The position numbers were made by a program, and so were the translations under genes. The notes beneath the pieces are model-generated. The model was not told the DNA's origin. It saw nothing but the letters and a program-made list of their open reading frames with translations, and did no database searches. 64,000 nt of DNA from Veillonella rogosae JCM 15642 (GTDB lineage Bacteria > Bacillota > Negativicutes > Veillonellales > Veillonellaceae), in the NCBI RefSeq assembly GCF_002959775.1, contig NZ_PPCX01000010.1, positions 1 through 64,000 of the forward strand. The letters run 5' to 3'. Below, piece by piece: positions 1-64,000 of the stretch. Position 1 is the first letter of the stretch, and each line of letters begins with the position of its first letter.

Positions 1-1148
1 TGGCCACCTTCGCGAATCGCGAAACGAAGACCTTCTTCAATAGCGATTGGTGTAATCAATTCGATGTTCATTGTTACGTTATCGCCAGGCATACACATTT
101 CTACACCTTCAGGAAGGTTTACAACACCTGTTACGTCTGTTGTACGGAAGTAGAATTGTGGACGGTAGTTGGAGAAGAATGGAGTATGACGGCCACCTTC
201 TTCTTTAGTCAATACGTAAACTTCTGCTTTGAATTTTGTGTGTGGTTTGATGGAACCTGGTTTAGCCAATACTTGACCACGTTCGATGTCTTTACGGTCA
301 ACACCACGAAGCAATGCACCTACGTTGTCACCTGCTACTGCAGAATCCAACACTTTACGGAACATTTCAAGACCAGTTACTACGTATTGTTCAGCTTTTT
401 CTTTCAAGCCTACTACTTCGATAGTATCGCCAACGTTTACTTGACCACGTTCAACACGGCCAGTTGCTACTGTACCACGACCAGTGATTGTGAAAACGTC
501 CTCTACAGGCATCAAGAAAGGTTTGTCAGTATCACGAACTGGTGTTGGGATGTAGGAGTCTACAGCGTCCATCAAGTCGTCGATTTTAGCTACATATTGA
601 GCGTCGCCTTCCAAAGCTTTCAAAGCGGAACCTACAACGATAGGTACTTCGTCGCCAGGGAATTCGTAGGAGGAAAGAAGTTCACGAACTTCCATTTCTA
701 CTAATTCAATCAATTCTTCGTCGTCAACCATGTCAGCTTTGTTCAAGAATACTACGATTGCAGGAACACCAACTTGGCGAGCCAACAAGATGTGTTCGCG
801 AGTTTGTGGCATAGGGCCGTCAGCTGCGGAACATACTAAGATAGCGCCGTCCATTTGAGCCGCACCAGTGATCATGTTTTTAACATAGTCAGCATGGCCT
901 GGGCAGTCAACGTGTGCATAGTGACGGTTAGCAGTTTCATACTCAACGTGTGCAGTGTTGATTGTGATACCGCGTTCACGTTCTTCTGGAGCTTTATCGA
1001 TCATGCTGTAATCTTGGAAATCAGCTTGGCCTTTTTCAGCCAATACTTTAGTGATTGCAGCAGTCAAAGTAGTTTTACCATGGTCAACGTGACCGATTGT
1101 ACCGATGTTAACATGCGGTTTCGTACGTTCAAATTTTTCTTTTGCCAT
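1..1148 (-). CDS. tuf: Elongation factor Tu (3' end outside window)
   Basis: EF-Tu is the GTPase that delivers aminoacyl-tRNA to the ribosome. The reading frame begins at the ATG ending at 1148, 11 bases after an AGGAGG. It runs off the window edge after about 382 codons, so roughly a dozen C-terminal residues of the usual ~395 are missing. The protein starts [20 protein letters not shown]. It has the P-loop GHVDHGKT (residues 19-26), the DCPGH switch II motif and the NKAD guanine-specificity motif, followed by the two beta-barrel domains. A five-tRNA operon lies directly upstream on the same strand, an arrangement known from tufB of enterobacteria. Identification is certain; only the end is cut. 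Confidence 0.98.
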
Positions 1149-1248
1149 TAGGATTGTATCCTCCTTCACAAAAACAAATTACATTCTAGTATTAATATAA
1201 TATATTAACCCTAATTTATCAATGGAATATAACATTCTCCTACAAATT

Positions 1249-1257
1249 ATTATACCA
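1249..1257 (-). promoter_or_regulatory. Probable tuf promoter (extended -10)
   Basis: On the minus strand this reads TGGTATAAT, an extended -10 element about 100 bases upstream of the tuf start. The -35 region is a T-rich stretch with poor match to TTGACA. The assignment is by motif and position only. Confidence 0.5.
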
Positions 1258-1271
1258 TATATACAAATGCA

Positions 1272-1314
1272 CAAAAAAGTCGACCGATACGAATCACTCC
1301 TATCTATCGACTTT
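1272..1314 (-). terminator. Possible secondary terminator upstream of tuf
   Basis: An 8-bp inverted repeat (AAAGTCGA at 1276-1283, TCGACTTT at 1307-1314) with a long loop is followed on the minus strand by six T residues. It could stop tRNA-operon read-through before the tuf promoter. The long loop makes it a weak candidate. Confidence 0.35.
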
Positions 1315-1412
1315 ATTTTATAACGTCACATCTCTTACTTTATAATCTTAATCTTTCTTAGTATTAAAGATTAAATATTATAGTGTTGCTATTATGGTTT
1401 ATGGGTAGAAAT

Positions 1413-1437
1413 AAAAAAATCCTCACCAACGTGAGGT
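1413..1437 (-). terminator. Terminator of the tRNA operon
   Basis: The stem CCTCAC/GTGAGG (1421-1426 and 1431-1436) has a 4-base loop. On the minus strand it is followed by a run of seven T. It lies four bases after the 3' CCA of the last tRNA, so it ends the tRNA transcript. Confidence 0.8.
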
Positions 1438-1441
1438 TTAA

Positions 1442-1518
1442 TGGTGGCGGCACACGGACTTGAACCGCGGACACACCGGGTATGAACCGATTGCTCTAGC
1501 CAACTGAGCTATGCCGCC
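1442..1518 (-). tRNA. tRNA-Met (CAU), elongator
   Basis: A 77-base cloverleaf including an encoded CCA. The acceptor stem is GGCGGCA/TGCCGCC and the anticodon loop is TTCATAC. The C1-G72-type paired end and the CGGTTCATACCCG anticodon arm resemble elongator tRNA-Met of Bacillus rather than initiator or lysidine-modified tRNA-Ile2. Last gene of the operon. Confidence 0.88.
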
Positions 1519-1523
1519 ATGTA

Positions 1524-1599
1524 TGGAGCTAGTGACCGGGATTGAACCGGTGACCTTATCCTTACCAAGGATACGCTCTGCCGACTGAGCTACACCAGC
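1524..1599 (-). tRNA. tRNA-Thr (GGU)
   Basis: A 76-base cloverleaf with an encoded CCA. The acceptor stem begins GCTGGTG. The anticodon loop TTGGTAA gives anticodon GGT. Fourth gene of the operon in transcription order. Confidence 0.93.
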
Positions 1600-1631
1600 A
1601 CAATGAACGATCATTTCACTGTGAATATTTG

Positions 1632-1707
<76 letters not shown>

Positions 1708-1712
1708 ATAGA

Positions 1713-1797
<85 letters not shown>

Positions 1798-1807
1798 ATA
1801 AATAAAA

Positions 1808-1883
1808 TGGAGCTGGCGATAGGAATTGAACCCACAACCTGCTGATTACAAGTCAGCTGCTCTACCTATTGAGCTACGCCAGC
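1808..1883 (-). tRNA. tRNA-Thr (UGU)
   Basis: A 76-base cloverleaf with encoded CCA. The acceptor begins GCTGGCG and the anticodon loop CTTGTAA gives TGT. First gene of the operon, 18 bases after the -10 element. Confidence 0.94.
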
Positions 1884-1901
1884 ATCATTACGACAAGATG
1901 A

Positions 1902-1930
1902 ATTGTATCATCTGCCACACTAAGTGTCAA
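1902..1930 (-). promoter_or_regulatory. tRNA operon promoter
   Basis: Minus-strand TTGACA (1925-1930), a 17-base spacer and TACAAT (1902-1907): a near-perfect housekeeping sigma promoter directly before the first tRNA. The rest of 1931-2112 is AT-rich with no supported gene. Confidence 0.88.
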
Positions 1931-2112
1931 GAACTTTTTAAAAACTTTTTTGAAGCTTTTCATCGTTCACTGCGGTATCCCTTAGTGCTTAATCATAATA
2001 ACATGAAACGATACCCTATGCAAGTATTTTGTCAAAAAAAATTTACATTTCATTAAACCCACATAAAATACAGTAATTTCAAGTTTTTATGGAGTAGTTA
2101 TTAAAAAAGCAA

Positions 2113-2144
2113 CCAAAAAAGGAGATAGTAATCTATCTCCTTTT
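2113..2144 (-). terminator. Terminator after the BrxF-like gene
   Basis: The perfect 12-bp stem AAAAGGAGATAG/CTATCTCCTTTT (2117-2128, 2133-2144) has a TAAT loop and a T-rich tail on the minus strand. It lies 50 bases after the gene's stop. Confidence 0.85.
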
Positions 2145-2194
2145 GATACATTTATAGTTTTCCCTATATTTTACCAATATGTTCAATTTTGTAG

Positions 2195-2659
2195 TTAGTC
2201 GATTACAACAACATGATCTGGATGTGCAATAGTAACTACAGCATGTTTTGGATCATTGTTATGTTCTAAGTACAACTGATTCCCTTCAAGGTGACCACGC
2301 CAGCCAACGACAATAGGATACTTCTTACTAATAGTTTTTAGTAATTCAAATGGTTCTAAATTTAAGATTGGCGCAAAGAATACATTAATGCCATCGAGCA
2401 ATACTACTTCAGTATCACTACGGCTAAGAGCACGACAAATAACTTCTTCTGCTAATTGAGGACGTTCATCACGAGGCACAAGTAGGAATTCTTCTTCGAT
2501 AAGCTGTTTAGCTTCCAAGTATTTCCAACCCTTTTGCTCGGACAATTCACGAATTAGCAAACTTTTACCAGAACCTGGACCACCAACGATAAACAATATA
2601 CGTTCATCATCGTTTTGAATTTTTTCCCAACGTTCTTTTACATCTTGTACAGTAACCAT
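2195..2659 (-). CDS. BrxF-like P-loop ATPase, orphan
   Basis: A 154-residue protein starting at the ATG ending at 2659, which has AGGAGG eight bases upstream. An upstream in-frame start would overlap the preceding gene and lacks a ribosome site. Residues 26-33 are the Walker A motif GGPGSGKS and a Walker B-like VVLLDG follows near residue 89. Size, the P-loop near the N-terminus and the ending in a conserved beta-strand (HPDHVVVID) resemble BrxF, the small ATPase of type 3 BREX phage-defence loci. No other BREX gene is nearby. It follows the exported-protein gene by 28 bases, at the end of the folD-hypA-hypB series. The family assignment is from memory of the pattern. Function in this context is unknown. 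Confidence 0.62.
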   Translation of the reverse strand: MVTVQDVKERWEKIQNDDERILFIVGGPGSGKSLLIRELSEQKGWKYLEAKQLIEEEFLLVPRDERPQLAEEVICRALSRSDTEVVLLDGINVFFAPILNLEPFELLKTISKKYPIVVGWRGHLEGNQLYLEHNNDPKHAVVTIAHPDHVVVID

Positions 2660-2687
2660 ATCCTTTGCCTCCTCGCTGTGACCTATC

Positions 2688-4103
2688 CTACTTAACCGGA
2701 CGGTCAGATAACATAACGGATTTGATATATTGGTTTTTTTCATCTAGGGCAAACTGTAAATAAGAATTGCTTGCCGCTGGATTTTTATATTCATATACAG
2801 TAGACGTGCCCGAATTCGTTGTAGATTCAACGATACGAGTTGGCATACCGTACACAAAGAGCAATAAATACTTAGTATCGCCCATCGCAATACCGCGACG
2901 TGTTGGCGTGTAAATATTTAATAGTACACGATTGATGAGATTCTTTTTATCTACACTTACGCCGTATTCATTATAGCCAATGAACGCAGAGCCGAAGAGC
3001 ATGCCCTGATGTTTCCAGTCATTATTAGAATCGTTGATAAAGTGATCATTTAGCTGTAAGCCACGCAACACGAAGTCATCAGCAGTCAATTTGCCCGCTT
3101 CGAAATCATATACCGGTGCTTTTGGTAAACCAAATCTAGGCCATACTTGACCACTAATCATATCAACAGCCTCTATATTGCTTTGTTTAATAGTAAAAGC
3201 AATATATTCCTTCTGTTGACCAAGCATAGATTGTTGTTGACTATTACTATTTGTATTCTCTACAGGACTCTTAAAATCCTTTTTTTGTGGCCATGAATTT
3301 TCAGAATGACCTTCATAAAGGAAAATATATGTCTCATTTTTTTGATCACGCCACATCGCATTAGGACTGCCATAAGCAAATACCAATTCCATACGCGTGC
3401 TACCAGGGCCAATATCACGTACAGTATTGACGCCTTTTTTCGTACTATGAATATTGGTAATAGTATTTGGTTCAAAGAAATACGTCGCCCCTTGACCACG
3501 CAATGGATCATTTACCAAGCGCTCTACAGAAGGACCTGTATATACAGTTACGGCAAGATCTTTCATATGATAGGTAGTAAAGTTATCTCGCACTTCTGTC
3601 TTGTCTACATCTTTAGGCACGACAAATTTGTCTCCCAAGCGGTAGGTAGCAATAGCATAATCATCTTCAGAACCTAAGGATGGCAAATCATTAGCGGTAT
3701 AGGACTTACCAATATCTGCTAAATTATTTTGAGTAATGCTCGGCAACGGCCCTTCATTTTCGCTAGCCGCTTGCCAGAACTGTATAGAGTCACCAAATTC
3801 AGTAACTGCCATTTGTTCCGCCAACCACCCTGTTTTAGTGCGCTCATTTTTAGTCGTTGCTTCAGGTTTAACGACTTTTATGGGCGCATTATCAAGATAG
3901 GCTAAGCTATCAGCTTCGCCAGATGCCTCTCCGCCGCCTTGACCAATTGTAGCATCTTGGGCCGCCTCGTTCGTTTCATCAGTAGTTTCTATTGCAAAAG
4001 GATTAACTGTAGAAATTGCAGGCTCCTCTGCATATCCGATAGTAGTAGCAGATAAACCTACAAGGAGGGCCGCTACAATACGACTCTTCATAGAATAGTT
4101 CAT
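2688..4103 (-). CDS. Exported protein, two BamE-like repeats, function unknown
   Basis: 471 residues with a Sec signal peptide (charged MKSRIVAALLVGL segment, cleavage likely after GYA near residue 25). A low-complexity acidic linker follows (to about residue 75), then a mainly beta/alpha secreted region. Two segments, near residues 245-270 and 405-435, share a pattern (LVFAYGSP... and LLFVYGMP... then E/T-rich YEY or FLYEG). This recalls the repeat unit of BamE/SmpA-like outer-membrane assembly proteins, but only weakly. Its ATG overlaps the hypB stop by four bases (ATGA), so it is translationally coupled to hypB. I do not recognise the family. A periplasmic or envelope role is inferred from the signal peptide. 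Confidence 0.75.
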   Translation of the reverse strand: MNYSMKSRIVAALLVGLSATTIGYAEEPAISTVNPFAIETTDETNEAAQDATIGQGGGEASGEADSLAYLDNAPIKVVKPEATTKNERTKTGWLAEQMAVTEFGDSIQFWQAASENEGPLPSITQNNLADIGKSYTANDLPSLGSEDDYAIATYRLGDKFVVPKDVDKTEVRDNFTTYHMKDLAVTVYTGPSVERLVNDPLRGQGATYFFEPNTITNIHSTKKGVNTVRDIGPGSTRMELVFAYGSPNAMWRDQKNETYIFLYEGHSENSWPQKKDFKSPVENTNSNSQQQSMLGQQKEYIAFTIKQSNIEAVDMISGQVWPRFGLPKAPVYDFEAGKLTADDFVLRGLQLNDHFINDSNNDWKHQGMLFGSAFIGYNEYGVSVDKKNLINRVLLNIYTPTRRGIAMGDTKYLLLFVYGMPTRIVESTTNSGTSTVYEYKNPAASNSYLQFALDEKNQYIKSVMLSDRPVK

Positions 4104-4753
4104 CGATTAGTCTCCAATTGTGCACGCAACCATGTCAGCCAAGGTTCAAGACCATTATGGGCCGTGCAACTTACTTCAAATATCTCTCCATTAGGATTTA
4201 AATTACGAATATCTTGTATGGCCTGTTCCTTTTTGAAAGGCACATACGGCAACAAATCAATCTTATTAATGAGGATGGCCTTAGACTCTTTAAAGATTAA
4301 TGGATATTTAAGTGGTTTATCTTCCCCTTCAGTAACAGATAAAACTGTTACTTTCATACTTTCACCAATCTCAAATTCTGCAGGACATACTAAATTGCCT
4401 ACATTTTCGATAATGATCATATCAAGATCATCAAGATTTAAATCACCTAAGGCATCTTGAATCATCTGTGCATCGAGATGACAACCACCAACTGTATTAA
4501 TTTGGATAACAGGCACGCCTAAGGCATGAATTCGTTCTGCATCCTTAGCGGTAAACAAATCACCTTCAATAACAGCTAGACGATAATCCTTTTTTAAATC
4601 TTGTAAGGTAGCCTCTAAAAGAGATGTCTTGCCAGCCCCTGGAGAACCTAACAAGTTAAATACAAATATATTTTTTTCCTTAAACAACTGTTGCAAGGAC
4701 GTTGCAATGGCATCATTTTTTGCCAGTACATTGGTTTTAACTTGAACTTGCAT
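4100..4753 (-). CDS. hypB: Hydrogenase/nickel maturation GTPase HypB
   Basis: 217 residues from the ATG ending at 4753 (AAAGG seven bases upstream). HypB is a SIMIBI-class GTPase that passes nickel with HypA during NiFe-hydrogenase maturation. The P-loop GSPGAGKT is at residues 36-43, the Cys-His metal site of the G domain appears in GGCHLDA, and NKIDLLPYV is the base-specificity motif. It lacks the N-terminal CxxCGC high-affinity nickel site and any His-rich stretch, so it is the short form. It lies 15 bases after hypA. No hydrogenase structural gene or hypCDEF is in the window. Confidence 0.95.
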   Translation of the reverse strand: MQVQVKTNVLAKNDAIATSLQQLFKEKNIFVFNLLGSPGAGKTSLLEATLQDLKKDYRLAVIEGDLFTAKDAERIHALGVPVIQINTVGGCHLDAQMIQDALGDLNLDDLDMIIIENVGNLVCPAEFEIGESMKVTVLSVTEGEDKPLKYPLIFKESKAILINKIDLLPYVPFKKEQAIQDIRNLNPNGEIFEVSCTAHNGLEPWLTWLRAQLETNR

Positions 4754-4768
4754 GTCCAAACCTTTCTA

Positions 4769-5110
4769 TCAATCGATATCCATGGAGGTCACTTGTAATT
4801 CGCGGCCCCCGATGGTTTGTACGAAATGACTGTCACAATGAGGACAGATAAACTTATAGTTTTCTACAGGAAATGTCTTATCACAATCTAAGCACTTTCC
4901 TTCTATGGGAATTGTGTTGATTTCAATGCGTGACCCTTCAGCAGGAGTTCCTTTAGTAACGGCTTCCCAACAAAAAAGCAACGAATCTGGCTCTACCCCA
5001 CTCATAAGGCCCAAATCGAGTTGAACGGAATGAATCACAGATGCATCGTGTTGGCGTAACGTATCGAGGGCTACATCAAGTATGCCTTCTGCTATAGACA
5101 TCTCATGCAT
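4769..5110 (-). CDS. hypA: Hydrogenase nickel-insertion protein HypA
   Basis: 113 residues. The canonical start MHEMS places the nickel-binding N-terminal amine and His2 correctly; an upstream in-frame ATG would spoil this. Two CxxC pairs (CLDC and CPHC, near residues 73-95) form the structural zinc site. The gene overlaps the end of folD by eight bases and precedes hypB, so the three are co-translated. HypA and HypB together load Ni into hydrogenase precursors. Confidence 0.95.
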   Translation of the reverse strand: MHEMSIAEGILDVALDTLRQHDASVIHSVQLDLGLMSGVEPDSLLFCWEAVTKGTPAEGSRIEINTIPIEGKCLDCDKTFPVENYKFICPHCDSHFVQTIGGRELQVTSMDID

Positions 5111-5930
5111 GGTATGCCTCATATACAGCTTCAAGCATCATAGTAGTCGTTACAGAGCCTACACCACCAGGTACTGGAGTAATTGCAGACGCAATATCTT
5201 TTACCGCTTCATAATCAACATCGCCTACCGTCTTACCTTCTAGTTCATTAATGCCTACATCGATAACAACAGCACCTGGCTTAATCATATCTGCTGTAAT
5301 CATATGAGCACGACCCGCTGCAGCAATAACGATATCGCCTCGTTTTACTTGCTCTGCCAAATCAGGAGTTCTAGAATGGCACATTGTAACAGTACCATGT
5401 GCACCAAGGGTCATAAGAGCTACTGGTTTGCCAATAACTTGGCTACGACCGATTACTACCACATGTTTCCCCTCTACAGGAATATCGTAGTGATTCAAAA
5501 TTGCCATGCACGCCTTAGCTGTACAAGGGGCAAAACCACCTTTACCTGCAGTTACAAGGCCAATATTATACGTAGTTAAACCATCGATATCTTTTTTAGG
5601 ATCTAGCATATCAATAAGAGCCTCTGTATCAATGTGTTTAGGCATCGGCATTAACGGTAAAATTCCATGAACAGCCGCATCATTATTTAATTCTTGCAAT
5701 GCTGTAACTACTTCATCCTGTGTAGCCGTTTCAGGTAATTCCTTTAATACAAAGCCATAGCCAAAGTTCTTAGCTGTCTTTTCCATAAATGTAGCATACA
5801 TATGAGCCCCATGGTCTTCACCAACGAGTAATACTGCCATAGTAATTACAGAGTCGCCTACTGCTGCAACTTTTTCTTGTAAAATCGCCTTGTGAGCATC
5901 TGCTACTGCTTTACCGCGTAATTCGATCAT
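5103..5930 (-). CDS. folD: Bifunctional methylenetetrahydrofolate dehydrogenase/cyclohydrolase
   Basis: 275 residues starting MIELRGK, the usual FolD opening; GGAG lies seven bases upstream. FolD interconverts 5,10-methylene-, methenyl- and 10-formyl-tetrahydrofolate. Visible hallmarks are the catalytic region YATFMEKTAKNFG near residue 48, GILPLMPMPKHID (family pattern: GI-QLPLP), IGRSQVIGKP in the NADP-binding fold, and PVPGGVGSVTTTML-like PVPGGVGSVTTTMM near the C-terminus. The QLPLP segment reads LPLMPMP, with Met replacing the first of the usual residues. Clustered with hypAB for no obvious metabolic reason. Confidence 0.96.
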   Translation of the reverse strand: MIELRGKAVADAHKAILQEKVAAVGDSVITMAVLLVGEDHGAHMYATFMEKTAKNFGYGFVLKELPETATQDEVVTALQELNNDAAVHGILPLMPMPKHIDTEALIDMLDPKKDIDGLTTYNIGLVTAGKGGFAPCTAKACMAILNHYDIPVEGKHVVVIGRSQVIGKPVALMTLGAHGTVTMCHSRTPDLAEQVKRGDIVIAAAGRAHMITADMIKPGAVVIDVGINELEGKTVGDVDYEAVKDIASAITPVPGGVGSVTTTMMLEAVYEAYHA

Positions 5931-5956
5931 GTGTATCTCCATTCATTCAAACTATC

Positions 5957-5987
5957 TATAAAATAAGGTGCCTCCGGAGAGGCACCT
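5957..5987 (-). terminator. Terminator after the PBP gene
   Basis: The 9-bp stem AGGTGCCTC/GAGGCACCT (5966-5974, 5979-5987) is followed on the minus strand by TTATTTTAT. It separates the PBP gene from folD. Confidence 0.75.
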
Positions 5988-6048
5988 AAGTCTCTTATTC
6001 TATTATATAACGAACTGTCTATAATTTCTAATTATGACCGAATTCGTT

Positions 6049-8019
6049 TTATCTACGGAAATGAACAGTAATTGCTGTACCAGCCTGAACAGTTGTACCG
6101 CTACTTTCATCTTGAGATGTAGCCGTACCAGTTCCATCCGGTTTAAAGGCAAGTCCCGCCTTATGTAACCAATCACGCACTTCACCATAGGTAAAACCAG
6201 TAAAGTTAGGCAATGTAACAGAACCATCACTTCCCGGTTTTGGTTCAGGTAGTGTATTAGCAGCTTTAACAGCTACTGGTGTACTTTCTTTAACATACGG
6301 ACTCATTTGGTAATACCGTACAAGCTGAGATACGATGTCCTTAAATACAGGGGCTACAATTTGACTACCATAATAAGAACCCTTTTGTGGGTCATCAATA
6401 ACGACAAGAACTACAAATTTTGGATCCTCTACAGGGCCAAAACCAATAAAGGACGCAATATATTGTCCGTCGAGATAACCGCCATGTTTAGTATCTAGTT
6501 TTTGCGCCGTACCAGTTTTACCGCCGAAGTGATAACCTTCTACCATCGCTTTTGTACCGCCACCTTCAGATACTTCTTTTTCTAGAATATCTACAATGGT
6601 TTTAGCTGTTTCCTCCGGAACTGGTTGTCCCACAACAGATGTTTCAGTCGTACTTGTTACATCGCCTTGAGAGTTACTATAAGACTTGATGATATGTGGT
6701 TTCATCATAGCCCCACCATTAGAAAGTGCACCAAAGGCGCGAACCATTTGTAATGGTGTAACCGCAATACCTTGACCGATAGACATGGTTGCCACGTCTA
6801 GCTTACTCATATCCTCTGGATTATACAAAATACCTGCTCCTTCACCAGGCAATTCAATACCTGTTTCAGAACCAAAGCCATAATCACGTACATATTTCGA
6901 GAGAATATCTGCCCCTGTTAATGTACCAATTTCAGCCATACCAGTATTAATAGAGTACTTCAAAATATCTAGCAAACGAACAGGACCATATCCCTCACCA
7001 TTCCAGTTTCTAATGATATGTCCATTGGCAGCGAAGGCCCCTTTATCGTTATACACAGTGTCTAACTTCCATTTGCCTGCTGCAAGAGCTGCAGATGCAA
7101 TGATAGGTTTGAATGTAGAACCTGGTTCATATAAATTGGTAACCGCAATATTTTTGAAAGCCTCTTCACCACTTTGGTTGTAGTTATTAGGATCATAACT
7201 TGGACGATTGGCCATCGCTAATATTTCACCGGTCTTTGGATCCATAACGATAACGCTGGCATGCTTAGCTCCTGTATCAACCATCGCCTTATCAAGAGCG
7301 CGTTCTGCAATAAATTGAATTGTTGCATCGATGGTTAAGGTTACGCTTTTACCCTTATCTGGTAAAAATTTAGATAGTACGGAACCAAAGATGGCATTCC
7401 CTTTATTATCAGTAGCTACAATTTCTTGTTGTACGCCCCCCTTTAATTCGTCATCGAGAACCATTTCTAGACCATCAAGCCCTTTATCATCAGTGCCGAC
7501 AAAGCCTAATACTTGTGCCGCTAAGACACCATTTGGATAATAGCGCTTAGATTCTTCAACGAAATTAAGGCCTGCAATATTATTATCCTTAATAACTTGT
7601 TGTACCGCTTTTGATTTGTCTGCATCCATCATACGATTCAACCAGACAAAGGCGGTATCCTCTTGCAAAGCTTTTACAATATTCTCTTTTGACATCGTTA
7701 CATACGGTGAGATGAGCTCCGCAATCTCTTGAGGAGACTGTTTAATCATCTTCGGATCCGCATATAAAGATTTTGTAACTACACTCATCGCCAATGGCTT
7801 GCCATTACGGTCATAGATTGTACCCCGCGGCGATTGTAATTTTCTATCTACTTGAACTTGTAATAAGTTTTTCTTCTCTAGGTCAAAGGTATCAAAGACC
7901 TGTAACTGTGCTAAACGACCGATAAGGACGAAAGCAACGGTCATGAGTATGGCAAGGCACCATGTAGTGCGACTCCAATCACTCATGCGTAATAACGCTT
8001 TATTTAATAACTTCATCAT
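6049..8019 (-). CDS. Class B penicillin-binding protein with PASTA domain
   Basis: 656 residues. A peptidoglycan transpeptidase anchored by one membrane helix (about residues 20-38). The PBP dimerisation domain (55-215) contains the SPRGTIYDRNG signature. The transpeptidase domain has the active-site motifs STFK (301-304), SIN (356-358) and KTG (501-503). A C-terminal PASTA repeat (about 595-652) suggests a septal or SpoVD/FtsI-like role. The start overlaps the cca stop by four bases (ATGA); a second ATG directly follows and is an equally good start. Whether it serves division or another wall process cannot be told from sequence alone. Confidence 0.92.
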   Translation of the reverse strand: MMKLLNKALLRMSDWSRTTWCLAILMTVAFVLIGRLAQLQVFDTFDLEKKNLLQVQVDRKLQSPRGTIYDRNGKPLAMSVVTKSLYADPKMIKQSPQEIAELISPYVTMSKENIVKALQEDTAFVWLNRMMDADKSKAVQQVIKDNNIAGLNFVEESKRYYPNGVLAAQVLGFVGTDDKGLDGLEMVLDDELKGGVQQEIVATDNKGNAIFGSVLSKFLPDKGKSVTLTIDATIQFIAERALDKAMVDTGAKHASVIVMDPKTGEILAMANRPSYDPNNYNQSGEEAFKNIAVTNLYEPGSTFKPIIASAALAAGKWKLDTVYNDKGAFAANGHIIRNWNGEGYGPVRLLDILKYSINTGMAEIGTLTGADILSKYVRDYGFGSETGIELPGEGAGILYNPEDMSKLDVATMSIGQGIAVTPLQMVRAFGALSNGGAMMKPHIIKSYSNSQGDVTSTTETSVVGQPVPEETAKTIVDILEKEVSEGGGTKAMVEGYHFGGKTGTAQKLDTKHGGYLDGQYIASFIGFGPVEDPKFVVLVVIDDPQKGSYYGSQIVAPVFKDIVSQLVRYYQMSPYVKESTPVAVKAANTLPEPKPGSDGSVTLPNFTGFTYGEVRDWLHKAGLAFKPDGTGTATSQDESSGTTVQAGTAITVHFRR

Positions 8020-9434
8020 TTCTCCACTGGACGGCGTAACTTATGGTCTAATGCATCATATAGCGCATCTGGTTCATTGGTAATCACTCCATTTTGTACC
8101 TGACCTAATAAATACTGCAATCCTTCCCCCACTTTATTCCCTGCAAGCTTAATAACACGTTCATCATAATTTAAATCCTTTGTATGGATAGGCATCTCTA
8201 GGCTCAGATCTGCCATACATTCACCAAAGGCTAAGGTTCCATCAGTCGATGCATAAGGCTTCCCACAGCCTAACACATCGGCAGCACAAACCTTGGCTAA
8301 TTGCTCCCATGCAGTTCGCATGATTTGGCTATCACGGAATTCACCACTACGAGCCTCTTTACGAAGCCATTTTTTCTCATTCGCATCGCCATTTTGTACA
8401 AAATAATGGAAACGCATATGATTTTTTACAATCCACGCTACTCGCTGTACAAAAGCTTTAGGGTAACCTAAACGAGTAAGCAAGGTTTCTGTCATTTCAG
8501 CCCCTAAGGTATCATGACCACGATCTGTGAGGCGACCATTCACCACAGCACGCACCGTAGGCATCCCCTTCGCTACATCGTGTAGTAATGCACCCCATCG
8601 CAAGGTCAAATCAGGCTCTGTATTAGATACAACGGCTAATGTATGGTACCAACCATCGAACTGGTGAAAGTCTTTTTCTTGCGGTAAATTCACAAGGTGA
8701 TATAGCTCAGGCAGAATAGGAACCTCTCGAGCCACGCCGTTTTCAACTACTCGACATGAACATTCTGCCAAGCGTGATTGCACCAATACATCTAATCCTT
8801 TAGCCACCGCTGGCTCAAGCATGAGACGATTTATTTCATCCCGAACGCGCTCTAAGGATAATCCAGAGACGCGATGAAAAGCCTTAGGCATAGCTTCTAA
8901 TAAATCTTTGCTAGGCAAGAAGTCTAACTTCGCCACAAAACGACACGCTCTAAATAGACGCAATGCATCTTCTTCAAAACGTTTCTGCGCATCGCCAATG
9001 GTACGCAAGGTCTTATGCTTGATATCACGGCGTCCACCTACAAGGTCAATGACCTCACCAAAGCGATTCATAGCCATGCCATTTACAGTAAAGTCACGAC
9101 GCAATACATCTTCTTCTAATGTATCGGCATAGGTGATTTCTTCTGGTCGATGACTATCCGCTCCATATCGTTCAGTTCGATACGTTGCAATTTCATATTG
9201 CTTACCTTCTAATGTAGCTACTACTACACCAAAGGATTTTCCTACTAAGTCTGTCGTTTGAATACCTTGACCGCGTAGGACTTCAATGACCGTATCAGGA
9301 CGTGCAGACGTCACAATATCAAAGTCATGAGGCTTTTGATGCATCAAAATATCGCGCACTGCTCCACCAATGATATAAGCTTCATAGCCTGCTTCTTCTA
9401 ATACAGTCAATATTCGATTTGCTTGTTCCATCAT
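8016..9434 (-). CDS. cca: CCA tRNA nucleotidyltransferase (HD-domain type)
   Basis: About 472 residues from the ATG ending at 9434, five bases after AAAGGAG; a second ATG follows at once. The head domain has GGAVRD (about residues 20-25) and the metal-binding DFD of HDFDIVTS, followed by the RRDFTVNGMA motif of class II CCA enzymes/poly(A) polymerases. A C-terminal HD domain (LHDVAKG, later HDTLGAEMTE) is present. It adds or repairs the CCA end of tRNAs, though all eight tRNA genes seen here already encode CCA, so repair is the main expected role. Four-base overlap with the downstream PBP gene. Confidence 0.93.
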   Translation of the reverse strand: MMEQANRILTVLEEAGYEAYIIGGAVRDILMHQKPHDFDIVTSARPDTVIEVLRGQGIQTTDLVGKSFGVVVATLEGKQYEIATYRTERYGADSHRPEEITYADTLEEDVLRRDFTVNGMAMNRFGEVIDLVGGRRDIKHKTLRTIGDAQKRFEEDALRLFRACRFVAKLDFLPSKDLLEAMPKAFHRVSGLSLERVRDEINRLMLEPAVAKGLDVLVQSRLAECSCRVVENGVAREVPILPELYHLVNLPQEKDFHQFDGWYHTLAVVSNTEPDLTLRWGALLHDVAKGMPTVRAVVNGRLTDRGHDTLGAEMTETLLTRLGYPKAFVQRVAWIVKNHMRFHYFVQNGDANEKKWLRKEARSGEFRDSQIMRTAWEQLAKVCAADVLGCGKPYASTDGTLAFGECMADLSLEMPIHTKDLNYDERVIKLAGNKVGEGLQYLLGQVQNGVITNEPDALYDALDHKLRRPVEK

Positions 9435-9486
9435 GCACACTCCTTTCTGAACTAGTCTAACTTTTATTTTACTACAAATGAAAGCA

Positions 9487-9518
9487 TGAAAAAAGTGCAA
9501 TCCTTATAAGGATTGCAC
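9487..9518 (-). terminator. Terminator overlapping the sdaAA stop codon
   Basis: A perfect 24-base palindrome (GTGCAATCCTTA/TAAGGATTGCAC, 9495-9518) is followed on the minus strand by TTTTTTC. The upstream arm contains the last codons and the TAA stop of sdaAA, so ribosomes cover the stem until termination. Confidence 0.88.
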
Positions 9519-10376
9519 TCTTTCAGCAATAGCTGTACCTGTCGGTGTTACCGCAAGACCTCCATCACTTGTTTCACGCAATGCAGCAGGCATAGCGCGA
9601 CCAATATTATTCATTGCTTCAATAACCTCATCTGGTGGAATTTGGCTTTCAATATTCATCAAAGCCATCTCAGATGCAGTAATAGCGTGGACTGCATAGA
9701 AACCATTACGCTTAACGCAAGGCACCTCTACGAGACCCGCCACAGGATCACAAGCAAGACCTAATAAATTTTTCATACACAATGCAATGGCATGGCCTAC
9801 CTGACGTGGCGTACCACCCATCATTTCTACGATAGCCCCTGCAGCCATACATGCAGCTGTACCAATTTCAGCTTGGCAACCACCTACTGCACCAGCAACG
9901 CAAGCGCGATTAGCCACTACATTACCAATGCCGGAAGCAGCTAAGAAACCTTTCACTACAGTAGATTTATCTAGTTGATAGTGATCAGCCACGGCTTTCA
10001 CAGCACCAGGCATAACACCACAAGACCCCGCTGTTGGACAGGCAACGATGCGGAACATTTTTGCATTTGCCTCGTTTACAGCAATAGCATAAGTCATCGC
10101 CTTATACGCAATTTCGCTCATAAAACGTGGAGATTGACCGTCAAGCTGTGCCGCCTGACCACCGGACATACCAGACGCCGTTTTATCAGTATATGCAATA
10201 CCATCTTGGATAGACATTTCAAAAATATCTAAGCGATGCTCAATTTCCCGAATAACCGCCTCTTCATTGCGGTCATAATTTTCTAATTCATAACGCAGCA
10301 CTACATCACCGAAGGAAATGTTGTTTTCCTCAGCTAGGCGAATAATATCTGCAATTGTATCATATGCATAGCTCAT
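9504..10376 (-). CDS. sdaAA: L-serine dehydratase, iron-sulfur, alpha subunit
   Basis: 290 residues. Catalytic subunit of the [4Fe-4S] serine dehydratase that converts L-serine to pyruvate and ammonia. Hallmarks: GMSGGQAAQLDGQ near residue 68, CPTAGSCGVMPG (around 112), and cysteines in VANRACVAGAVGGCQAE, LCMKNLLGLACDPVAGLVE and EVPCVKRN that ligate the cluster. The second of two adjacent ATGs gives the better spacing to GGAGG. It lies 11 bases after the beta subunit gene. Together they feed serine carbon to pyruvate, typical of amino-acid-using anaerobes. Confidence 0.96.
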   Translation of the reverse strand: MSYAYDTIADIIRLAEENNISFGDVVLRYELENYDRNEEAVIREIEHRLDIFEMSIQDGIAYTDKTASGMSGGQAAQLDGQSPRFMSEIAYKAMTYAIAVNEANAKMFRIVACPTAGSCGVMPGAVKAVADHYQLDKSTVVKGFLAASGIGNVVANRACVAGAVGGCQAEIGTAACMAAGAIVEMMGGTPRQVGHAIALCMKNLLGLACDPVAGLVEVPCVKRNGFYAVHAITASEMALMNIESQIPPDEVIEAMNNIGRAMPAALRETSDGGLAVTPTGTAIAERVQSL

Positions 10377-10387
10377 CATTCACCCTC

Positions 10388-11050
10388 CTATAACGCTTCA
10401 AAGGTCATGACATCTTGAATGCCTGGACACTCGCGCATAAACTGAACTGTAATGGGATTTACCACCGTGTCGGTAGTAATGACCATGACTGCATCCTTGT
10501 GCTTACCCTTACGGAATACACGCATCGTTGCAATATTAATATCAGACTCACTCAAGGCTTGGCTGATAAGAGAAATCGCACCAGGACGATCCTCGTGGAA
10601 TACGACGAGCGTGAACTCATCACCGGTAATAGACATATCATTACCATCCACTTCGGTAATCATTATTTGACCACCACCGAGAGATCTACCGATAACAGTC
10701 ATATGACGATTATGGTCATCATACATATCAAAACGAACCACATTAGGATGACCAACATCTAAAGGAGACTCGATAAAAGTATACTCCATCCCCTCTTTTT
10801 TTGCTAAATCATGAGCGATGCGAATATTCGTATCATCCTCTTTATAACCTAACAAACCGCCTACCAAAGCACGATCTGTACCATGACCTTTATAGGTCTT
10901 CGCAAAAGAACCATATAAAGTTAAATCTACCTTTTTAGGAGTGGATCGGAAAATACACCGCGCCATCTTACCTAGCCGCGCAGCACCCGCTGTATGCGAA
11001 CTAGACGGACCAATCATAACAGGCCCTATAATATCAAAAATACTATTCAT
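10388..11050 (-). CDS. sdaAB: L-serine dehydratase, iron-sulfur, beta subunit
   Basis: 220 residues from the ATG ending at 11050 (GAGG six bases upstream), opening MNSIFDIIGPVMIGPSSSHT, the standard start of this subunit. The N-terminal domain (1-140) holds the conserved GPSSSHTAGAARLG motif. A C-terminal ACT domain (about 148-220, LVVFHEDRPGAISLISQAL) probably senses serine. Co-transcribed with sdaAA. Confidence 0.96.
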   Translation of the reverse strand: MNSIFDIIGPVMIGPSSSHTAGAARLGKMARCIFRSTPKKVDLTLYGSFAKTYKGHGTDRALVGGLLGYKEDDTNIRIAHDLAKKEGMEYTFIESPLDVGHPNVVRFDMYDDHNRHMTVIGRSLGGGQIMITEVDGNDMSITGDEFTLVVFHEDRPGAISLISQALSESDINIATMRVFRKGKHKDAVMVITTDTVVNPITVQFMRECPGIQDVMTFEAL

Positions 11051-11189
11051 ACACGCCTCTATATACACATAAATAATGTGAGAAAATTCTTACTTTACCT
11101 ATAGTATAACAATCAATATTGACCAATGTCTATATGCACATTAGTGATATATTTGTGCGCATACAGAGGACTAACACACCTCCTCCCCT

Positions 11190-11625
11190 AGCACTATTTA
11201 TATGAAAACTATCAAAAGAGTAGTATATTGATGGGACGCCTTCTTATCTACAGTTATAAAAAGGAAAGACTATACTTATGCAGCGATCTCCCCTCAACAC
11301 ACTAGTTTTATAAAAGCTATCGTAGGGAATAGTATATTGATGGGACTTATGTTCCGCAAACGTTTTACTAATGGGCACCACCTATTGAGGGCCGAAACGC
11401 GTCTATCTCCCAGCACATACTATTTTGGGAAAATCTATCAGAGAAGTAGTATATTGATGGGACACCTCCATATCTACAGTTATAAAAAGGAAGGACTATA
11501 CTTATGCAGCGACATCAGGTCACGAGGAGCAAAGAAGTATAGTCCTTCCTTTTTAACTAGGTTGTAGATACGAAACTGGGCCCCATCAATATACAGCCAC
11601 TAACAGATAGCTTTTACAAAATAGT
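11190..11625. repeat. Four copies of a ~48 bp intergenic repeat
   Basis: Three direct copies (about 11190-11237, 11298-11346, 11412-11463) and one inverted copy (about 11578-11625) share ACTATTTT..AAA.CTATC..TAGTATATTGATGGGAC, varying in the middle. A second repeat (TATCTACAGTTATAAAAAGG and on to CTTATGCAGCGA) occurs at 11246-11286 and 11471-11512. The 680-base gap between sdaAB and hcp contains no convincing coding sequence; an open frame at 11337-11567 runs through these repeats and lacks coding character. It looks like decayed or clustered small mobile repeats, but the family is not known to me. Confidence 0.8.
11471..11570. other. Long imperfect hairpin in the repeat region
   Basis: A perfect 20-bp stem (11484-11503 with 11535-11554; arm core GGAAGGACTATACTT) encloses a 31-base loop. 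An outer 8-bp helix, TATCTACA/TGTAGATA (11471-11478, 11563-11570), closes it. On the plus strand the stem ends in five T, on the minus strand also, so it could terminate transcription in both directions, or be the core of a miniature element. Confidence 0.7.
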
Positions 11626-11659
11626 AAAAAACGCACCTAAGGATAACCCTAGGTGCGTT
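11625..11659 (-). terminator. hcp terminator
   Basis: The stem AACGCACCTA/TAGGTGCGTT (11630-11639, 11650-11659), extended inward by GG/CC, is followed on the minus strand by TTTTTTAC. It lies about 70 bases after the hcp stop. A second hairpin (CAGTCCTA/TAGGACTG, 11671-11678 and 11700-11707) lies between. Confidence 0.82.
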
Positions 11660-11730
11660 ATTTATAACAACAGTCCTAAATCATAAAAGAGAGGGGAAGT
11701 AGGACTGTGGTTAACAGATTAATGATCCGA

Positions 11731-13296
11731 TTAGCCCAAGATAGCTTTCAAGTCAGCTTCTGGAGTTGTAATTGGATGCAATTGGAATTTCTCTACCAAA
11801 ATGTTCAATACATTATTGGAGAAGAATTTAGGCAAGGATGGGCCGATGTAGATGTTGCGGATACCCAATGCCAACAATGTTAACAAGATACATACCGCTT
11901 TTTGTTCGTACCAGGACAATACCAATGTTAATGGCAAGTCGTTTACGTCACATTCAAAGGCACCAGCCAAAGCTACTGCTACTTGAATAGCGGAGTAAGC
12001 ATCGTTACATTGACCCATATCAAGGATACGAGGGATACCACCGATTTCACCGATGTTAAGGTCGTTGAAACGGAATTTACCACAAGCCAATGTCAATACT
12101 ACTGTATCTTCTGGAGTTTGTTTTACGAAGTCTGTGTAGTAGTTACGGCCTACTTTAGCACCGTCACAACCACCTACTAAGAAGAAGTGTTTGATTGCGC
12201 CAGCTTTTACAGCGTCGATTACTGTATCAGCAATGCCCAATACTGTGCCATGACCGAAACCAGTAGTTACTTCATGACCACCGTTAATACCAGTGAATTC
12301 TTGAGCTTCTTTGTAGCCGCCCAATTCGATAGCACGGTTGATAACTGCGGAGAAGTCTTTTGTACCATCTGCATTTTCTTCGATGTGTGCACAACCGTCG
12401 AAACCTACCATATCTGTAGTGAAGATATTTTCTCTGTAGTTTTCTTTTGGTGGCATAATGCAGTTTGTAGTGAACAAGAATGCGCCAGGAACGTCAACGA
12501 ATTCTTTTTGTTGGTTTTGCCATGCAGTACCGAAGTTACCTTTTAATTGAGGATGTTTTTTCAATTCAGGGTAAGAGTGGCAAGGCAACATTTCACCATG
12601 AGTATAGATATTTACACCTTTACCATCAGTTTGGATCAACAATTGTTTCAAGTCGTGAAGGTCATGACCAGTTACAACGATGAAAGGACCTGGTTCTACA
12701 GTCAAAGGTACTGTAGTTGGTACTGGTGTACCGTAAGATTCTGTATTAGCTTTATCAAGAACAGCCATACATTTCAAGTTAACTTCGCCGAATTCCATCA
12801 AAAGACCAAGCCATTCTTCAGCGCTGTGATCTTTCGCCATTTCTACTAGACCTTTAACGAACCAAGCGTCAACGTCAGCATCGTGGAAACCAAGGCGAGC
12901 AGCATGCCATGCGTATGCAGCCATACCACGCATACCTAACAATAATGTGGAACGAAGGGATACGATATCTTCTTCACCTTTCCACAATTGTTCCCAATCA
13001 AAGTTTTGTTGAGTGCTGTCCACTTGTGCATGGTAAGCGTTTACTTCGTCGATGAACGCTTGAACGCGGTCTTCAGAGAAGTTAACGTTTGTTACACACA
13101 TGAATAAACCACGCATTAAATAATCGATACCTTCTTTAGTGTGGCCTTTTACGTCTAAAGCGCGAGCCAAGCCAACCAAAGCAGCAGTTAATTCGTCTTG
13201 TAAGTTTGCAACTGGTGCAGTTTTACCACATACACCTTGTACTGTACAACCAGCTGGTGCTGCAGATTGTTCGCATTGATAACAGAACATGCTCAT
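11731..13296 (-). CDS. hcp: Hydroxylamine reductase / hybrid cluster protein
   Basis: 521 residues from the ATG ending at 13296 (AGGAGG seven bases upstream). Hcp holds a [4Fe-4S] cluster and the unusual [4Fe-2O-2S] hybrid cluster, and acts on nitric oxide or hydroxylamine under nitrosative stress. The N-terminal cysteines follow CX2CX8CX5C (C5, C8, C17, C23), the spacing of the anaerobe class. Hybrid-cluster ligands are visible in GINGGHEVTTGFGHG, FLVGGCDGAKVGRNYY, TLACGKFRFN and GQCNDAYSA. Slightly shorter than the usual ~540-550 residues. A Crp/Fnr-family gene is divergently transcribed, and a palindrome lies near the hcp promoter, so NO-responsive control is likely. Confidence 0.96.
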   Translation of the reverse strand: MSMFCYQCEQSAAPAGCTVQGVCGKTAPVANLQDELTAALVGLARALDVKGHTKEGIDYLMRGLFMCVTNVNFSEDRVQAFIDEVNAYHAQVDSTQQNFDWEQLWKGEEDIVSLRSTLLLGMRGMAAYAWHAARLGFHDADVDAWFVKGLVEMAKDHSAEEWLGLLMEFGEVNLKCMAVLDKANTESYGTPVPTTVPLTVEPGPFIVVTGHDLHDLKQLLIQTDGKGVNIYTHGEMLPCHSYPELKKHPQLKGNFGTAWQNQQKEFVDVPGAFLFTTNCIMPPKENYRENIFTTDMVGFDGCAHIEENADGTKDFSAVINRAIELGGYKEAQEFTGINGGHEVTTGFGHGTVLGIADTVIDAVKAGAIKHFFLVGGCDGAKVGRNYYTDFVKQTPEDTVVLTLACGKFRFNDLNIGEIGGIPRILDMGQCNDAYSAIQVAVALAGAFECDVNDLPLTLVLSWYEQKAVCILLTLLALGIRNIYIGPSLPKFFSNNVLNILVEKFQLHPITTPEADLKAILG

Positions 13297-13360
13297 TTAA
13301 AATCCTCCTTTGCGAGACTTCCTCGCATTCAAGCTAGATAATATAAAACCTATACATTAC

Positions 13361-13377
13361 ACTGATGTTTTATCAGT
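13361..13377. promoter_or_regulatory. Candidate operator between hcp and the Crp/Fnr gene
   Basis: A perfect inverted repeat, ACTGAT-N5-ATCAGT, 65-80 bases upstream of the hcp start. It sits about where a class II activator would touch a promoter whose -10 is TATATT or TATTAT (13338-13345). A second palindrome, GACCA-TT-TGGTC (13492-13503), is nearer the regulator. The link to the regulator is inferred from position. Confidence 0.5.
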
Positions 13378-13568
13378 TCTCTGTTCGATTACATTTGAAA
13401 GTATAACGTAAAGGTGATACAATTTCTGTAGCTTGAGCAACAAATAAAAACTTTTTCAAAAATTTTTCCTGGCTCCCCTTGTGGAACAGGTAGACCATTT
13501 GGTCCTATACTTCTATTATACAATAATCATTTTTAATTGCTATAGACTTTGTCACATCGGAGGTGCTT

Positions 13569-14294
13569 ATGAAGCAAATACTTTCTGAAGATATTATCAA
13601 TCAATATATGCCTACCCTCGTAAATTGCCCGCTATTCAATAAACTTGGAGAAAATGAATTGCGTGGCTATTTACACAATGCTAAAGTAATTGTTCATAGC
13701 TACAAGAAAAATGACTTCATCGCCCTCTCGGGTGATCCAATGGATGGCATCGGCGTTATTTTAGAAGGCAGTGCTCTTTTAACTCGAGAAAATATAATGG
13801 GCCAACGTGTTATCATGGCCAATCTAGAGCAATCCGATATATTCGGCGAAGCATTACTATTCAGTAAGCAACCTTTATGGCCTGCTACGATTAAAGCAAC
13901 AAAGGCTACAAAAATTATGTTCATACCACTTGAAACATTTATCGAAACATTGCCAGAATGCCATCAATGTCAAACGACAATCTTATCTAATCTATTAGAA
14001 GACTTATCGGAAAAAGCAATTCTCTTAACGAGAAAAGTACATTATCTTACATTAAAAGGGATGCGTGAGAAGATCTTTGCATACTTAACAGATATTTATA
14101 AACGCCAACACTCTAAAACAATCCAATTGCCGCACAACCGTGAGCAAATGGCCGAGGTGCTCAACGTATCTCGCACAGCGCTTAGCCGTGAACTAGGCCG
14201 TTTACGTGATGAAGGCATTATCGACATTACAGGTCGTACCGTAAAACTACTAAATATTGAAGAAATTGAAGAATTTGGTTTTAATAGCTTTTAG
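13569..14294 (+). CDS. Crp/Fnr-family transcriptional regulator (HcpR-like by context)
   Basis: 241 residues from the ATG at 13569 (GGAGG six bases upstream; an upstream GTG is closer to the site and less likely). The N-terminal cyclic-nucleotide-binding fold spans about 18-140 (VILEGSALLTRE, DIFGEALLFSKQ). A long dimer helix follows, then a Crp-type HTH (about 190-235) with the recognition segment VSRTALSRELGRLRDEGII. It has no N-terminal Cys cluster of the FNR type. The gene is divergent from hcp, and Crp/Fnr proteins called HcpR control hcp in many anaerobes, so that role is inferred. Confidence 0.85.
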   Translation: MKQILSEDIINQYMPTLVNCPLFNKLGENELRGYLHNAKVIVHSYKKNDFIALSGDPMDGIGVILEGSALLTRENIMGQRVIMANLEQSDIFGEALLFSKQPLWPATIKATKATKIMFIPLETFIETLPECHQCQTTILSNLLEDLSEKAILLTRKVHYLTLKGMREKIFAYLTDIYKRQHSKTIQLPHNREQMAEVLNVSRTALSRELGRLRDEGIIDITGRTVKLLNIEEIEEFGFNSF

Positions 14295-14321
14295 TACCAT
14301 CTAATCAGTTCTACAAAACAC

Positions 14322-14356
14322 AAAAGGTCTCCCTAAATCTTAGGGAGACCTTTTTA
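14322..14356. terminator. Bidirectional terminator between convergent genes
   Basis: The stem AAAAGGTCTCCCTA/TAGGGAGACCTTTT (14322-14335, 14341-14354) has T-runs on both strands. It serves the Crp/Fnr gene and the convergent membrane-anchored protein gene. Confidence 0.88.
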
Positions 14357-14387
14357 TTACATATTACCTATTGTAAAGCTATGTCGC

Positions 14388-16286
14388 TTAGAACCAATGA
14401 GATAAATCAAACTCTTCACCAATCGTTGCTTTCACATGAGCTCGGCCTAAGTAAAGACCTAGCAAGGTCAAGCTAATTTTAGACATCGGCGTTTTATCAA
14501 ACACATCTGCCAAGTCCAAAAGAACTGGAGAAATATCATCCATAATATCACGCGCCTCTTGCCCTCTAAAAGCAGTTGGTTTGCTCTTCATGAGTGCCAA
14601 TAGATCTCGTTGAACCATGGAGTCAGAAATACGAGTTTGTCTAAAGAAGCGTGGTGCCAAGGATTCATCAACTAAAGCCAATTTATATAAATTGGAGTTT
14701 AAGCTACGCACCACATAGCGTGGATCTACACCGCGACCATCGGTAGCACGGAATAGTTCTTCCTTAGAGAAGCCACGGTAGTTAAATACAAGCGGATAAG
14801 AATTAGATAATACTTGTGCCAATGTAATTGGCTCACGTTCCTCTTGAGTACAGCGCAAGTAATCAAGCTGACGATAGAAGGAATGATTTTGAGGCAAATC
14901 AGAAATAAATGGCTCAATATATTTTTCTACGTAATGTTGGAAATGAATCAATCCATAGTTATTGGAATTTCTAGAATATTGCAATAATAAAGTTAACGCC
15001 ATAACTTGGAAGTGGCCTAGTGTTAAATGTGGTAATATGCGCAATGCATCAAAGGCTACTAGATACGGCGTACTAGATTTAGGAGATTGCACAACATCGA
15101 GGAAAGCCCCTAACGCAGCGGACTTCATCCACTCCGTATTTGTTGCAGCATACGCCTTTTGCATACTCATCAAAGCTTCTTGAATAACAATATTATCTAA
15201 CAACGCATTTACTTCAGCTAGCTTTGTAATGTTAAGTGCTGCTAAAGCATCTCTTGTAATATCTTCTACATAATATTGTGTATCCCCATGTAGTACACCA
15301 AAAGCATGTACAAATGGAGCAATAGCTAGTTCAATGCATCTATCTTCATGTGCAGCTTTAGCCCATTGACCAGTAGGAACCTCTTCATCAACTAAACTTG
15401 CTGCAGCTAACTGTGCCTCAATTTCAGATGCATCAAATAGGCGAGTTTCATCTAATACAGATGGACCTTCCGCAGTTTGTACCTCATCAGCGCCGCCAAT
15501 CATTTGAGTGACTTCCATATTTTCAACTTCATCAGCAGCTAAGACCTCTACAGATTCGCCCATAGCAATGGTATCCTCTACAGAAATCGGTCGATTACGA
15601 AGCTCATCAGTTACCTTATCTAAGACAATAGTTTTATCCATTAATGGAGTACCTTGATTGCCATTAGAATGCTTGATATCGGAAACAGCAGTCATCACAA
15701 TAGTTTCATCTGAAACAGAAGGAGTTACCACTTTCTCATTTTCAACGACAGTAGGTTCATCATGTAAAACTTCACCTTTTGTATCATCAGCTGCAGGCTC
15801 AGTCCTTGTAGCTTGAGATTTACTGTTTTCACCTGTATTAGACTCAGCACTAGTCACAGCATCATTGTGATTACCTAAGGCTAAGGCGTAACCGGTAGAT
15901 GTATTTTCTACATGTGTATTCTTACCATCTCTTCGATTGAAAGATGTATCTGTAGAATCAACTAAAACCTCTCCAGATTCATCATCTAAAACCTCTGTAG
16001 ATTTATTCTGTAAAACTTCGCCAGATTGACCTTCAGTAGAATCAACAATCGATGCAGTATATACATTAGTACCACCTGCATGCGTTATCGTTACATCACC
16101 ACGCTTAGATTCCGTTGCAGTTGGACTATCATTCTTCGCTTCAATATTATTGTCTACATGTGAATTTCTATGCGTCTTAGGCTTTGATTGACTTTCACCA
16201 TCACCTCGACTAAAAACGGCGTAGCAAATAGCAAAGAAGCCTAATGCTACGACGGCTAATACAAAATATGGTATTACGTTTGACAT
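14388..16286 (-). CDS. Membrane-anchored protein with acidic linker, unknown function
   Basis: 632 residues, ATG preceded by GGGGGATAG. One N-terminal membrane helix (about 6-25, ending CYAVFSRGDG). Residues 30-290 are hydrophilic, Asp/Glu/Thr/Ser-rich and repetitive; short units such as SGEVLQNK, STEVLDDE and SGEVLVDS recur. Residues about 300-632 form a well-behaved, mostly helical domain (TPYLVAFDALRILPHLTLGH, YVEKYIEPFISDLPQNHSFY). I recognise no family. The layout (anchor, disordered spacer, globular head) resembles division or envelope scaffold proteins, but that is only an architectural analogy. It follows the YwlG-family gene by nine bases, so they are co-transcribed. Confidence 0.8.
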   Translation of the reverse strand: MSNVIPYFVLAVVALGFFAICYAVFSRGDGESQSKPKTHRNSHVDNNIEAKNDSPTATESKRGDVTITHAGGTNVYTASIVDSTEGQSGEVLQNKSTEVLDDESGEVLVDSTDTSFNRRDGKNTHVENTSTGYALALGNHNDAVTSAESNTGENSKSQATRTEPAADDTKGEVLHDEPTVVENEKVVTPSVSDETIVMTAVSDIKHSNGNQGTPLMDKTIVLDKVTDELRNRPISVEDTIAMGESVEVLAADEVENMEVTQMIGGADEVQTAEGPSVLDETRLFDASEIEAQLAAASLVDEEVPTGQWAKAAHEDRCIELAIAPFVHAFGVLHGDTQYYVEDITRDALAALNITKLAEVNALLDNIVIQEALMSMQKAYAATNTEWMKSAALGAFLDVVQSPKSSTPYLVAFDALRILPHLTLGHFQVMALTLLLQYSRNSNNYGLIHFQHYVEKYIEPFISDLPQNHSFYRQLDYLRCTQEEREPITLAQVLSNSYPLVFNYRGFSKEELFRATDGRGVDPRYVVRSLNSNLYKLALVDESLAPRFFRQTRISDSMVQRDLLALMKSKPTAFRGQEARDIMDDISPVLLDLADVFDKTPMSKISLTLLGLYLGRAHVKATIGEEFDLSHWF

Positions 16287-16295
16287 ACTATCCCC

Positions 16296-16847
16296 CTACA
16301 TCAACGCTTCATTATATGCAGCACGTTCGCCGCCGATGCTCTTTGGACGAACACGACAAGCAGTTACATGGGCTTCCCCAATTTCCTTTAAACTAAGCCG
16401 TACTGGTACTGTAACATGTTTCATGTGCATGCCTATGAAAGTATCCCCAATATCGATTCCTGCATCAGCTTGAATAAACTCAACCATTACAGGATCATCA
16501 AAACGTTCATACGCAGTTACTGCCATAGCGCCACCTGCATGACGTTGAGGTACTACATTTACCTCTTCCTCCCAAGTCATTGCACTACGCTCCATAACAA
16601 GAGCACGATTAATATGTTCACAGCATTGAACGGCCAAATTAAGACCTCTCGCTTTAACAGCTGTATATATTTCATCAAATACGACCTGCGCCACATCTAG
16701 ATGGGAATCAGTGCCGATTTTTTTACCTATAATTTCGCTAGTGGAGCAGCCCACAACGAATAGTTGACCTTCTCGAACCCTTGCCAAATCAAGTAATTCA
16801 GCCATCGCTGTGCGAACTGACTGACGAATAGTTTCTACAGAAGTCAT
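16296..16847 (-). CDS. TIGR01440/UPF0340 family protein (YwlG-like)
   Basis: 183 residues, GAGG before the ATG. The family is conserved in Firmicutes but has no settled biochemical function. Typical features are the N-terminal helical segment, FVVGCSTSEIIGKKIGT (residues 31-47), LAVQCCEHINRALVME and the C-terminal CRVRPKSIGGERA. The Cys-His-rich CCEH segment could be a ligand or catalytic site (inference). First gene of a two-gene unit with the downstream membrane-anchored protein. Confidence 0.88.
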   Translation of the reverse strand: MTSVETIRQSVRTAMAELLDLARVREGQLFVVGCSTSEIIGKKIGTDSHLDVAQVVFDEIYTAVKARGLNLAVQCCEHINRALVMERSAMTWEEEVNVVPQRHAGGAMAVTAYERFDDPVMVEFIQADAGIDIGDTFIGMHMKHVTVPVRLSLKEIGEAHVTACRVRPKSIGGERAAYNEALM

Positions 16848-17022
16848 GTTATCGCCTCACTCACTTTGAATGTATAAAATCTATATGTATATTATCATAA
16901 AATAGACAAAATCGGTAGACTTTACTCTACATATAGGTAGTGAACATCTCCTGATATTAACTTATAAACTGTAAAAGTATATCCTTATATTATTATCATA
17001 CTATTAAAGAATGAAGACAACA

Positions 17023-17052
17023 AAAAGAGGCTTGCAAATGCAAGCCTCTTTT
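17023..17052 (-). terminator. Terminator of the fumarase operon
   Basis: The stem AAAAGAGGCTTGC/GCAAGCCTCTTTT (17023-17035, 17040-17052) ends in T-runs on both strands, just after the beta-subunit stop. The 200 bases between it and the YwlG-family gene show no gene. Confidence 0.88.
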
Positions 17053-17070
17053 AATCACTCAACGGTGATA

Positions 17071-17631
17071 TTAGATTTTTCTGTAAGGTTTTTGGCCTTC
17101 TTCGTAGAAGTTGTTACCTTCAGTATCGCCAACTACGATGCAAGGGAAGTCTTCAACTGTCAATTCAGCCAAAGCTTCTGGACCAAGCTCACCATAAGCA
17201 AGTACTTCGTATTTTTTGATGGATTTTGCAATCAATGCTGCAGCGCCACCAACTGCTGCGAAGTATGTGCAACCATTTTTCTTCATGGATTCAACTACTG
17301 CTGGTTTACGGGAACCTTTACCAATCATGCCTTTGATACCTTGATCAAGCATTGTTGGTGTGTAAGCATCCATACGACCAGAAGTTGTAGGACCAGCGGA
17401 ACCAATTGGATCACCAGGTTTTGCAGGTGTTGGACCAAGGTAGTAAACGAATTTGTTAGTCCAATCGATTGGTAATTTTTCGCCACGTGCTAAAGCTTCA
17501 GTCATAACTTTATGAGCAGCGTCACGAGCGGAGTAAATTTTGCCAGTGATAAGAACGCTATCACCAACTTTTAATTTACGGGAAAACTCTTCATTATATT
17601 CTTCAGTGTTAATGCGAATTGTTTCAGCCAT
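17071..17631 (-). CDS. Class I fumarate hydratase, beta subunit
   Basis: 186 residues. Equivalent to the C-terminal domain of the iron-sulfur fumarases/L-tartrate dehydratases, which hydrate fumarate to malate and back. Family motifs: GKIYSARDAAHK (about residues 29-40), YYLGPTPAKPGDPIGSAGPT, and GGAAALIAKSIKK. The start is supported by AGGAGG. Seen with the alpha subunit 21 bases upstream. Substrate could be tartrate instead, but two-subunit fumarase fits the malate-fumarate-succinate route of lactate- and malate-fermenting Negativicutes. Confidence 0.92.
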   Translation of the reverse strand: MAETIRINTEEYNEEFSRKLKVGDSVLITGKIYSARDAAHKVMTEALARGEKLPIDWTNKFVYYLGPTPAKPGDPIGSAGPTTSGRMDAYTPTMLDQGIKGMIGKGSRKPAVVESMKKNGCTYFAAVGGAAALIAKSIKKYEVLAYGELGPEALAELTVEDFPCIVVGDTEGNNFYEEGQKPYRKI

Positions 17632-17652
17632 TGTAATGTTACCTCCTATCGA

Positions 17653-18495
17653 TTAAAGTTCTGCGTGAGCATGACGAGCTGCATGGCACATGATAGTAAC
17701 TGCAACAGGAAGACCAGCGATATGAGTTGCACCCCACTCGATGTTTACACCAAGACAAGTTGTAGTGCCGCCCAATTGTGGACCGATACCAGTTTTGTTA
17801 ACCATTTCCATGATTTCTTCTTCTAATTTTGCATAGTCAGCATCTTTATGAGGTGTGCTAATATCGCGAAGCAAAGCTTTTTTGGACATAACTGCTGCTT
17901 GGTCCATAGTGCCACCGATACCTACGCCAAGTACGATTGGAGGGCATGGGTTAGGGCCAGCTTTTTTAACGATTTCAAGAACTGCATTTTTAACGCCTTC
18001 AACGCCGTCAGCAGGAACAAGCATAGCTACGCCAGATTTATTTTCGGAACCGAAACCTTTAAGCTCTACTTGGATATCTACTTTATCGCCAGGAACGATA
18101 TCAGTGTAGATAATAGCTGGAGTGTTGTTTTGAGTGTTCTTACGGTTGAACAATGGCTCACCTACAACGGATTTACGAAGGTAACCTTCGATGTAACCAG
18201 CTGCAACGCCTTCATTGATAGCTTCAGTAAGATCGCCACCAACGAAATGAACGTCTTGACCTACTTTTAAGAATACCATTGTCATACCAGTATCTTGGCA
18301 GTATGGACGATCTTCAGCATCAGCGATTTCAGCGTTTTCGATGAGTTGATCAAGAACGATACGACCTACTGGAGACTCTTCTGTTTCACGACCTTTTTTC
18401 AAGCCTTCATAGATGTCTTTTGGCAAGTGGTAAGCTGCATCCATACATAATTGACGGATAGTTTTTGTAATTTCAGATACTTGGATCTCGCGCAA
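17653..18495 (-). CDS. Class I fumarate hydratase, alpha subunit
   Basis: 280 residues with a TTG start (GAGGAGGG upstream). It carries the oxygen-sensitive [4Fe-4S] cluster; the three ligand cysteines are expected in PYCQDTGM (about residue 64), PNPCPPIVLGVGIGGT (about 185-200) and GTTTCLGVNIEWG (about 245). Length is normal for the two-subunit form. The operon faces a long AT-rich gap that must hold its promoter. Confidence 0.93.
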   Translation of the reverse strand: MREIQVSEITKTIRQLCMDAAYHLPKDIYEGLKKGRETEESPVGRIVLDQLIENAEIADAEDRPYCQDTGMTMVFLKVGQDVHFVGGDLTEAINEGVAAGYIEGYLRKSVVGEPLFNRKNTQNNTPAIIYTDIVPGDKVDIQVELKGFGSENKSGVAMLVPADGVEGVKNAVLEIVKKAGPNPCPPIVLGVGIGGTMDQAAVMSKKALLRDISTPHKDADYAKLEEEIMEMVNKTGIGPQLGGTTTCLGVNIEWGATHIAGLPVAVTIMCHAARHAHAEL

Positions 18496-19190
18496 GATAA
18501 TCCCTCCTCAGGAAAAATTGAATATTAATTCTAATACCGTGAGATAACTTTTAATTCTCAAGCGTATAAGATATGTAAAACTCATACACATTGAGATTTA
18601 CTCTATGCATCAATCGTAACACACAATATACAGCCTTTCAACGCCTCAACTATACAGTTTTCTCAATGCTTTTTAGCTTTCTGAGAATAGTTTTCATGAA
18701 TATTTTTGTATATATTTCGGTATTTCAATAGACTATATATACCATGTTTTATAATGATGAAAACTCTTTCATAATGTGACAAAAGTCATAGTTTATCATA
18801 CATTAATCCTATTTTCACACCCCTTTTCTATAGAGGCTTTCTAATATATAGATTTAGTTTATAATTAACCACAAACCCAGACTATATCTAATAAGATAAA
18901 TACACTTTTTTATTAACTGATATTTCTTTTCAAATAAACCTTTTAAACTTTTCTACAATGCATATGTATACCGATTATCTTCAATATACTTATATTGCTA
19001 ACTCTCATTAATATATCGTCATTTAAACCCTTATAAACACAGTAACTAACTGTATTTTTCAAACTCTATAGACTTTATTAATTTTAGTGACTTTCTTATC
19101 AATATTTTTAATAACTAATTTTACGTATAAAGTTATGTGTTTTAGTCATACTTAACGAGGTCTATTTTATAGTAATTTTAAAAAAAAGGC
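18496..19190. other. AT-rich gene-free region upstream of fumarase and tRNAs
   Basis: About 700 bases with no supported gene on either strand. It should contain the fumarase promoter on the minus strand, but no -35/-10 pair is convincing. A CRP-like sequence TGTGA-N6-TCATA (18775-18790) lies 280 bases upstream of the fumarase start. No repeats or RNA gene could be recognised. Confidence 0.6.
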
Positions 19191-19219
19191 TTGCTTTTAT
19201 AATTAATCTAACATATAAT
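19191..19219 (+). promoter_or_regulatory. Promoter of the Asn-Glu-Val tRNA operon
   Basis: TTGCTT (19191-19196), a 17-base spacer and TATAAT (19214-19219), 15 bases before the first tRNA. A strong consensus match. Confidence 0.88.
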
Positions 19220-19233
19220 AACAATCGTACCAT

Positions 19234-19309
19234 TCCTCGATAGCTCAGTCGGTAGAGCAATCGGCTGTTAACCGATCGGTCGTAGGTTCGAGTCCTACTC
19301 GAGGAGCCA
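19234..19309 (+). tRNA. tRNA-Asn (GUU)
   Basis: 76 bases with encoded CCA. Acceptor TCCTCGA/TCGAGGA, anticodon loop CTGTTAA. Confidence 0.95.
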
Positions 19310-19313
19310 TTCT

Positions 19314-19388
19314 GGCCCGTTGGTCAAGCGGTTAAGACACCGCCCTTTCACGGCGGTATCCCGGGTTCGATTCCCGGACGGGTCACCA
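19314..19388 (+). tRNA. tRNA-Glu (UUC)
   Basis: 75 bases with encoded CCA. Acceptor GGCCCGT/ACGGGTC, anticodon loop CTTTCAC, four bases after tRNA-Asn. Confidence 0.95.
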
Positions 19389-19391
19389 CAT

Positions 19392-19467
<76 letters not shown>

Positions 19468-19477
19468 GACCAAAGGA

Positions 19478-19505
19478 GCAAGCATACTGCTTGCTTCTTT
19501 TTTTT
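19478..19505 (+). terminator. Terminator of the Asn-Glu-Val tRNA operon
   Basis: The stem GCAAGCA/TGCTTGC (19478-19484, 19488-19494) is followed by TTC and eight T. It begins ten bases after the last tRNA and lies directly before the insertion element. Confidence 0.9.
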
Positions 19506-19522
19506 GTATATGTGATATAATA

Positions 19523-20871
19523 GGGTTATAGGACAAAACGTGTTGGTTTTATAGGCGATGGGGCCAGTAAATTACTGCTTCCATCGCCATTTTAAGTTCT
19601 TTTGATAAACTTAGAGGGTGGACAAAATGTGTTGGTAAAAAGTCCCAAACCCCTTGATTTTACTGGCTTCAATAAGGTTATATCTTCTTAGAAAATCGTG
19701 TTCTAAGTGGAGGGAATAATCATGCTGGTAAGATGTATAAATTGTGGATTTTCTTGTCAAAAATATGGGAAAACTAAAGCTGGATCACAACGATGGCATT
19801 GTAAGCAGTGTAACATCACCTTTACACAAACTATTGATAATACTACTAAATGTTTTCATCGATTTCTAAATTGGTTATTTAGTAAAGAAACACAACAGGA
19901 CATGCCTGGGCAGGGCCGTACATTTCGTAGACAGATAGCTGATTTCTGGCAAATATGGCCTATGCCGCCCAAAATTGAAACCTCGAGAGATGTGGTATTC
20001 GTTGATGGTATTTACTTAGCTAAAAAAGCTTGTATTTTGATCTGTTATGATGGTGAATATGTATTAGGGTGGTATTTATGTAGGTCAGAACAGTCTCGCT
20101 CATGGCAAGCTCTTATGCAGCGAATAGCGACACCCATTGTGGTCGTTTCTGATGGTGGACCTGGTCTTAGAAAAGCATTAAAAAAAGTTTGGCGTACCGC
20201 CAAGCTTCAACGTTGTATTGTTCATGCCGTATGGCAAGTACATCGTTACACTACTAGGCGGCCTAAGACATTAGCAGGCATTATGTTAAAAGATTTAGCA
20301 AGCGATTTATATAACGTAAAAACACAGGAAGATGCAAAAATATGGATTCAACGATTATTTAATTGGAGGGTGACTTTTAAAGAGTTTCTAAGTGAAATGA
20401 CACGTGATAGTAATGATAATTTAAGAGCTACGCATGAACGATTATTAAAAGCCTATAACTCTCTAGTGGTATTAATTAATACAGAGACAATGTTTCGATA
20501 TTTAGATGAAACATTGGTGTTGGATAAAGAATGTCCGAGGACTAATAACCCTATTGAAGGCGGAGTAAACGCACAACTCAGACGTTTATTGCGTTACCAT
20601 CGAGGGATGTCTGTAGAAAAACGCATAAAAGCGGTCTTTTGGTGGTGTTATTTACACTCACCAAGACCGCTTTCTGCAAAAGAAATACTTAAGGTAATGC
20701 CAACTGATGCAAGTATTTCTAAAATATATAGTTCTATGAATGAAAGAGCCCAACTTCAAGGCATAATTCCAACTTGGGGGGATGCCATTTCTTGGGGTGA
20801 TTTGCATAACTATGACAAATTATCTTTCAATGATTGGGATTAAAGTACCAACACGTTTTGTCCTATAACCC
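19523..20871 (+). mobile_element. Complete insertion sequence, IS256 family (IS1249-type)
   Basis: 1349 bp bounded by perfect 25-bp inverted repeats (19523-19547 and 20847-20871; outer end GGGTTATAGGACAAAACG). The element is flanked by 8-bp direct repeats ATATAATA (19515-19522 and 20872-20879), an intact target duplication that points to a fairly recent insertion. The left end holds a hairpin (GGCGATGG/CCATCGCC, 19554-19588, with CAGTAA/TTACTG nested) and a second, direct copy of the inner repeat (19620-19636, 16 of 17 identical). One transposase gene fills the rest. The element lies between the tRNA terminator and an exported-protein gene. Confidence 0.95.
19722..20843 (+). CDS. IS256-family (IS1249-type) transposase
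   Basis: 373 residues from the ATG at 19722 (GGAGGG upstream). An N-terminal zinc ribbon (CINCGFSCQKYG then CKQC, residues 4-34) precedes a Mutator-type DDE catalytic core: VVFVDGIYL (first Asp), VVVSDGGPGLRKA (second Asp), QRCIVHAVWQV (C-x2-H motif), and the late acidic residue in NNPIEGGVNAQLRRLLRYHRG. No frameshift or truncation, so probably active. Confidence 0.93.
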   Translation: MLVRCINCGFSCQKYGKTKAGSQRWHCKQCNITFTQTIDNTTKCFHRFLNWLFSKETQQDMPGQGRTFRRQIADFWQIWPMPPKIETSRDVVFVDGIYLAKKACILICYDGEYVLGWYLCRSEQSRSWQALMQRIATPIVVVSDGGPGLRKALKKVWRTAKLQRCIVHAVWQVHRYTTRRPKTLAGIMLKDLASDLYNVKTQEDAKIWIQRLFNWRVTFKEFLSEMTRDSNDNLRATHERLLKAYNSLVVLINTETMFRYLDETLVLDKECPRTNNPIEGGVNAQLRRLLRYHRGMSVEKRIKAVFWWCYLHSPRPLSAKEILKVMPTDASISKIYSSMNERAQLQGIIPTWGDAISWGDLHNYDKLSFNDWD

Positions 20872-20945
20872 ATATAATAGTACCAGTTGTTTTGTTTGTA
20901 ATTTTAAATTGTGATTTTAAAAGAGTTTTATTAAGAGGAGGAATT

Positions 20946-21854
20946 ATGTTTCGTAACTTCGGACTCTGTAAACGTCCCCTACTTTCAGTACTAGGTGTAC
21001 TACTTGCATCTACATTAGCAACAGCTAATGCTGCTACAATTGATATGAGTCAATTGACTTCTAATGGAGCTAAACCTGTCGTAATTAGTTCTACGACAGC
21101 CAACCAAAATAGTGCTGCACCTATCGTAAATATCGAAACCAATACACAGCCTACTACAAAGGTGGCAAATACACCTGTATCTACACCAATTTCTGTCACT
21201 CCAGAAAAGGCGACTATTAATCCATCTAACGCTAATTATGATGGCCATTTAGAGAACTTCCCGAGCCGTAAAGTAACGATTGTTGTACCGGCTAAATTAC
21301 GCAATGAAAATACAGCACAATTTGGTCATTATATGACAGATCGCTTGTCTAATACGCTTAAATATCCGTATTATGATACTGCTATTGTAAGTACTAATAC
21401 ACCAACTGCACAAATCAGAGCTGTTGATCTTGCTCAAATTGCAGCGGCCCAAAATTCTGAAATTGTTATTATGCCAGTACCATTACAAGATATCTATGTA
21501 CAAGTTAATGGTATTAATAGTCCATATGCATATAACGATGAAGATCGTGAAATCTACATTACTGCAAAAGTGAATGCATTATTGTACTACTACGATGTAA
21601 ACGACAAAGTTGTTCACACTGTTCGTACAGGCTTCAATCAAACTGATGATTCTTTGACTATGCCAACGCATAAGGCTGTTTGGAACAAAGTTATGACCGT
21701 ATTACTTGATAAATTGCCATACAAACGCATTCCGACAGACCGTGACCGCTACCAAGCACCTGGTATTAACTCTGAAACACCAGTTGTACTTGATTTCCAA
21801 GTAGAACAACCTAGAAATACAGCGTACTCCTTAAAAGGCGTTAGCGTATTATAA
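20946..21854 (+). CDS. Exported protein of unknown function
   Basis: 302 residues from the ATG at 20946 (GAGGAGGAATT upstream). An upstream in-frame start would run into the insertion sequence end. The N-terminus is a Sec signal peptide (RPLLSVLGVLLASTLATANA, about residues 9-28). A Thr/Asn/Pro-rich linker (35-95) leads to a mixed alpha/beta domain (about 100-302) with VTIVVPAKLRNENTAQFGHY and an aromatic-rich segment ITAKVNALLYYYDVNDK. I recognise no family. The gene is stranded between two different insertion sequences; the upstream one probably separates it from its promoter and the downstream one breaks its terminator. Confidence 0.8.
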   Translation: MFRNFGLCKRPLLSVLGVLLASTLATANAATIDMSQLTSNGAKPVVISSTTANQNSAAPIVNIETNTQPTTKVANTPVSTPISVTPEKATINPSNANYDGHLENFPSRKVTIVVPAKLRNENTAQFGHYMTDRLSNTLKYPYYDTAIVSTNTPTAQIRAVDLAQIAAAQNSEIVIMPVPLQDIYVQVNGINSPYAYNDEDREIYITAKVNALLYYYDVNDKVVHTVRTGFNQTDDSLTMPTHKAVWNKVMTVLLDKLPYKRIPTDRDRYQAPGINSETPVVLDFQVEQPRNTAYSLKGVSVL

Positions 21855-21922
21855 TAAACAAATATACACAAGAAAAGGCTAGCCCCTGATATGTACCCAT
21901 TTTCCTGGACACATATTATTTA

Positions 21923-22732
21923 CTAGCCTAAACACATGGATGCTTCTCTGTATTTCACAGGGGGCATCCATTTTGTTTTTGCTTGAATCCTTTTGTTATT
22001 GTAATAGTTAATGTATTCTTCTATCGCTGCTGCAAAAGCATTAAAAGATGAATATTCTCTCTCAAAACCATAATATATTTCCGTTTTCAATCTACCAAAA
22101 AAGGTTTCCATCACAGAGTTATCATAACAATTTCCTTTTCGAGACATAGATTGAATAATACCATGCTCTTTGAGTGTTCTCCTAAAGTACTTATGTTGGT
22201 ATTGCCATCCTTGATCAGAATGGAGGATTAATCCTGAAAGATTAGTAAACTTCTTGAATGCCTTCTCTAACATACGAGAAATTTGTTCTAAGTTAGGACT
22301 TAATGCTAAGTCATAAGCAACAATCTCATTCGTATTCATATCTAAAATAGGCGACAAATAGCATTTTCCCCATGAGAAATTAAATTGAGACACATCAGTA
22401 GTCCATTTTTGTAATGGTGCAGTTGTACTAAAATCTCTATTGACGATATTTTCTGCTACCTTACCGACTTTCCCTTTGTAAGAGTGGTACTTTTCTTTCG
22501 GTCGCTTTCCTGCGAGCCCCATAATATGCATAAGTCTTTGCACTCGTTTATGATTGACTACAAAGCCTCGATTAAGAAGCTCTTGATATACACGGCGTAC
22601 ACCATACCGGCCTTTATGTTCTGTAAAAATCTTTTGAATTTCATCTTTTAGCTCTGTATTTCTTTTATCTACAAGATCTACTTTAGTAAGTTCAAAATAA
22701 TAGGTAGATTTGGACATTGGCATAGCTTTCAA
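21923..22732 (-). CDS. IS3-family transposase OrfB (DDE domain)
   Basis: 269 residues from the first ATG, but the frame is open further upstream, overlapping orfA (reading EKAAIIKTLRQQGYQLKHLL), as expected for expression as an OrfAB fusion by -1 frameshifting. An HTH_21-like segment (HKGRYGVRRVYQELLNRG) is followed by the integrase core with WTTDVSQF, LHSDQGWQYQ and the catalytic Glu in NSVMETFFGRLKTE. Catalytic triad intact. Confidence 0.93.
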   Translation of the reverse strand: MKAMPMSKSTYYFELTKVDLVDKRNTELKDEIQKIFTEHKGRYGVRRVYQELLNRGFVVNHKRVQRLMHIMGLAGKRPKEKYHSYKGKVGKVAENIVNRDFSTTAPLQKWTTDVSQFNFSWGKCYLSPILDMNTNEIVAYDLALSPNLEQISRMLEKAFKKFTNLSGLILHSDQGWQYQHKYFRRTLKEHGIIQSMSRKGNCYDNSVMETFFGRLKTEIYYGFEREYSSFNAFAAAIEEYINYYNNKRIQAKTKWMPPVKYREASMCLG

Positions 22733-22740
22733 AAGATGTT

Positions 22741-23310
22741 TTAGTTGATAGCCTTGTTGGCGGAGCGTTTTGATAATCGCTGCTTTTTCGCCTTGAGTCG
22801 CGCAGCCTCTTTTTCTTCTCTCAAGGCAATCTCTTTTTTTATGACTTCATTTTCAGCTTTAATATAAGCAATTTCAGCTCGTAAGCGAATGAGTTCCTCA
22901 TATTCACTCTCTTTGAGCTCTCGAGGTGAGATAGTCTTAGGTACTTTCATTTTGCAATCCTTTGGTGATCGTCCTTTAGGTTTATTAATAAGACCATTGT
23001 ATCCCAAAGTTTTGTATTTATGAACCCATTGATACAGTTGGCCAGTATTAATTCCAGCCCTAATAGATACAGAGCGGATAGATTCTCCAAATAATACTTG
23101 GCATACTAACTCATATTTCTTCTCTGGAGACCAACATCGCTTATCTGGATTATGCTTATTGATTTCTGGGCCATTAAACTCTTCCTGTTTAGCCCATTTT
23201 ATTATTTGTTCGTGAAAAGTATGAGTCAATACTCCAGTTGGCGTCTCTGGCCATTCACCTTGATTAAATAATTCAATTGCTTTTTTTTTAAATTCATAAC
23301 TATATCTCAT
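22741..23310 (-). CDS. IS3-family transposase OrfA (DNA-binding part)
   Basis: 189 residues from the ATG ending at 23310 (GGGGG upstream, part of the end hairpin). Two helix-turn-helix segments (about 1-50 and 60-110: SIRAGINTGQLYQWVHKYKT) and a C-terminal leucine-zipper-like coiled coil (EELIRLRAEIAYIKAENEVI). A candidate slippage run (five A and a G, 22783-22788) lies near the 3' end where the orfB frame overlaps. Confidence 0.9.
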   Translation of the reverse strand: MRYSYEFKKKAIELFNQGEWPETPTGVLTHTFHEQIIKWAKQEEFNGPEINKHNPDKRCWSPEKKYELVCQVLFGESIRSVSIRAGINTGQLYQWVHKYKTLGYNGLINKPKGRSPKDCKMKVPKTISPRELKESEYEELIRLRAEIAYIKAENEVIKKEIALREEKEAARLKAKKQRLSKRSANKAIN

Positions 23311-23376
23311 GAAAATACCCCCTTTACTGGTTGTCCAGTAAAGGGGGTACATATCACCCTCGGCTAGCCTTTTATC

Positions 23377-23784
23377 TTATAGTTGTTTAGTTACATGCAA
23401 GCGCAACAAGGCACGTTGCAATGCCGCTTCTGCTCGCTCTACATCAATATCAGGTGTAGGATTAGCCAAACGGCCTTCAGCACGCTCTTTGGCACGCTGA
23501 GCACGTTCCACATCAATAGATTCTGGATCTTGGCAATCTGGTGTTACAATACTCACCTTATTATGTTCGATTTCACAGAAGCCACCAAATACAGCAAGTT
23601 CACGAGATGTTCCATCAGGTTGATCAATGCGTAAAGGCGCTAAGTCTAATGCAATAATCATAGGTGCATGATTTGGCAAGATACCAAATTGACCATCGAT
23701 AGCCTTACCTACAAAAAAAGTAGACTGACCTTCGAATACGACTGCATCAGGTGTGATGATCTGTAGGGACATAGGTTCCGCCAT
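23377..23784 (-). CDS. atpC: ATP synthase F1 epsilon subunit
   Basis: 135 residues. The N-terminal beta-barrel (MSLQIITPDAVVFEGQSTFF, GQFGILPNHAPMI) and C-terminal helical hairpin (about 90-133) are typical. Last gene of the atp operon, three bases after atpD. Its own terminator has been interrupted by the insertion sequence just downstream. Confidence 0.96.
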   Translation of the reverse strand: MAEPMSLQIITPDAVVFEGQSTFFVGKAIDGQFGILPNHAPMIIALDLAPLRIDQPDGTSRELAVFGGFCEIEHNKVSIVTPDCQDPESIDVERAQRAKERAEGRLANPTPDIDVERAEAALQRALLRLHVTKQL

Positions 23785-23787
23785 GGA

Positions 23788-25230
<1,443 letters not shown>

Positions 25231-26085
25231 TTATTGCAAGGCATTAGCGCCACCAACGATTTCAGAAATTTCGTTTGTAATACTAGATTGACGCAACTTG
25301 TTATATTCAAGGCCTAAGGACTCAATGAGTTCCCCTGCATTATCTGTAGCAGATGTCATGGCAGTCATACGAGCACCTAATTCACTAGCTGCAGATTGCA
25401 ACAATCCATTATAAACAGTAATTTCTAAATATTTTGGTAGCAACGCCTCCAAGACAGATACAGCAGATGGCATGAAATCATACTCTTCGCCCTTTACCTC
25501 ATCTTGTGGTTGCTCTATCGGCAACAAGCGCTCAGCCTGTGCAATTTGCGTCATAGAATTTACAAAACGTGTATAGATCATGATGACTTCGTCAACTTCA
25601 TGACGTTCATATAATGAAAGTGCTTCATGCATGATGGCACGAGCATGTTCATAGGAAGGTTTATCGGAGAAGCCCGCATAAGACTTATCGATATGAATAC
25701 CTCTGGATTTCATACTGTCTCTAGGTTTTCTACCCGCCGTAATTACACGGTATGTACTAGGATCTTTGCCCTTTAATTCTTCCATAGCAAACTTAAGTAC
25801 ATTAGACGAGAATGCCCCAGCAAGACCTTTATCCGCACCAACTACAATATAGCAAGTACGTTCAACAGGTCGAACATCTAAAAGAGGACTTTCAAAGCCT
25901 TCTAAATCACTATTAGACATATGACGCAAGATTTGCCCAATCTTTTCTGCGTAAGGACGCGTAGCTTCCGCTTTTGTTTGTGCCCTACGAAGACGAGCAG
26001 AGGCTACCATCTTCATCGCTTTAGTAATTTGTTGCGTATTGGTAACACTTTTTATGCGTTTTCGCAAATCTTGTGCACTAGCCAT
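25231..26085 (-). CDS. atpG: ATP synthase F1 gamma subunit
   Basis: 284 residues. The rotor shaft; N-terminal coiled coil (DLRKRIKSVTNTQQITKAMK) and C-terminal helix (MTAMTSATDNAGELIESL) are the conserved ends. The middle has GADKGLAGAF. Three bases after atpA. Confidence 0.97.
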   Translation of the reverse strand: MASAQDLRKRIKSVTNTQQITKAMKMVASARLRRAQTKAEATRPYAEKIGQILRHMSNSDLEGFESPLLDVRPVERTCYIVVGADKGLAGAFSSNVLKFAMEELKGKDPSTYRVITAGRKPRDSMKSRGIHIDKSYAGFSDKPSYEHARAIMHEALSLYERHEVDEVIMIYTRFVNSMTQIAQAERLLPIEQPQDEVKGEEYDFMPSAVSVLEALLPKYLEITVYNGLLQSAASELGARMTAMTSATDNAGELIESLGLEYNKLRQSSITNEISEIVGGANALQ

Positions 26086-26088
26086 ACA

Positions 26089-27627
26089 TTACGCCTCCTT
26101 ACGAGACACTAATGTATGAGTAGAACCAAATGCTTCTACACATTCTGGGATTGCTTGTTTCAATAGATTTTCAGTTTCGTCCTCGATTTTCTTGGACGTT
26201 TCAATATTTGTGATAATTTCAGGATAGTTAGCTTTCACATAACGCAACAATTCCACTTCGAATGCCAATACATCCTCAACTTGAATGTCTGCTAAATAGC
26301 CTTTTGTACCAGCATAGAGGTTAATAACCATTTCAGCTACGCTCATTGGCTCATATTGGCCTTGTTTCAACATTTCAGTTAAACGTTGACCACGATCAAG
26401 TTGAGCACGTGTAGCCGCATCAAGGTCGGAACCGAACTGAGCAAAGGCAGCCAACTCACGATATTGAGCAAGGTCCAAACGCAATTGGCCCGCTACTTGT
26501 TTCATCGCTTTCGTTTGCGCACTACCACCTACACGGGATACGGACAAGCCTACGTCAACAGCTGGACGAATACCAGAGTAGAACATATCTGTACCCAAGA
26601 AAATTTGACCATCCGTGATGGAGATTACGTTTGTTGGGATGTATGCAGATACGTCACCCGCTTGTGTTTCGATAATAGGCAACGCTGTAATGGAACCGCC
26701 ACCAAGTTCAGGTGAAAGTTTCGCAGCGCGCTCTAATAGACGGCTGTGTAAGTAGAATACGTCGCCTGGATACGCTTCACGCCCTGGTGGACGGCGTAAC
26801 AATAGGGACATAGCACGGTATGCAGCCGCTTGTTTTGTTAAGTCATCATATACGCATAATACGTGTTTGCCTTGGTACATGAAGTATTCACCCATGGCAA
26901 CACCAGCGTACGGAGCGATATATTGAAGAGGTGCACCAGTAGATGCACTAGCAGATACTACGATTGTATACTCCATAGCGCCTGCTTCTTCAAGCTTTTG
27001 TACTACACGAGCAACAGTAGATTCTTTTTGACCAATGGCTACATAAATACAAATAACATCTTTGCCTTTTTGGTTCAAAATAGTATCTAATGCAATCGCA
27101 GTTTTACCAGTACCACGGTCACCAATGATAAGTTCACGTTGACCACGGCCGATTGGTACCATCGCATCAATTGCTTTAAGACCTGTTTGTAAAGGTTCGT
27201 TTACAGATTGACGATCCGCAATACCAGGTGCTGGATGTTCCACAGGACGGCGTTCAGTAGCTTGGATAGCACCCTTACCATCAAGAGGTTGCCCAAGAGG
27301 GTTTACTACGCGGCCAATCAAGGCATCCCCTGCAGGAACGTCCATAATTTTGCCAGTACGGCGTACTTGGTCGCCTTCTTTAATCAAGAAGTCATCACCT
27401 AATAGTACGGCACCAACATTATCTAATTCTAAGTTCAAAACCAAGCCATATACGCCGTGAGGCAATTCTAACAACTCACCTGCCATGGCTCTTTCAAGAC
27501 CATAAATATGGGCGATGCCATCCCCTACGTCGAGAACAGTACCCACGTCATCGACATTGAGGTCAACATCATAGTCCTGAATCTGCTGTTTGATTATAGC
27601 AGTGATTTCTTCAGGCTTCATTTTCAT
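26089..27627 (-). CDS. atpA: ATP synthase F1 alpha subunit
   Basis: 512 residues. Regulatory nucleotide-binding subunit; Walker A GDRGTGKT (about 169-176), [11 protein letters not shown]-like [10 protein letters not shown], and the [20 protein letters not shown] segment. Normal length. Confidence 0.98.
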
Positions 27628-27643
27628 ATATACCCATTCACCC

Positions 27644-28195
27644 CTATCTAATAGAGTTCGTTCTTAATAAAGATTTTTCTAATTCTTCTAAACGGCGAGC
27701 TACAGAGCCATCGATGCGTTTATCCCCTACTTGGATAATGATCCCCCCCATAATGGATGGATCTTGGCGCACGGATAAGATGACATCTTTTCCTGTAACC
27801 TCTCTTAGTTTAGCTTGTACAGATGATTCTACATCAGCTGTGATTGGTTCTGCCACAGTTACAGTAGCTTCCAAAATACCACGAGCTTCACGTGATTTTT
27901 GAATAAACGCTGCAATAGCTTCCGCTATATAACGATGACGTCCACGTTTAATCATCACATAGATAAAGTGTAGAGCCACTTTGTCGATACTAGATTCAAA
28001 GATTCTACCAACAAGTTTAATCTTCGCATCTTCAGTAACGATTGGATTTTCAAGGAATGAACGAAGTTCAGGCTGTTCTGCCATAACGGAAGCTACATAG
28101 CCTAATTGCTCCTCCATGAGTTCCAAATTATTTTGTTCTTGAGCTAATTCAAACATAGCCGAACCATATTTATCTGCTACAATTTCTATGCTCAT
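27644..28195 (-). CDS. atpH: ATP synthase F1 delta subunit
   Basis: 183 residues. Stator subunit linking F1 to the b subunits; the N-terminal helical bundle ends in [16 protein letters not shown] and the C-terminus carries [20 protein letters not shown], the family signature. Confidence 0.95.
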
Positions 28196-28199
28196 CGTA

Positions 28200-28697
28200 T
28201 CACAACCCTATCGTTTTACTATCAAGTTGACGAATAGCGTCTTCGATCAATTTTGTATTAGTTTCGCTGTTCATATCTTTAGCAACAACTTTACCAGCCA
28301 TAGCTACAGATAAGGAAACAACTTCATTGCGCAAGCTGTTCATAGCGCGATCGCGTTCAATAGCGATATCTTGACGAGCACGATTTTTTTCTTGTTCAAT
28401 TTGTTCACGTGCTGTCGCTAATTGTTCGCGTGTTGTATGTTCTGCTTCTTGAACTGCTTTTTCAACAATTTGTTGTGCTTCTTGACGTGCTTTAGCAATT
28501 TGAGCGGCATAATCAGCTTTAAAGCCCTCTGCCTCTACACGAGCTTTTTCTGCAGCTTCTAAGTCTTTAGCAATTCGTTCTTTACGTTCTGTCATCATAG
28601 CCAATAATGGTTTATATGCAAAACGAGCTAATAGCCAAACTAATATAAAAAAGTTCAACATTTGAGCAAGAATCGTTCCAAGGCTTAAGTCAACCAA
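28200..28697 (-). CDS. atpF: ATP synthase Fo b subunit
   Basis: 165 residues with a TTG start (AGGAGG upstream). One N-terminal membrane helix (about 6-24) followed by a long charged coiled coil (about 40-150) that forms the peripheral stalk. Confidence 0.95.
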   Translation of the reverse strand: MVDLSLGTILAQMLNFFILVWLLARFAYKPLLAMMTERKERIAKDLEAAEKARVEAEGFKADYAAQIAKARQEAQQIVEKAVQEAEHTTREQLATAREQIEQEKNRARQDIAIERDRAMNSLRNEVVSLSVAMAGKVVAKDMNSETNTKLIEDAIRQLDSKTIGL

Positions 28698-28715
28698 GGT
28701 TATTCCTCCTCGTTA

Positions 28716-29638
<923 letters not shown>

Positions 29639-29832
29639 GTTCTCAACCCCTTCCATAGACATAATAAAGAACTAATATATTTACAATAAATATAAATATA
29701 ATATATATGTATCATCATACATCGTTATAGATATATAATCAACACTTGAAAGGTAAACAATTCTAATTACTCATAAATGTATTGTGTATAATGCATTATT
29801 GGAATATATCTATAATTTAACACATCATTAGA

Positions 29833-30201
29833 TTAAAAATGTCGACTAAGCCACCAGTAAACAACATATAATGCGGGCTGAATAAGTGCCACACCAACAA
29901 ACATGCTAATAGCCTCTATACCGGGAATCTTTAATCCTAAGACTACTAATGAACCTACTAACATAAGACGCCATATCATCTGTCTACGAGCTTTACGAAC
30001 GGCTTTGTAAGGATCCCCGGATACAATGGATTGACCATGCAAAGCTAAACTTAGCAAGTAGAGTACCATTATAAAAATCCCCCAAAACCATCCCCATAGA
30101 TACTGTTCTAGGCCACATAAAACTTGTATTATACCGCCTAAAAAGGCAATAAAAAAACAAGTCAGCAGCACACGCACTATGAATTTTACATATTGATTCA
30201 T
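29833..30201 (-). CDS. atpI: ATP synthase subunit I (AtpI family)
   Basis: 122 residues with four predicted membrane helices (about 8-28, 34-52, 76-92, 97-117). AtpI proteins help assemble the c-ring. Assigned by topology and position: 10 bases after atpZ and 195 bases before atpB. The AT-rich 29639-29832 gap has no gene and may hold an internal promoter. Confidence 0.8.
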   Translation of the reverse strand: MNQYVKFIVRVLLTCFFIAFLGGIIQVLCGLEQYLWGWFWGIFIMVLYLLSLALHGQSIVSGDPYKAVRKARRQMIWRLMLVGSLVVLGLKIPGIEAISMFVGVALIQPALYVVYWWLSRHF

Positions 30202-30211
30202 ATATACCTCA

Positions 30212-30406
30212 CTACTTAACTTGTTTGTATAACATATAAAAACCTGTTATAGCTCCAATAAGACCAAATACAATCATACATAACGGTTCAGTTCTAAACC
30301 AACTATCCAGTGTATATCCAATCCAAATGAAACCACCTATACAGAAAACGAGTGTGAGCCCCGCTGATGTTGCCATAGCGAGGGCTTTCACAAGATCCTT
30401 ATCCAT
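30212..30406 (-). CDS. atpZ: AtpZ/F0F1-ATPase gene 1-type small membrane protein
   Basis: 64 residues from the ATG ending at 30406; an upstream TTG is unlikely. Two membrane helices (about 9-28 and 40-58) with the family pattern GGFIWIGYTLDSWF then GLIGAITGFYMLYK. AtpZ with AtpI forms an Mg/Ca-linked assembly factor in bacilli. One base separates it from the wecB stop. Confidence 0.85.
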   Translation of the reverse strand: MDKDLVKALAMATSAGLTLVFCIGGFIWIGYTLDSWFRTEPLCMIVFGLIGAITGFYMLYKQVK

Positions 30407-30407
30407 A

Positions 30408-31550
30408 TTATTTACCAAATCGTTCAGGACGATTAGGATCGCCTAAGAACTCATGGCGCAACGCTTGGATGATGCGTTCAGATGCTTTGCCGTCACCGTA
30501 AGGGTTAACGGAGTTAGACATCAATTTATAAGCTGCTGTATTGCTCAACAATTCATGAGCCGCTGCATGTACTGCATCTTTATCAGTACCTACTAGGCGA
30601 ACTGTACCAGCTTCAACAGCTTCAGGGCGTTCTGTTGTATCGCGCAATACGAGAACCGGTTTACCAAGGGCTGGCGCTTCCTCTTGAATCCCACCAGAAT
30701 CAGTAAGAATCAAATAAGATTTAGCCATTAAGTTCGCAAAGGGTTCATAATCAAGTGGATCGATTAAGGTAACACGTTCTACAGAACCAAGTTCCTCTTG
30801 CACCACTTGGCGAACCTTAGGATTCTTATGTACAGGGAACACAACTTGAATATCTTCAAATTCATTAATTAAATCGCGAATAGCTTGATATACGTGGCGC
30901 ATAGGCTCACCCAAGTTTTCACGGCGATGTGTAGTAACAAGAACTGTGCGTTTTTCAGGATCTAGACCATTAATAGCCGCATCGTCGAATACATAATTAT
31001 CTTGTACGGTTGTATCAAGGGCATCGATAACTGTATTACCTGTTACATATAGATGATCTGTATTGATATTTTCTTTCTTAAGATTGCTTTCAGAGCTAGA
31101 AGTCGGTGCAAAGTGATAGGTCGCAATAGAACCCGTCAATTTACGGTTCATTTCTTCTGGGAACGGAGAGTAAATATCACCAGTACGAAGGCCCGCTTCT
31201 ACATGGCCTACAGGAATCTCTTGATAGAAAGATGCCAAAGCACCTGCAAAGGTAGTTGTAGTATCACCATGAACGAGTACTACATCAGGTTTTGCTTCTT
31301 CTAGTACATCCTTAAGACCTAACAAGGCACGATTTGTCACATCGTACAAGGTTTGGCCTTGGCTCATAATATTTAAGTCGTAATCCGGGGTAATATTAAA
31401 CAAGTTTAGTACTTGGTCGAGCATATCACGATGTTGCGCTGTAACGGTTACAATCGGTTCCATATCTGGTGCTGCTTCTAATGCTTTCACAAGAGGAGCC
31501 ATCTTGATAGCCTCAGGTCTTGTACCAAAGATTGTCATAACTTTTAACAT
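30408..31550 (-). CDS. wecB: UDP-N-acetylglucosamine 2-epimerase (non-hydrolysing)
   Basis: 380 residues starting MLKVMTIFGTRPEAIKMAPL, with GGAGG five bases upstream; a longer in-frame start has no ribosome site. It interconverts UDP-GlcNAc and UDP-ManNAc for surface polysaccharides. Family motifs GTRPEA, VHGDTTTTFAGAL, HVEAGLRT, FPEEMNR, TDSGGIQEEAP are visible. It lies between wecA and the atp genes, with a terminator before it. Confidence 0.96.
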   Translation of the reverse strand: MLKVMTIFGTRPEAIKMAPLVKALEAAPDMEPIVTVTAQHRDMLDQVLNLFNITPDYDLNIMSQGQTLYDVTNRALLGLKDVLEEAKPDVVLVHGDTTTTFAGALASFYQEIPVGHVEAGLRTGDIYSPFPEEMNRKLTGSIATYHFAPTSSSESNLKKENINTDHLYVTGNTVIDALDTTVQDNYVFDDAAINGLDPEKRTVLVTTHRRENLGEPMRHVYQAIRDLINEFEDIQVVFPVHKNPKVRQVVQEELGSVERVTLIDPLDYEPFANLMAKSYLILTDSGGIQEEAPALGKPVLVLRDTTERPEAVEAGTVRLVGTDKDAVHAAAHELLSNTAAYKLMSNSVNPYGDGKASERIIQALRHEFLGDPNRPERFGK

Positions 31551-31573
31551 AGTTGCCTCCAACATAGTAGGAT

Positions 31574-31600
31574 AGAAAAAATGGGGCGCCAAGCGCCCCA
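31574..31600 (-). terminator. Terminator between wecA and wecB
   Basis: The GC-rich stem TGGGGCGC/GCGCCCCA (31582-31589, 31593-31600) with a 3-base loop is followed by TTTTTT on the minus strand. It begins eight bases after the wecA stop, so transcription of wecB and atp must rely on read-through or another promoter. Confidence 0.85.
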
Positions 31601-31607
31601 CATATGG

Positions 31608-32759
31608 TTATTCCTTATGGGAACCCTCTGATTCCTCTAAAGCTTTTGCCAATTCTTCACGATCAAAGGAAATAGTTTCATCTGAATCGCTGCGTTCAAT
31701 TGTAGGACGTGGTAATGGATGTCCAGCCGCATCACTATGGGTAATAACCCCAAGGCGACGAGCCACAAAAATACTGCCTAAGAAGATAACGAGTACCAAT
31801 GCAATACCAATCCAAGCATTGACCTCTGCTACGATGACGGACACGCCACCAAACAGAGCTGTTACGGCATACATCATTAGCACCGCTTGTTTTTGAGATA
31901 AACCTTGAGCTAACAAACGATGATGCACATGGCCTTTATCAGGCTTAAAAATTGGACGACCGCTAATTTTACGGCGTACGATAGCAAATAATGTATCTAG
32001 AATTGGTAAGCCAAGTACGATTGCAGGAACTACTAATGCAATAGTAGCTGCTGTTTTAACAGCACCCATTACAGAAATAGCTGCTAAAGTATAACCGAGG
32101 AGCATAGAACCCGTATCACCCATGAAAATTTTCGCTGGGTTAAAGTTATACCGCAAGAACCCTACTGTTGCACCTGCAAGTGCAAGAGATATACATGCTA
32201 AGTCAGTTTGACCAAGTTGTAATGTCATCGCACATACAGCAATACAAGCAATGAAGGAAATACCTGCTGCCAACCCATCAAGGCCATCGATGAGGTTTAC
32301 AATATTCGTAAAGCCTACAATCCAGAAGATCGTCAATGGAGCTGCCCAATATTTAAGGTATACTACCCCACCCCAAGGAAGGTTGATGAAATCTACACGA
32401 ATATCATAAGCCACCAAAATAGCGGCTGCTATGATTTGGCCCATTAACTTAGTTTTTGGCTCAATCTGTTTAATATCATCCCAAATGCCAACAAGCACAA
32501 GAATAACAGTACCAAGTACAAAGCCAAATAATTTATGATCATGCGGGATAGATCCATTAAAGAGGACCGACCCGACATAACCGAGAAAGATTGCTAATCC
32601 ACCAAGTCGTGGAATCGCGCCATGATGCACCTTACGGGCATCTGGTTTATCTATTGCCCCGACGGCAACGGCAAAGCGTTTCACCAAAGGGGTTAGTGCA
32701 AAGGTTATGATGAGCGCTAGAGCAAAGGCCCATACATAATCGAGCACATAATCACTCAT
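31608..32759 (-). CDS. wecA: Undecaprenyl-phosphate GlcNAc-1-phosphate transferase (WecA/TagO type)
   Basis: 383 residues, about eleven membrane helices. Moves GlcNAc-1-P (or a related sugar phosphate) onto undecaprenyl phosphate to start polymer synthesis. Motifs: DKPDARKVHHGAIPRLGGLA (about 38-57), GIWDD, NIVNLIDGLDGLAAG and the cytoplasmic KPDKGHVHHRLL. The C-terminal 40 residues are charged and poorly conserved. With wecB it suggests an O-antigen or enterobacterial-common-antigen-like glycan. Confidence 0.93.
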   Translation of the reverse strand: MSDYVLDYVWAFALALIITFALTPLVKRFAVAVGAIDKPDARKVHHGAIPRLGGLAIFLGYVGSVLFNGSIPHDHKLFGFVLGTVILVLVGIWDDIKQIEPKTKLMGQIIAAAILVAYDIRVDFINLPWGGVVYLKYWAAPLTIFWIVGFTNIVNLIDGLDGLAAGISFIACIAVCAMTLQLGQTDLACISLALAGATVGFLRYNFNPAKIFMGDTGSMLLGYTLAAISVMGAVKTAATIALVVPAIVLGLPILDTLFAIVRRKISGRPIFKPDKGHVHHRLLAQGLSQKQAVLMMYAVTALFGGVSVIVAEVNAWIGIALVLVIFLGSIFVARRLGVITHSDAAGHPLPRPTIERSDSDETISFDREELAKALEESEGSHKE

Positions 32760-32793
32760 AAGACACCTCCAACAACTAGGTTGAAAAACGGGA

Positions 32794-34116
32794 TTAGTTC
32801 GTTAAGCTACGAATAGGTGCAGGAATACGACCACCACGGGCGATGAACTCAGCAGCACTATATGGACTCACTTCAATAATTGGAGCGTAACCTAAAAGGC
32901 CACCAAATTCAACAACCTCACCTACTGTTTTTCCAGGTACAGGAATTACACGAACCGCAGTTGTCTTATTATTAATCATACCAATAGCTGATTCATCGGC
33001 AATAATAGCAGAAATTGTATCAGCCGTTGTATCACCAGGAATAGCGATCATATCGAGACCTACGGAGCATACACATGTCATAGCCTCTAATTTATCAAGT
33101 GTCAAACTGCCACAAGATACAGCATCAATCATGCCCGCATCTTCAGATACTGGGATAAATGCACCACTGAGACCACCAACGTGAGAGGACGCCATAAGGC
33201 CGCCTTTTTTCACTGCATCATTCAATAATGCAAGGGCTGCCGTAGTGCCGTGACATCCACAAGAGGACAAGCCCATTTCTTCAAGAACGTGAGCTACAGA
33301 GTCACCTACAGCAGGTGTTGGCGCCAAGGACAAGTCGATAATACCAAATGGTTTACCAAGACGACGAGATGCCTCTTGTGCTACCAATTGGCCTACACGA
33401 GTAATTTTGAAAGCAGTACGTTTAATGGTTTCTGCTACAACATCAAAGGATTGTCCACGAACAGATTCAAGAGCATGTTTAACAACACCTGGGCCAGATA
33501 CGCCTACAGAAATAGCGCTATCCCCTTCTGTAACACCGAAGAAGGCACCCGCCATAAACGGATTATCTTCAACAGGATTACAGAAAATAACTAGCTTAGC
33601 ACAACCAAGAGCATCATTATCCTTTGTGAGCTCAGCAGTTTTTTTAACGATGATACCCATGTCACGTACTGCATCCATGTTGATACCAGTTTTAGTAGAA
33701 CCTACTGCAACGGAGCTACATACGATATCCGTCGTTGCTAATGCTTCAGGAATAGAGTCAATCAAAATGCGGTCAGCTCGTGTAGCTCCCTTTGTTACAA
33801 GGGCAGAGAAACCGCCGATAAAGTTAACCCCTACGGCCTTCGCGGCGCAATCCATAGCTTCCGCTACAGGAACATAAGATGTTAGATCACTACCACCAGC
33901 CACTAAAGAAATTGGCGTTACAGAAATACGCTTGTTGATGATAGGAATACCGAACTCGCGCTCAATATCTTCACCTGTAGATACAAGATGTTCTGCCTCT
34001 TTTGTAATGCGATCATAAATGCGATCACATAGCTCTTTACCAGAGCTAGACGCGCATTCTAACAAGCTAATCCCCATCGTAATCGTACGAACGTCAAGCT
34101 TGTTATCGTGAATCAT
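32794..34116 (-). CDS. PFL-family (UPF0210/DUF711) protein, N-terminus short
   Basis: 440 residues. A conserved, biochemically uncharacterised family usually encoded next to an ACT-domain protein, as here. Motifs: [20 protein letters not shown] near the start, [28 protein letters not shown] and [18 protein letters not shown]. Relatives have about eight more residues before the ETxxMIxxxxLD segment; here only ATG 34116 can serve as start, it has no clear ribosome site, and the frame upstream is open without a start codon back to TGA at 34156-34158. See the note on the ACT/PFL junction. Confidence 0.88.
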
Positions 34117-34127
34117 CTGATTCGTTT

Positions 34128-34313
34128 CTAAAAAGATGTAAGGTTTTTCATATCCTCAGACTTTGTTTCACACATCATAATCATATTGAAAACGCCATCA
34201 AGAATGGTTTGATTAATAGACATAATGTTTACACCGTGGTCAGCAAGTACTGTACTAACCCCAGCTATGATACCAACGCGGTCAACGCCGACAACGGTAA
34301 CAACTAACTTCAT
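34128..34313 (-). CDS. ACT-domain protein (UPF0237-like), C-terminally short
   Basis: 61 residues from the ATG ending at 34313 (AAGGTGAT upstream). The first ~50 residues are a clear ACT fold ([34 protein letters not shown]). Family members have about 90 residues; the last third is missing because the frame hits TAG at 34128-34130, right after a run of five T. The partner PFL-family gene begins 11 bases later in the -1 frame. Ligand-sensing role presumed from the fold. Confidence 0.8.
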
Positions 34314-34382
34314 AACATCACCTTTTCTAAGCACTACAAACTATATAGCCAATATAGGGCATTCAATAAACTATATTAATAT

Positions 34383-34391
34383 ATTATATCA
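34383..34391 (-). promoter_or_regulatory. Probable promoter of the ACT-PFL-wec cluster
   Basis: Minus-strand TGATATAAT, an extended -10, about 70 bases upstream of the ACT gene. No good -35. The same TGTGATATAAT string occurs at two other promoters in this window. Confidence 0.45.
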
Positions 34392-34427
34392 CATTTATTA
34401 CTTTTAGACGGTGAAATCTTTATGAGA

Positions 34428-36065
34428 TTACACTTCGTCAGACAATGCGGCTGTAACAATTTCTTCACCCGCCGTTAAAAGTGCAATAAGACCTTTATCC
34501 CCTTTATAGCTTTCACCATAAATTTTATACAAGTCTTCAGTGCCAGAAGGACGAGCCACAAACCAACCTGTTTCCGTTTCTACACGAACGCCATCGATAG
34601 GCATATCATTGTACAAGGACGTAGTGCGTACATTCGTAATAGTATCTCCATCGACCTCTGTAGCCGTAATAGAACTTGCATTTAACTGTTTCAACTTAGC
34701 CTTGGCTGCCTTCGTACAAGCCGCATCAATACGACCAAAACGAGGGTCTCCACAACCTTCAACAATGTTGTTATATAGTCTATCTACAGTAGCGCCCATT
34801 ACAGCGTACATTTCCATGGCCAATAGAGCCATTACCATACCATCTTTATCGGTAGTCCATACGGTACCGTCTTTTTTAAGGAACGATGCACCTGCGGATT
34901 CTTCACCGCCTATACCAATCTCACCGTCAAATAATAGAGAGCTGAAATATTTAAAACCTACAGGCACTTCATAAACAGGAACGTCTTTGATGGCTGCCCA
35001 TTTGTCAATCATGGTGGTACAAACAACGGTTTTACCAACCCCTTTATCTGTCCAACCACGGGTTGTAAACAGATAATCTGCCGCAGTTACAAGGAATGCA
35101 TTTGGAGAGGTAAGGCCATACGCACTAACGATACCATAGCGGTCATAATCAGGATCATTACCTACGGCAAGATCATAGTTACCGATTTGTTTAATAACAT
35201 CGGCCATGGCATATTCAGAGGAGCAATCCATGCGAACCTTGCCATCATGGTCATACGTCATAAAGCTGAACGTTGGATCGTACTCATCGTTGATAATATC
35301 CATATTGAGATTATAGCGCTCTTTAATAGCACGCCAGTAACCGAGGCCACTACCACCTAAGGCATTAACAAGAACTTTCGGTTTAGCACTTTGAATGGCT
35401 TCCATGTTAATAATAGAAGATAATTCTTCTACGTATAAACCTTTATAATCATATGGAATTTGTTGGTCTGGTTCAATATTATCAATGCTAATCCGTTTGA
35501 AACCTTCTAATTCGCAGTAGGCACGCACATATTCATTAGCACGAGTTTCAATCCATTTTGTAATGAGCGTGTCTGCTGGACCACCATTCGTCGCGTTATA
35601 CTTGATACCACCATTATCTGGAGGATTATGGGATGGTGTGATAACAATACCATCCGCCTTATGATCGTGGCTTTCATTATAACGAATAATCGCGCGAGAT
35701 ACAGATGGAGTCGGTACGAAATCCATATCCGCATCAACCATAGCCGTCACGCCATTACCAGCGAGCACCTCTAGCACAGTCACAAGAGCTGGCTGTGACA
35801 ATGCATGTGTATCTTGCCCAACAAAGAGCGGACCAGTAGCGCCAAATTGCCCACGCCCATCACAAATAGCCTGCGTAATAGCCGCCACATGTAAATCGGT
35901 GAAAGTCCCATTTAAAGATGTACCACGATGACCAGATGTGCCAAAAGATACGAGTTGTGTCGGATCTGTAATATCCGGTGCATTATCAAAATAAGCATCC
36001 ACAAGGGTTTGCACATCAATAATATCTTGTTCTTGTACAGGCGTACCTGCTAATTTGTGAGCCAT
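34428..36065 (-). CDS. pgm: Phosphoglucomutase (alpha-D-glucose phosphate-specific)
   Basis: 545 residues, AGGAGG before the ATG. Interconverts glucose-1-P and glucose-6-P. The phosphoserine loop is ITPSHNPP (about 144-151), the metal loop DPDYDRYG (about 300-307), and the sugar-binding GGEESAGASF (about 388-397); the C-terminal phosphate site is VARPSGTEDLYK. FGTSGHRGTS near residue 44 is the SGxRG-type opening of the long Pgm group. Length is normal for this subgroup. Confidence 0.96.
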   Translation of the reverse strand: MAHKLAGTPVQEQDIIDVQTLVDAYFDNAPDITDPTQLVSFGTSGHRGTSLNGTFTDLHVAAITQAICDGRGQFGATGPLFVGQDTHALSQPALVTVLEVLAGNGVTAMVDADMDFVPTPSVSRAIIRYNESHDHKADGIVITPSHNPPDNGGIKYNATNGGPADTLITKWIETRANEYVRAYCELEGFKRISIDNIEPDQQIPYDYKGLYVEELSSIINMEAIQSAKPKVLVNALGGSGLGYWRAIKERYNLNMDIINDEYDPTFSFMTYDHDGKVRMDCSSEYAMADVIKQIGNYDLAVGNDPDYDRYGIVSAYGLTSPNAFLVTAADYLFTTRGWTDKGVGKTVVCTTMIDKWAAIKDVPVYEVPVGFKYFSSLLFDGEIGIGGEESAGASFLKKDGTVWTTDKDGMVMALLAMEMYAVMGATVDRLYNNIVEGCGDPRFGRIDAACTKAAKAKLKQLNASSITATEVDGDTITNVRTTSLYNDMPIDGVRVETETGWFVARPSGTEDLYKIYGESYKGDKGLIALLTAGEEIVTAALSDEV

Positions 36066-36270
36066 AGGAACCTCCTAACCTCATCATGAGAGACTCTCTC
36101 TGGAATTATTAATTTTATATGTTTACAATCAGATACGAGTAATTTACAAAATGTATATAACATTCATAAAACATTATATTTACACATAATTAATATAAGA
36201 TGACAACGAACAACAATTTCAATAAAAAATGTTATTTATATTTGTCATTTTTACTTCTTATAGGTTGTTT

Positions 36271-37203
36271 TTATTTGTTATCAGTCGCAACAGCAGTAGC
36301 ATCTTGAGCTATTGTGCCTTGTGCTTTCAACTGATTGGTTACCTCAGTTGGCAAAATAGGCCGAGTAAAACCTTGACCAATAACCTCTTGAGCATCGGTA
36401 ATCAAGATAAATACATTGGGATCTGCTGCTTCAATAACTTCTTTCAATTTATTGACTTGTAATAGGTTAACTGCGACCATAACAATATTTTTTGGCGTTC
36501 GAGTATAGGCCCCAACACCTTCGATGATCGTCGCTCCACGTCCTACCTTGTTGATGATACATTCGCAAATCTCATCGGTACGATAGGTGATGATGAAAGC
36601 AACCTTTCGTTGGTTGAAACCAATGACAACCTTATTGGTAATAATAGTATATACATACACACTAATAAGTGTTACCGCTACTGCTTCAAGACCGACAACG
36701 CTTACAGCAGCTAATAGAACGGCACAGTTGATGGCACTATTAATGGAACCCATTTGAAGGCCATAATATTTTCGAACGATAAGAGCAATTGGATCAAGAC
36801 CACCTGTATTGCCACCTACACGGTAGACAATACCAAGGCCTACACCAGTCGTAATACCGGCCATCATAGAACTCAACAACGGATCCTTAATAATCATGTC
36901 ATACTGCAGGAAATTAAAGAAATCAATCATCCAAGATAACATGAGTGTGCCGTATAGCGTCTTTACTACGACACGCGTACCAAGCCATTTCCAAGCAGCC
37001 CAGAATATTGGAATATTTAAAATCACATTCCAAGAACCAACGGATAAGCCCGTTACATAATATAAAATCAAACCGACCCCACTAATACCAGTACTAACTA
37101 GTTTATGGGGCAATACAAAAGCATCAATACCGGCACCAAATATGGCACATCCAACGGCGACCATAAGGCATTGATACACAACATCTTTATACTTGGCGAA
37201 CAT
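36271..37203 (-). CDS. YitT-family membrane protein (DUF161/DUF2179)
   Basis: 310 residues from the ATG ending at 37203 (GGAGGGAG upstream). Five or six membrane helices in the first ~190 residues (GVGLILYYVTGLSVGSWNVI, GNTGGLDPIALIV), then a soluble DUF2179 domain (about 205-290: AFIITYRTDEICECIINKVG, GVGAYTRTPKNIVMVAVNLL). Role unknown in general. It faces ispE divergently; no clear terminator is seen in the AT-rich 36066-36270 gap downstream. Confidence 0.9.
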   Translation of the reverse strand: MFAKYKDVVYQCLMVAVGCAIFGAGIDAFVLPHKLVSTGISGVGLILYYVTGLSVGSWNVILNIPIFWAAWKWLGTRVVVKTLYGTLMLSWMIDFFNFLQYDMIIKDPLLSSMMAGITTGVGLGIVYRVGGNTGGLDPIALIVRKYYGLQMGSINSAINCAVLLAAVSVVGLEAVAVTLISVYVYTIITNKVVIGFNQRKVAFIITYRTDEICECIINKVGRGATIIEGVGAYTRTPKNIVMVAVNLLQVNKLKEVIEAADPNVFILITDAQEVIGQGFTRPILPTEVTNQLKAQGTIAQDATAVATDNK

Positions 37204-37408
37204 AGCTCCCTCCAAATTGCTATTTCACTATAAATATTCTATAATGAACTAACTAAACTATACGCTATTTACAATACTGTTAAGAATCGAACAACATGTG
37301 TATACAAAATCATCATAAACCACTTAATGGTTATTTTCAATCACTTTATAACAGTATAAAATAAACATATAAACTGCATATATTATGTACATTATGAACG
37401 AGGCTATT

Positions 37409-38305
37409 ATGAGTAAAAGTTTTGAGCAACTCGGTTGCAGTAAAATCAACATCGGTCTGGCTATTACGGGTAAGCGTGATGACGGCTACCACGATATCGA
37501 TTCCATTTTCCAATCCATTCGTCTTAGCGACTCTATTTATTTTGCTAAACACCATTCCGTAGTGTTTTCTGGAGGTGCTCCAGAGTTGCCAGACTATATG
37601 CAAAAACTGGTAACCTACGACGAAGACAATTTAGCGCTCAAAGCGTTACGCGCAGTACAAGCCTATACAGGTTGTAAGGCAGGTGCTGCTATTCATTTAT
37701 TAAAACGCATTCCTATTCAAGCAGGTCTCGGCGGTGGCAGTGCAGATGCAGCAGCCATGCTATTAGGCCTCAATCGCTTCTGGGACTTACGCCTCACGCA
37801 AGAGGAGCTGTTAAAAATCGGTGCCACCCTCGGCTCTGACGTACCATTTCTATTGCAAGGTGGTACAGCACGCGGCACAGGTCGCGGCGAAATACTAACC
37901 TATAAACAATCGCCAGAACCGCACTGGTTATTACTCGTTAAACCAAAGGTATCTGTTTCTACAGCAGCTGCTTATGGTCGCTTTAACGGTAAATCAGAAG
38001 CTACTAAGAAAACAATTGATACCGTATTAAGCCACGTTGAAAACAACGACTTGACATCTGCTTTCACTAGTAGCGCCAATACCTTTGAAGAACTATTATT
38101 CCCAGATCACGAAGAACTTGTAATCTGTAAAGAGTTCTTTACAAGCCGTGGATACCCAACCATCATGACTGGCAGCGGTCCAACGATGGTAGTATTACTT
38201 AATAAACCAATGGAGGCATTACAGCTCCAAGAGGAAATTAAAGCAGCTGGCCACGATTGGCTTTCCCTCATTAGTAAAACATGTACACAGGAGGACTTAC
38301 CATGA
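37409..38305 (+). CDS. ispE: 4-diphosphocytidyl-2-C-methyl-D-erythritol kinase
   Basis: 298 residues from the ATG at 37409 (GAGG upstream), two earlier in-frame ATGs lack a site. GHMP kinase of the non-mevalonate isoprenoid pathway. Motifs: KINIGLAITGKRDDGYHD at the N-terminus, the ATP-binding IPIQAGLGGGSADAAAML (about 108-125) and the C-terminal MTGSGPTMVVL. It overlaps the gntR start by four bases. Confidence 0.94.
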   Translation: MSKSFEQLGCSKINIGLAITGKRDDGYHDIDSIFQSIRLSDSIYFAKHHSVVFSGGAPELPDYMQKLVTYDEDNLALKALRAVQAYTGCKAGAAIHLLKRIPIQAGLGGGSADAAAMLLGLNRFWDLRLTQEELLKIGATLGSDVPFLLQGGTARGTGRGEILTYKQSPEPHWLLLVKPKVSVSTAAAYGRFNGKSEATKKTIDTVLSHVENNDLTSAFTSSANTFEELLFPDHEELVICKEFFTSRGYPTIMTGSGPTMVVLLNKPMEALQLQEEIKAAGHDWLSLISKTCTQEDLP

Positions 38306-39000
38306 CAAAACGGTTACAACCTATACGACTCGATGCGTATAAACCACTGAGAGAAGTTGTAAGTGAAACATTGCGTCAAGCCATCCAAGATGGTGTGTTA
38401 AAGCCTGGTGAACGTCTCATGGAAATCCCTCTCGCTGAAGAGTTGGGCGTGAGCCGCACACCGATTCGCGAAGCCATTCGTAAATTAGAACTAGAAGGCT
38501 TTGTCGTTATGATTCCTCGTCGTGGTACTTACGTTGCCAATATTTCTTTAAAAGATATTACCCAAGTATTTGAAATTCGATCGGCCCTCGAAGAATTAGC
38601 CGCAGGTCTTGCAGCAGAACGCATCACCGAAGAAGAAATTGAAACCTTGGAAAGAATGCTCGTGGAAATCGGCGACCACATGGAAAATAAAGACATGGAT
38701 TCTGTCGTAGCTGCGGATGTAGAGTTCCACGAAGTGCTGTACCGCGCATCTCGAAATGAACGACTAGCAGATATTGTTCATAACTTGCGTGAACAAACCT
38801 ACCGCTTCCGTAGTTTCTCTATGAACCAACCTGGTCGACTTAGAAAAACTTGGGAAGAACATCGGCAACTCGTAGAGGCTATCGCTTCTCATAATGCTAC
38901 TCAAGCTCGCAAGTTAGCTAGACTACACATGGAGCATTCAGAACAAACCTTATTACAAGGTATGGAAGAGTCCCAAGAATTCGGTCATTCTCAGAAGTAA
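38302..39000 (+). CDS. GntR-family regulator (FadR/FCD subfamily)
   Basis: 232 residues from the ATG at 38302 (GGAGG seven bases upstream, ATGA overlap with ispE). Winged-helix domain about 13-75 (ERLMEIPLAEELGVSRTPIREAIRKL is the family HTH). The all-helical FCD effector domain covers about 85-225 with metal-ligand-type His residues (DVEFHEVLYRAS, EEHRQLVEAI). Ligand and targets unknown. Confidence 0.93.
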   Translation: MTKRLQPIRLDAYKPLREVVSETLRQAIQDGVLKPGERLMEIPLAEELGVSRTPIREAIRKLELEGFVVMIPRRGTYVANISLKDITQVFEIRSALEELAAGLAAERITEEEIETLERMLVEIGDHMENKDMDSVVAADVEFHEVLYRASRNERLADIVHNLREQTYRFRSFSMNQPGRLRKTWEEHRQLVEAIASHNATQARKLARLHMEHSEQTLLQGMEESQEFGHSQK

Positions 39001-39025
39001 TACACAACTACATATGAAAAAACAT

Positions 39026-39060
39026 AAAATCACAGCTCTTTGAGCTGTGATTTTGTATTT
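39026..39060 (+). terminator. Terminator of ispE-gntR
   Basis: The stem AAAATCACAGCTC/GAGCTGTGATTTT (39026-39038, 39042-39054) lies 25 bases after the gntR stop, followed by GTATTTTG. Confidence 0.85.
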
Positions 39061-39283
39061 TGTATCCAGTATTATGCATTTCTCTCATATACCTCTAACT
39101 CCCATATTAATTGAACTTTTAAAGTTTTCCTGCCTAAGTTATAATTTTTTTTACTAAACCTAGTACTGAATTAGCATAGCTTTTAGTCATGATACTATGT
39201 CTTTTTTACATACATTCGTTGTATAATTTATTCTAAAGGCGTGCGATTTATATGGCTTTATTTAGAGAAAGGACTGATACTCA

Positions 39284-40723
39284 ATGCAAGCCCAGTTAAA
39301 CGCTACAATATCTTTGATCAATGGATATTTGTGGGATTATCTTATTATCTTCATCCTCATCGGTGCAGGTCTTTATTTCACATTTACAACTAAATTCGTA
39401 CAAATTCGATACTTAGGTGAAATGATTCGACTCATTGCAAGTAGTGCTGGTGAGAAAACTGAAAAGAATCACATTTCTTCATTCCAAGCGTTCTGCGTAA
39501 CCACAGCATCTCGTGTAGGTGTTGGTAACATCGCAGGTATCGCGATTGCCGTAGTAATCGGTGGTCCTGGTGCTATCTTCTGGATGTGGGTTATCGCACT
39601 TCTTGGTGCCTCCACAGGATTCGTAGAATGTACATTGGCCCAAATCTACAAAAAACCTCTAGCTAATGGTGGTTTCTATGGCGGTCCAGCTTACTACATC
39701 CGTCAAGGTTTAAATAGCCCTGGCTTCTCCGTTTTATTCGCAGTACTTATTACGATCACATTCGGTTGGATTTACAACTCCGTACAAGCTAATACATTAG
39801 CAGCATCCTTGGTAACTCTCGATGTTCCTGCTCATATTACTGGCGGTATCGTAGCTGTCTTAATTTTATTCATCGTATTCGGTGGCTTAAGTGCAGTTGC
39901 AAAAGTTGCAGAAATCCTAGTTCCAGTAATGGCATTTGCTTACATCGGCACAGCATTATACGTTATGATTACTAACATTACACAATTGCCGCATGTATTC
40001 TACTCCATCTTCTCTCATGCATTCACACTTGATGCAGCTGGTGGCGGTCTCTTCGGTGCCGTTATGATGACTGGTATCAAACGTGGTCTATTCTCAAACG
40101 AAGCTGGTCAAGGTTCCGTTCCTAACGCAGCGGCTACAGCTACTGCAAATCACCCAGTTGAACAAGGTTTAATCCAAGCGTTCGGCGTATACTTAACAAC
40201 ATTCATCATCTGTACAGCATCTGCGTTCATCGTTCTTATCATTGGCGATTACACGACTACAGGTCTTACAGGCGTTGCATTGGTACAACATAACTTAGCA
40301 CAAGAACTTGGTCCATGGGCTCCATACGCAATGGCATTGTTCATCGTTATGTTCTCCTTCAGTTCCCTAGTTGGTAACTACTACTATGGCGAAATCAACA
40401 TCACTCACCTTACAGATAAAAAGATTTACCTAAATCTCTTCCGTCTTGGTGTAGTAGCAATGTCTTACATTGGTTCCGTTGCATCCCTTGAACTTGTATG
40501 GAATGCTGCCGATTTATTCATGGCACTTCTAGTTCTTACAAACGTAACAGCTATCGTGCTTCTTAACAAACAAGCAGTTGCTGCACTTGCTGACTACGTA
40601 GATCAAAAACGCCGTGGCATCAAAGTCCCTGTATTCAACAAAAAAGTACTACCTACTCAAGAAGGTTTAGTATGGTGGGGCGATGGCCAAACTACAGACA
40701 GCTCTGCTGCTGAAAAACATTAA
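39284..40723 (+). CDS. Alanine/glycine:cation symporter (AGCS family)
   Basis: 479 residues, about 10-11 membrane helices. AGCS carriers import alanine or glycine with Na+ or H+. The family hallmark region TTASRVGVGNIAGIAIAVVIGGPGAIFWMW (around residues 73-102) and GIKRGLFSNEAGQGSVPNAAATA (about 263-285) are present. Single-gene unit with its own terminator; RBS AAAGGA. Sits before glutamate dehydrogenase, fitting amino-acid use. Confidence 0.94.
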   Translation: MQAQLNATISLINGYLWDYLIIFILIGAGLYFTFTTKFVQIRYLGEMIRLIASSAGEKTEKNHISSFQAFCVTTASRVGVGNIAGIAIAVVIGGPGAIFWMWVIALLGASTGFVECTLAQIYKKPLANGGFYGGPAYYIRQGLNSPGFSVLFAVLITITFGWIYNSVQANTLAASLVTLDVPAHITGGIVAVLILFIVFGGLSAVAKVAEILVPVMAFAYIGTALYVMITNITQLPHVFYSIFSHAFTLDAAGGGLFGAVMMTGIKRGLFSNEAGQGSVPNAAATATANHPVEQGLIQAFGVYLTTFIICTASAFIVLIIGDYTTTGLTGVALVQHNLAQELGPWAPYAMALFIVMFSFSSLVGNYYYGEINITHLTDKKIYLNLFRLGVVAMSYIGSVASLELVWNAADLFMALLVLTNVTAIVLLNKQAVAALADYVDQKRRGIKVPVFNKKVLPTQEGLVWWGDGQTTDSSAAEKH

Positions 40724-40753
40724 TCAATCGATTAATTAAATCATTACACACAT

Positions 40754-40793
40754 AAGGGTCCTTATTCCTCCGAATAAGGGCTCTTATTTTTTT
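40754..40793 (+). terminator. Symporter gene terminator
   Basis: The stem CCTTATTC/GAATAAGG (40760-40767, 40772-40779), extended outward with G-U pairs, is followed by TTATTTTTTT. Confidence 0.88.
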
Positions 40794-40829
40794 GTGAAAG
40801 CTTTTAATTTACATACTAATCTCGGTCAA

Positions 40830-40939
40830 CTAAAAGAAATTTATACACTACGCCAAAACTACTAAAGCAAATTTATACATTAAATCGAAATAACTGAGCA
40901 ATTTTATACACTAGCCGTGGAAGGCTAAAGCAATTTTTT
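40830..40939. repeat. Phased direct repeats upstream of glutamate dehydrogenase
   Basis: Units CTAAAAGAAATTTATACACTA (40830-40850, 21 bases), its variants at 40862-40882 and 40893-40912, and a half copy at 40925-40939, separated by unrelated ~11-base spacers. The period is 31-32 bases, about three helical turns, so the units face the same side of the DNA. They lie 180-290 bases upstream of gdhA. An operator array is the natural reading. The rest of 40940-41122 shows no gene. Confidence 0.75.
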
Positions 40940-41122
40940 CTCCTTTAATAGCAGTGAGTAAAATCACAGTATTTATCTATATTTTTACTTACTTTCAACG
41001 ATTTAAAACTATAGAATATATTTATAAAAACGAAAAGGGTATTATGTATACAACGTCGAATACATAAGTATGTGAAAATTTAGCACAATTAATAAATTTA
41101 CTCTGATATTCAGGAGGCAATT

Positions 41123-42379
41123 ATGAGCGGTTACAACCCATATGAAAACATGCTAAACACTTTAGACGTAGCAGCTGAGAAACTCGGCTACTCTCGTAGC
41201 GATTACGAAGTATTACGTCATCCAGAACGCGAATTAAAGGTAGCAGTACCTCTTCAACTAGACAATGGTGATGTTCGCGTATACGAAGGCTATCGTTGCC
41301 AACACTCCACATTACGCGGCAGCGCTAAAGGTGGTCTTCGCTTCCATCCAGATTCCGATGAAAACGAAGTTCGTGCATTGGCAGCTTGGATGACTATTAA
41401 AAACGCCATCGCTAACATTCCTTATGGCGGCGGTAAAGGCGGTATCAAAGTTGATCCTAAAACTTTAAACCCTCGCGAATTAGAACGCTTAACTCGTAAC
41501 TTCGTACGTCGTATTGCGCCAATCATTGGTGTTAATACTGACGTTCCAGCTCCAGACGTAAATACAAACTCTCAAATCATGAGCTGGATCGCTGACGAAT
41601 ACAGCACATTAAAAGGCGAATGGAGCCCTGGTATCGTTACTGGTAAACCTATCGAAGTAGGCGGTTCCTTAGGTCGTAATGAAGCGACTGGTCGCGGCTG
41701 TCTCATCGCATTACAAAGTTACTTAGCTAAGAAAAACTTAGACATCAAAAACCTTACTGTAGCAGTTCAAGGCTTCGGTAACGTAGGTTCCGTAGGTGCT
41801 CGTCTTATCGCTCAAGCAGGCGCTAAAGTTGTGGCTATCGGCGACGTAAGCGTTAACATCTACAACCCTAACGGTATTGATGTGGAAAAAGCATACGAAT
41901 ATGCTAACTCCCATGGTCGTTCTCTTGAAGGTTACAGCGAACCAGGTATGACTACAATTGGCGCTCAAGAATTATTGGCTCAACCAGTTGATGTATTGTA
42001 CATGGCAGCTCTTGAAAACCAATTGAACAAAGACAACATGGAAAACATCCAAGCTAAAATCATCTTGGAAGGTGCTAATGGCCCTACTACTAATGATGCA
42101 GATAAATACTTCTATGAAAAAGGTATCGACATCATCCCTGACGTTCTTGCTAACGGCGGCGGCGTAGTTGTATCCTACTATGAATGGGTACAAAACAAAG
42201 CAAGCTTCTACTGGACTGAAGAAGAAGTTAACGAAAGATTAACTAAAAACATGCAAAATAGCTTCGAAGCTGTTTGGGAAATGCAACATAAATACAATGT
42301 ACCACCTCGTCAAGCAGCGTACATGGTTGCTCTTGAACGTCTCGTAGTTGAAACTAGATGGCGCGGTTATAACTGCTAA
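41123..42379 (+). CDS. gdhA: Glutamate dehydrogenase (Glu/Leu/Phe/Val family)
   Basis: 418 residues, AGGAGG eight bases upstream. Interconverts glutamate and 2-oxoglutarate plus ammonia. The catalytic Lys lies in YGGGKGGIKVDP (about 103-114), substrate-binding KGGLRFHPD precedes it, and the dinucleotide fold has VAVQGFGNVGSVGARL (about 213-228). ILEGANGPTT is conserved. About 420 residues is the length of the NAD-type Firmicute enzymes; a branched-chain specificity is less likely. Confidence 0.93.
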   Translation: MSGYNPYENMLNTLDVAAEKLGYSRSDYEVLRHPERELKVAVPLQLDNGDVRVYEGYRCQHSTLRGSAKGGLRFHPDSDENEVRALAAWMTIKNAIANIPYGGGKGGIKVDPKTLNPRELERLTRNFVRRIAPIIGVNTDVPAPDVNTNSQIMSWIADEYSTLKGEWSPGIVTGKPIEVGGSLGRNEATGRGCLIALQSYLAKKNLDIKNLTVAVQGFGNVGSVGARLIAQAGAKVVAIGDVSVNIYNPNGIDVEKAYEYANSHGRSLEGYSEPGMTTIGAQELLAQPVDVLYMAALENQLNKDNMENIQAKIILEGANGPTTNDADKYFYEKGIDIIPDVLANGGGVVVSYYEWVQNKASFYWTEEEVNERLTKNMQNSFEAVWEMQHKYNVPPRQAAYMVALERLVVETRWRGYNC

Positions 42380-42410
42380 TCCATTCTACCTCCATAACAT
42401 TTAGCCATAA

Positions 42411-42444
42411 AAAAGGCGTAAGCTCATTTGAGCTTACGCCTTTT
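42411..42444. terminator. Bidirectional terminator between gdhA and queT
   Basis: A 16-bp perfect stem (42411-42426 with 42429-42444; core GGCGTAAGCTCA) with T-runs on both strands between convergent genes. Confidence 0.92.
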
Positions 42445-42476
42445 TGTTTGCCTATAAATCTTTTTATTTATCTATT

Positions 42477-42968
42477 TTACTTGAAAGCGCCTACCAAAGC
42501 TGCCACACTAGGACGGCTGATTAATGCTTTCACTAAAATAGAGCCAAGAACGGCTGGGATTGTTTGACCTACGATAAGGTTCAATACTAATGGCCAGTAT
42601 GGAAGGCCAAGCAACGGGCTGAGCCATAACGGTACGCATAATGCAGGTACAAAGATAATAGGAAGCATCGCCCACCAAGCGCTGAGACCAAGCTTACGCA
42701 TACCTACGATAATACCTGTTGTTAAAATACCAACGCCAAAGCCGCCTACCATATCGAGGATACCAAGACCCCCGAACAGGAAGTTAGAAATGAGGTTGCC
42801 AATCCCCATGGGAATTACCAAAAACGGAAAGGCATAAGCAAGTGCATATAATGATGTTGCTATACGAATTTGATACGCTCCAAAAGAAACGCTTTGCGTT
42901 AAATATAGTACAACGATGTACAATGCCACAACCATGGCAGAAATAGTCAATTTACGTGTAGTAATCAT
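42477..42968 (-). CDS. queT: QueT-type queuosine precursor transporter (ECF S component)
   Basis: 163 residues from the ATG ending at 42968 (GAGGAGG upstream). Five or six membrane helices (LTISAMVVALYIVVLYLTQS at the start; FLFGGLGILDMVGGFGVGIL in the middle). QueT proteins bind preQ1 or related 7-deazaguanines and work with a shared ECF energy module encoded elsewhere. The leader carries a preQ1-like riboswitch, which supports the substrate. queC lies upstream on the same strand. Confidence 0.9.
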   Translation of the reverse strand: MITTRKLTISAMVVALYIVVLYLTQSVSFGAYQIRIATSLYALAYAFPFLVIPMGIGNLISNFLFGGLGILDMVGGFGVGILTTGIIVGMRKLGLSAWWAMLPIIFVPALCVPLWLSPLLGLPYWPLVLNLIVGQTIPAVLGSILVKALISRPSVAALVGAFK

Positions 42969-42986
42969 AACACTCACCTCCTCAAA

Positions 42987-43075
42987 TAAAAAAAGCATGG
43001 CAAAACTACCATGCTATAAATGCTTATGAATTTCCGTAGTTTTGTTTAGAGACAGGATGGTTTCAAACTGTCTTA
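42987..43075 (-). promoter_or_regulatory. preQ1 riboswitch (class I-like) with terminator, queT leader
   Basis: On the minus-strand RNA, a 6-bp helix AGACAG/CTGTCT (43073-43068, 43055-43050) encloses a 12-base loop. It is followed by the A-rich tail CTAAACAAAACTACGG, much like the Thermoanaerobacter preQ1-I aptamer tail. Downstream is an intrinsic terminator, AGCATGG/CCATGCT (43015-42994) with seven T. The terminator loop TAGTTTTG is exactly complementary to the aptamer tail CAAAACTA, so tail and terminator exclude each other. preQ1 binding should hold the tail, free the terminator and switch queT off. The aptamer loop is not a textbook match, so the class is tentative. Confidence 0.78.
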
Positions 43076-43090
43076 TTTAGTTGTGCACTT

Positions 43091-43119
43091 ATAATATCAT
43101 ATATTTTCGATGTTTACAA
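43091..43119 (-). promoter_or_regulatory. queT promoter
   Basis: Minus-strand TTGTAA (43114-43119), 17-base spacer, TATTAT (43091-43096), about 15 bases before the riboswitch helix. Confidence 0.65.
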
Positions 43120-43141
43120 GTCATGAGGAGATATAGAGTAC

Positions 43142-43349
43142 TAAAGCGGCCTTTACTAACTCCTGATATCGGTCTAATGTAGGCATAGACGGGGCGGTGG
43201 CAGATACCTTTCCGCATCGCTCCACTGGCTATACGGTCATCGGCCTAGGGCCTCGACCTGCCAAAGTCGCTCTTTGAAAAGGTATCTACCACCACTGCGA
43301 ATTTAGCAAATCAATGTTACGGATATTAGTAATTCTAAAGGCCGCTTTA
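43142..43349 (-). ncRNA. Candidate structured non-coding RNA
   Basis: About 208 bases folding into one long rod. A perfect 14-bp closing helix (43142-43155 with 43336-43349; core AAAGCGGCC) is followed by a helix around GATATC (43163-43173 with 43319-43329), a large internal bubble (about 20 and 24 bases), a ~20-bp helix (43193-43213 with 43276-43296) and a GC-rich apical hairpin (GGTC..GGCC around 43225-43258). Three mismatches of the inner helix are C-A on the plus strand but G-U on the minus strand, so the RNA is probably minus-strand. A TTGATG-N17-TATTTA promoter candidate lies at 43370-43398. It is GC-rich for this genome and has no open frame. The stem-bubble-stem plan recalls 6S RNA, but I cannot name the family. 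Confidence 0.65.
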
Positions 43350-43400
43350 ACTCAGCATCCTCCAAATGATAAATAATATGAAGTATATTACTCATCAAAG

Positions 43401-43430
43401 CGCCTCAACTAGTCTAAGCCAGTTGAGGCG
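43401..43430. other. GC-rich hairpin near the structured RNA
   Basis: The perfect stem CGCCTCAACT/AGTTGAGGCG with a 10-base loop, and no strong T-run. It lies just upstream of the candidate promoter of the structured RNA and could be a weak terminator for queC transcripts. Confidence 0.5.
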
Positions 43431-43493
43431 AGCTAGTGACATATAAGTCCACCTAATCCTCAATATATTATCTTATCTATTAGTTTATATGCA

Positions 43494-43524
43494 AAGTAGC
43501 CGCCTAAACGGCGACTACTAATAT
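43494..43524 (-). terminator. queC terminator
   Basis: The stem AGTAGTCGCC/GGCGGCTACT on the minus strand (43519-43495) has one U-G pair and a 5-base loop, followed by TTTGC. On the plus strand the same pair would be C-A, again pointing to minus-strand RNA. A smaller hairpin, ATCCA/TGGAT (43526-43544), lies closer to the queC stop. Confidence 0.55.
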
Positions 43525-43556
43525 AATCCAGTTTTAGTGGATTTAGAGAAGTTCTA

Positions 43557-44246
43557 TTATTGTGCTGGGTCTTCGACGCCGTTGGCCTCAAAGGCGGCTT
43601 GTCTGTCGATGCAGGTACCGCAGTGTCCGCATGGTTTGTCGCCGCCTTCGTAGCAGGACCAGGTTAGGTGGTATGGTACGCCGAGTCGTAGGCCTTCTTT
43701 TACAATATCCGCTTTATTGGAGTTGATAAATGGTGCTTCTAGAGAGCATTCTTTACCGGATCCTTCAAAGATAGCATCGCCCATGGATTTATAGAAGTGT
43801 TCTGTACAGTCTGGGTATGCGTTACCAGCCGCATCATCGCTATGGGCACCATAGTAGATATAGCCGCAGTCTAGAGATAAGGCTAAGGAAGCCGCCGCAG
43901 ATAGGAATAGGCCATTTCTAAATGGCACATAGGTGCTAACGGTGCCTTCTCCTTCTGTTTCTTGTTGTTCCTTGTATGAACCTTGAGGTATTTCCTCTGT
44001 GGATTGGGTCAATAAAGAGCAATTGCTGAAGGCAAACAATTTAGTGACATTCATCGTTTTACCTTCAATTCCATAATAAGCGAGAATAGATGTAGCAGCC
44101 TCTAATTCTTTACTATGTTTTTGACCATATTGAATGGATAACGGCACTACATTATCTTTGCCAAATCTTTCAATAGCTAACGCTAAACATGTAGTACTAT
44201 CTACCCCACCACTGAATAAGACAACAGCCTTTTGTTTTTGAGCCAT
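43557..44246 (-). CDS. queC: 7-cyano-7-deazaguanine synthase QueC
   Basis: 229 residues from the ATG ending at 44246 (AAAGGAG upstream). Converts 7-carboxy-7-deazaguanine to preQ0 with ammonia and ATP. PP-loop SGGVDSTT at about 11-18; a zinc site near the C-terminus in SCYEGGDKPCGHCGTC. QueD, QueE and QueF are not in the window. With queT downstream, this organism has both synthesis and salvage functions for queuosine precursors. Confidence 0.96.
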   Translation of the reverse strand: MAQKQKAVVLFSGGVDSTTCLALAIERFGKDNVVPLSIQYGQKHSKELEAATSILAYYGIEGKTMNVTKLFAFSNCSLLTQSTEEIPQGSYKEQQETEGEGTVSTYVPFRNGLFLSAAASLALSLDCGYIYYGAHSDDAAGNAYPDCTEHFYKSMGDAIFEGSGKECSLEAPFINSNKADIVKEGLRLGVPYHLTWSCYEGGDKPCGHCGTCIDRQAAFEANGVEDPAQ

Positions 44247-44314
44247 AAGGTCTCCTTTCACCTATTACAACAGCCCCATCCTAAGATGAGGCTGTAGATT
44301 ATACTTTCAATATA

Positions 44315-45070
44315 TTATAAATCGATATCTAATTCTACTGGGCAGTGATCAGAGCCAAAGATTTGTTGGTGAATTTTAGCTTCTTGAATTTTGTCGTCAA
44401 GACGTTTAGAGGTGATGAAATAGTCAATTCTCCATCCCGTATTTCGTTCACGAGCTTTACCCATGTAGGACCACCAACTATATTCCTCAATAGCATCTGG
44501 ATACAGGTGACGGAATGTATCTGTAAAACCAGCACCTAACAGTTCGGTCATTTTTGCACGCTCTTCGTCGGAGAAGCCTGCATTTTTACGGTTTGTCTTA
44601 GGATTTTTAAGGTCGATTTCTTGATGTGCTACATTGAGGTCACCACAGAGAATGACTGGTTTTTTCTTATCTAATTCAAGCAAATAGTTGCGGAATGCAT
44701 CTTCCCAAGTCATGCGGTACTCAAGACGAGCCAATTCACGTTGGCTATTTGGCGTATAGCAACATACTAAATAGAAATTGTCATATTCAGCAGTAATAAC
44801 ACGGCCCTCTTGATCATGTTCTTCAATGCCAATACCGTTAGTTACGGACAACGGTTTAATACGCGTGAATACAGCCGTACCACTATAGCCTTTTTTTACA
44901 GCGCTATTCCAATATTGCTCATAACCTGGCAATTCTAAAGAAATTTGATCAGGTTGCAATTTTGTTTCTTGTAAACAGAAAATATCTGCATCCAGTTCGT
45001 TAAAGGATTCCATAAATCCTTTTGTTACAGCCGCACGAAGGCCGTTTACATTCCAAGAAATTAATTTCAA
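44315..45070 (-). CDS. xth: Exodeoxyribonuclease III / AP endonuclease
   Basis: 251 residues with a TTG start (AAAGGAG upstream). Cleaves DNA 5' of abasic sites in base-excision repair. Motifs: WNVNGLRA, CLQETKL, YSGTAVF, CGDLNVAH, NAGFSDEER, WRIDYF and GSDHCPVELD cover the metal and catalytic residues. A hairpin without a T-run (44270-44293, ACAGCC..GGCTGT) lies between it and queC. Confidence 0.96.
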   Translation of the reverse strand: MKLISWNVNGLRAAVTKGFMESFNELDADIFCLQETKLQPDQISLELPGYEQYWNSAVKKGYSGTAVFTRIKPLSVTNGIGIEEHDQEGRVITAEYDNFYLVCCYTPNSQRELARLEYRMTWEDAFRNYLLELDKKKPVILCGDLNVAHQEIDLKNPKTNRKNAGFSDEERAKMTELLGAGFTDTFRHLYPDAIEEYSWWSYMGKARERNTGWRIDYFITSKRLDDKIQEAKIHQQIFGSDHCPVELDIDL

Positions 45071-45222
45071 TGCTTACTCCTTTCCGATACTTCGCATCAA
45101 TCTAATACGTTTCACCTTATTCAACTTGGTGAAAGTCTCGTTTACAAAAAATAAGGTTTTACTTGATTTGCACTTAATCTATGCTAAATATAAGCTAATC
45201 TAAGGGTTATATTATGACTATA

Positions 45223-45450
45223 TTACTGCTTTTTATGTTTTTTTGCATGTCTAGCTTCAGCGCGAGCCTTGCGTGCATTTTCGTTGGCCTTAAGGTCGCT
45301 TTCACGTTTCTCACGGAAATAATTAGCCACTGTAGACAAAATAAGAACTACTAACACAGTAACATTAAACATACCTGGGCCAAAATTATAAATGTGATAA
45401 CACATATAGGCAAAGGCAACAACCGTTAACAATTGCTTTAAAAGATTCAT
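45223..45450 (-). CDS. Small two-helix membrane protein
   Basis: 75 residues, AGGAGG four bases before the ATG. Two hydrophobic helices (about 5-22 and 27-45) then a highly basic, charged tail (KRESDLKANENARKARAEAR...KKHKKQ). It starts 13 bases after the sulfurtransferase stop and so shares its transcript. No family recognised. Confidence 0.75.
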   Translation of the reverse strand: MNLLKQLLTVVAFAYMCYHIYNFGPGMFNVTVLVVLILSTVANYFREKRESDLKANENARKARAEARHAKKHKKQ

Positions 45451-45463
45451 TTGACCTCCTGTG

Positions 45464-46282
45464 TTAGTTTAATGTTTCTACACCTGTATTAAGTGGGAAC
45501 CCATCATAAGTTACCCAATCACTAGAGCTGCCAACATATAATGCAGATTCCAAGCCAACTTCGCTCATAGTTAACAATGCATTACAAGCTGTAACACCAG
45601 AACCGCAATAGGTTACAACAGGTCGATTTTGATAAATTTCATTATAATACTCAGCCTCTAAGTCTTTCACAGGCTTCGGACCATCGACTGTATAGCCACT
45701 TTCATAGAAATGATTAACAGCACCAGGAATATGTCCTGTCATGCCATCCATCGTATCTACTTGAGATCCATCGTAACGGAAAGGCGCACGAGCATCAATG
45801 ATAACATGGTCACCACTTTCACTAGCCTTGAGTACCTCATCACGACTCATCACCATATGCGTTTGCAATTCATAGTTAAAAACAGACGGTTCTGCAGGTA
45901 ACGGAGTTGGTTCTTTAGTTAGACTATGACCTTCCTTAACCCAACGTTCAACACCACCGGACAATACGCGCACATCAGTTAAGCCCATGTAACGCAACAT
46001 CCACCAAAGGCGTCCCGCCAAGAAGAGCCAAGAGTCATACACAACAACCTTGGAATCACGAGTGATCCCGTAAGACTCAAATGTATGAGCCAAACGCTCC
46101 ATATCTGGCAATGGATGACGACCACCATGCTCGCCCAAAGGACCTGTTAAATCCTTGTTTAAATCCACCGCGTAAGAACCTTTAATATGGCCTTTTTTAT
46201 AATCTTGATAGCCTCGAGCATCTAAAATAATGACCTCATCGAGACAAGCTAACAATTCATTAGGAGTGATAAAATTTGACAT
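45464..46282 (-). CDS. Sulfurtransferase with two rhodanese domains
   Basis: 272 residues from the ATG ending at 46282 (AAAGGAG upstream). Thiosulfate or 3-mercaptopyruvate sulfurtransferase type: an inactive N-terminal rhodanese domain (about 10-125; VVVYDSWLF where the active domain has Cys) and a catalytic C-terminal domain with the active Cys in YCGSGVTAC (about 227-235). The loop CGSGVT is closer to the thiosulfate/3-MST group than to Cdc25-like folds. Exact sulfur donor unknown. Confidence 0.92.
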   Translation of the reverse strand: MSNFITPNELLACLDEVIILDARGYQDYKKGHIKGSYAVDLNKDLTGPLGEHGGRHPLPDMERLAHTFESYGITRDSKVVVYDSWLFLAGRLWWMLRYMGLTDVRVLSGGVERWVKEGHSLTKEPTPLPAEPSVFNYELQTHMVMSRDEVLKASESGDHVIIDARAPFRYDGSQVDTMDGMTGHIPGAVNHFYESGYTVDGPKPVKDLEAEYYNEIYQNRPVVTYCGSGVTACNALLTMSEVGLESALYVGSSSDWVTYDGFPLNTGVETLN

Positions 46283-46414
46283 AGGTACTCCTTTCATATA
46301 ATTATATCGAAAAATACAAATCTGATAATATTATTATATACGAGTACAAGAGGATATACAATTTATTTTGGTATAGTGAAAGTTATTTAATATCTTAAGA
46401 TGTAAAGCAAATAC

Positions 46415-46441
46415 GAAAAGCCCCTATCTAAGATAGAGGCC
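46415..46441 (-). terminator. Terminator of the helicase-Nudix operon
   Basis: The stem GCCTCTATCT/ATAGGGGC with a 3-base loop is followed by TTTTCG on the minus strand. It lies just after the Nudix gene stop. Confidence 0.75.
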
Positions 46442-46463
46442 TAAGCATAATTCAATATTAGGC

Positions 46464-46868
46464 TTATAGACATTTATGTATGGCATCTACCGCATCAATA
46501 TCAGCAGGAAGCCAATCCACAGAATATAAAGTATCTTTTGATAACCATTTAGCTGCTTCATGCTCTACTAACGTAATATTAGAGTCATTTACTAAGGAAC
46601 ATAAATAGCAATGCATTGTTAAATCAAACTTTTCATAGCCAGTATATTCAATGGTAATAATATGCTCTTGAACATTAATATCAGCTTCTAGCTCTTCTTT
46701 GATTTCTCTAATAAGGGCTACATCATGAGCTTCACCTGGTTCAATTTTACCACCTGGAAACTCCCATCCATCCTTTAGATCACCATAACCACGTTGCGTT
46801 GCTAATATGGTATTGTCCTTTCTTATAATAGCAGCTACAACTTCAATATGTTTTCGTTGTTCACTCAT
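46464..46868 (-). CDS. MutT-type Nudix hydrolase
   Basis: 134 residues. The Nudix box GGKIEPGEAHDVALIREIKE with following EL (about residues 39-60) matches GX5EX7REUXEEXGU. The ending WLPADIDAVDAI is typical of MutT/(d)NTP pyrophosphohydrolases that clean oxidised nucleotides. It begins eight bases after the stop of the PLD-helicase gene, so the two are one operon. Its substrate is not proven by sequence. Confidence 0.9.
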   Translation of the reverse strand: MSEQRKHIEVVAAIIRKDNTILATQRGYGDLKDGWEFPGGKIEPGEAHDVALIREIKEELEADINVQEHIITIEYTGYEKFDLTMHCYLCSLVNDSNITLVEHEAAKWLSKDTLYSVDWLPADIDAVDAIHKCL

Positions 46869-46876
46869 ATATATCC

Positions 46877-49780
46877 TTATCCATTTACAATATAATCATA
46901 AATATCATCCCGTACAGGTACTTCAAGCACATATTCTAATTCTACTGCCGCAGTACCGTTGGCCATTGAAATTTCTTTAGCATTCTCCTGACCGGTAGAA
47001 TGAATGGGTCCTAAATAATAAAACTCTTTAGACTCCTCATCATCTTTGTTCTTCCTCACAAACAAATGCATTGCAACACCTAATGCATCAGCATTAAATG
47101 CAGTTTGTACATCATCAGAGGTAAAGGTTCGTTTATTCTTAGATATAGCTTTTAGTAATCCTGGATTTTCAAATCTATCCTCATACTTAATAGTATCTTG
47201 AATATCATCAGCTTTATGGTAGTTGATAAACACAGGGTATGTTTTTGTTTCCTTATGAAATTTATATCCTCCAATATTGAGAGGTACTTCATTTTGAGGC
47301 CACTCTAATAATAGGCAAACTTGTTCATATGTATATTTTTCATATAAAGCAAATGGCGTATTACCATAAATATTATCTTTATACCTTTCATTAAACTGCT
47401 TGAAACCATATGTAACAAGTTCTTGAACTTGTTCTTTAAAATTATTATCTTCTAAAGCCTGTTTAAAAATTTGGGATATACCATACTTACCATTAGAGAA
47501 CTCAATAAACTCACTATCTTCAAAAGTCTTTTGTGCTACTTGAACGCCAAATCGATTTGTCATTATATTGATAAGATTAATTCGTCCATATTCAGATAAA
47601 TCTACATTGTAATTATTATAAAGCACTTCAGATACATAGTTAATGATATCGTCACGACCATCTAATAATGCCTGTAAAACTATAAGATCTCTGGCACGCA
47701 TCCCTATCGTTAATTTTTGAGATATAAAATGCAGCATTCGCTCCTGAACAGGCGTAAAGGATATATCATAGTCCTTATCCTTAATCTTTATCAAGAAATG
47801 ATGATAGGACTTAAATTTACTAAAAATTCTACTTACATCAATGGAGCCATGATCAGCAAAATCAGCAATTTTAGGAATACGCCCCAATTTAAAACGTAAA
47901 TTAAAATACGCTTCCTTTATTAATTTCATATCTGAAAATCGAGCAGTATCAATAGACTCATAAATACGCTGTTTAGCTATTTTATCAAAATGCACCGTCG
48001 AGGTACCTGGAATAATACGATTGCCAGCCTGTACATAACGACGCAAAGTGTCTTTGTTATAGCTCCTATCACCAGATAATGCTAAAGGAATCATAAAATT
48101 ATTGGTATAGTTACCGATGAAATCTAAAATAACAACATATTCCTTGTCTTCAAATTTACGCAAACCACGTCCGAGTTGCTGAATAAAAATGATTGGACTT
48201 TCAGTTTGACGTAGCATAATAACTTGATTAATCTCAGGGATATCAACACCTTCATTAAATATATCCACCGTAAAGATATAGTCAAGCTGCTCATCTATAC
48301 GACCTTGGTATTCTCCTGTACCAGTTAAACGAGCAATTGCTTTCTCCCTAATTTCTTGGCTATCTTCACCAGTTAAACAAATCGTACGATAAGCACCACG
48401 TTCGTTAAATGCATCAGATAACTCTTTGGCTTCAATTCTATTAGCACAAAAAACAAGTCCTTTTACACGACTACCACTATGTCCGAAGTAGCGAATCTTT
48501 TCTATAATTTTATCTACTCTCTCCTTTGTAGATAAATTCGAGAAAGATACGTCCATATCGGATATATCTTCTTGAGTATCCACCCATAAATCACTAATCC
48601 CAAAGTAGTGGAATGGGCAGAGTAAATCCTCTTCTAAAGCCTGTTGTAAACGAATTTCGTAAATAATATTGTGGTCAAATAATTCATACAGATCATAACC
48701 ATCAGTTCGTTCTGGACTTGCAGTCATCCCCAATAAAAACTGTGGTTCAAAGTATTCAATTATGCGTTGATAACCATCTGAACCTGCACGATGTACTTCG
48801 TCAATAATAATACAATCAAATTCCTTCGGATCATACTGTTTCATTACATCATCTCGACCCATCATTTGCATGGTCGAAAATACATGTGTTGCATTATAGT
48901 GTTTCGCATTTCCTGATACGAGTCCAAACTGAATTGAACTGTCGTTATAAATTCGTTCAAAGCTTGCAATCGCTTGCTTTGCAATTTGTTCACGATGGAC
49001 TAAGAATAAAATTCTTTTAGGCTTCATCTCTCGCATAGCAAAAGCGGCTGCATAAGTTTTACCAGTACCCGTAGCAGATATCAAAAGGCCTCTTCTTGCA
49101 TTATTAGCTCTTAGCTCATTGAAGTTAGCAATAAACTGTTGTTGCATGCTATTTGGTTCTAACTGAACCAAATCTATAGCTCTAAATTGTTCTGCTACAG
49201 TTTTTTGAGAGGCTCGCTCAGGCCGTACCCATCTAGGTTTATACCAAGGAATAAACGCTTCATAAGGAATGGCAAACTCGGAATTCCAATATAGGTCAAA
49301 CTCTTCTGTAATTTCCCGGGCATACGTATCACTACAATGCGCTTCAGACCGAGTATTCCATTCACGATTTTTCTTTAATGCATTAATAGTTAAGTTAGAG
49401 CTGCCGACAATAATTTGATAAGATTCATCTTTTCTAAAGATATACCCTTTTGTATGAAAGCCATGACCACTACCATTTGTAGTGCAATAGACTTTTAAAT
49501 CAATATTCTTTAAATTTCCTAAGTCTTCTAAAACTTCTGGACTATTAAAGCCAAGATAGTCTGTCGTTAATATACGACCTCGAACACCACGCTCTTCTAA
49601 TTCCTTAAGAATTGGCTTTAATGTTAGTAAACCTTCTGGTGTTATAAATGCTACAGATATTAAAAACTCATCACAACTTCGTAAGCCATCTTCAATAGCT
49701 GATAAAACATTACGACCTTCCCCATTAGCAATAAGTTCTGAAGATGTAGCAAAATTAATTAAACGATTCGATTCTGACAT
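46877..49780 (-). CDS. PLD-like nuclease / SF2 helicase / DUF3427 protein
   Basis: 967 residues, GGGGAG before the ATG. N-terminal phospholipase-D-like domain (about 20-175) with the HxK motif in FHTKGYIF and NLT-type IIVGSSNLT; one HKD-like motif is visible, so dimerisation may be needed. An SF2 helicase core follows: Walker A SATGTGKTYAAAF (about 236-248), DEAH-type CIIIDEVHRAG, GMTASPERTDG, and motif VI QQLGRGLRKFE (about 530-540). The C-terminal ~350 residues match the DUF3427 type (long alpha/beta region, FNERYKDNIYGNTPFALYEK). Such proteins are linked to DNA repair or phage defence. It forms an operon with the Nudix gene. Architecture is clear, biological role is not. Confidence 0.88.
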   Translation of the reverse strand: MSESNRLINFATSSELIANGEGRNVLSAIEDGLRSCDEFLISVAFITPEGLLTLKPILKELEERGVRGRILTTDYLGFNSPEVLEDLGNLKNIDLKVYCTTNGSGHGFHTKGYIFRKDESYQIIVGSSNLTINALKKNREWNTRSEAHCSDTYAREITEEFDLYWNSEFAIPYEAFIPWYKPRWVRPERASQKTVAEQFRAIDLVQLEPNSMQQQFIANFNELRANNARRGLLISATGTGKTYAAAFAMREMKPKRILFLVHREQIAKQAIASFERIYNDSSIQFGLVSGNAKHYNATHVFSTMQMMGRDDVMKQYDPKEFDCIIIDEVHRAGSDGYQRIIEYFEPQFLLGMTASPERTDGYDLYELFDHNIIYEIRLQQALEEDLLCPFHYFGISDLWVDTQEDISDMDVSFSNLSTKERVDKIIEKIRYFGHSGSRVKGLVFCANRIEAKELSDAFNERGAYRTICLTGEDSQEIREKAIARLTGTGEYQGRIDEQLDYIFTVDIFNEGVDIPEINQVIMLRQTESPIIFIQQLGRGLRKFEDKEYVVILDFIGNYTNNFMIPLALSGDRSYNKDTLRRYVQAGNRIIPGTSTVHFDKIAKQRIYESIDTARFSDMKLIKEAYFNLRFKLGRIPKIADFADHGSIDVSRIFSKFKSYHHFLIKIKDKDYDISFTPVQERMLHFISQKLTIGMRARDLIVLQALLDGRDDIINYVSEVLYNNYNVDLSEYGRINLINIMTNRFGVQVAQKTFEDSEFIEFSNGKYGISQIFKQALEDNNFKEQVQELVTYGFKQFNERYKDNIYGNTPFALYEKYTYEQVCLLLEWPQNEVPLNIGGYKFHKETKTYPVFINYHKADDIQDTIKYEDRFENPGLLKAISKNKRTFTSDDVQTAFNADALGVAMHLFVRKNKDDEESKEFYYLGPIHSTGQENAKEISMANGTAAVELEYVLEVPVRDDIYDYIVNG

Positions 49781-50008
49781 AACGAACTCCCCATATAATT
49801 AATACTATACTTGCTATTATACCAGCCGCAGCAACAGCGTCTAGAGTATATATATTTTTATACCCAAAACCTTATATATTCATTTGATATGCACTCTATT
49901 TCATCTGTAAATCGTAATGTATAAATATTAATATATGTTCACATCGAATAATTTCATCAATCCCTTATGATTATTACTGGCATACGTCTTTTTTGTCGCT
50001 TAGAGTTG

Positions 50009-50017
50009 TGATATAAT
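50009..50017 (+). promoter_or_regulatory. Probable promoter of the DUF3829-like gene
   Basis: Extended -10 TGATATAAT, 80 bases upstream of the TTG start. The -35 region is T-rich and poor. The divergent 49781-50008 stretch must also hold the helicase promoter; none is clear there. Confidence 0.5.
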
Positions 50018-50095
50018 GTAACTAATTACTCTTAGGGGCGTAGTGTGCCCAAATGGATCCAAAAGAGTTAGTGTGTTTGCAAGGAGCGTACGCAG

Positions 50096-51031
50096 TTGAA
50101 AAAGGGGTACATCAAGTTAATAGCGGCCATTGTACTCGGTGCGGCTATTATCGGTGGTGGGATTTATGGAGTGTATACACTTCTGTCATCCAATACAACG
50201 ACAATTTTATATCGATCAACAGTTGACGATAAGATCAACGCAATTCGTCCTTATATTGTTGCATTAGACACATATAACTCGTACAGCGTAGCTTATGCTA
50301 ACCAATTACAACCAACTCTTGAAGAGTTGCGTAATAGTTCCCATAACACGACGATTACCTTGCCTAAATATAAGGATCTCAAAACCGCTTTAGAAGCAGC
50401 AAAACAAGATAGTTCTACTCCATATGAAGACGTAAACCAAGCAACAAATGACGTACTCGCCGTACTTGATCAAATTATTCCGATTGCAGATCAGTTGCAA
50501 GCTTACTATGTAGAACGTCGATTTGAAAAAGATAATTTTAAAGGCAGCGATGAACTAGCTGCACAATATGTACCATTAGCTGAACAATTCTATGCTACGT
50601 ATAATGCATTAGATTTAGCTTTAGATAATCGTAACAACGAACTCTACACTGAGCGCATGAACGAGTATCAAGGCGAAAAACGCGATAATGCGGTTAATTT
50701 TATTGAATTAAACCTCATGACAGCACAAACTATCGACCTTATTGATCCAGATGGAAATACGGATACGCAAAAGGTTGAAGCTAACTTACAGCAAATTTCA
50801 CAACGTATTAACAAATTACAACCTGGTACGACTCCAGAAACACAAAATGCTGTACGAGAGTATCAAGATGCTGTAAAAGAGTTTGTTGCAGAAGCCCGCA
50901 ACTATATTATTATTAACTCATCTTATGGCGAAGCCTATACGCAATTATTTATTAAGTATAATAAGATGATTAATAAAGCTAATTCTGTAAATATGGCAGA
51001 CTTAGATGTAACAGAGAAAAATAAAAAATAA
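50096..51031 (+). CDS. DUF3829-like membrane-anchored or secreted protein
   Basis: 311 residues with a TTG start (AAGGAG ten bases upstream). A hydrophobic N-terminal helix (about 7-30, without a lipobox Cys) anchors or exports it. The rest is helical and hydrophilic: DKINAIRPYIVALDTYNSYS, then YYVERRFEKDNFKGSDELAA, RDNAVNFIELNLM and QDAVKEFVAEARNYI. The pattern resembles the DUF3829/YiiG family of extracytoplasmic helical proteins. Function unknown. Single-gene unit. Confidence 0.78.
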   Translation: MKKGYIKLIAAIVLGAAIIGGGIYGVYTLLSSNTTTILYRSTVDDKINAIRPYIVALDTYNSYSVAYANQLQPTLEELRNSSHNTTITLPKYKDLKTALEAAKQDSSTPYEDVNQATNDVLAVLDQIIPIADQLQAYYVERRFEKDNFKGSDELAAQYVPLAEQFYATYNALDLALDNRNNELYTERMNEYQGEKRDNAVNFIELNLMTAQTIDLIDPDGNTDTQKVEANLQQISQRINKLQPGTTPETQNAVREYQDAVKEFVAEARNYIIINSSYGEAYTQLFIKYNKMINKANSVNMADLDVTEKNKK

Positions 51032-51040
51032 AGATATACA

Positions 51041-51072
51041 AAAAGAGGACCAAATGGTCCTCTTCTTTTTTG
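51041..51072. terminator. Terminator shared by convergent genes
   Basis: The stem GAGGACCA/TGGTCCTC (51045-51052, 51055-51062), extended by A-T pairs, has TTCTTTTTT on the plus strand and TTTTT on the minus strand. It lies between the DUF3829-like gene and the binding-protein gene. Confidence 0.9.
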
Positions 51073-51073
51073 T

Positions 51074-52627
51074 CTATTTAAGTTTAAGATCTTTTGTAAT
51101 AATATAGTATTCAGACGGTGTCATCTTAATACCATCAATCTTCTTATTACCTACGATATTGACTTTAGGATAGCCTAAGAATAATGCTACAGCGTTATCT
51201 AGCATGAGTTGTTGTGCGTTGATAACAGCATTACGGCGTGCCACAGGATCGTTAGCGCTTTCACCAAGGACTAACAATTCATCAAAACGTGGATCGGAGA
51301 AGCCTGAGCCATTAGTTTCAACACCGGTACCCCAATATTGTTTCAAGAACCATACTGGTTCACCTGTATTAGCAGTTACTACACTAGAGATAATCATGTC
51401 ATAATCGCCAGATTGAGATAATGTGTCAATCACAGCATAGTCTACGATTTTAATTTGTAAATCTACGCCGATTTTTTTGTAGTCTGCTTGTAATGCTTCT
51501 GCATATAATGGCAATTCAGGACGAGATGTATAAGCATAGAAATCAAGTACTAGGTTTTCACCATCTTTATCTACAATGCCGTCGCCATTCGTATCTTGAT
51601 AGCCTGCACGTTTAAGTAATTCTTTAGCACGTTCTACATTGTATTTATTAGGATCGCGCAATTGGTCAAAGCCATAATCAATGGATGGTGGCAATGGAGC
51701 CTTACCTGCTACAAATGTATCCTTCATGAGATTCTTTGCATAAGACTCACGGTCTGCAGCGGCAATGAGTGCTGCACGCAAATCAGGATTTTGAAGCTTA
51801 CCTTTTTGCCCCATACGAACAAATACGTCACGCAAGGAAGCTACTTCATAGACAGTAAAGTTCTTATCATTTTGGAATATACCGTATTCGCCAGGGCCAA
51901 TGCTAACAGCCATATCTACATCACCCGCTTGTAATGCCATGGCACGTGTGTTGGCATCGTTAATAGATGGAATTTCAACCTTAGCAAAGCCTACCTTGCC
52001 ATCCCAGTAATTATCGTTACGTTTGAGTTCTGCACGCTCTTTTGTGAAAGAGGATACTACATATGGACCCGTACCGATAGGACCTTCCTTAGCAATATCA
52101 CGACCATCAGCCTCTGCTGTAACATCCATAATTAGGAACAATGGATCCCCAAGTAAGCTTGGCAAGTTATAGTATTCCTTGTCAGTCTTAATTGTAAGCT
52201 CTTGCCCCTTAGCCGAGATTTCTGTATAGTTAAAGAACGTTTTTGCTCGTTTACTCTTCGCAAAGGTTCTTTCGAGAGATGCTTTTACAGCCTCTGCTGT
52301 CAAACTTTTACCATTTGAGAATTTTACTTTATCGTTGATGGTGAAAGTCCAAGTCAGCTTGTCATCTCCTTGTTTCCAAGAAGTAGCAAGCCATGGTGTC
52401 GCTTTCATTTGATCGTCAAACTTGATAAGCGTTTCACCTACGCCAAAGCGTACAACCGCCCAGCTGAAATAGTTTTCTGTTGGTTCTAATGTACCAGCAA
52501 AGCTAATGGCCCCTACCTTTAACACATCATTAGACGGAGCAGCGTTTTGATTCATACAACCAACAGTGCCTAGCACAGTCATACCTAAGGTCATACCAAT
52601 TAATAAAGCCTTGCGTAAACCTTTCAT
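51074..52627 (-). CDS. Nickel/peptide-type ABC solute-binding protein, copy 1
   Basis: 517 residues, lipoprotein signal ending VLGTVGC (lipid-accepting Cys near residue 24; Thr at -3 is unusual). SBP_bac_5 fold. It shares long stretches with copy 2 of the neighbouring operon (LEPTENYFSW versus LEPTENFFAW, KEGPIGTGPYVV, NANTGEPVW versus TANTGDPIW), so the two are paralogues. It has its own promoter with a metal-sensor-like palindrome and is separated from the operon by a terminator. Likely an alternative receptor for the same permease (inference). Confidence 0.9.
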   Translation of the reverse strand: MKGLRKALLIGMTLGMTVLGTVGCMNQNAAPSNDVLKVGAISFAGTLEPTENYFSWAVVRFGVGETLIKFDDQMKATPWLATSWKQGDDKLTWTFTINDKVKFSNGKSLTAEAVKASLERTFAKSKRAKTFFNYTEISAKGQELTIKTDKEYYNLPSLLGDPLFLIMDVTAEADGRDIAKEGPIGTGPYVVSSFTKERAELKRNDNYWDGKVGFAKVEIPSINDANTRAMALQAGDVDMAVSIGPGEYGIFQNDKNFTVYEVASLRDVFVRMGQKGKLQNPDLRAALIAAADRESYAKNLMKDTFVAGKAPLPPSIDYGFDQLRDPNKYNVERAKELLKRAGYQDTNGDGIVDKDGENLVLDFYAYTSRPELPLYAEALQADYKKIGVDLQIKIVDYAVIDTLSQSGDYDMIISSVVTANTGEPVWFLKQYWGTGVETNGSGFSDPRFDELLVLGESANDPVARRNAVINAQQLMLDNAVALFLGYPKVNIVGNKKIDGIKMTPSEYYIITKDLKLK

Positions 52628-52772
52628 TTACACACCTAACCTTTCTACACACATTAACATTATTCTCGCTCAGACTCCTATAAACTGTTTAAATATTATA
52701 TAGTTAGCATAATTCCTGCTTACTTTACATCCATCAGGAATCTATGTACATCACTTCATATGAGCATATTTT

Positions 52773-52792
52773 ATTATACCCATAGGGGTATA
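52773..52792. promoter_or_regulatory. CsoR/RcnR-like operator over the SBP copy 1 promoter
   Basis: TATACCCATAGGGGTATA (52775-52792) is a near-perfect palindrome of the kind bound by CsoR/RcnR-family metal sensors. On the minus strand it overlaps a TATAAT -10 (52773-52778) and fills the spacer. A close copy lies at 58488-58504 upstream of the related transport operon. The region 52628-52986 has no gene. Confidence 0.6.
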
Positions 52793-52894
52793 TTTCACAC
52801 AGTCAACTATACTATATATTCGATGCTAACACAATAAATATTTACGAAAGATTTCGATATATCTATTTTAGAACGACCATATCTATATTTCATA

Positions 52895-52931
52895 TAAAAA
52901 ATAGCAGTTAGCTTACAAGCTAACTGCTATT
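52895..52931 (-). terminator. Terminator of the ABC transport operon
   Basis: AATAGCAGTTAGCTT (52900-52914) pairs with AAGCTAACTGCTATT (52917-52931); on the minus strand the stem is followed by TTTTTTA. It lies about 55 bases after the last ATPase gene. Confidence 0.88.
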
Positions 52932-52986
52932 GTAATGTACCTATAAGATTTAAAAAAAATATATATGCTTAAATGTATTTCTTATA

Positions 52987-53802
52987 CTATGCTTCTAATG
53001 CAGCCTCTTCCAGTGTAAGTGGCTTATGGTCTTGGCCAATTTCAAAGATGGAGCTCAATAGAACCTTTGTATAAGGATGCTTCGCATCAGCTAAGTGGAG
53101 TGCATCTAGCTCTTCAACGATAGCACCTTTGTACATTACGACCACCTTGTGGCACATGGTACGAATAAACGCAATATCATGAGCGATAAATAGGTATGTT
53201 AAGTTTTTCTTTTTTTGTAAACGCGCCAATAAATAGGCAATGGAGTCTTGTACAGATACGTCTAGAGCACTAGTAGCCTCGTCTAATACAAGAATTTCAG
53301 GCTCTAACACGATAGCACGCGCAATGGCCACACGTTGACGTTGACCACCAGACATTTCATGAGGATAACGATGCATAAACTCGCGAGGTAAATCTACCAT
53401 TTCAAGATAATCACCAGCAATTTGTTCCTCTGTTCCCTTTTCAAGAAGACCAAAGTTGTATAGTGGCTCAAGAATAATATCCTTTACCTTCATACGCGGA
53501 TTAAACGCCGCAGATGGGTCTTGGAATACCATTTGAATTTTCTTACGGTATTCTTTTGTTTGCTCAGAGTTCATATGCTGAATCTCTACGCCATCTACGT
53601 AAATCTCACCTTCCGTAATAGGCAGCATCTTCATGATCATACGAACCAAAGTCGTTTTACCAGAGCCAGATTCTCCTACAATCCCAAGGGACTGGCCTTT
53701 TTCTAAGGTAATATTGATAGTTTTACACGCTTCGAGCTCACCACCAGTAGGAAGTGGGAATCGTTTACATACATTTTTTAATTCTACAGCGTAGTTAGTC
53801 AA
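52987..53802 (-). CDS. ABC transporter ATP-binding protein (DppF/NikE type)
   Basis: 271 residues. The start is taken as a TTG eight bases after AGGAGG, overlapping the previous gene by eight bases; a longer frame begins inside that gene without a site. Walker A GESGSGKTT (about 43-51), signature MSGGQRQRVAIARAI, Walker B ILVLDEATSALD, and H-loop FIAHD are intact. Second ATPase of the importer. Confidence 0.93.
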   Translation of the reverse strand: MTNYAVELKNVCKRFPLPTGGELEACKTINITLEKGQSLGIVGESGSGKTTLVRMIMKMLPITEGEIYVDGVEIQHMNSEQTKEYRKKIQMVFQDPSAAFNPRMKVKDIILEPLYNFGLLEKGTEEQIAGDYLEMVDLPREFMHRYPHEMSGGQRQRVAIARAIVLEPEILVLDEATSALDVSVQDSIAYLLARLQKKKNLTYLFIAHDIAFIRTMCHKVVVMYKGAIVEELDALHLADAKHPYTKVLLSSIFEIGQDHKPLTLEEAALEA

Positions 53803-54592
53803 TGTAACGACCTCCTCCCAATGTTGGTACCGCATCTTTTAATTGCTTCGTATATTCATTAGATGGATTTTCTAAAATATCTTGCGTTGTGCCAGCATCA
53901 ACAACACGGCCCTTTTTCATAACAATGATATAGTCGGACATATAGGCCGCTACACCAAGATTGTGCGTAACCATTACGATAGCAGAATTATGCTCTTTAG
54001 CAAGTTCTAGCATTTGCATAACCACTTGAGACTGTGTCGTTACATCTAGTGCCGATGTCGGTTCATCACCGATGAGCAACGCTGGGTCTAAGGCTAGTGC
54101 CATAGCAATGCCCACACGTTGTCGCTGACCACCGGATAGCTCATGAGGATAACGGCGCAATATATCAGCACCATTAGGCAAGGATACAGCTTCTAGTAAG
54201 GCAATAGCACGGCGATCACATTCGTCATTATCGATTTCAATATGAGACTTAAATAATTCTCTGAACTGCTTACCGATACGTACGATTGGATCTAATGCAC
54301 TACCACTATCTTGGAAAATCATGGCCATATCTTTGCCGCGCAAAGATCTCCATTCAGATTTAGACAAGTTGCGAAGGTCATGACCATTAAAAATCATGGA
54401 ACCCTCTGTAACTTCACCACCTACAGGTAGTAAACCCATGAGGGCCCGAATCACGGTAGTTTTACCGGATCCAGACTCTCCTACGATGGTTAACACCTTG
54501 CCGCGTTCCAAGGTAAAATTCACATCCATAACAGCAGGCACACCTTGGTACGCGATGTTAAGGTTTTCTACAGTTAGTATGTTTTCTGCCAT
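53795..54592 (-). CDS. ABC transporter ATP-binding protein (DppD/NikD type)
   Basis: 265 residues, AAGGAG upstream. Walker A GESGSGKTT (about 35-43), LSGGQRQRVGIAMAL, LLIGDEPTSALD and MVTHN are all present. It lacks the C-terminal iron-sulfur or oligopeptide extension seen in many OppD proteins, as in nickel transporters. Twelve bases after binding protein copy 2. Confidence 0.94.
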   Translation of the reverse strand: MAENILTVENLNIAYQGVPAVMDVNFTLERGKVLTIVGESGSGKTTVIRALMGLLPVGGEVTEGSMIFNGHDLRNLSKSEWRSLRGKDMAMIFQDSGSALDPIVRIGKQFRELFKSHIEIDNDECDRRAIALLEAVSLPNGADILRRYPHELSGGQRQRVGIAMALALDPALLIGDEPTSALDVTTQSQVVMQMLELAKEHNSAIVMVTHNLGVAAYMSDYIIVMKKGRVVDAGTTQDILENPSNEYTKQLKDAVPTLGGGRYID

Positions 54593-54604
54593 TATAGCTC
54601 CTTA

Positions 54605-56173
54605 CTATTTTGTAATTTTGTTAGTAATCCAGTAGTAGTCACTTGGGTACATTACAGCACCTTTCAAGTAAGAACCAGTAACGATATTAGTTTTAGGGTA
54701 ACCTAAGAACAATGCAGCACCATCATTCATCAATATTTGTTGAATTTGAATTGCATAGTCACGACGTTTTGCAGGATCGAATTCAGTTTCAGCAGCATCT
54801 AATAATTGGTCAACTTGTGGATTGGAGTAACCAGAACCGTTTTGAGGGTTGGAACCATCCACATTAGTATGCCAGTAGTTAGCTAAGAACCAGATTGGAT
54901 CGCCTGTATTAGCAGTTACGATGTTGGAGATAAGCATATCATAGTCGCCATCTTGACCCATTTTATCAATCAAGTTATAGTCAACTGTTTTGATTTTCAT
55001 GTCGATGCCCACTTTTTTGAGGTCAGCTTGTACTGCTTCTGCATAAAGTGGCAATTCTGCACGAGAGTTATATACTACGAAGTCAAATGTTAATGGTTTA
55101 CCATCTTTATCTAGGATGCCGTCACCATCAGTATCTTTCCAACCATCTTCAGCTAACAATTGTTTAGAGCGTTCAGGATTATACGCATTAGGATCTTTCA
55201 AGTCCTTGAAACCGTAGTCCATGGATGGCGGAATTGGAGCAGAACCAGGAATAAATGTACCTTTTAACAATACATCGGCATAGCTCTTACGGTCTGCTGC
55301 AGAAATAACAGCAGCGCGAACCTTGTCGTCACCAAGAATACCTTTTTGGTTAATACGAGCCAACACTACACGAAGAGATGCAATTTCATCTACTTTAAAT
55401 TTATTGTTGCCTTGGAATAAACCAATTTCACCAGGACCGATGTTAACGGCCATATCTACGTCGCCAGATTGCAAGCTCAATGCACGCGTATTAGGATCAT
55501 CGATGGAAGGAATCTCAACAGTTTTGAATGGTACTGCACCATCCCAGTATTTTTCGTTCGCTGCCATTTCAGCACGTTCTTTAGTGAAGGATTTAACTAC
55601 ATATGGGCCTGTACCGATAGGGCCTTCTTTAGCGAAGTTACGACCATCTTTTTCAGATTGTACGTCAACGATGAGGAACAGTGGATCCGCCAAAAGACCT
55701 GGCATATTAGGATATTCTTTTGTTGTATGAATAACTAATTGTTGACCATTAGCTTCAATGGAGTCATATTCGAAGAATGTTTTCGCACGGTTAGACTTTT
55801 CAAATGCACGTTCAATAGATGCTTTTACAGCAGCTGCATCAACTTTTTTACCATTAGAGAATGTTACTTTATCGTTAATTGTGAAAGTCCACGTTTTATG
55901 GTCTGGGGATACTTCCCATTTGGATGCGATCCAAGGTTGCGGTTTCATTTGCTCGTCGAATTTAGCCAATGTTTCGCCTACACCATAGCGCATTACAACC
56001 CAAGCGAAGAAGTTTTCCGTAGGTTCTAAAGTAGAAGCGAAGTTAGTTACGCCTACTTTCAATACGTCTTTATTTGCAGAGCCGTTGTTATCGGAGCCAC
56101 AACCTGCGATGAAGGAACCCATCATTACAATGCTAAGACCTGCTAAGAGGGCTTTTTTCCAAGATTTTTTCAT
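54605..56173 (-). CDS. Nickel/peptide-type ABC solute-binding protein, copy 2
   Basis: 522 residues from the ATG ending at 56173 (AAGGAG upstream). Lipoprotein signal MKKSWKKALLAGLSIVMMGS then FIAGC (Cys about residue 25). SBP_bac_5 domain throughout. Lies inside the riboswitch-controlled operon between the permease and ATPase genes. Substrate is probably a metal or metal chelate: the operon is under a cobalamin riboswitch and a CsoR/RcnR-like site. Peptide transport is the main alternative. Confidence 0.92.
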   Translation of the reverse strand: MKKSWKKALLAGLSIVMMGSFIAGCGSDNNGSANKDVLKVGVTNFASTLEPTENFFAWVVMRYGVGETLAKFDEQMKPQPWIASKWEVSPDHKTWTFTINDKVTFSNGKKVDAAAVKASIERAFEKSNRAKTFFEYDSIEANGQQLVIHTTKEYPNMPGLLADPLFLIVDVQSEKDGRNFAKEGPIGTGPYVVKSFTKERAEMAANEKYWDGAVPFKTVEIPSIDDPNTRALSLQSGDVDMAVNIGPGEIGLFQGNNKFKVDEIASLRVVLARINQKGILGDDKVRAAVISAADRKSYADVLLKGTFIPGSAPIPPSMDYGFKDLKDPNAYNPERSKQLLAEDGWKDTDGDGILDKDGKPLTFDFVVYNSRAELPLYAEAVQADLKKVGIDMKIKTVDYNLIDKMGQDGDYDMLISNIVTANTGDPIWFLANYWHTNVDGSNPQNGSGYSNPQVDQLLDAAETEFDPAKRRDYAIQIQQILMNDGAALFLGYPKTNIVTGSYLKGAVMYPSDYYWITNKITK

Positions 56174-56333
56174 GTAAAATCTCCTTGTACCACTACATAC
56201 AAAACATAAAAACATTTAACATCATGACTATGACAATCCTACATAATCAGTGATGGAAAAAACATACATTATAATCTATCCACCTAGACACTTTCATAAA
56301 AGACAGTTCTAGAAAATGAATACATCTCATAGA

Positions 56334-57155
56334 TTACCCTTGGTTCTTCGGATCCACTACGTCACGTAAAGAGTCAGACCAAAGGTTAAAGATTGCTACT
56401 ACGATAAGGATAGATATACCAGGGAATGCCATGAGCCAAGGACTCGTCTGCAAGTACTGACGACCTTCATTGAGCATAAGGCCCCATTCTGGTGTTGGCG
56501 GCTGAGCACCAAAACCTAGGAAGGATAGACCTGCTACTTCAATCATGATGGCCCCAATATCTAAAGCCCCTGTGGTAATAACGAGAGGCATGATATTAGG
56601 AATAATATGACGTCTAAGAATTGTAGATGTATTAGCACCCATCATGACAGCTGCCGTTACATACTCCTCACCACGCACCTTAAGTGTCATAGAACGTACA
56701 ATACGAGCATATTTTGCCCAACCAACAACAGATAAGGCTAAAATCGTATTCACGATACTACCACCCAAAATACCCGCTATGGCAATTGCCAATACGATAC
56801 CAGGGAAGGATAGCATAATGTCAGTGATACGCATGAGTACCATTTCAACTTTACCGCCAAAATAGCCTGCTGCTGCACCAATGATAGTGCCTACGCTAAC
56901 CATAATGACAACAATGGTAACACCCATGAACAAGGATAATTGTGTACCATAAATGATGCGAGACAATACATCACGGCCTAGTTTATCTGTACCAAACCAA
57001 TGTTGACTACTTGGCGCTTGTAATGCTTGACTCAGATTTGAGGAAAAAGCATCGCCAGGTGCAAGCCAAGGCGCAAAGATAGCAATGAGTACCACAAGAA
57101 GCATTAAGGTGCTATAGAAAGAGAACAATTTATGTTTTTGAATGAATTCTGCCAT
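56334..57155 (-). CDS. ABC transporter permease (DppC/NikC type)
   Basis: 273 residues, six membrane helices. The EAA loop appears as AAVMMGANTSTILRRHIIPN (about 167-186). N-terminal OppC_N-like segment (LMLLVVLIAIFAPWLAPGDA). Its ATG overlaps the dppB-type stop by one base. The 160-base gap before binding protein copy 2 has no gene. Confidence 0.94.
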   Translation of the reverse strand: MAEFIQKHKLFSFYSTLMLLVVLIAIFAPWLAPGDAFSSNLSQALQAPSSQHWFGTDKLGRDVLSRIIYGTQLSLFMGVTIVVIMVSVGTIIGAAAGYFGGKVEMVLMRITDIMLSFPGIVLAIAIAGILGGSIVNTILALSVVGWAKYARIVRSMTLKVRGEEYVTAAVMMGANTSTILRRHIIPNIMPLVITTGALDIGAIMIEVAGLSFLGFGAQPPTPEWGLMLNEGRQYLQTSPWLMAFPGISILIVVAIFNLWSDSLRDVVDPKNQG

Positions 57156-58093
57156 TATGCTCTCTCCCGTTTCAATCTAGGGTCTAATAGTACATATGAC
57201 GCATCAATTAATGCATTGATACACATATAGGCTAAGGCAACCCACAATACAAAGCCTTCAATCAATGGATAGTCGCGCATGGTAATAGCGTAAACTGCCA
57301 TGTTCCCTAGGCCAGGCCAAGAGAATACCATTTCTACAACTGCTACACCACCTAATAGCCAGCCCATGACAACACCAAGAATAGTGATGAGCGGCAAGAC
57401 GGCATTTGGCAAAATATGACCAAATAAAATCTTCATCTCACTGACACCACGAGCACGAGCACCGATAACGTAATCCTTTTCCATTTCTTCAAGGATAACA
57501 AGACGAACTTGGCGCATATACTTAGAACCAATTACGACAGCTAATGTAGCAGCTGGCAAAATTACACCTATTGGCGTTATACGAGATGTAGCAATTGGTA
57601 CAAGACCTAGTTTAAGACCGAAGATATAAATAAGTACAAGACCTAACCAAAATGATGGCATAGATACGCCTACAAAGGATAAAGATCTCAACACATAGTC
57701 TACCCATTTATTACGATTTAAGGCGCTTATAATCCCTGCTGGCAATGCATAAAGCAGAGTAAATACTAAAGCAGTACCTGCTAACATTACTGTCCCTGGT
57801 AAAGCCTCCAACATACGATCTACTACTGGCTTTTTAGCAGAGTAACTCATCCCTAAATCACCTTGTGCAGCATTCACAACCCAGTTTGCATATTGCACTA
57901 TAAACGGTTTATCTAACCCAAGCTGAGCCCGAGTCTCATCGATGAGCTCCTGAGACACGATAGTGTCTGCCGTTTCTAGTAGCATCGTTACTGGATCGCC
58001 TGGTGCTAAATAGGTGAGACAAAATGTTAAAAATGTGATGCCAAACAAGGTTACAATAAATTGCCCCAACTGTTTGACAAAGCGTTTGCCCAT
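57155..58093 (-). CDS. ABC transporter permease (DppB/NikB type)
   Basis: 312 residues, six membrane helices; GAGG-type site (GGAGGCGCC) before the ATG. N-terminal QLGQFIVTLFGITFLTFCLT and PGDPV are family hallmarks; the EAA loop is GARARGVSEMKILFGHILPN (about 203-222). First gene of the operon, read from the cobalamin riboswitch. Confidence 0.94.
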   Translation of the reverse strand: MGKRFVKQLGQFIVTLFGITFLTFCLTYLAPGDPVTMLLETADTIVSQELIDETRAQLGLDKPFIVQYANWVVNAAQGDLGMSYSAKKPVVDRMLEALPGTVMLAGTALVFTLLYALPAGIISALNRNKWVDYVLRSLSFVGVSMPSFWLGLVLIYIFGLKLGLVPIATSRITPIGVILPAATLAVVIGSKYMRQVRLVILEEMEKDYVIGARARGVSEMKILFGHILPNAVLPLITILGVVMGWLLGGVAVVEMVFSWPGLGNMAVYAITMRDYPLIEGFVLWVALAYMCINALIDASYVLLDPRLKRERA

Positions 58094-58212
58094 AGGCGCC
58101 TCCTAAACTCTCTAAACACTAACAACAAATCAAACGAACAACTAATGTTACCCTCTGCTTAACGCAGCAGTAATACGCCAAAACAAAGGAAAATAAGTCA
58201 CCTGAGAAACTC

Positions 58213-58238
58213 AAAAAGGTTAGTCGCCTGACTAACCT
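58213..58238 (-). terminator. Riboswitch terminator before the ABC operon
   Basis: AGGTTAGTC/GACTAACCT (58217-58225, 58230-58238) with a 4-base loop is followed by TTTTTGAG on the minus strand. It sits between the cobalamin aptamer and the first gene and is the likely expression platform. Confidence 0.88.
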
Positions 58239-58261
58239 AAATTAAGCACAGTATATGCTAC

Positions 58262-58440
58262 CATGCATTTAGAGCAGGCTTTCTGACTCAGATTCATCGC
58301 AACATTTCGGCCTTCCCAGTTTCCCAGTGACCCTATAATGAAACCTTGCTCCTCATTACAGCTATTTGCATAGTATGAGATTTACACCCATTTTCCTCTT
58401 TTACGCTCGGTGAATACCGACACTCATTAGTTCATTCATT
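58262..58440 (-). promoter_or_regulatory. Cobalamin riboswitch
   Basis: On the minus strand the conserved aptamer pieces appear in order: GTGTCGGTATTCACCGAGC, AAAAGAGGAAAATGGGTG (the G-A-G-GAA-GGTG element), GTCACTGGG, GGGAAGGCCG and the B12 box-like GATGAATCTGAGTCAGAAA before GCCTGC. The downstream terminator indicates transcriptional repression by adenosyl- or hydroxocobalamin. It controls the ABC importer, and cobalamin feedback on a metal importer points to cobalt. Confidence 0.93.
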
Positions 58441-58487
58441 TTTATCGATTATAAATATACTATATTAATATCCTATTTACAATACGC

Positions 58488-58504
58488 ATACCCCTTATGG
58501 GTAT
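58488..58504. promoter_or_regulatory. CsoR/RcnR-like operator upstream of the riboswitch
   Basis: ATACCC-N5-GGGTAT, an imperfect copy of the palindrome at 52775-52792, about 50 bases upstream of the aptamer where the promoter should be. A TTGAAA (58527-58532 region) lies upstream but no clear -10. The remaining AT-rich stretch 58505-58781 shows no gene. Confidence 0.55.
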
Positions 58505-58781
58505 ATGTACATCGTAGATTTTCAATATAATTTTTATACTAATAAAAATTATCGATTACTGATTAAGTCTCTATTTATGTATAAACCTATACAAATCACT
58601 TTATATATGTGACTTTTTACCGTATTAACTGTATGCAACTGTATATATATTAATTATTATTATAATGGTAATTTTCTCATGAATTTTTTTTATACATACC
58701 GAAAAAACTTTTAATCACTTTAGCAACTATCAATTATTTATAATTAATAAAACCATAATTAATAAGTTTGATTAATATACC

Positions 58782-58813
58782 AAAAAGAGGCTGTTACTAA
58801 GTAACAGCCTCTT
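58782..58813 (-). terminator. potE terminator
   Basis: The stem AAGAGGCTGTTACT/AGTAACAGCCTCTT (58785-58798, 58800-58813) has a T-run on the minus strand, 20 bases after the potE stop. Confidence 0.88.
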
Positions 58814-58833
58814 ATAAGACGAGAGATATTCAG

Positions 58834-60165
58834 TTAATCGATACTTTGTTGTAAGCGGTGCGCTCTGCGTGTATCCCACGCTTTACGCAAAACATAGATC
58901 ACGAAACCGATGCTTACCGCTACTGCACTACCTACCATAGCATCAAAGCCACATGCGTAGATTGCATATAAACAGTAGATAACACCTGCGCCGAATACGT
59001 AGTTGGAACGTTTAATGCGGCTTTCAGCTACACCAGCCATACGCATCATTGTAGGTACTGCCAAGATGCACAATACATACGGTACTACGTTAGTTACAAC
59101 AGCTAAGTTTACTAAGATTTCAAATTGCTCACGCAAGGAGTCGCTTGCAGTGAACAAAGTAAGTAATGTTTCAACAGCGAGTAAAATGAATACGCCACGA
59201 ACAGGAGCGTCTTTGCTATTTACACGAGCGAATACTTTAGGGAAGTAACCGTGTTCCGCTGCGCTTTTGAATACGCGAGACAATGTGAATTGCCAGCAAA
59301 GTAAAGCGCCAAAGCAAGAAATAACCATAGCAGCCATAACGATGTTTGCAATTGTATCATTGAACATGTATACGAATGTCAAACCGAATGGTGCGTTAGA
59401 ATTTAATAAGTCAACGTTAGGAACGATACCGGCCATAACGTTTGTGGACAAGATGTAAACCACCGCCACTGCTAATGTACCTGCTACAGTTGCAATAGGT
59501 ACGTTTCTCTTTGGATTCTCAACAGCATCAGCATTAGCCGCTGCGGATTCAAACCCTAGGAAGCCCCATAATGTTAGGGAAATAGATTGTTTTACCGCAT
59601 CGTAAAGCGGAAGATCATTTGGGTTCCATGCCGCCCAATAGATAGACGGATCAAACCAATACCAGCCGATTGTACCGATTAAAAGAACCGGAACGATAGA
59701 GCCCCAAATAGTCATGTTGCTGAGTCGACCTGTGAAGCGATTGCCTCGGAAGTTCAAAATCGCTGCAAACCACAAGAGCACAATTGTTACTTGGCTTGTT
59801 TGTGTAGCATTAAGGTCAACACCAAAGAAAGCTGCGCCATAACCTACGGCAGAAACCGCGATGGCGATATTAGCAATGATGAGAGATATGCTGTAAGCAT
59901 AGCTCGCCATAAAATGTCCAGTTTTACCGAAGCGGTGTTCTGCATAACCGCCCATGCCCCCTTTATTTTGGGAGAACATACCCGCTTGAGCAAAAATATA
60001 CGCTAGTAAAAGCGCACCCACAGCTGTCACGAGCCAAGATAAAACTGAAATAGTACCAACTTGAGCCAAATTAGTTGGTAACATAATGATCCCAGCTCCT
60101 AGCATATTGGCTGCTACCATTGTGGTTAGCTGGAATACAGACATTTTTTTAGCGGTCGTTTTCAT
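58834..60165 (-). CDS. potE: Putrescine-ornithine antiporter PotE (APC family)
   Basis: 443 residues, about twelve membrane helices, AAGGGG before the ATG. Very close in pattern to E. coli PotE: NMLGAGIIMLPTNLAQVGTI, SWLVTAVGALLLAY, GGMGGYAEHRFGK, LTLWGFLGFESA, STNVMAGIVPNVDL and NLAVVTNVVPYVLC. Exchanges putrescine for ornithine, or takes up putrescine. No ornithine decarboxylase gene is adjacent. argGH follow upstream on the same strand, so ornithine/arginine metabolism is a shared theme. Confidence 0.93.
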   Translation of the reverse strand: MKTTAKKMSVFQLTTMVAANMLGAGIIMLPTNLAQVGTISVLSWLVTAVGALLLAYIFAQAGMFSQNKGGMGGYAEHRFGKTGHFMASYAYSISLIIANIAIAVSAVGYGAAFFGVDLNATQTSQVTIVLLWFAAILNFRGNRFTGRLSNMTIWGSIVPVLLIGTIGWYWFDPSIYWAAWNPNDLPLYDAVKQSISLTLWGFLGFESAAANADAVENPKRNVPIATVAGTLAVAVVYILSTNVMAGIVPNVDLLNSNAPFGLTFVYMFNDTIANIVMAAMVISCFGALLCWQFTLSRVFKSAAEHGYFPKVFARVNSKDAPVRGVFILLAVETLLTLFTASDSLREQFEILVNLAVVTNVVPYVLCILAVPTMMRMAGVAESRIKRSNYVFGAGVIYCLYAIYACGFDAMVGSAVAVSIGFVIYVLRKAWDTRRAHRLQQSID

Positions 60166-60613
60166 GTATCAATCCCCTTTCATAAGGTGAATTTTTTCTC
60201 GTCCATAATTCACTTAAATATAATATACCGCTAAGTAAATCCAGTTCGTGCTGTGATGGGCTTGAATGTGGATTTACCGTTGTTATTCTTATTACGAATT
60301 ACATAATAACACCTATGAAACCAAAATGAAAGTACTTTATTGGCGGACAAGCCATATTACACGAATTGAATAAATTATAGTTAATTTATCATCTAAAACG
60401 AACAGAACTCATTTTAACAATGACAAGGTATGTTTTTACCCTATTTTATTCTGTGTATATATGTAATTTTTCCTATCTATCACGGTTATAGTGTCCTAGT
60501 ACAAGACTATTATTTTCTCACAGTCCACTGTATACGTACGCAAATTTATATTTTTTTAATAGTACATTATCAATTAGAAAAGCCTTTTTATAGGTATTAC
60601 CTGGCTTTTAAAC
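60166..60613. other. AT-rich gene-free gap between potE and the argH terminator
   Basis: About 450 bases with no supported gene. It should hold the potE promoter near its 3' side, but no clear -35/-10 pair was found. Short open frames here have no ribosome site or family resemblance. Confidence 0.55.
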
Positions 60614-60686
60614 GAAAAAAATCGATATACACATGAGCTTTGAGCTCTATATAGAGCTTCTAAAACAGACTTATATGTATATCGAT
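60614..60686 (-). terminator. Nested terminator of argGH
   Basis: An outer stem (ATGTATATCGAT at 60675-60686 with ATCGATATACACAT at 60621-60634) encloses a perfect 16-base palindrome AGCTCTATATAGAGCT (60643-60658). The outer stem ends in seven T on the minus strand. The two-level structure is unusual for a simple terminator. Confidence 0.78.
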
Positions 60687-60722
60687 CTTAAGTTTTCAAT
60701 AGAAAGTTAAAATGTAAAACAC

Positions 60723-62150
60723 TTATTCTTGTGCAGATTCAACAATTGCTTTCCATTCTGCAATTTGTTTTTCTTCTTCGGAGATAAGGGCTTTACCATT
60801 GTTACGTTGTCTTTCAACACATTCTGGAGCGGTACCAGAGTAGTTGTTACGACCTGCTACGCAAGCTTCGATGGAGATAGCATCAAGGATATCTGCATCA
60901 AAATGATGTGAGATAGCTTTGAAATCCTCAACGGATAAATCAAGCAATACGCAACCTTTTTCAATACAATGATGTACAGCATTACCTACGATTTCGTGAG
61001 CTTCACGGAATGGAACGCCTTTTTTCGCAAGGTAATCTGCCATGTCCGTAGCATTAGAGAAGTCATCATCGAGGACAGCTTTCATATGCGCCCCATTGAC
61101 CTTCATACCGCGAATCATTGCCGCATTGATGGACAAGGCAAAGTGTACTGTATCGATAGCATCAAAAATACCCTCTTTATCCTCTTGCATATCTTTATTG
61201 TAGGTAAGTGGCAAGCCTTTTAAGGTAGTTAAAAGACCCAGTAAGTGACCATAGGTGCGACCAGTTTTACCACGAACGAGTTCACATACGTCAGGATTTT
61301 TCTTTTGTGGCATAATGCTAGAGCCTGTGCAATGAGCATCATCAAGTTCAATAAAATTAAACTCATTGGTAGACCACAAAATCAACTCTTCACTAAGACG
61401 GCTCAAATGCATCATCACAAGAGATGCAAAGGATAAGAACTCAACCACGTAGTCACGATCGGATACAGCATCCATACTATTTTCGTAAATACGAGAGAAG
61501 CCGAGTAGCTTTTGTGTATAGGTTTGATCAATACCGTACGTAGAACCAGCTAATGCACCTGCACCAAGTGGCATAATATCTGCATGCTTAAATACCATCA
61601 ACAAACGATCAAAGTCGCGTTCCAACATAGAGAAGTATGCCATCATATGATGACCAAACAATACAGGTTGTGCCCGTTGTAAATGCGTATAGCCGGGCAT
61701 GATAACATCGCTGTATTTTTCAGCAGTTTCAATGAGGGCTTTTTGCATATCTACGATGAGCTCGCCCATTTCTACAACGGCTTTACGCACGTACATATGT
61801 AAATCTACTGCACATTGGTCATTACGGCTACGACCTGTATGTAATCGGCCACCTGCTTCGCCAATATCATCGGTTAAGCGCTTTTCAATATTCATATGAA
61901 TATCTTCAAGAGCCACGGAGAATGGGAACTCACCTTTATCGATTTGGTCTTTAATCTTTGTTAAGCCCTCAACAATAGCGTCCCGATCTGCGTCGGAGAT
62001 AATATTTTGTTTTGCCAGCATTGTTGCATGTGCTTTACTACCTGCAATATCTTCGGCGTACATCCGCGCATCAAAAGCGATAGAGGATGTAAAATCCTCT
62101 ACCGCTTTATCAGTGCCTTTTGTGAAACGCCCGCCCCACAATTTAGCCAT
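60723..62150 (-). CDS. argH: Argininosuccinate lyase
   Basis: 475 residues. Last step of arginine synthesis, giving arginine and fumarate. Opens [20 protein letters not shown]; the fumarase/ASL signature [11 protein letters not shown] is at about 277-287, the acid-base region HTGRSRNDQ near 107, and [11 protein letters not shown] near 157. Start overlaps the argG stop by one base (TAATG). The C-terminal tail is slightly longer than in many homologues. Confidence 0.97.
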
Positions 62151-63361
62151 TATTTACCTGCCTTTTCTTTCATCAATGCATTAATTTTGAGAGGTAAACC
62201 GAACAAGTTGATGAAACCAGCCGCATCAGCTTGGTTGTATACATCATCTTCTTCGAATGTTACGAAATCTTCGCTGTACAAGGAGTATGGAGATGTAGCA
62301 CCAGCAGAAATGATGTTGCCTTTGTACAATTTAAGTTTTACATCGCCAGTTACAGTTTTTTGAGTTTCATCAACGAACGCTTGCAAAGCATACATCAATG
62401 GTGCAAACCACATGCCATCGTATACGAGTTCAGCATATTTGTTAGCAATAAGTTCTTTGTAGTGGTATGTAGCTCTGTCGAGGCAAAGGTATTCAAGTTC
62501 TCTGTGAGCATACATGATGATGGATCCACCTGGGTTTTCATAAACGCCACGGGATTTCATGCCTACTAATCTATTTTCAACGATATCTACAACGCCTACG
62601 CCATGGTGTGCACCGATTTCGTTGAGTTTTTCTAACAATTGTAAGGGAGTACCTTCTTGGCCATCTACCGCTACAGGTACGCCATCTTTGAAGGATACAG
62701 TTACATAACCAGCTTCATCTGGAGCTTGCTCAGGAGTATGTGTTACCAAGTACACATCATCTTTAGGAGCATTTGCTGGGTTTTCAAGATCGCCGCCTTC
62801 ATGGGACAAATGCCATACGTTTTGATCCATGGAGTACGGATGTTTTTTAGTAGCTACTACTGGAATGTCGTGCTTAGCAGCATACTCCATGCAGTCAGTT
62901 CTAGATTTCAAATCCCACTCTCTCCAAGGAGCGATAATTTTCATATTAGGAGCCAATGCTTTGATGGCGAGTTCAAAACGAACTTGGTCATTACCTTTAC
63001 CTGTCGCACCGTGAGCAATAGCATCAGCACCTTCTTTTTCGGCAATATCTACGAGGATTTTACCAATCAAAGGTCTAGCGAAGGATGTACCTAATAAATA
63101 TTTACCTTCGTAAACGGCACCCGCTTTTACTGTAGGCCACACATAGTCTTTTACGAACTCTTCTTTAGCATCCACGATGTACGCTTTAGACGCACCAGAT
63201 TTGATCGCTTTTTTCTCAACTGCATCATAATCCTCAGGTTGGCCCAAGTCTACGCATACGGCGATAACTTCAGAACCATAATTTTCTTTTAACCAAGGAA
63301 TGATAACGGATGTGTCCAAACCGCCAGAATATGCGAGTACTACTTTATTTGCTTTACCCAT
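62150..63361 (-). CDS. argG: Argininosuccinate synthase
   Basis: 403 residues, GAGG before the ATG. Joins citrulline and aspartate using ATP. N-terminal PP-loop [11 protein letters not shown] (about 9-19), [13 protein letters not shown] (about 116-128), and [12 protein letters not shown] are diagnostic. First gene of argGH; a possible half ARG-box (TTGAATAAAAAT on the minus strand near 63512-63524) lies upstream, too weak to call. Confidence 0.97.
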
Positions 63362-63574
63362 GATAACACCTCATAAACTACTATCTATTTATACTCATAT
63401 AATCAATATTATATCAGATCATTGTGAAAGCACCGTGGTTGTATCTGCTACCAACGGTCACCTTCTCCTTCTGACAAAAAATAGTATACACCTGTATAAT
63501 TATAAATGCAAGTATTATTTTTATTCAATATAATAATATACTTCGGAACGTAACTATCTTTTCAAGGTATTATG

Positions 63575-64000
63575 TCATTCGTTTAAATACTCAACAATAG
63601 GTATATTATTTAATTTTTCTATATCAAGAGCTTTACGAGTTCGAATCATTTTATCTATCAATAAACTAAATATTTCTTGATCCATACGGTTGAAATCAGA
63701 AAAATTATTCAAAAACAGAATGTTGACAGTATGATTATCTAACAAATCTTTATCTTTTACTCTTTCTTTTTCTAATACATCTAATAAATAATTATCAAAT
63801 CCATCACTTTTAGGCACTTTAGAAAAGTTAGATATTAATAGCTTAGAGGTATACAATTTATATACTTGATTAGTTTCTAAATCAATTTTTCCAATAGTTC
63901 CAAAATCAACAAAATATAGTGCTTTGTTTTGAATACTAAACTCTCTATAATGACCTATTAACGCACCATTATCTAACTTAAGAATTTTATGTTGTAACGC
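63575..64000 (-). CDS. Partial protein of unknown function (5' end outside window)
   Basis: The frame is open from the window edge to the TAA ending at 63575, 141 codons. It begins in mid-protein (ALQHKILKLDNGALIGHYRE) with a beta-rich part (KALYFVDFGTIGKIDLETNQ), followed by a helical part with many Asp/Asn/Lys (KDKDLLDNHTVNILFLNNFS, IDKMIRTRKALDIEKLNNIP). AT-rich codon use. No family recognised. The gap 63362-63574 contains the argG promoter region and no gene. Confidence 0.6.
   Translation of the reverse strand, partial: ALQHKILKLDNGALIGHYREFSIQNKALYFVDFGTIGKIDLETNQVYKLYTSKLLISNFSKVPKSDGFDNYLLDVLEKERVKDKDLLDNHTVNILFLNNFSDFNRMDQEIFSLLIDKMIRTRKALDIEKLNNIPIVEYLNE

What the first reader, a model, noticed from the sequence alone, without database searches (positions are those of the whole stretch)
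43142..43349. Unassigned ~208-nt structured RNA next to queuosine genes
A perfect 14-bp closing helix, a second helix, a large central bubble, a ~20-bp helix and an apical hairpin are nested across 208 bases of non-coding, locally GC-rich sequence. Inner-helix mismatches are C-A on plus but G-U on minus (43195-43294, 43201-43288, 43212-43277), which supports a minus-strand RNA; one G-U pair goes the other way. A TTGATG-N17-TATTTA promoter candidate lies upstream, and no terminator follows, so it may continue into the queT leader. The plan resembles 6S RNA, but no known motif was recognised; it could also be a new leader or mobile RNA.
Basis: partly seen in the sequence, partly recalled or inferred. 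Interest (0 to 1): 0.75.

Follow-up and report, generated by a model that had tools for sequence, protein, structure and literature searches.

The report
Veillonella-wide family of capped intergenic hairpins
The folded stretch beside the queuosine genes is real, but it is one copy of an apparently undescribed family of long hairpins, with a conserved tip and site-specific stems, scattered between genes in the mouth bacterium Veillonella, mostly just after genes end.

Summary
The 208-nt structure is real (minus-strand MFE -91.2 kcal/mol, z -8.1; perfect 14-bp closing helix). It is neither 6S RNA (the genome has its own elsewhere) nor any Rfam family. It probably does not lead into queT: a TTGTAA-N17-TATTAT promoter candidate and a preQ1-like aptamer lie between. 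It belongs to a dispersed hairpin family found here only in Veillonella. The conserved part is a 50-nt tip (CGACUUU...GGAG, tandem G.A) with covariation, on stems of about 22-23 bp that usually differ from site to site. One model found 93 copies in 10 of 28 family genomes, all in the window's genus (V. atypica 41, V. tobetsuensis 30, own genome 4). Tips are exchangeable: at one leu-operon spacer, species carry different tips. A motif-plus-stem scan found 52 such hairpins in 1.65 Mb of four Veillonella genomes and 0 in 400 kb of another genus; permuted motifs gave 0-1 per genome. In 48 of 56 hairpins the nearest called gene edge is on the tip's 3' side, a stop codon in 35. Best reading: a REP-like palindromic element, often a gene-end hairpin. 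Mobility and transcription are inferred, not shown; the window copy is atypical in form and place.

The parts
43142..43349 (-). Whole long-form element in the queC-queT spacer
   Evidence: fold z -8.12; closing helix kept in 7 of 7 long-form spacers, with two different sequences
43336..43349 (-). 5' side of the 14-bp closing helix
   Evidence: perfect inverted repeat
43142..43155 (-). 3' side of the 14-bp closing helix
   Evidence: perfect inverted repeat
43270..43295 (-). 5' arm of the inner stem
   Evidence: consensus fold of 7 sequences
43194..43219 (-). 3' arm of the inner stem
   Evidence: consensus fold of 7 sequences
43220..43269 (-). Conserved type I cap module CGAC...GGAG (tandem G.A, covarying helix, GGCC apical hairpin, 5-nt bulge)
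   Evidence: model R1 83.9 bits (this copy is one of the 7 the model was built from); covariation on 62 distinct rows
43370..43398 (-). Candidate promoter TTGATG-N17-TATTTA upstream of the element
   Evidence: by eye in 4 of the 7 long-form spacers, segment absent in 3
43495..43519 (-). Terminator-like hairpin after queC, before the element
   Evidence: read directly; function inferred
43091..43119 (-). Candidate queT promoter TTGTAA-N17-TATTAT, downstream of the element
   Evidence: read directly; function inferred
43030..43076 (-). Divergent preQ1-I riboswitch-like aptamer before queT
   Evidence: 18.1 bits, below the gathering score of 39, E 0.42; sequence pattern conserved in 12 of 14 genus spacers
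11483..11555 (+). Second hairpin of the same architecture in the window, with a minimal 20-nt cap CGAC...GGAG, downstream of and antisense to a hydroxylamine reductase gene (11731-13296, minus)
   Evidence: gene named

Best explanation
The element is one copy, in an unusually long nested form, of a Veillonella-specific dispersed palindromic element. Each copy is a stem of about 22-23 bp whose sequence is usually particular to the site, capped by a conserved RNA-like (or single-stranded DNA) module that opens with CGAC and closes with GGAG (tandem G.A pairs) and carries one of several exchangeable apical hairpins. Most copies sit shortly after a stop codon, with the cap antisense to that gene, where the hairpin can serve as a transcript-end (partly terminator-like) structure. 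It spreads, is lost, inverts and tandemly duplicates like a non-autonomous repeat (REP-like behaviour). At queC-queT it sits between a terminator-like hairpin after queC and the queT promoter candidate and is probably a passenger or insulator rather than a queT leader. Shown: structure, covariation, copy number, taxonomic limits within the genomes searched, site positions, different tips at one orthologous spacer, presence/absence between species. Inferred: mobility, a trans-acting recogniser of the cap, termination, any transcription.
For: R1 matches: 93 in 10 of 28 family genomes, all in the window's genus; 10 of 61 order genomes, 1 of 13 genera, with stricter filters; one cap pattern gave 28 stretches in GTDB genomes, all Veillonella. 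Cap covariation on 62 distinct rows: 87.6% of cells paired against 73.8% in shuffles and 22-53% when slid; 130 cells with both-side changes against 45.6 in shuffles; pairs with such a change 12 against 9.8, reached by 16 of 500 shuffles. 5' arm of 22-23 nt in 26 of the 45 arms scoring 10 or more, out of 48 non-redundant elements. CGAC/GGAG-capped hairpins: 25 (V. atypica, 400 kb), 16 (V. tobetsuensis, 386 kb), 6 (G000, 464 kb), 5 (G010, 400 kb), 0 (G021, another genus, 400 kb); six permuted motifs together gave 0 or 1 per genome. Nearest called gene edge on the cap's 3' side in 48 of 56 hairpins outside ORFs, a stop codon in 35; stop on the 5' side in 5. Leaving out V. tobetsuensis, which shares sites with V. 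atypica: 35 of 40 (p 1.4e-6), stops 26 against 3. queC-queT spacer: element in 9, none in 3, other neighbours and no element in 2 of 14 genus genomes. leuD-leuB spacer: different caps in different species. Opposite orientation at one site between species.
Against: No clean insertion boundary or target duplication was resolved, and no mobilising enzyme was found: Y1 transposase matches are in 12 of 14 genomes and by eye do not track copy number; no reverse-transcriptase (PF00078) match in the two copy-rich genomes. Stem mismatches do not clearly favour a strand: G-T 61, A-C 46, p 0.18. T-tails are only partial: 5 or more T in 9 nt in 24 of 58 on the strand opposite the cap (mean 4.05) and 16 of 58 on the cap strand (mean 3.31), against 3.05 expected from non-ORF base composition. 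The element asked about is atypical: cap in sense orientation, about 200 nt from the nearest gene edge, and stem too imperfect for the cut-off of 13 (it appears at 11). At least one stem sequence recurs at a non-orthologous V. tobetsuensis element, so stems are not strictly site-specific. No expression data.
Confidence: 0.6

Rival explanations
1. A host-selected class of (often bidirectional) intrinsic terminators whose loop carries a protein-binding cap; not mobile, maintained at gene ends and copied rarely.
For: Position after stop codons in 35 of 56; T-tails moderately above base composition on the strand opposite the cap; compensatory stem changes at orthologous sites, by eye; stems shared between V. 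atypica and V. tobetsuensis at orthologous sites.
Against: R1 copy number runs from 41 to 0-4 between congeners; identical or near-identical 52-nt caps at unrelated sites; tandem truncated copies; 34 of 58 lack a T-tail of 5 in 9 on the strand opposite the cap.
Confidence: 0.25
2. A cis-regulatory leader of queT (or 3' regulator of queC) acting on the minus strand.
For: In the 9 genomes that have an element in the queC-queT spacer the cap is sense to both genes; closing helix kept in 7 of 7 long-form spacers with two different sequences.
Against: A promoter candidate and a preQ1-like aptamer sit between it and queT; 3 of 14 congeners keep queC-preQ1-queT without it; the same cap lies at leu, metH and many other genes.
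Confidence: 0.07
3. An independent small RNA transcribed from the TTGATG-N17-TATTTA promoter.
For: Promoter-like sequence in 4 of the 7 long-form spacers; a conserved U.G pair in the cap favours the minus strand.
Against: No terminator follows; promoter segment absent in 3 of the 7; no Rfam match.
Confidence: 0.06
4. Chance fold of GC-rich sequence.
For: None beyond local GC richness.
Against: z -8.12, 0 of 200 shuffles; covariation.
Confidence: 0.01

Closest known systems
REP elements (GTAG and CGTC repetitive extragenic palindromes; PMC3733652, abstract and the section on genome distribution read)
   Same: Intergenic multi-copy palindromes close to the 3' ends of upstream genes, families limited to few species, plausibly acting as RNA hairpins
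   Different: REPs are 20-40 bp palindromes, mostly with a GTAG or CGTC tag; here the tip is conserved, the 22-23 bp stem usually differs between sites, and no invariant tag was seen
MITEs (defining features recalled)
   Same: Short non-coding elements differing in presence between species, with inverted repeats
   Different: No terminal inverted repeat shared by all copies, no target duplication resolved, no parent transposase identified
Intrinsic transcription terminators (defining features recalled)
   Same: Hairpin after stop codons, T-tails in a part
   Different: Large conserved covarying cap; many lack T-tails; cap orientation biased
6S RNA (RF00013)
   Same: Long irregular hairpin with internal bubble
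   Different: No model match here; true 6S is elsewhere in this genome
Veillonella ilvD and potE motifs of the GC-IGR survey (PMC8632094, passages read)
   Same: Structured-RNA candidates limited to Veillonella (potE also in environmental samples)
   Different: Each tied to one gene; the passages read do not describe a dispersed capped hairpin (supplement not available to me)

Membership tests
6S RNA | Match to RF00013 | tested here: not met
   No 6S match at E up to 10 in 42990-43570; own 6S at G000:C3:40795-40967, 86.9 bits
Any Rfam 15 family (raiA and others) | Match at gathering score | tested here: not met
REP | Multi-copy intergenic palindrome near gene 3' ends | tested here: met
REP | Palindromic sequence shared among copies | tested here: not met
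   Only the tip is shared; of 32 V. atypica arms 13 had a match with at most 1 mismatch elsewhere in 0.79 Mb, mostly at the orthologous site; 0 for reversed controls
REP | GTAG or CGTC tag at one end | tested here: inconclusive
   Weak T/A flank signal only, best flank column 0.69 bits over 39 elements
REP | Dedicated RAYT transposase | tested here: inconclusive
   Y1_Tnp domain in 12 of 14 genomes, by eye not tracking copy number; RAYT identity not tested
MITE | Common terminal inverted repeats and target duplication | tested here: inconclusive
   No precise boundary resolved at the spacers compared
Intrinsic terminator | Hairpin followed by T-tract | tested here: inconclusive
   5 or more T in 9 nt: 24 of 58 opposite the cap, 16 of 58 on the cap strand; none after the window element
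Intrinsic terminator | Transcript ends there | not testable with these tools
   No RNA data
Reverse-transcriptase-linked element (retron, DGR, group II intron) | RT gene in genomes rich in copies | tested here: not met
   PF00078 match in 3 of 14 genomes (G001, G003, G010), neither V. atypica nor V. tobetsuensis
CRISPR-like guide array | Arms match foreign or other genomic targets | tested here: not met
   One 20-nt arm of the window had no exact viral-contig match; V. atypica arms matched mainly orthologous sites in 0.79 Mb. Other arms were not searched in viral contigs

The most novel reading that the evidence does not exclude
A new kind of minimal mobile or exchangeable element that occupies the tip of long gene-end hairpins: the apical cassette (20-52 nt) is swapped or inserted at the apex of existing hairpins, while the stems are inherited at the site and kept paired by compensatory change, and a genus-specific factor recognises the tandem-G.A cap on the strand antisense to the gene.
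Probability: 0.22. Interest if true: 0.78.

Novelty: new variant of a known kind. Interest (0 to 1): 0.52.

Why it matters
Known dispersed palindromes share their stem; here the tip is shared, the stem is usually particular to the site, different tips occupy the same spacer in different species, and orientation to the neighbouring gene is strongly biased. That makes a testable system for how hairpin repeats arise, spread and shape gene ends in an oral genus, and it gives a reason not to call similar spacer folds new regulatory RNAs from one genome alone.

Tried and rejected
6S or another Rfam RNA: rejected. queT leader: disfavoured. Spread by a Y1 transposase: by eye uncorrelated with copy number, and R1 finds no cap in the 10 fetched Y1 loci (L103-L112). 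Reverse transcriptase: no PF00078 match in the copy-rich genomes. CRISPR-like guides: arms matched mainly orthologous sites, one window arm had no viral match. Phage origin: one cap pattern found no viral contig; a looser one gave 12 stretches, in which R1 found 3 matches, the best at E 0.23, that is chance. 'Always an intrinsic terminator': T-tails of 5 in 9 in less than half on either strand. Strand preference from stem mismatches: 67 G-T to 43 A-C in one count, 61 to 46 (p 0.18) in the broader one: inconclusive.

Early alignments mixed orientations or put the 3' side one base out of register and were dropped; model R1 was built on 7 equal-length caps. R1 misses variants: no R1 match in G003 or G010, yet G003 has a capped hairpin at leuD-leuB and G010 has 5 in 400 kb, so R1 absence is not absence of the family. 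The covariation alignment was fitted to R1 and leans towards its structure. The consensus fold of 7 long forms does not include the outer closing helix, because its sequence differs between two groups; it was found by folding each genome apart. Two orthologous pairs were cut at wrong places (a, i) and redone. A first pairing scan was too permissive and was replaced. Gene contexts rest on a crude longest-ORF caller (at least 70-90 aa); elements inside its ORFs were left out of the distance counts (2 of 58; 11 of 52 rows, where 33 of the other 41 had the nearer edge on the 3' side). Sites shared between V. atypica and V. tobetsuensis are not independent; a recount without V. tobetsuensis is given. 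The leuD-leuB comparison covers 12 of 14 genus genomes.

Full report
What was checked. The 14-bp closing helix is perfect and the three cited mismatches are U-G on the minus strand. The minus strand folds at -91.2 kcal/mol, z -8.12; the plus strand at -77.7, z -5.39. No Rfam family matches at gathering score, and at E up to 10 nothing relevant matches inside it. 6S is excluded: this genome has a clear 6S elsewhere, 86.9 bits. The neighbours are a QueC and a QueT protein.

It is one copy of a family. A DNA search of 14 genus genomes (9 with a match) found the spacer itself in relatives and, unexpectedly, the central 50 nt scattered in two other species with unrelated flanks. A covariance model of that central part (R1) found 93 places in 10 of 28 family genomes, all in the window's genus: 41 in G002, 30 in G013, 4 in the window's own genome. 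In 61 order genomes, under stricter filters, it matched the same 10, 1 of 13 genera. One cap pattern in GTDB genomes gave 28 stretches, all Veillonella; matching contig lengths identify G002 as V. atypica KON, G013 as V. tobetsuensis ATCC BAA-2400, G006 as V. infantium T11011-4 and G011 as Veillonella sp. T11011-6. The species of the window was not determined.

Anatomy. Each copy is a near-perfect stem capped by CGACUUU...GGAG. Next to the stem come two G.A pairs in tandem (read from sequence), then a helix that covaries (GGC/GCC, AGU/GCU, GCU/GGC, ACU/AGU), then a variable apical hairpin and a bulge. On 62 distinct rows 87.6% of cells pair, against 73.8% in shuffles and 22-53% when slid; both-side changes number 130 against 45.6 in shuffles. 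Two coarser measures are weaker: pairs with a both-side change (12 against 9.8) and further pair types (35 against 30.6) were reached by 16 and 15 of 500 shuffles. The alignment was fitted to the model. One U.G pair is nearly invariant (53 U-G, 3 U-A, 1 other), which favours the cap-sense strand as the structured molecule. The 5' arm is 22-23 nt in 26 of the 45 arms scoring 10 or more, out of 48 non-redundant elements. Arms usually differ between sites while caps can be identical over 52 nt. Of 32 V. atypica arms, 13 had a match with at most one mismatch elsewhere in 0.79 Mb, mostly at the orthologous site in V. tobetsuensis; the exceptions are a neighbour about 590 nt away, a different V. tobetsuensis element, and one place not examined. 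Reversed controls gave none.

Wider class. Searching simply for long stems closing on CGAC...GGAG gave 25 hairpins in 400 kb of V. atypica, 16 in 386 kb of V. tobetsuensis, 6 in 464 kb of the window's genome, 5 in 400 kb of G010 and 0 in 400 kb of another genus (G021). Six permuted motifs together gave 0 or 1 per genome. This includes minimal 20-nt caps, one of them in the window at 11483-11555 after a hydroxylamine reductase gene. The queC-queT copy itself, with a less perfect stem, falls below that cut-off (13) and appears at 11. Genomes without R1 matches can still carry the class (G003, G010).

Where they sit. At cut-off 11, 58 hairpins had called genes on both sides. Of the 56 outside called ORFs, the nearest gene edge is on the cap's 3' side in 48: a stop codon in 35, a start in 13; 5 have the stop and 3 a start on the 5' side (binomial p 5e-8 for 48 of 56). 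Since V. atypica and V. tobetsuensis share sites, I recounted without V. tobetsuensis: 35 of 40, p 1.4e-6, with stops 26 against 3. Thus the usual place is shortly after a stop codon with the cap antisense to that gene. T-tails are partial: 24 of 58 opposite the cap and 16 of 58 on the cap strand have 5 or more T in 9 nt; means 4.05 and 3.31 against 3.05 expected.

How they change. At queC-queT, seven genomes carry the long form. The closing helix is kept in 7 of 7 with two different sequences, although the alignment-based consensus fold recovers only the inner 38 pairs. V. atypica has a different stem and a truncated tandem copy there, V. tobetsuensis a different cap type; G003, G004 and G010 have none; G001 and G007 have other neighbours and none. 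At the spacer between leuD-like and leuB genes (named), read in 12 of 14 genomes, one finds type I (G000, G006, V. atypica), type II (G009), both (V. tobetsuensis), a 20-nt mini-cap in arms that by eye resemble those of G009 (G012, G008, G010; 3' arm broken in G004), a type I-like cap with another apical hairpin (G003), or nothing (G005, G011). At a third spacer the G000 copy is inverted relative to those of V. atypica and V. tobetsuensis with similar arms, and by eye is absent from G005, G006, G008, G009, G011 and G012. Arrays of truncated copies (arm plus the start of the cap) precede several full copies, which fits tandem duplication breaking at the hairpin tip (inference).

The queC-queT copy. 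A terminator-like hairpin follows queC, then the element, then TTGTAA-N17-TATTAT, then a preQ1-like aptamer and queT. The element therefore seems to lie between transcription units, and a leader role is unlikely (inference).

Mechanism. Best supported is a REP-like dispersed palindrome. Its place after genes and the partial T-tails suggest gene-end hairpins; differing presence, inversion and different caps at one spacer suggest spread or exchange by an unknown activity. No enzyme was found: Y1 transposase matches in 12 of 14 genomes do not by eye follow copy number, and there is no PF00078 match in the two copy-rich species. Stem mismatches do not choose a strand (61 G-T, 46 A-C, p 0.18).

Known literature. 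REP families are 20-40 bp, mostly with GTAG or CGTC tags, and lie near gene 3' ends (PMC3733652, abstract and distribution section). The GC-IGR survey reports ilvD and potE motifs in Veillonella (PMC8632094, passages); its supplement could not be read. In the top listings of searches combining Veillonella with hairpin, palindromic-repeat, structured-RNA, terminator and transcriptome terms no title or abstract start describes this family; passages of PMC7160235 and PMC8040213 did not either. Papers further down those listings and unheld papers were not seen.

Noticed in passing
window 43076-42990, minus strand: Divergent preQ1-I riboswitch-like leader of queT (18.1 bits, below the Rfam cut-off of 39), with a terminator whose GGTAGTTTTGCC can pair with the aptamer's AAAACTAC (by eye); sequence pattern in 12 of 14 Veillonella spacers, a variant in G007.
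   Followed up: partly
window 11483-11555: 21-bp hairpin with minimal CGAC...GGAG cap downstream of and antisense to a hydroxylamine reductase gene; similar pair at G000:C1:196363 and 196939.
   Followed up: partly
L009 and L012, about 1416-1680: A type I capped hairpin lies between the T-box leader and the leuA start in V. tobetsuensis and V. atypica.
   Followed up: no
V. atypica (G002) contig C11, e.g. 93168-93248, 114032-114111 and about 186500-186850 (L060, L061, L065): Another repeat: about 25-bp palindrome AAATTAGAACAGGCCTGTTCTAATTT and variants in pairs or tandem arrays.
   Followed up: no
L181, L182, L185, L186: A further spacer repeat, GTCCAGGTCGCTCGCTGGGC...CACGCTCCGACCAAAG and variants, at the same spacer in G006, G009, G004 and G010.
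   Followed up: no
G013:C22:116233-116722 and V. atypica C11:57950-58450: Fourth cap type, CGACTTCGGGCTCCGC...GTGTCGG, on the same kind of stem; at this array the complete hairpin has type III in V. atypica and the fourth type in V. tobetsuensis.
   Followed up: partly
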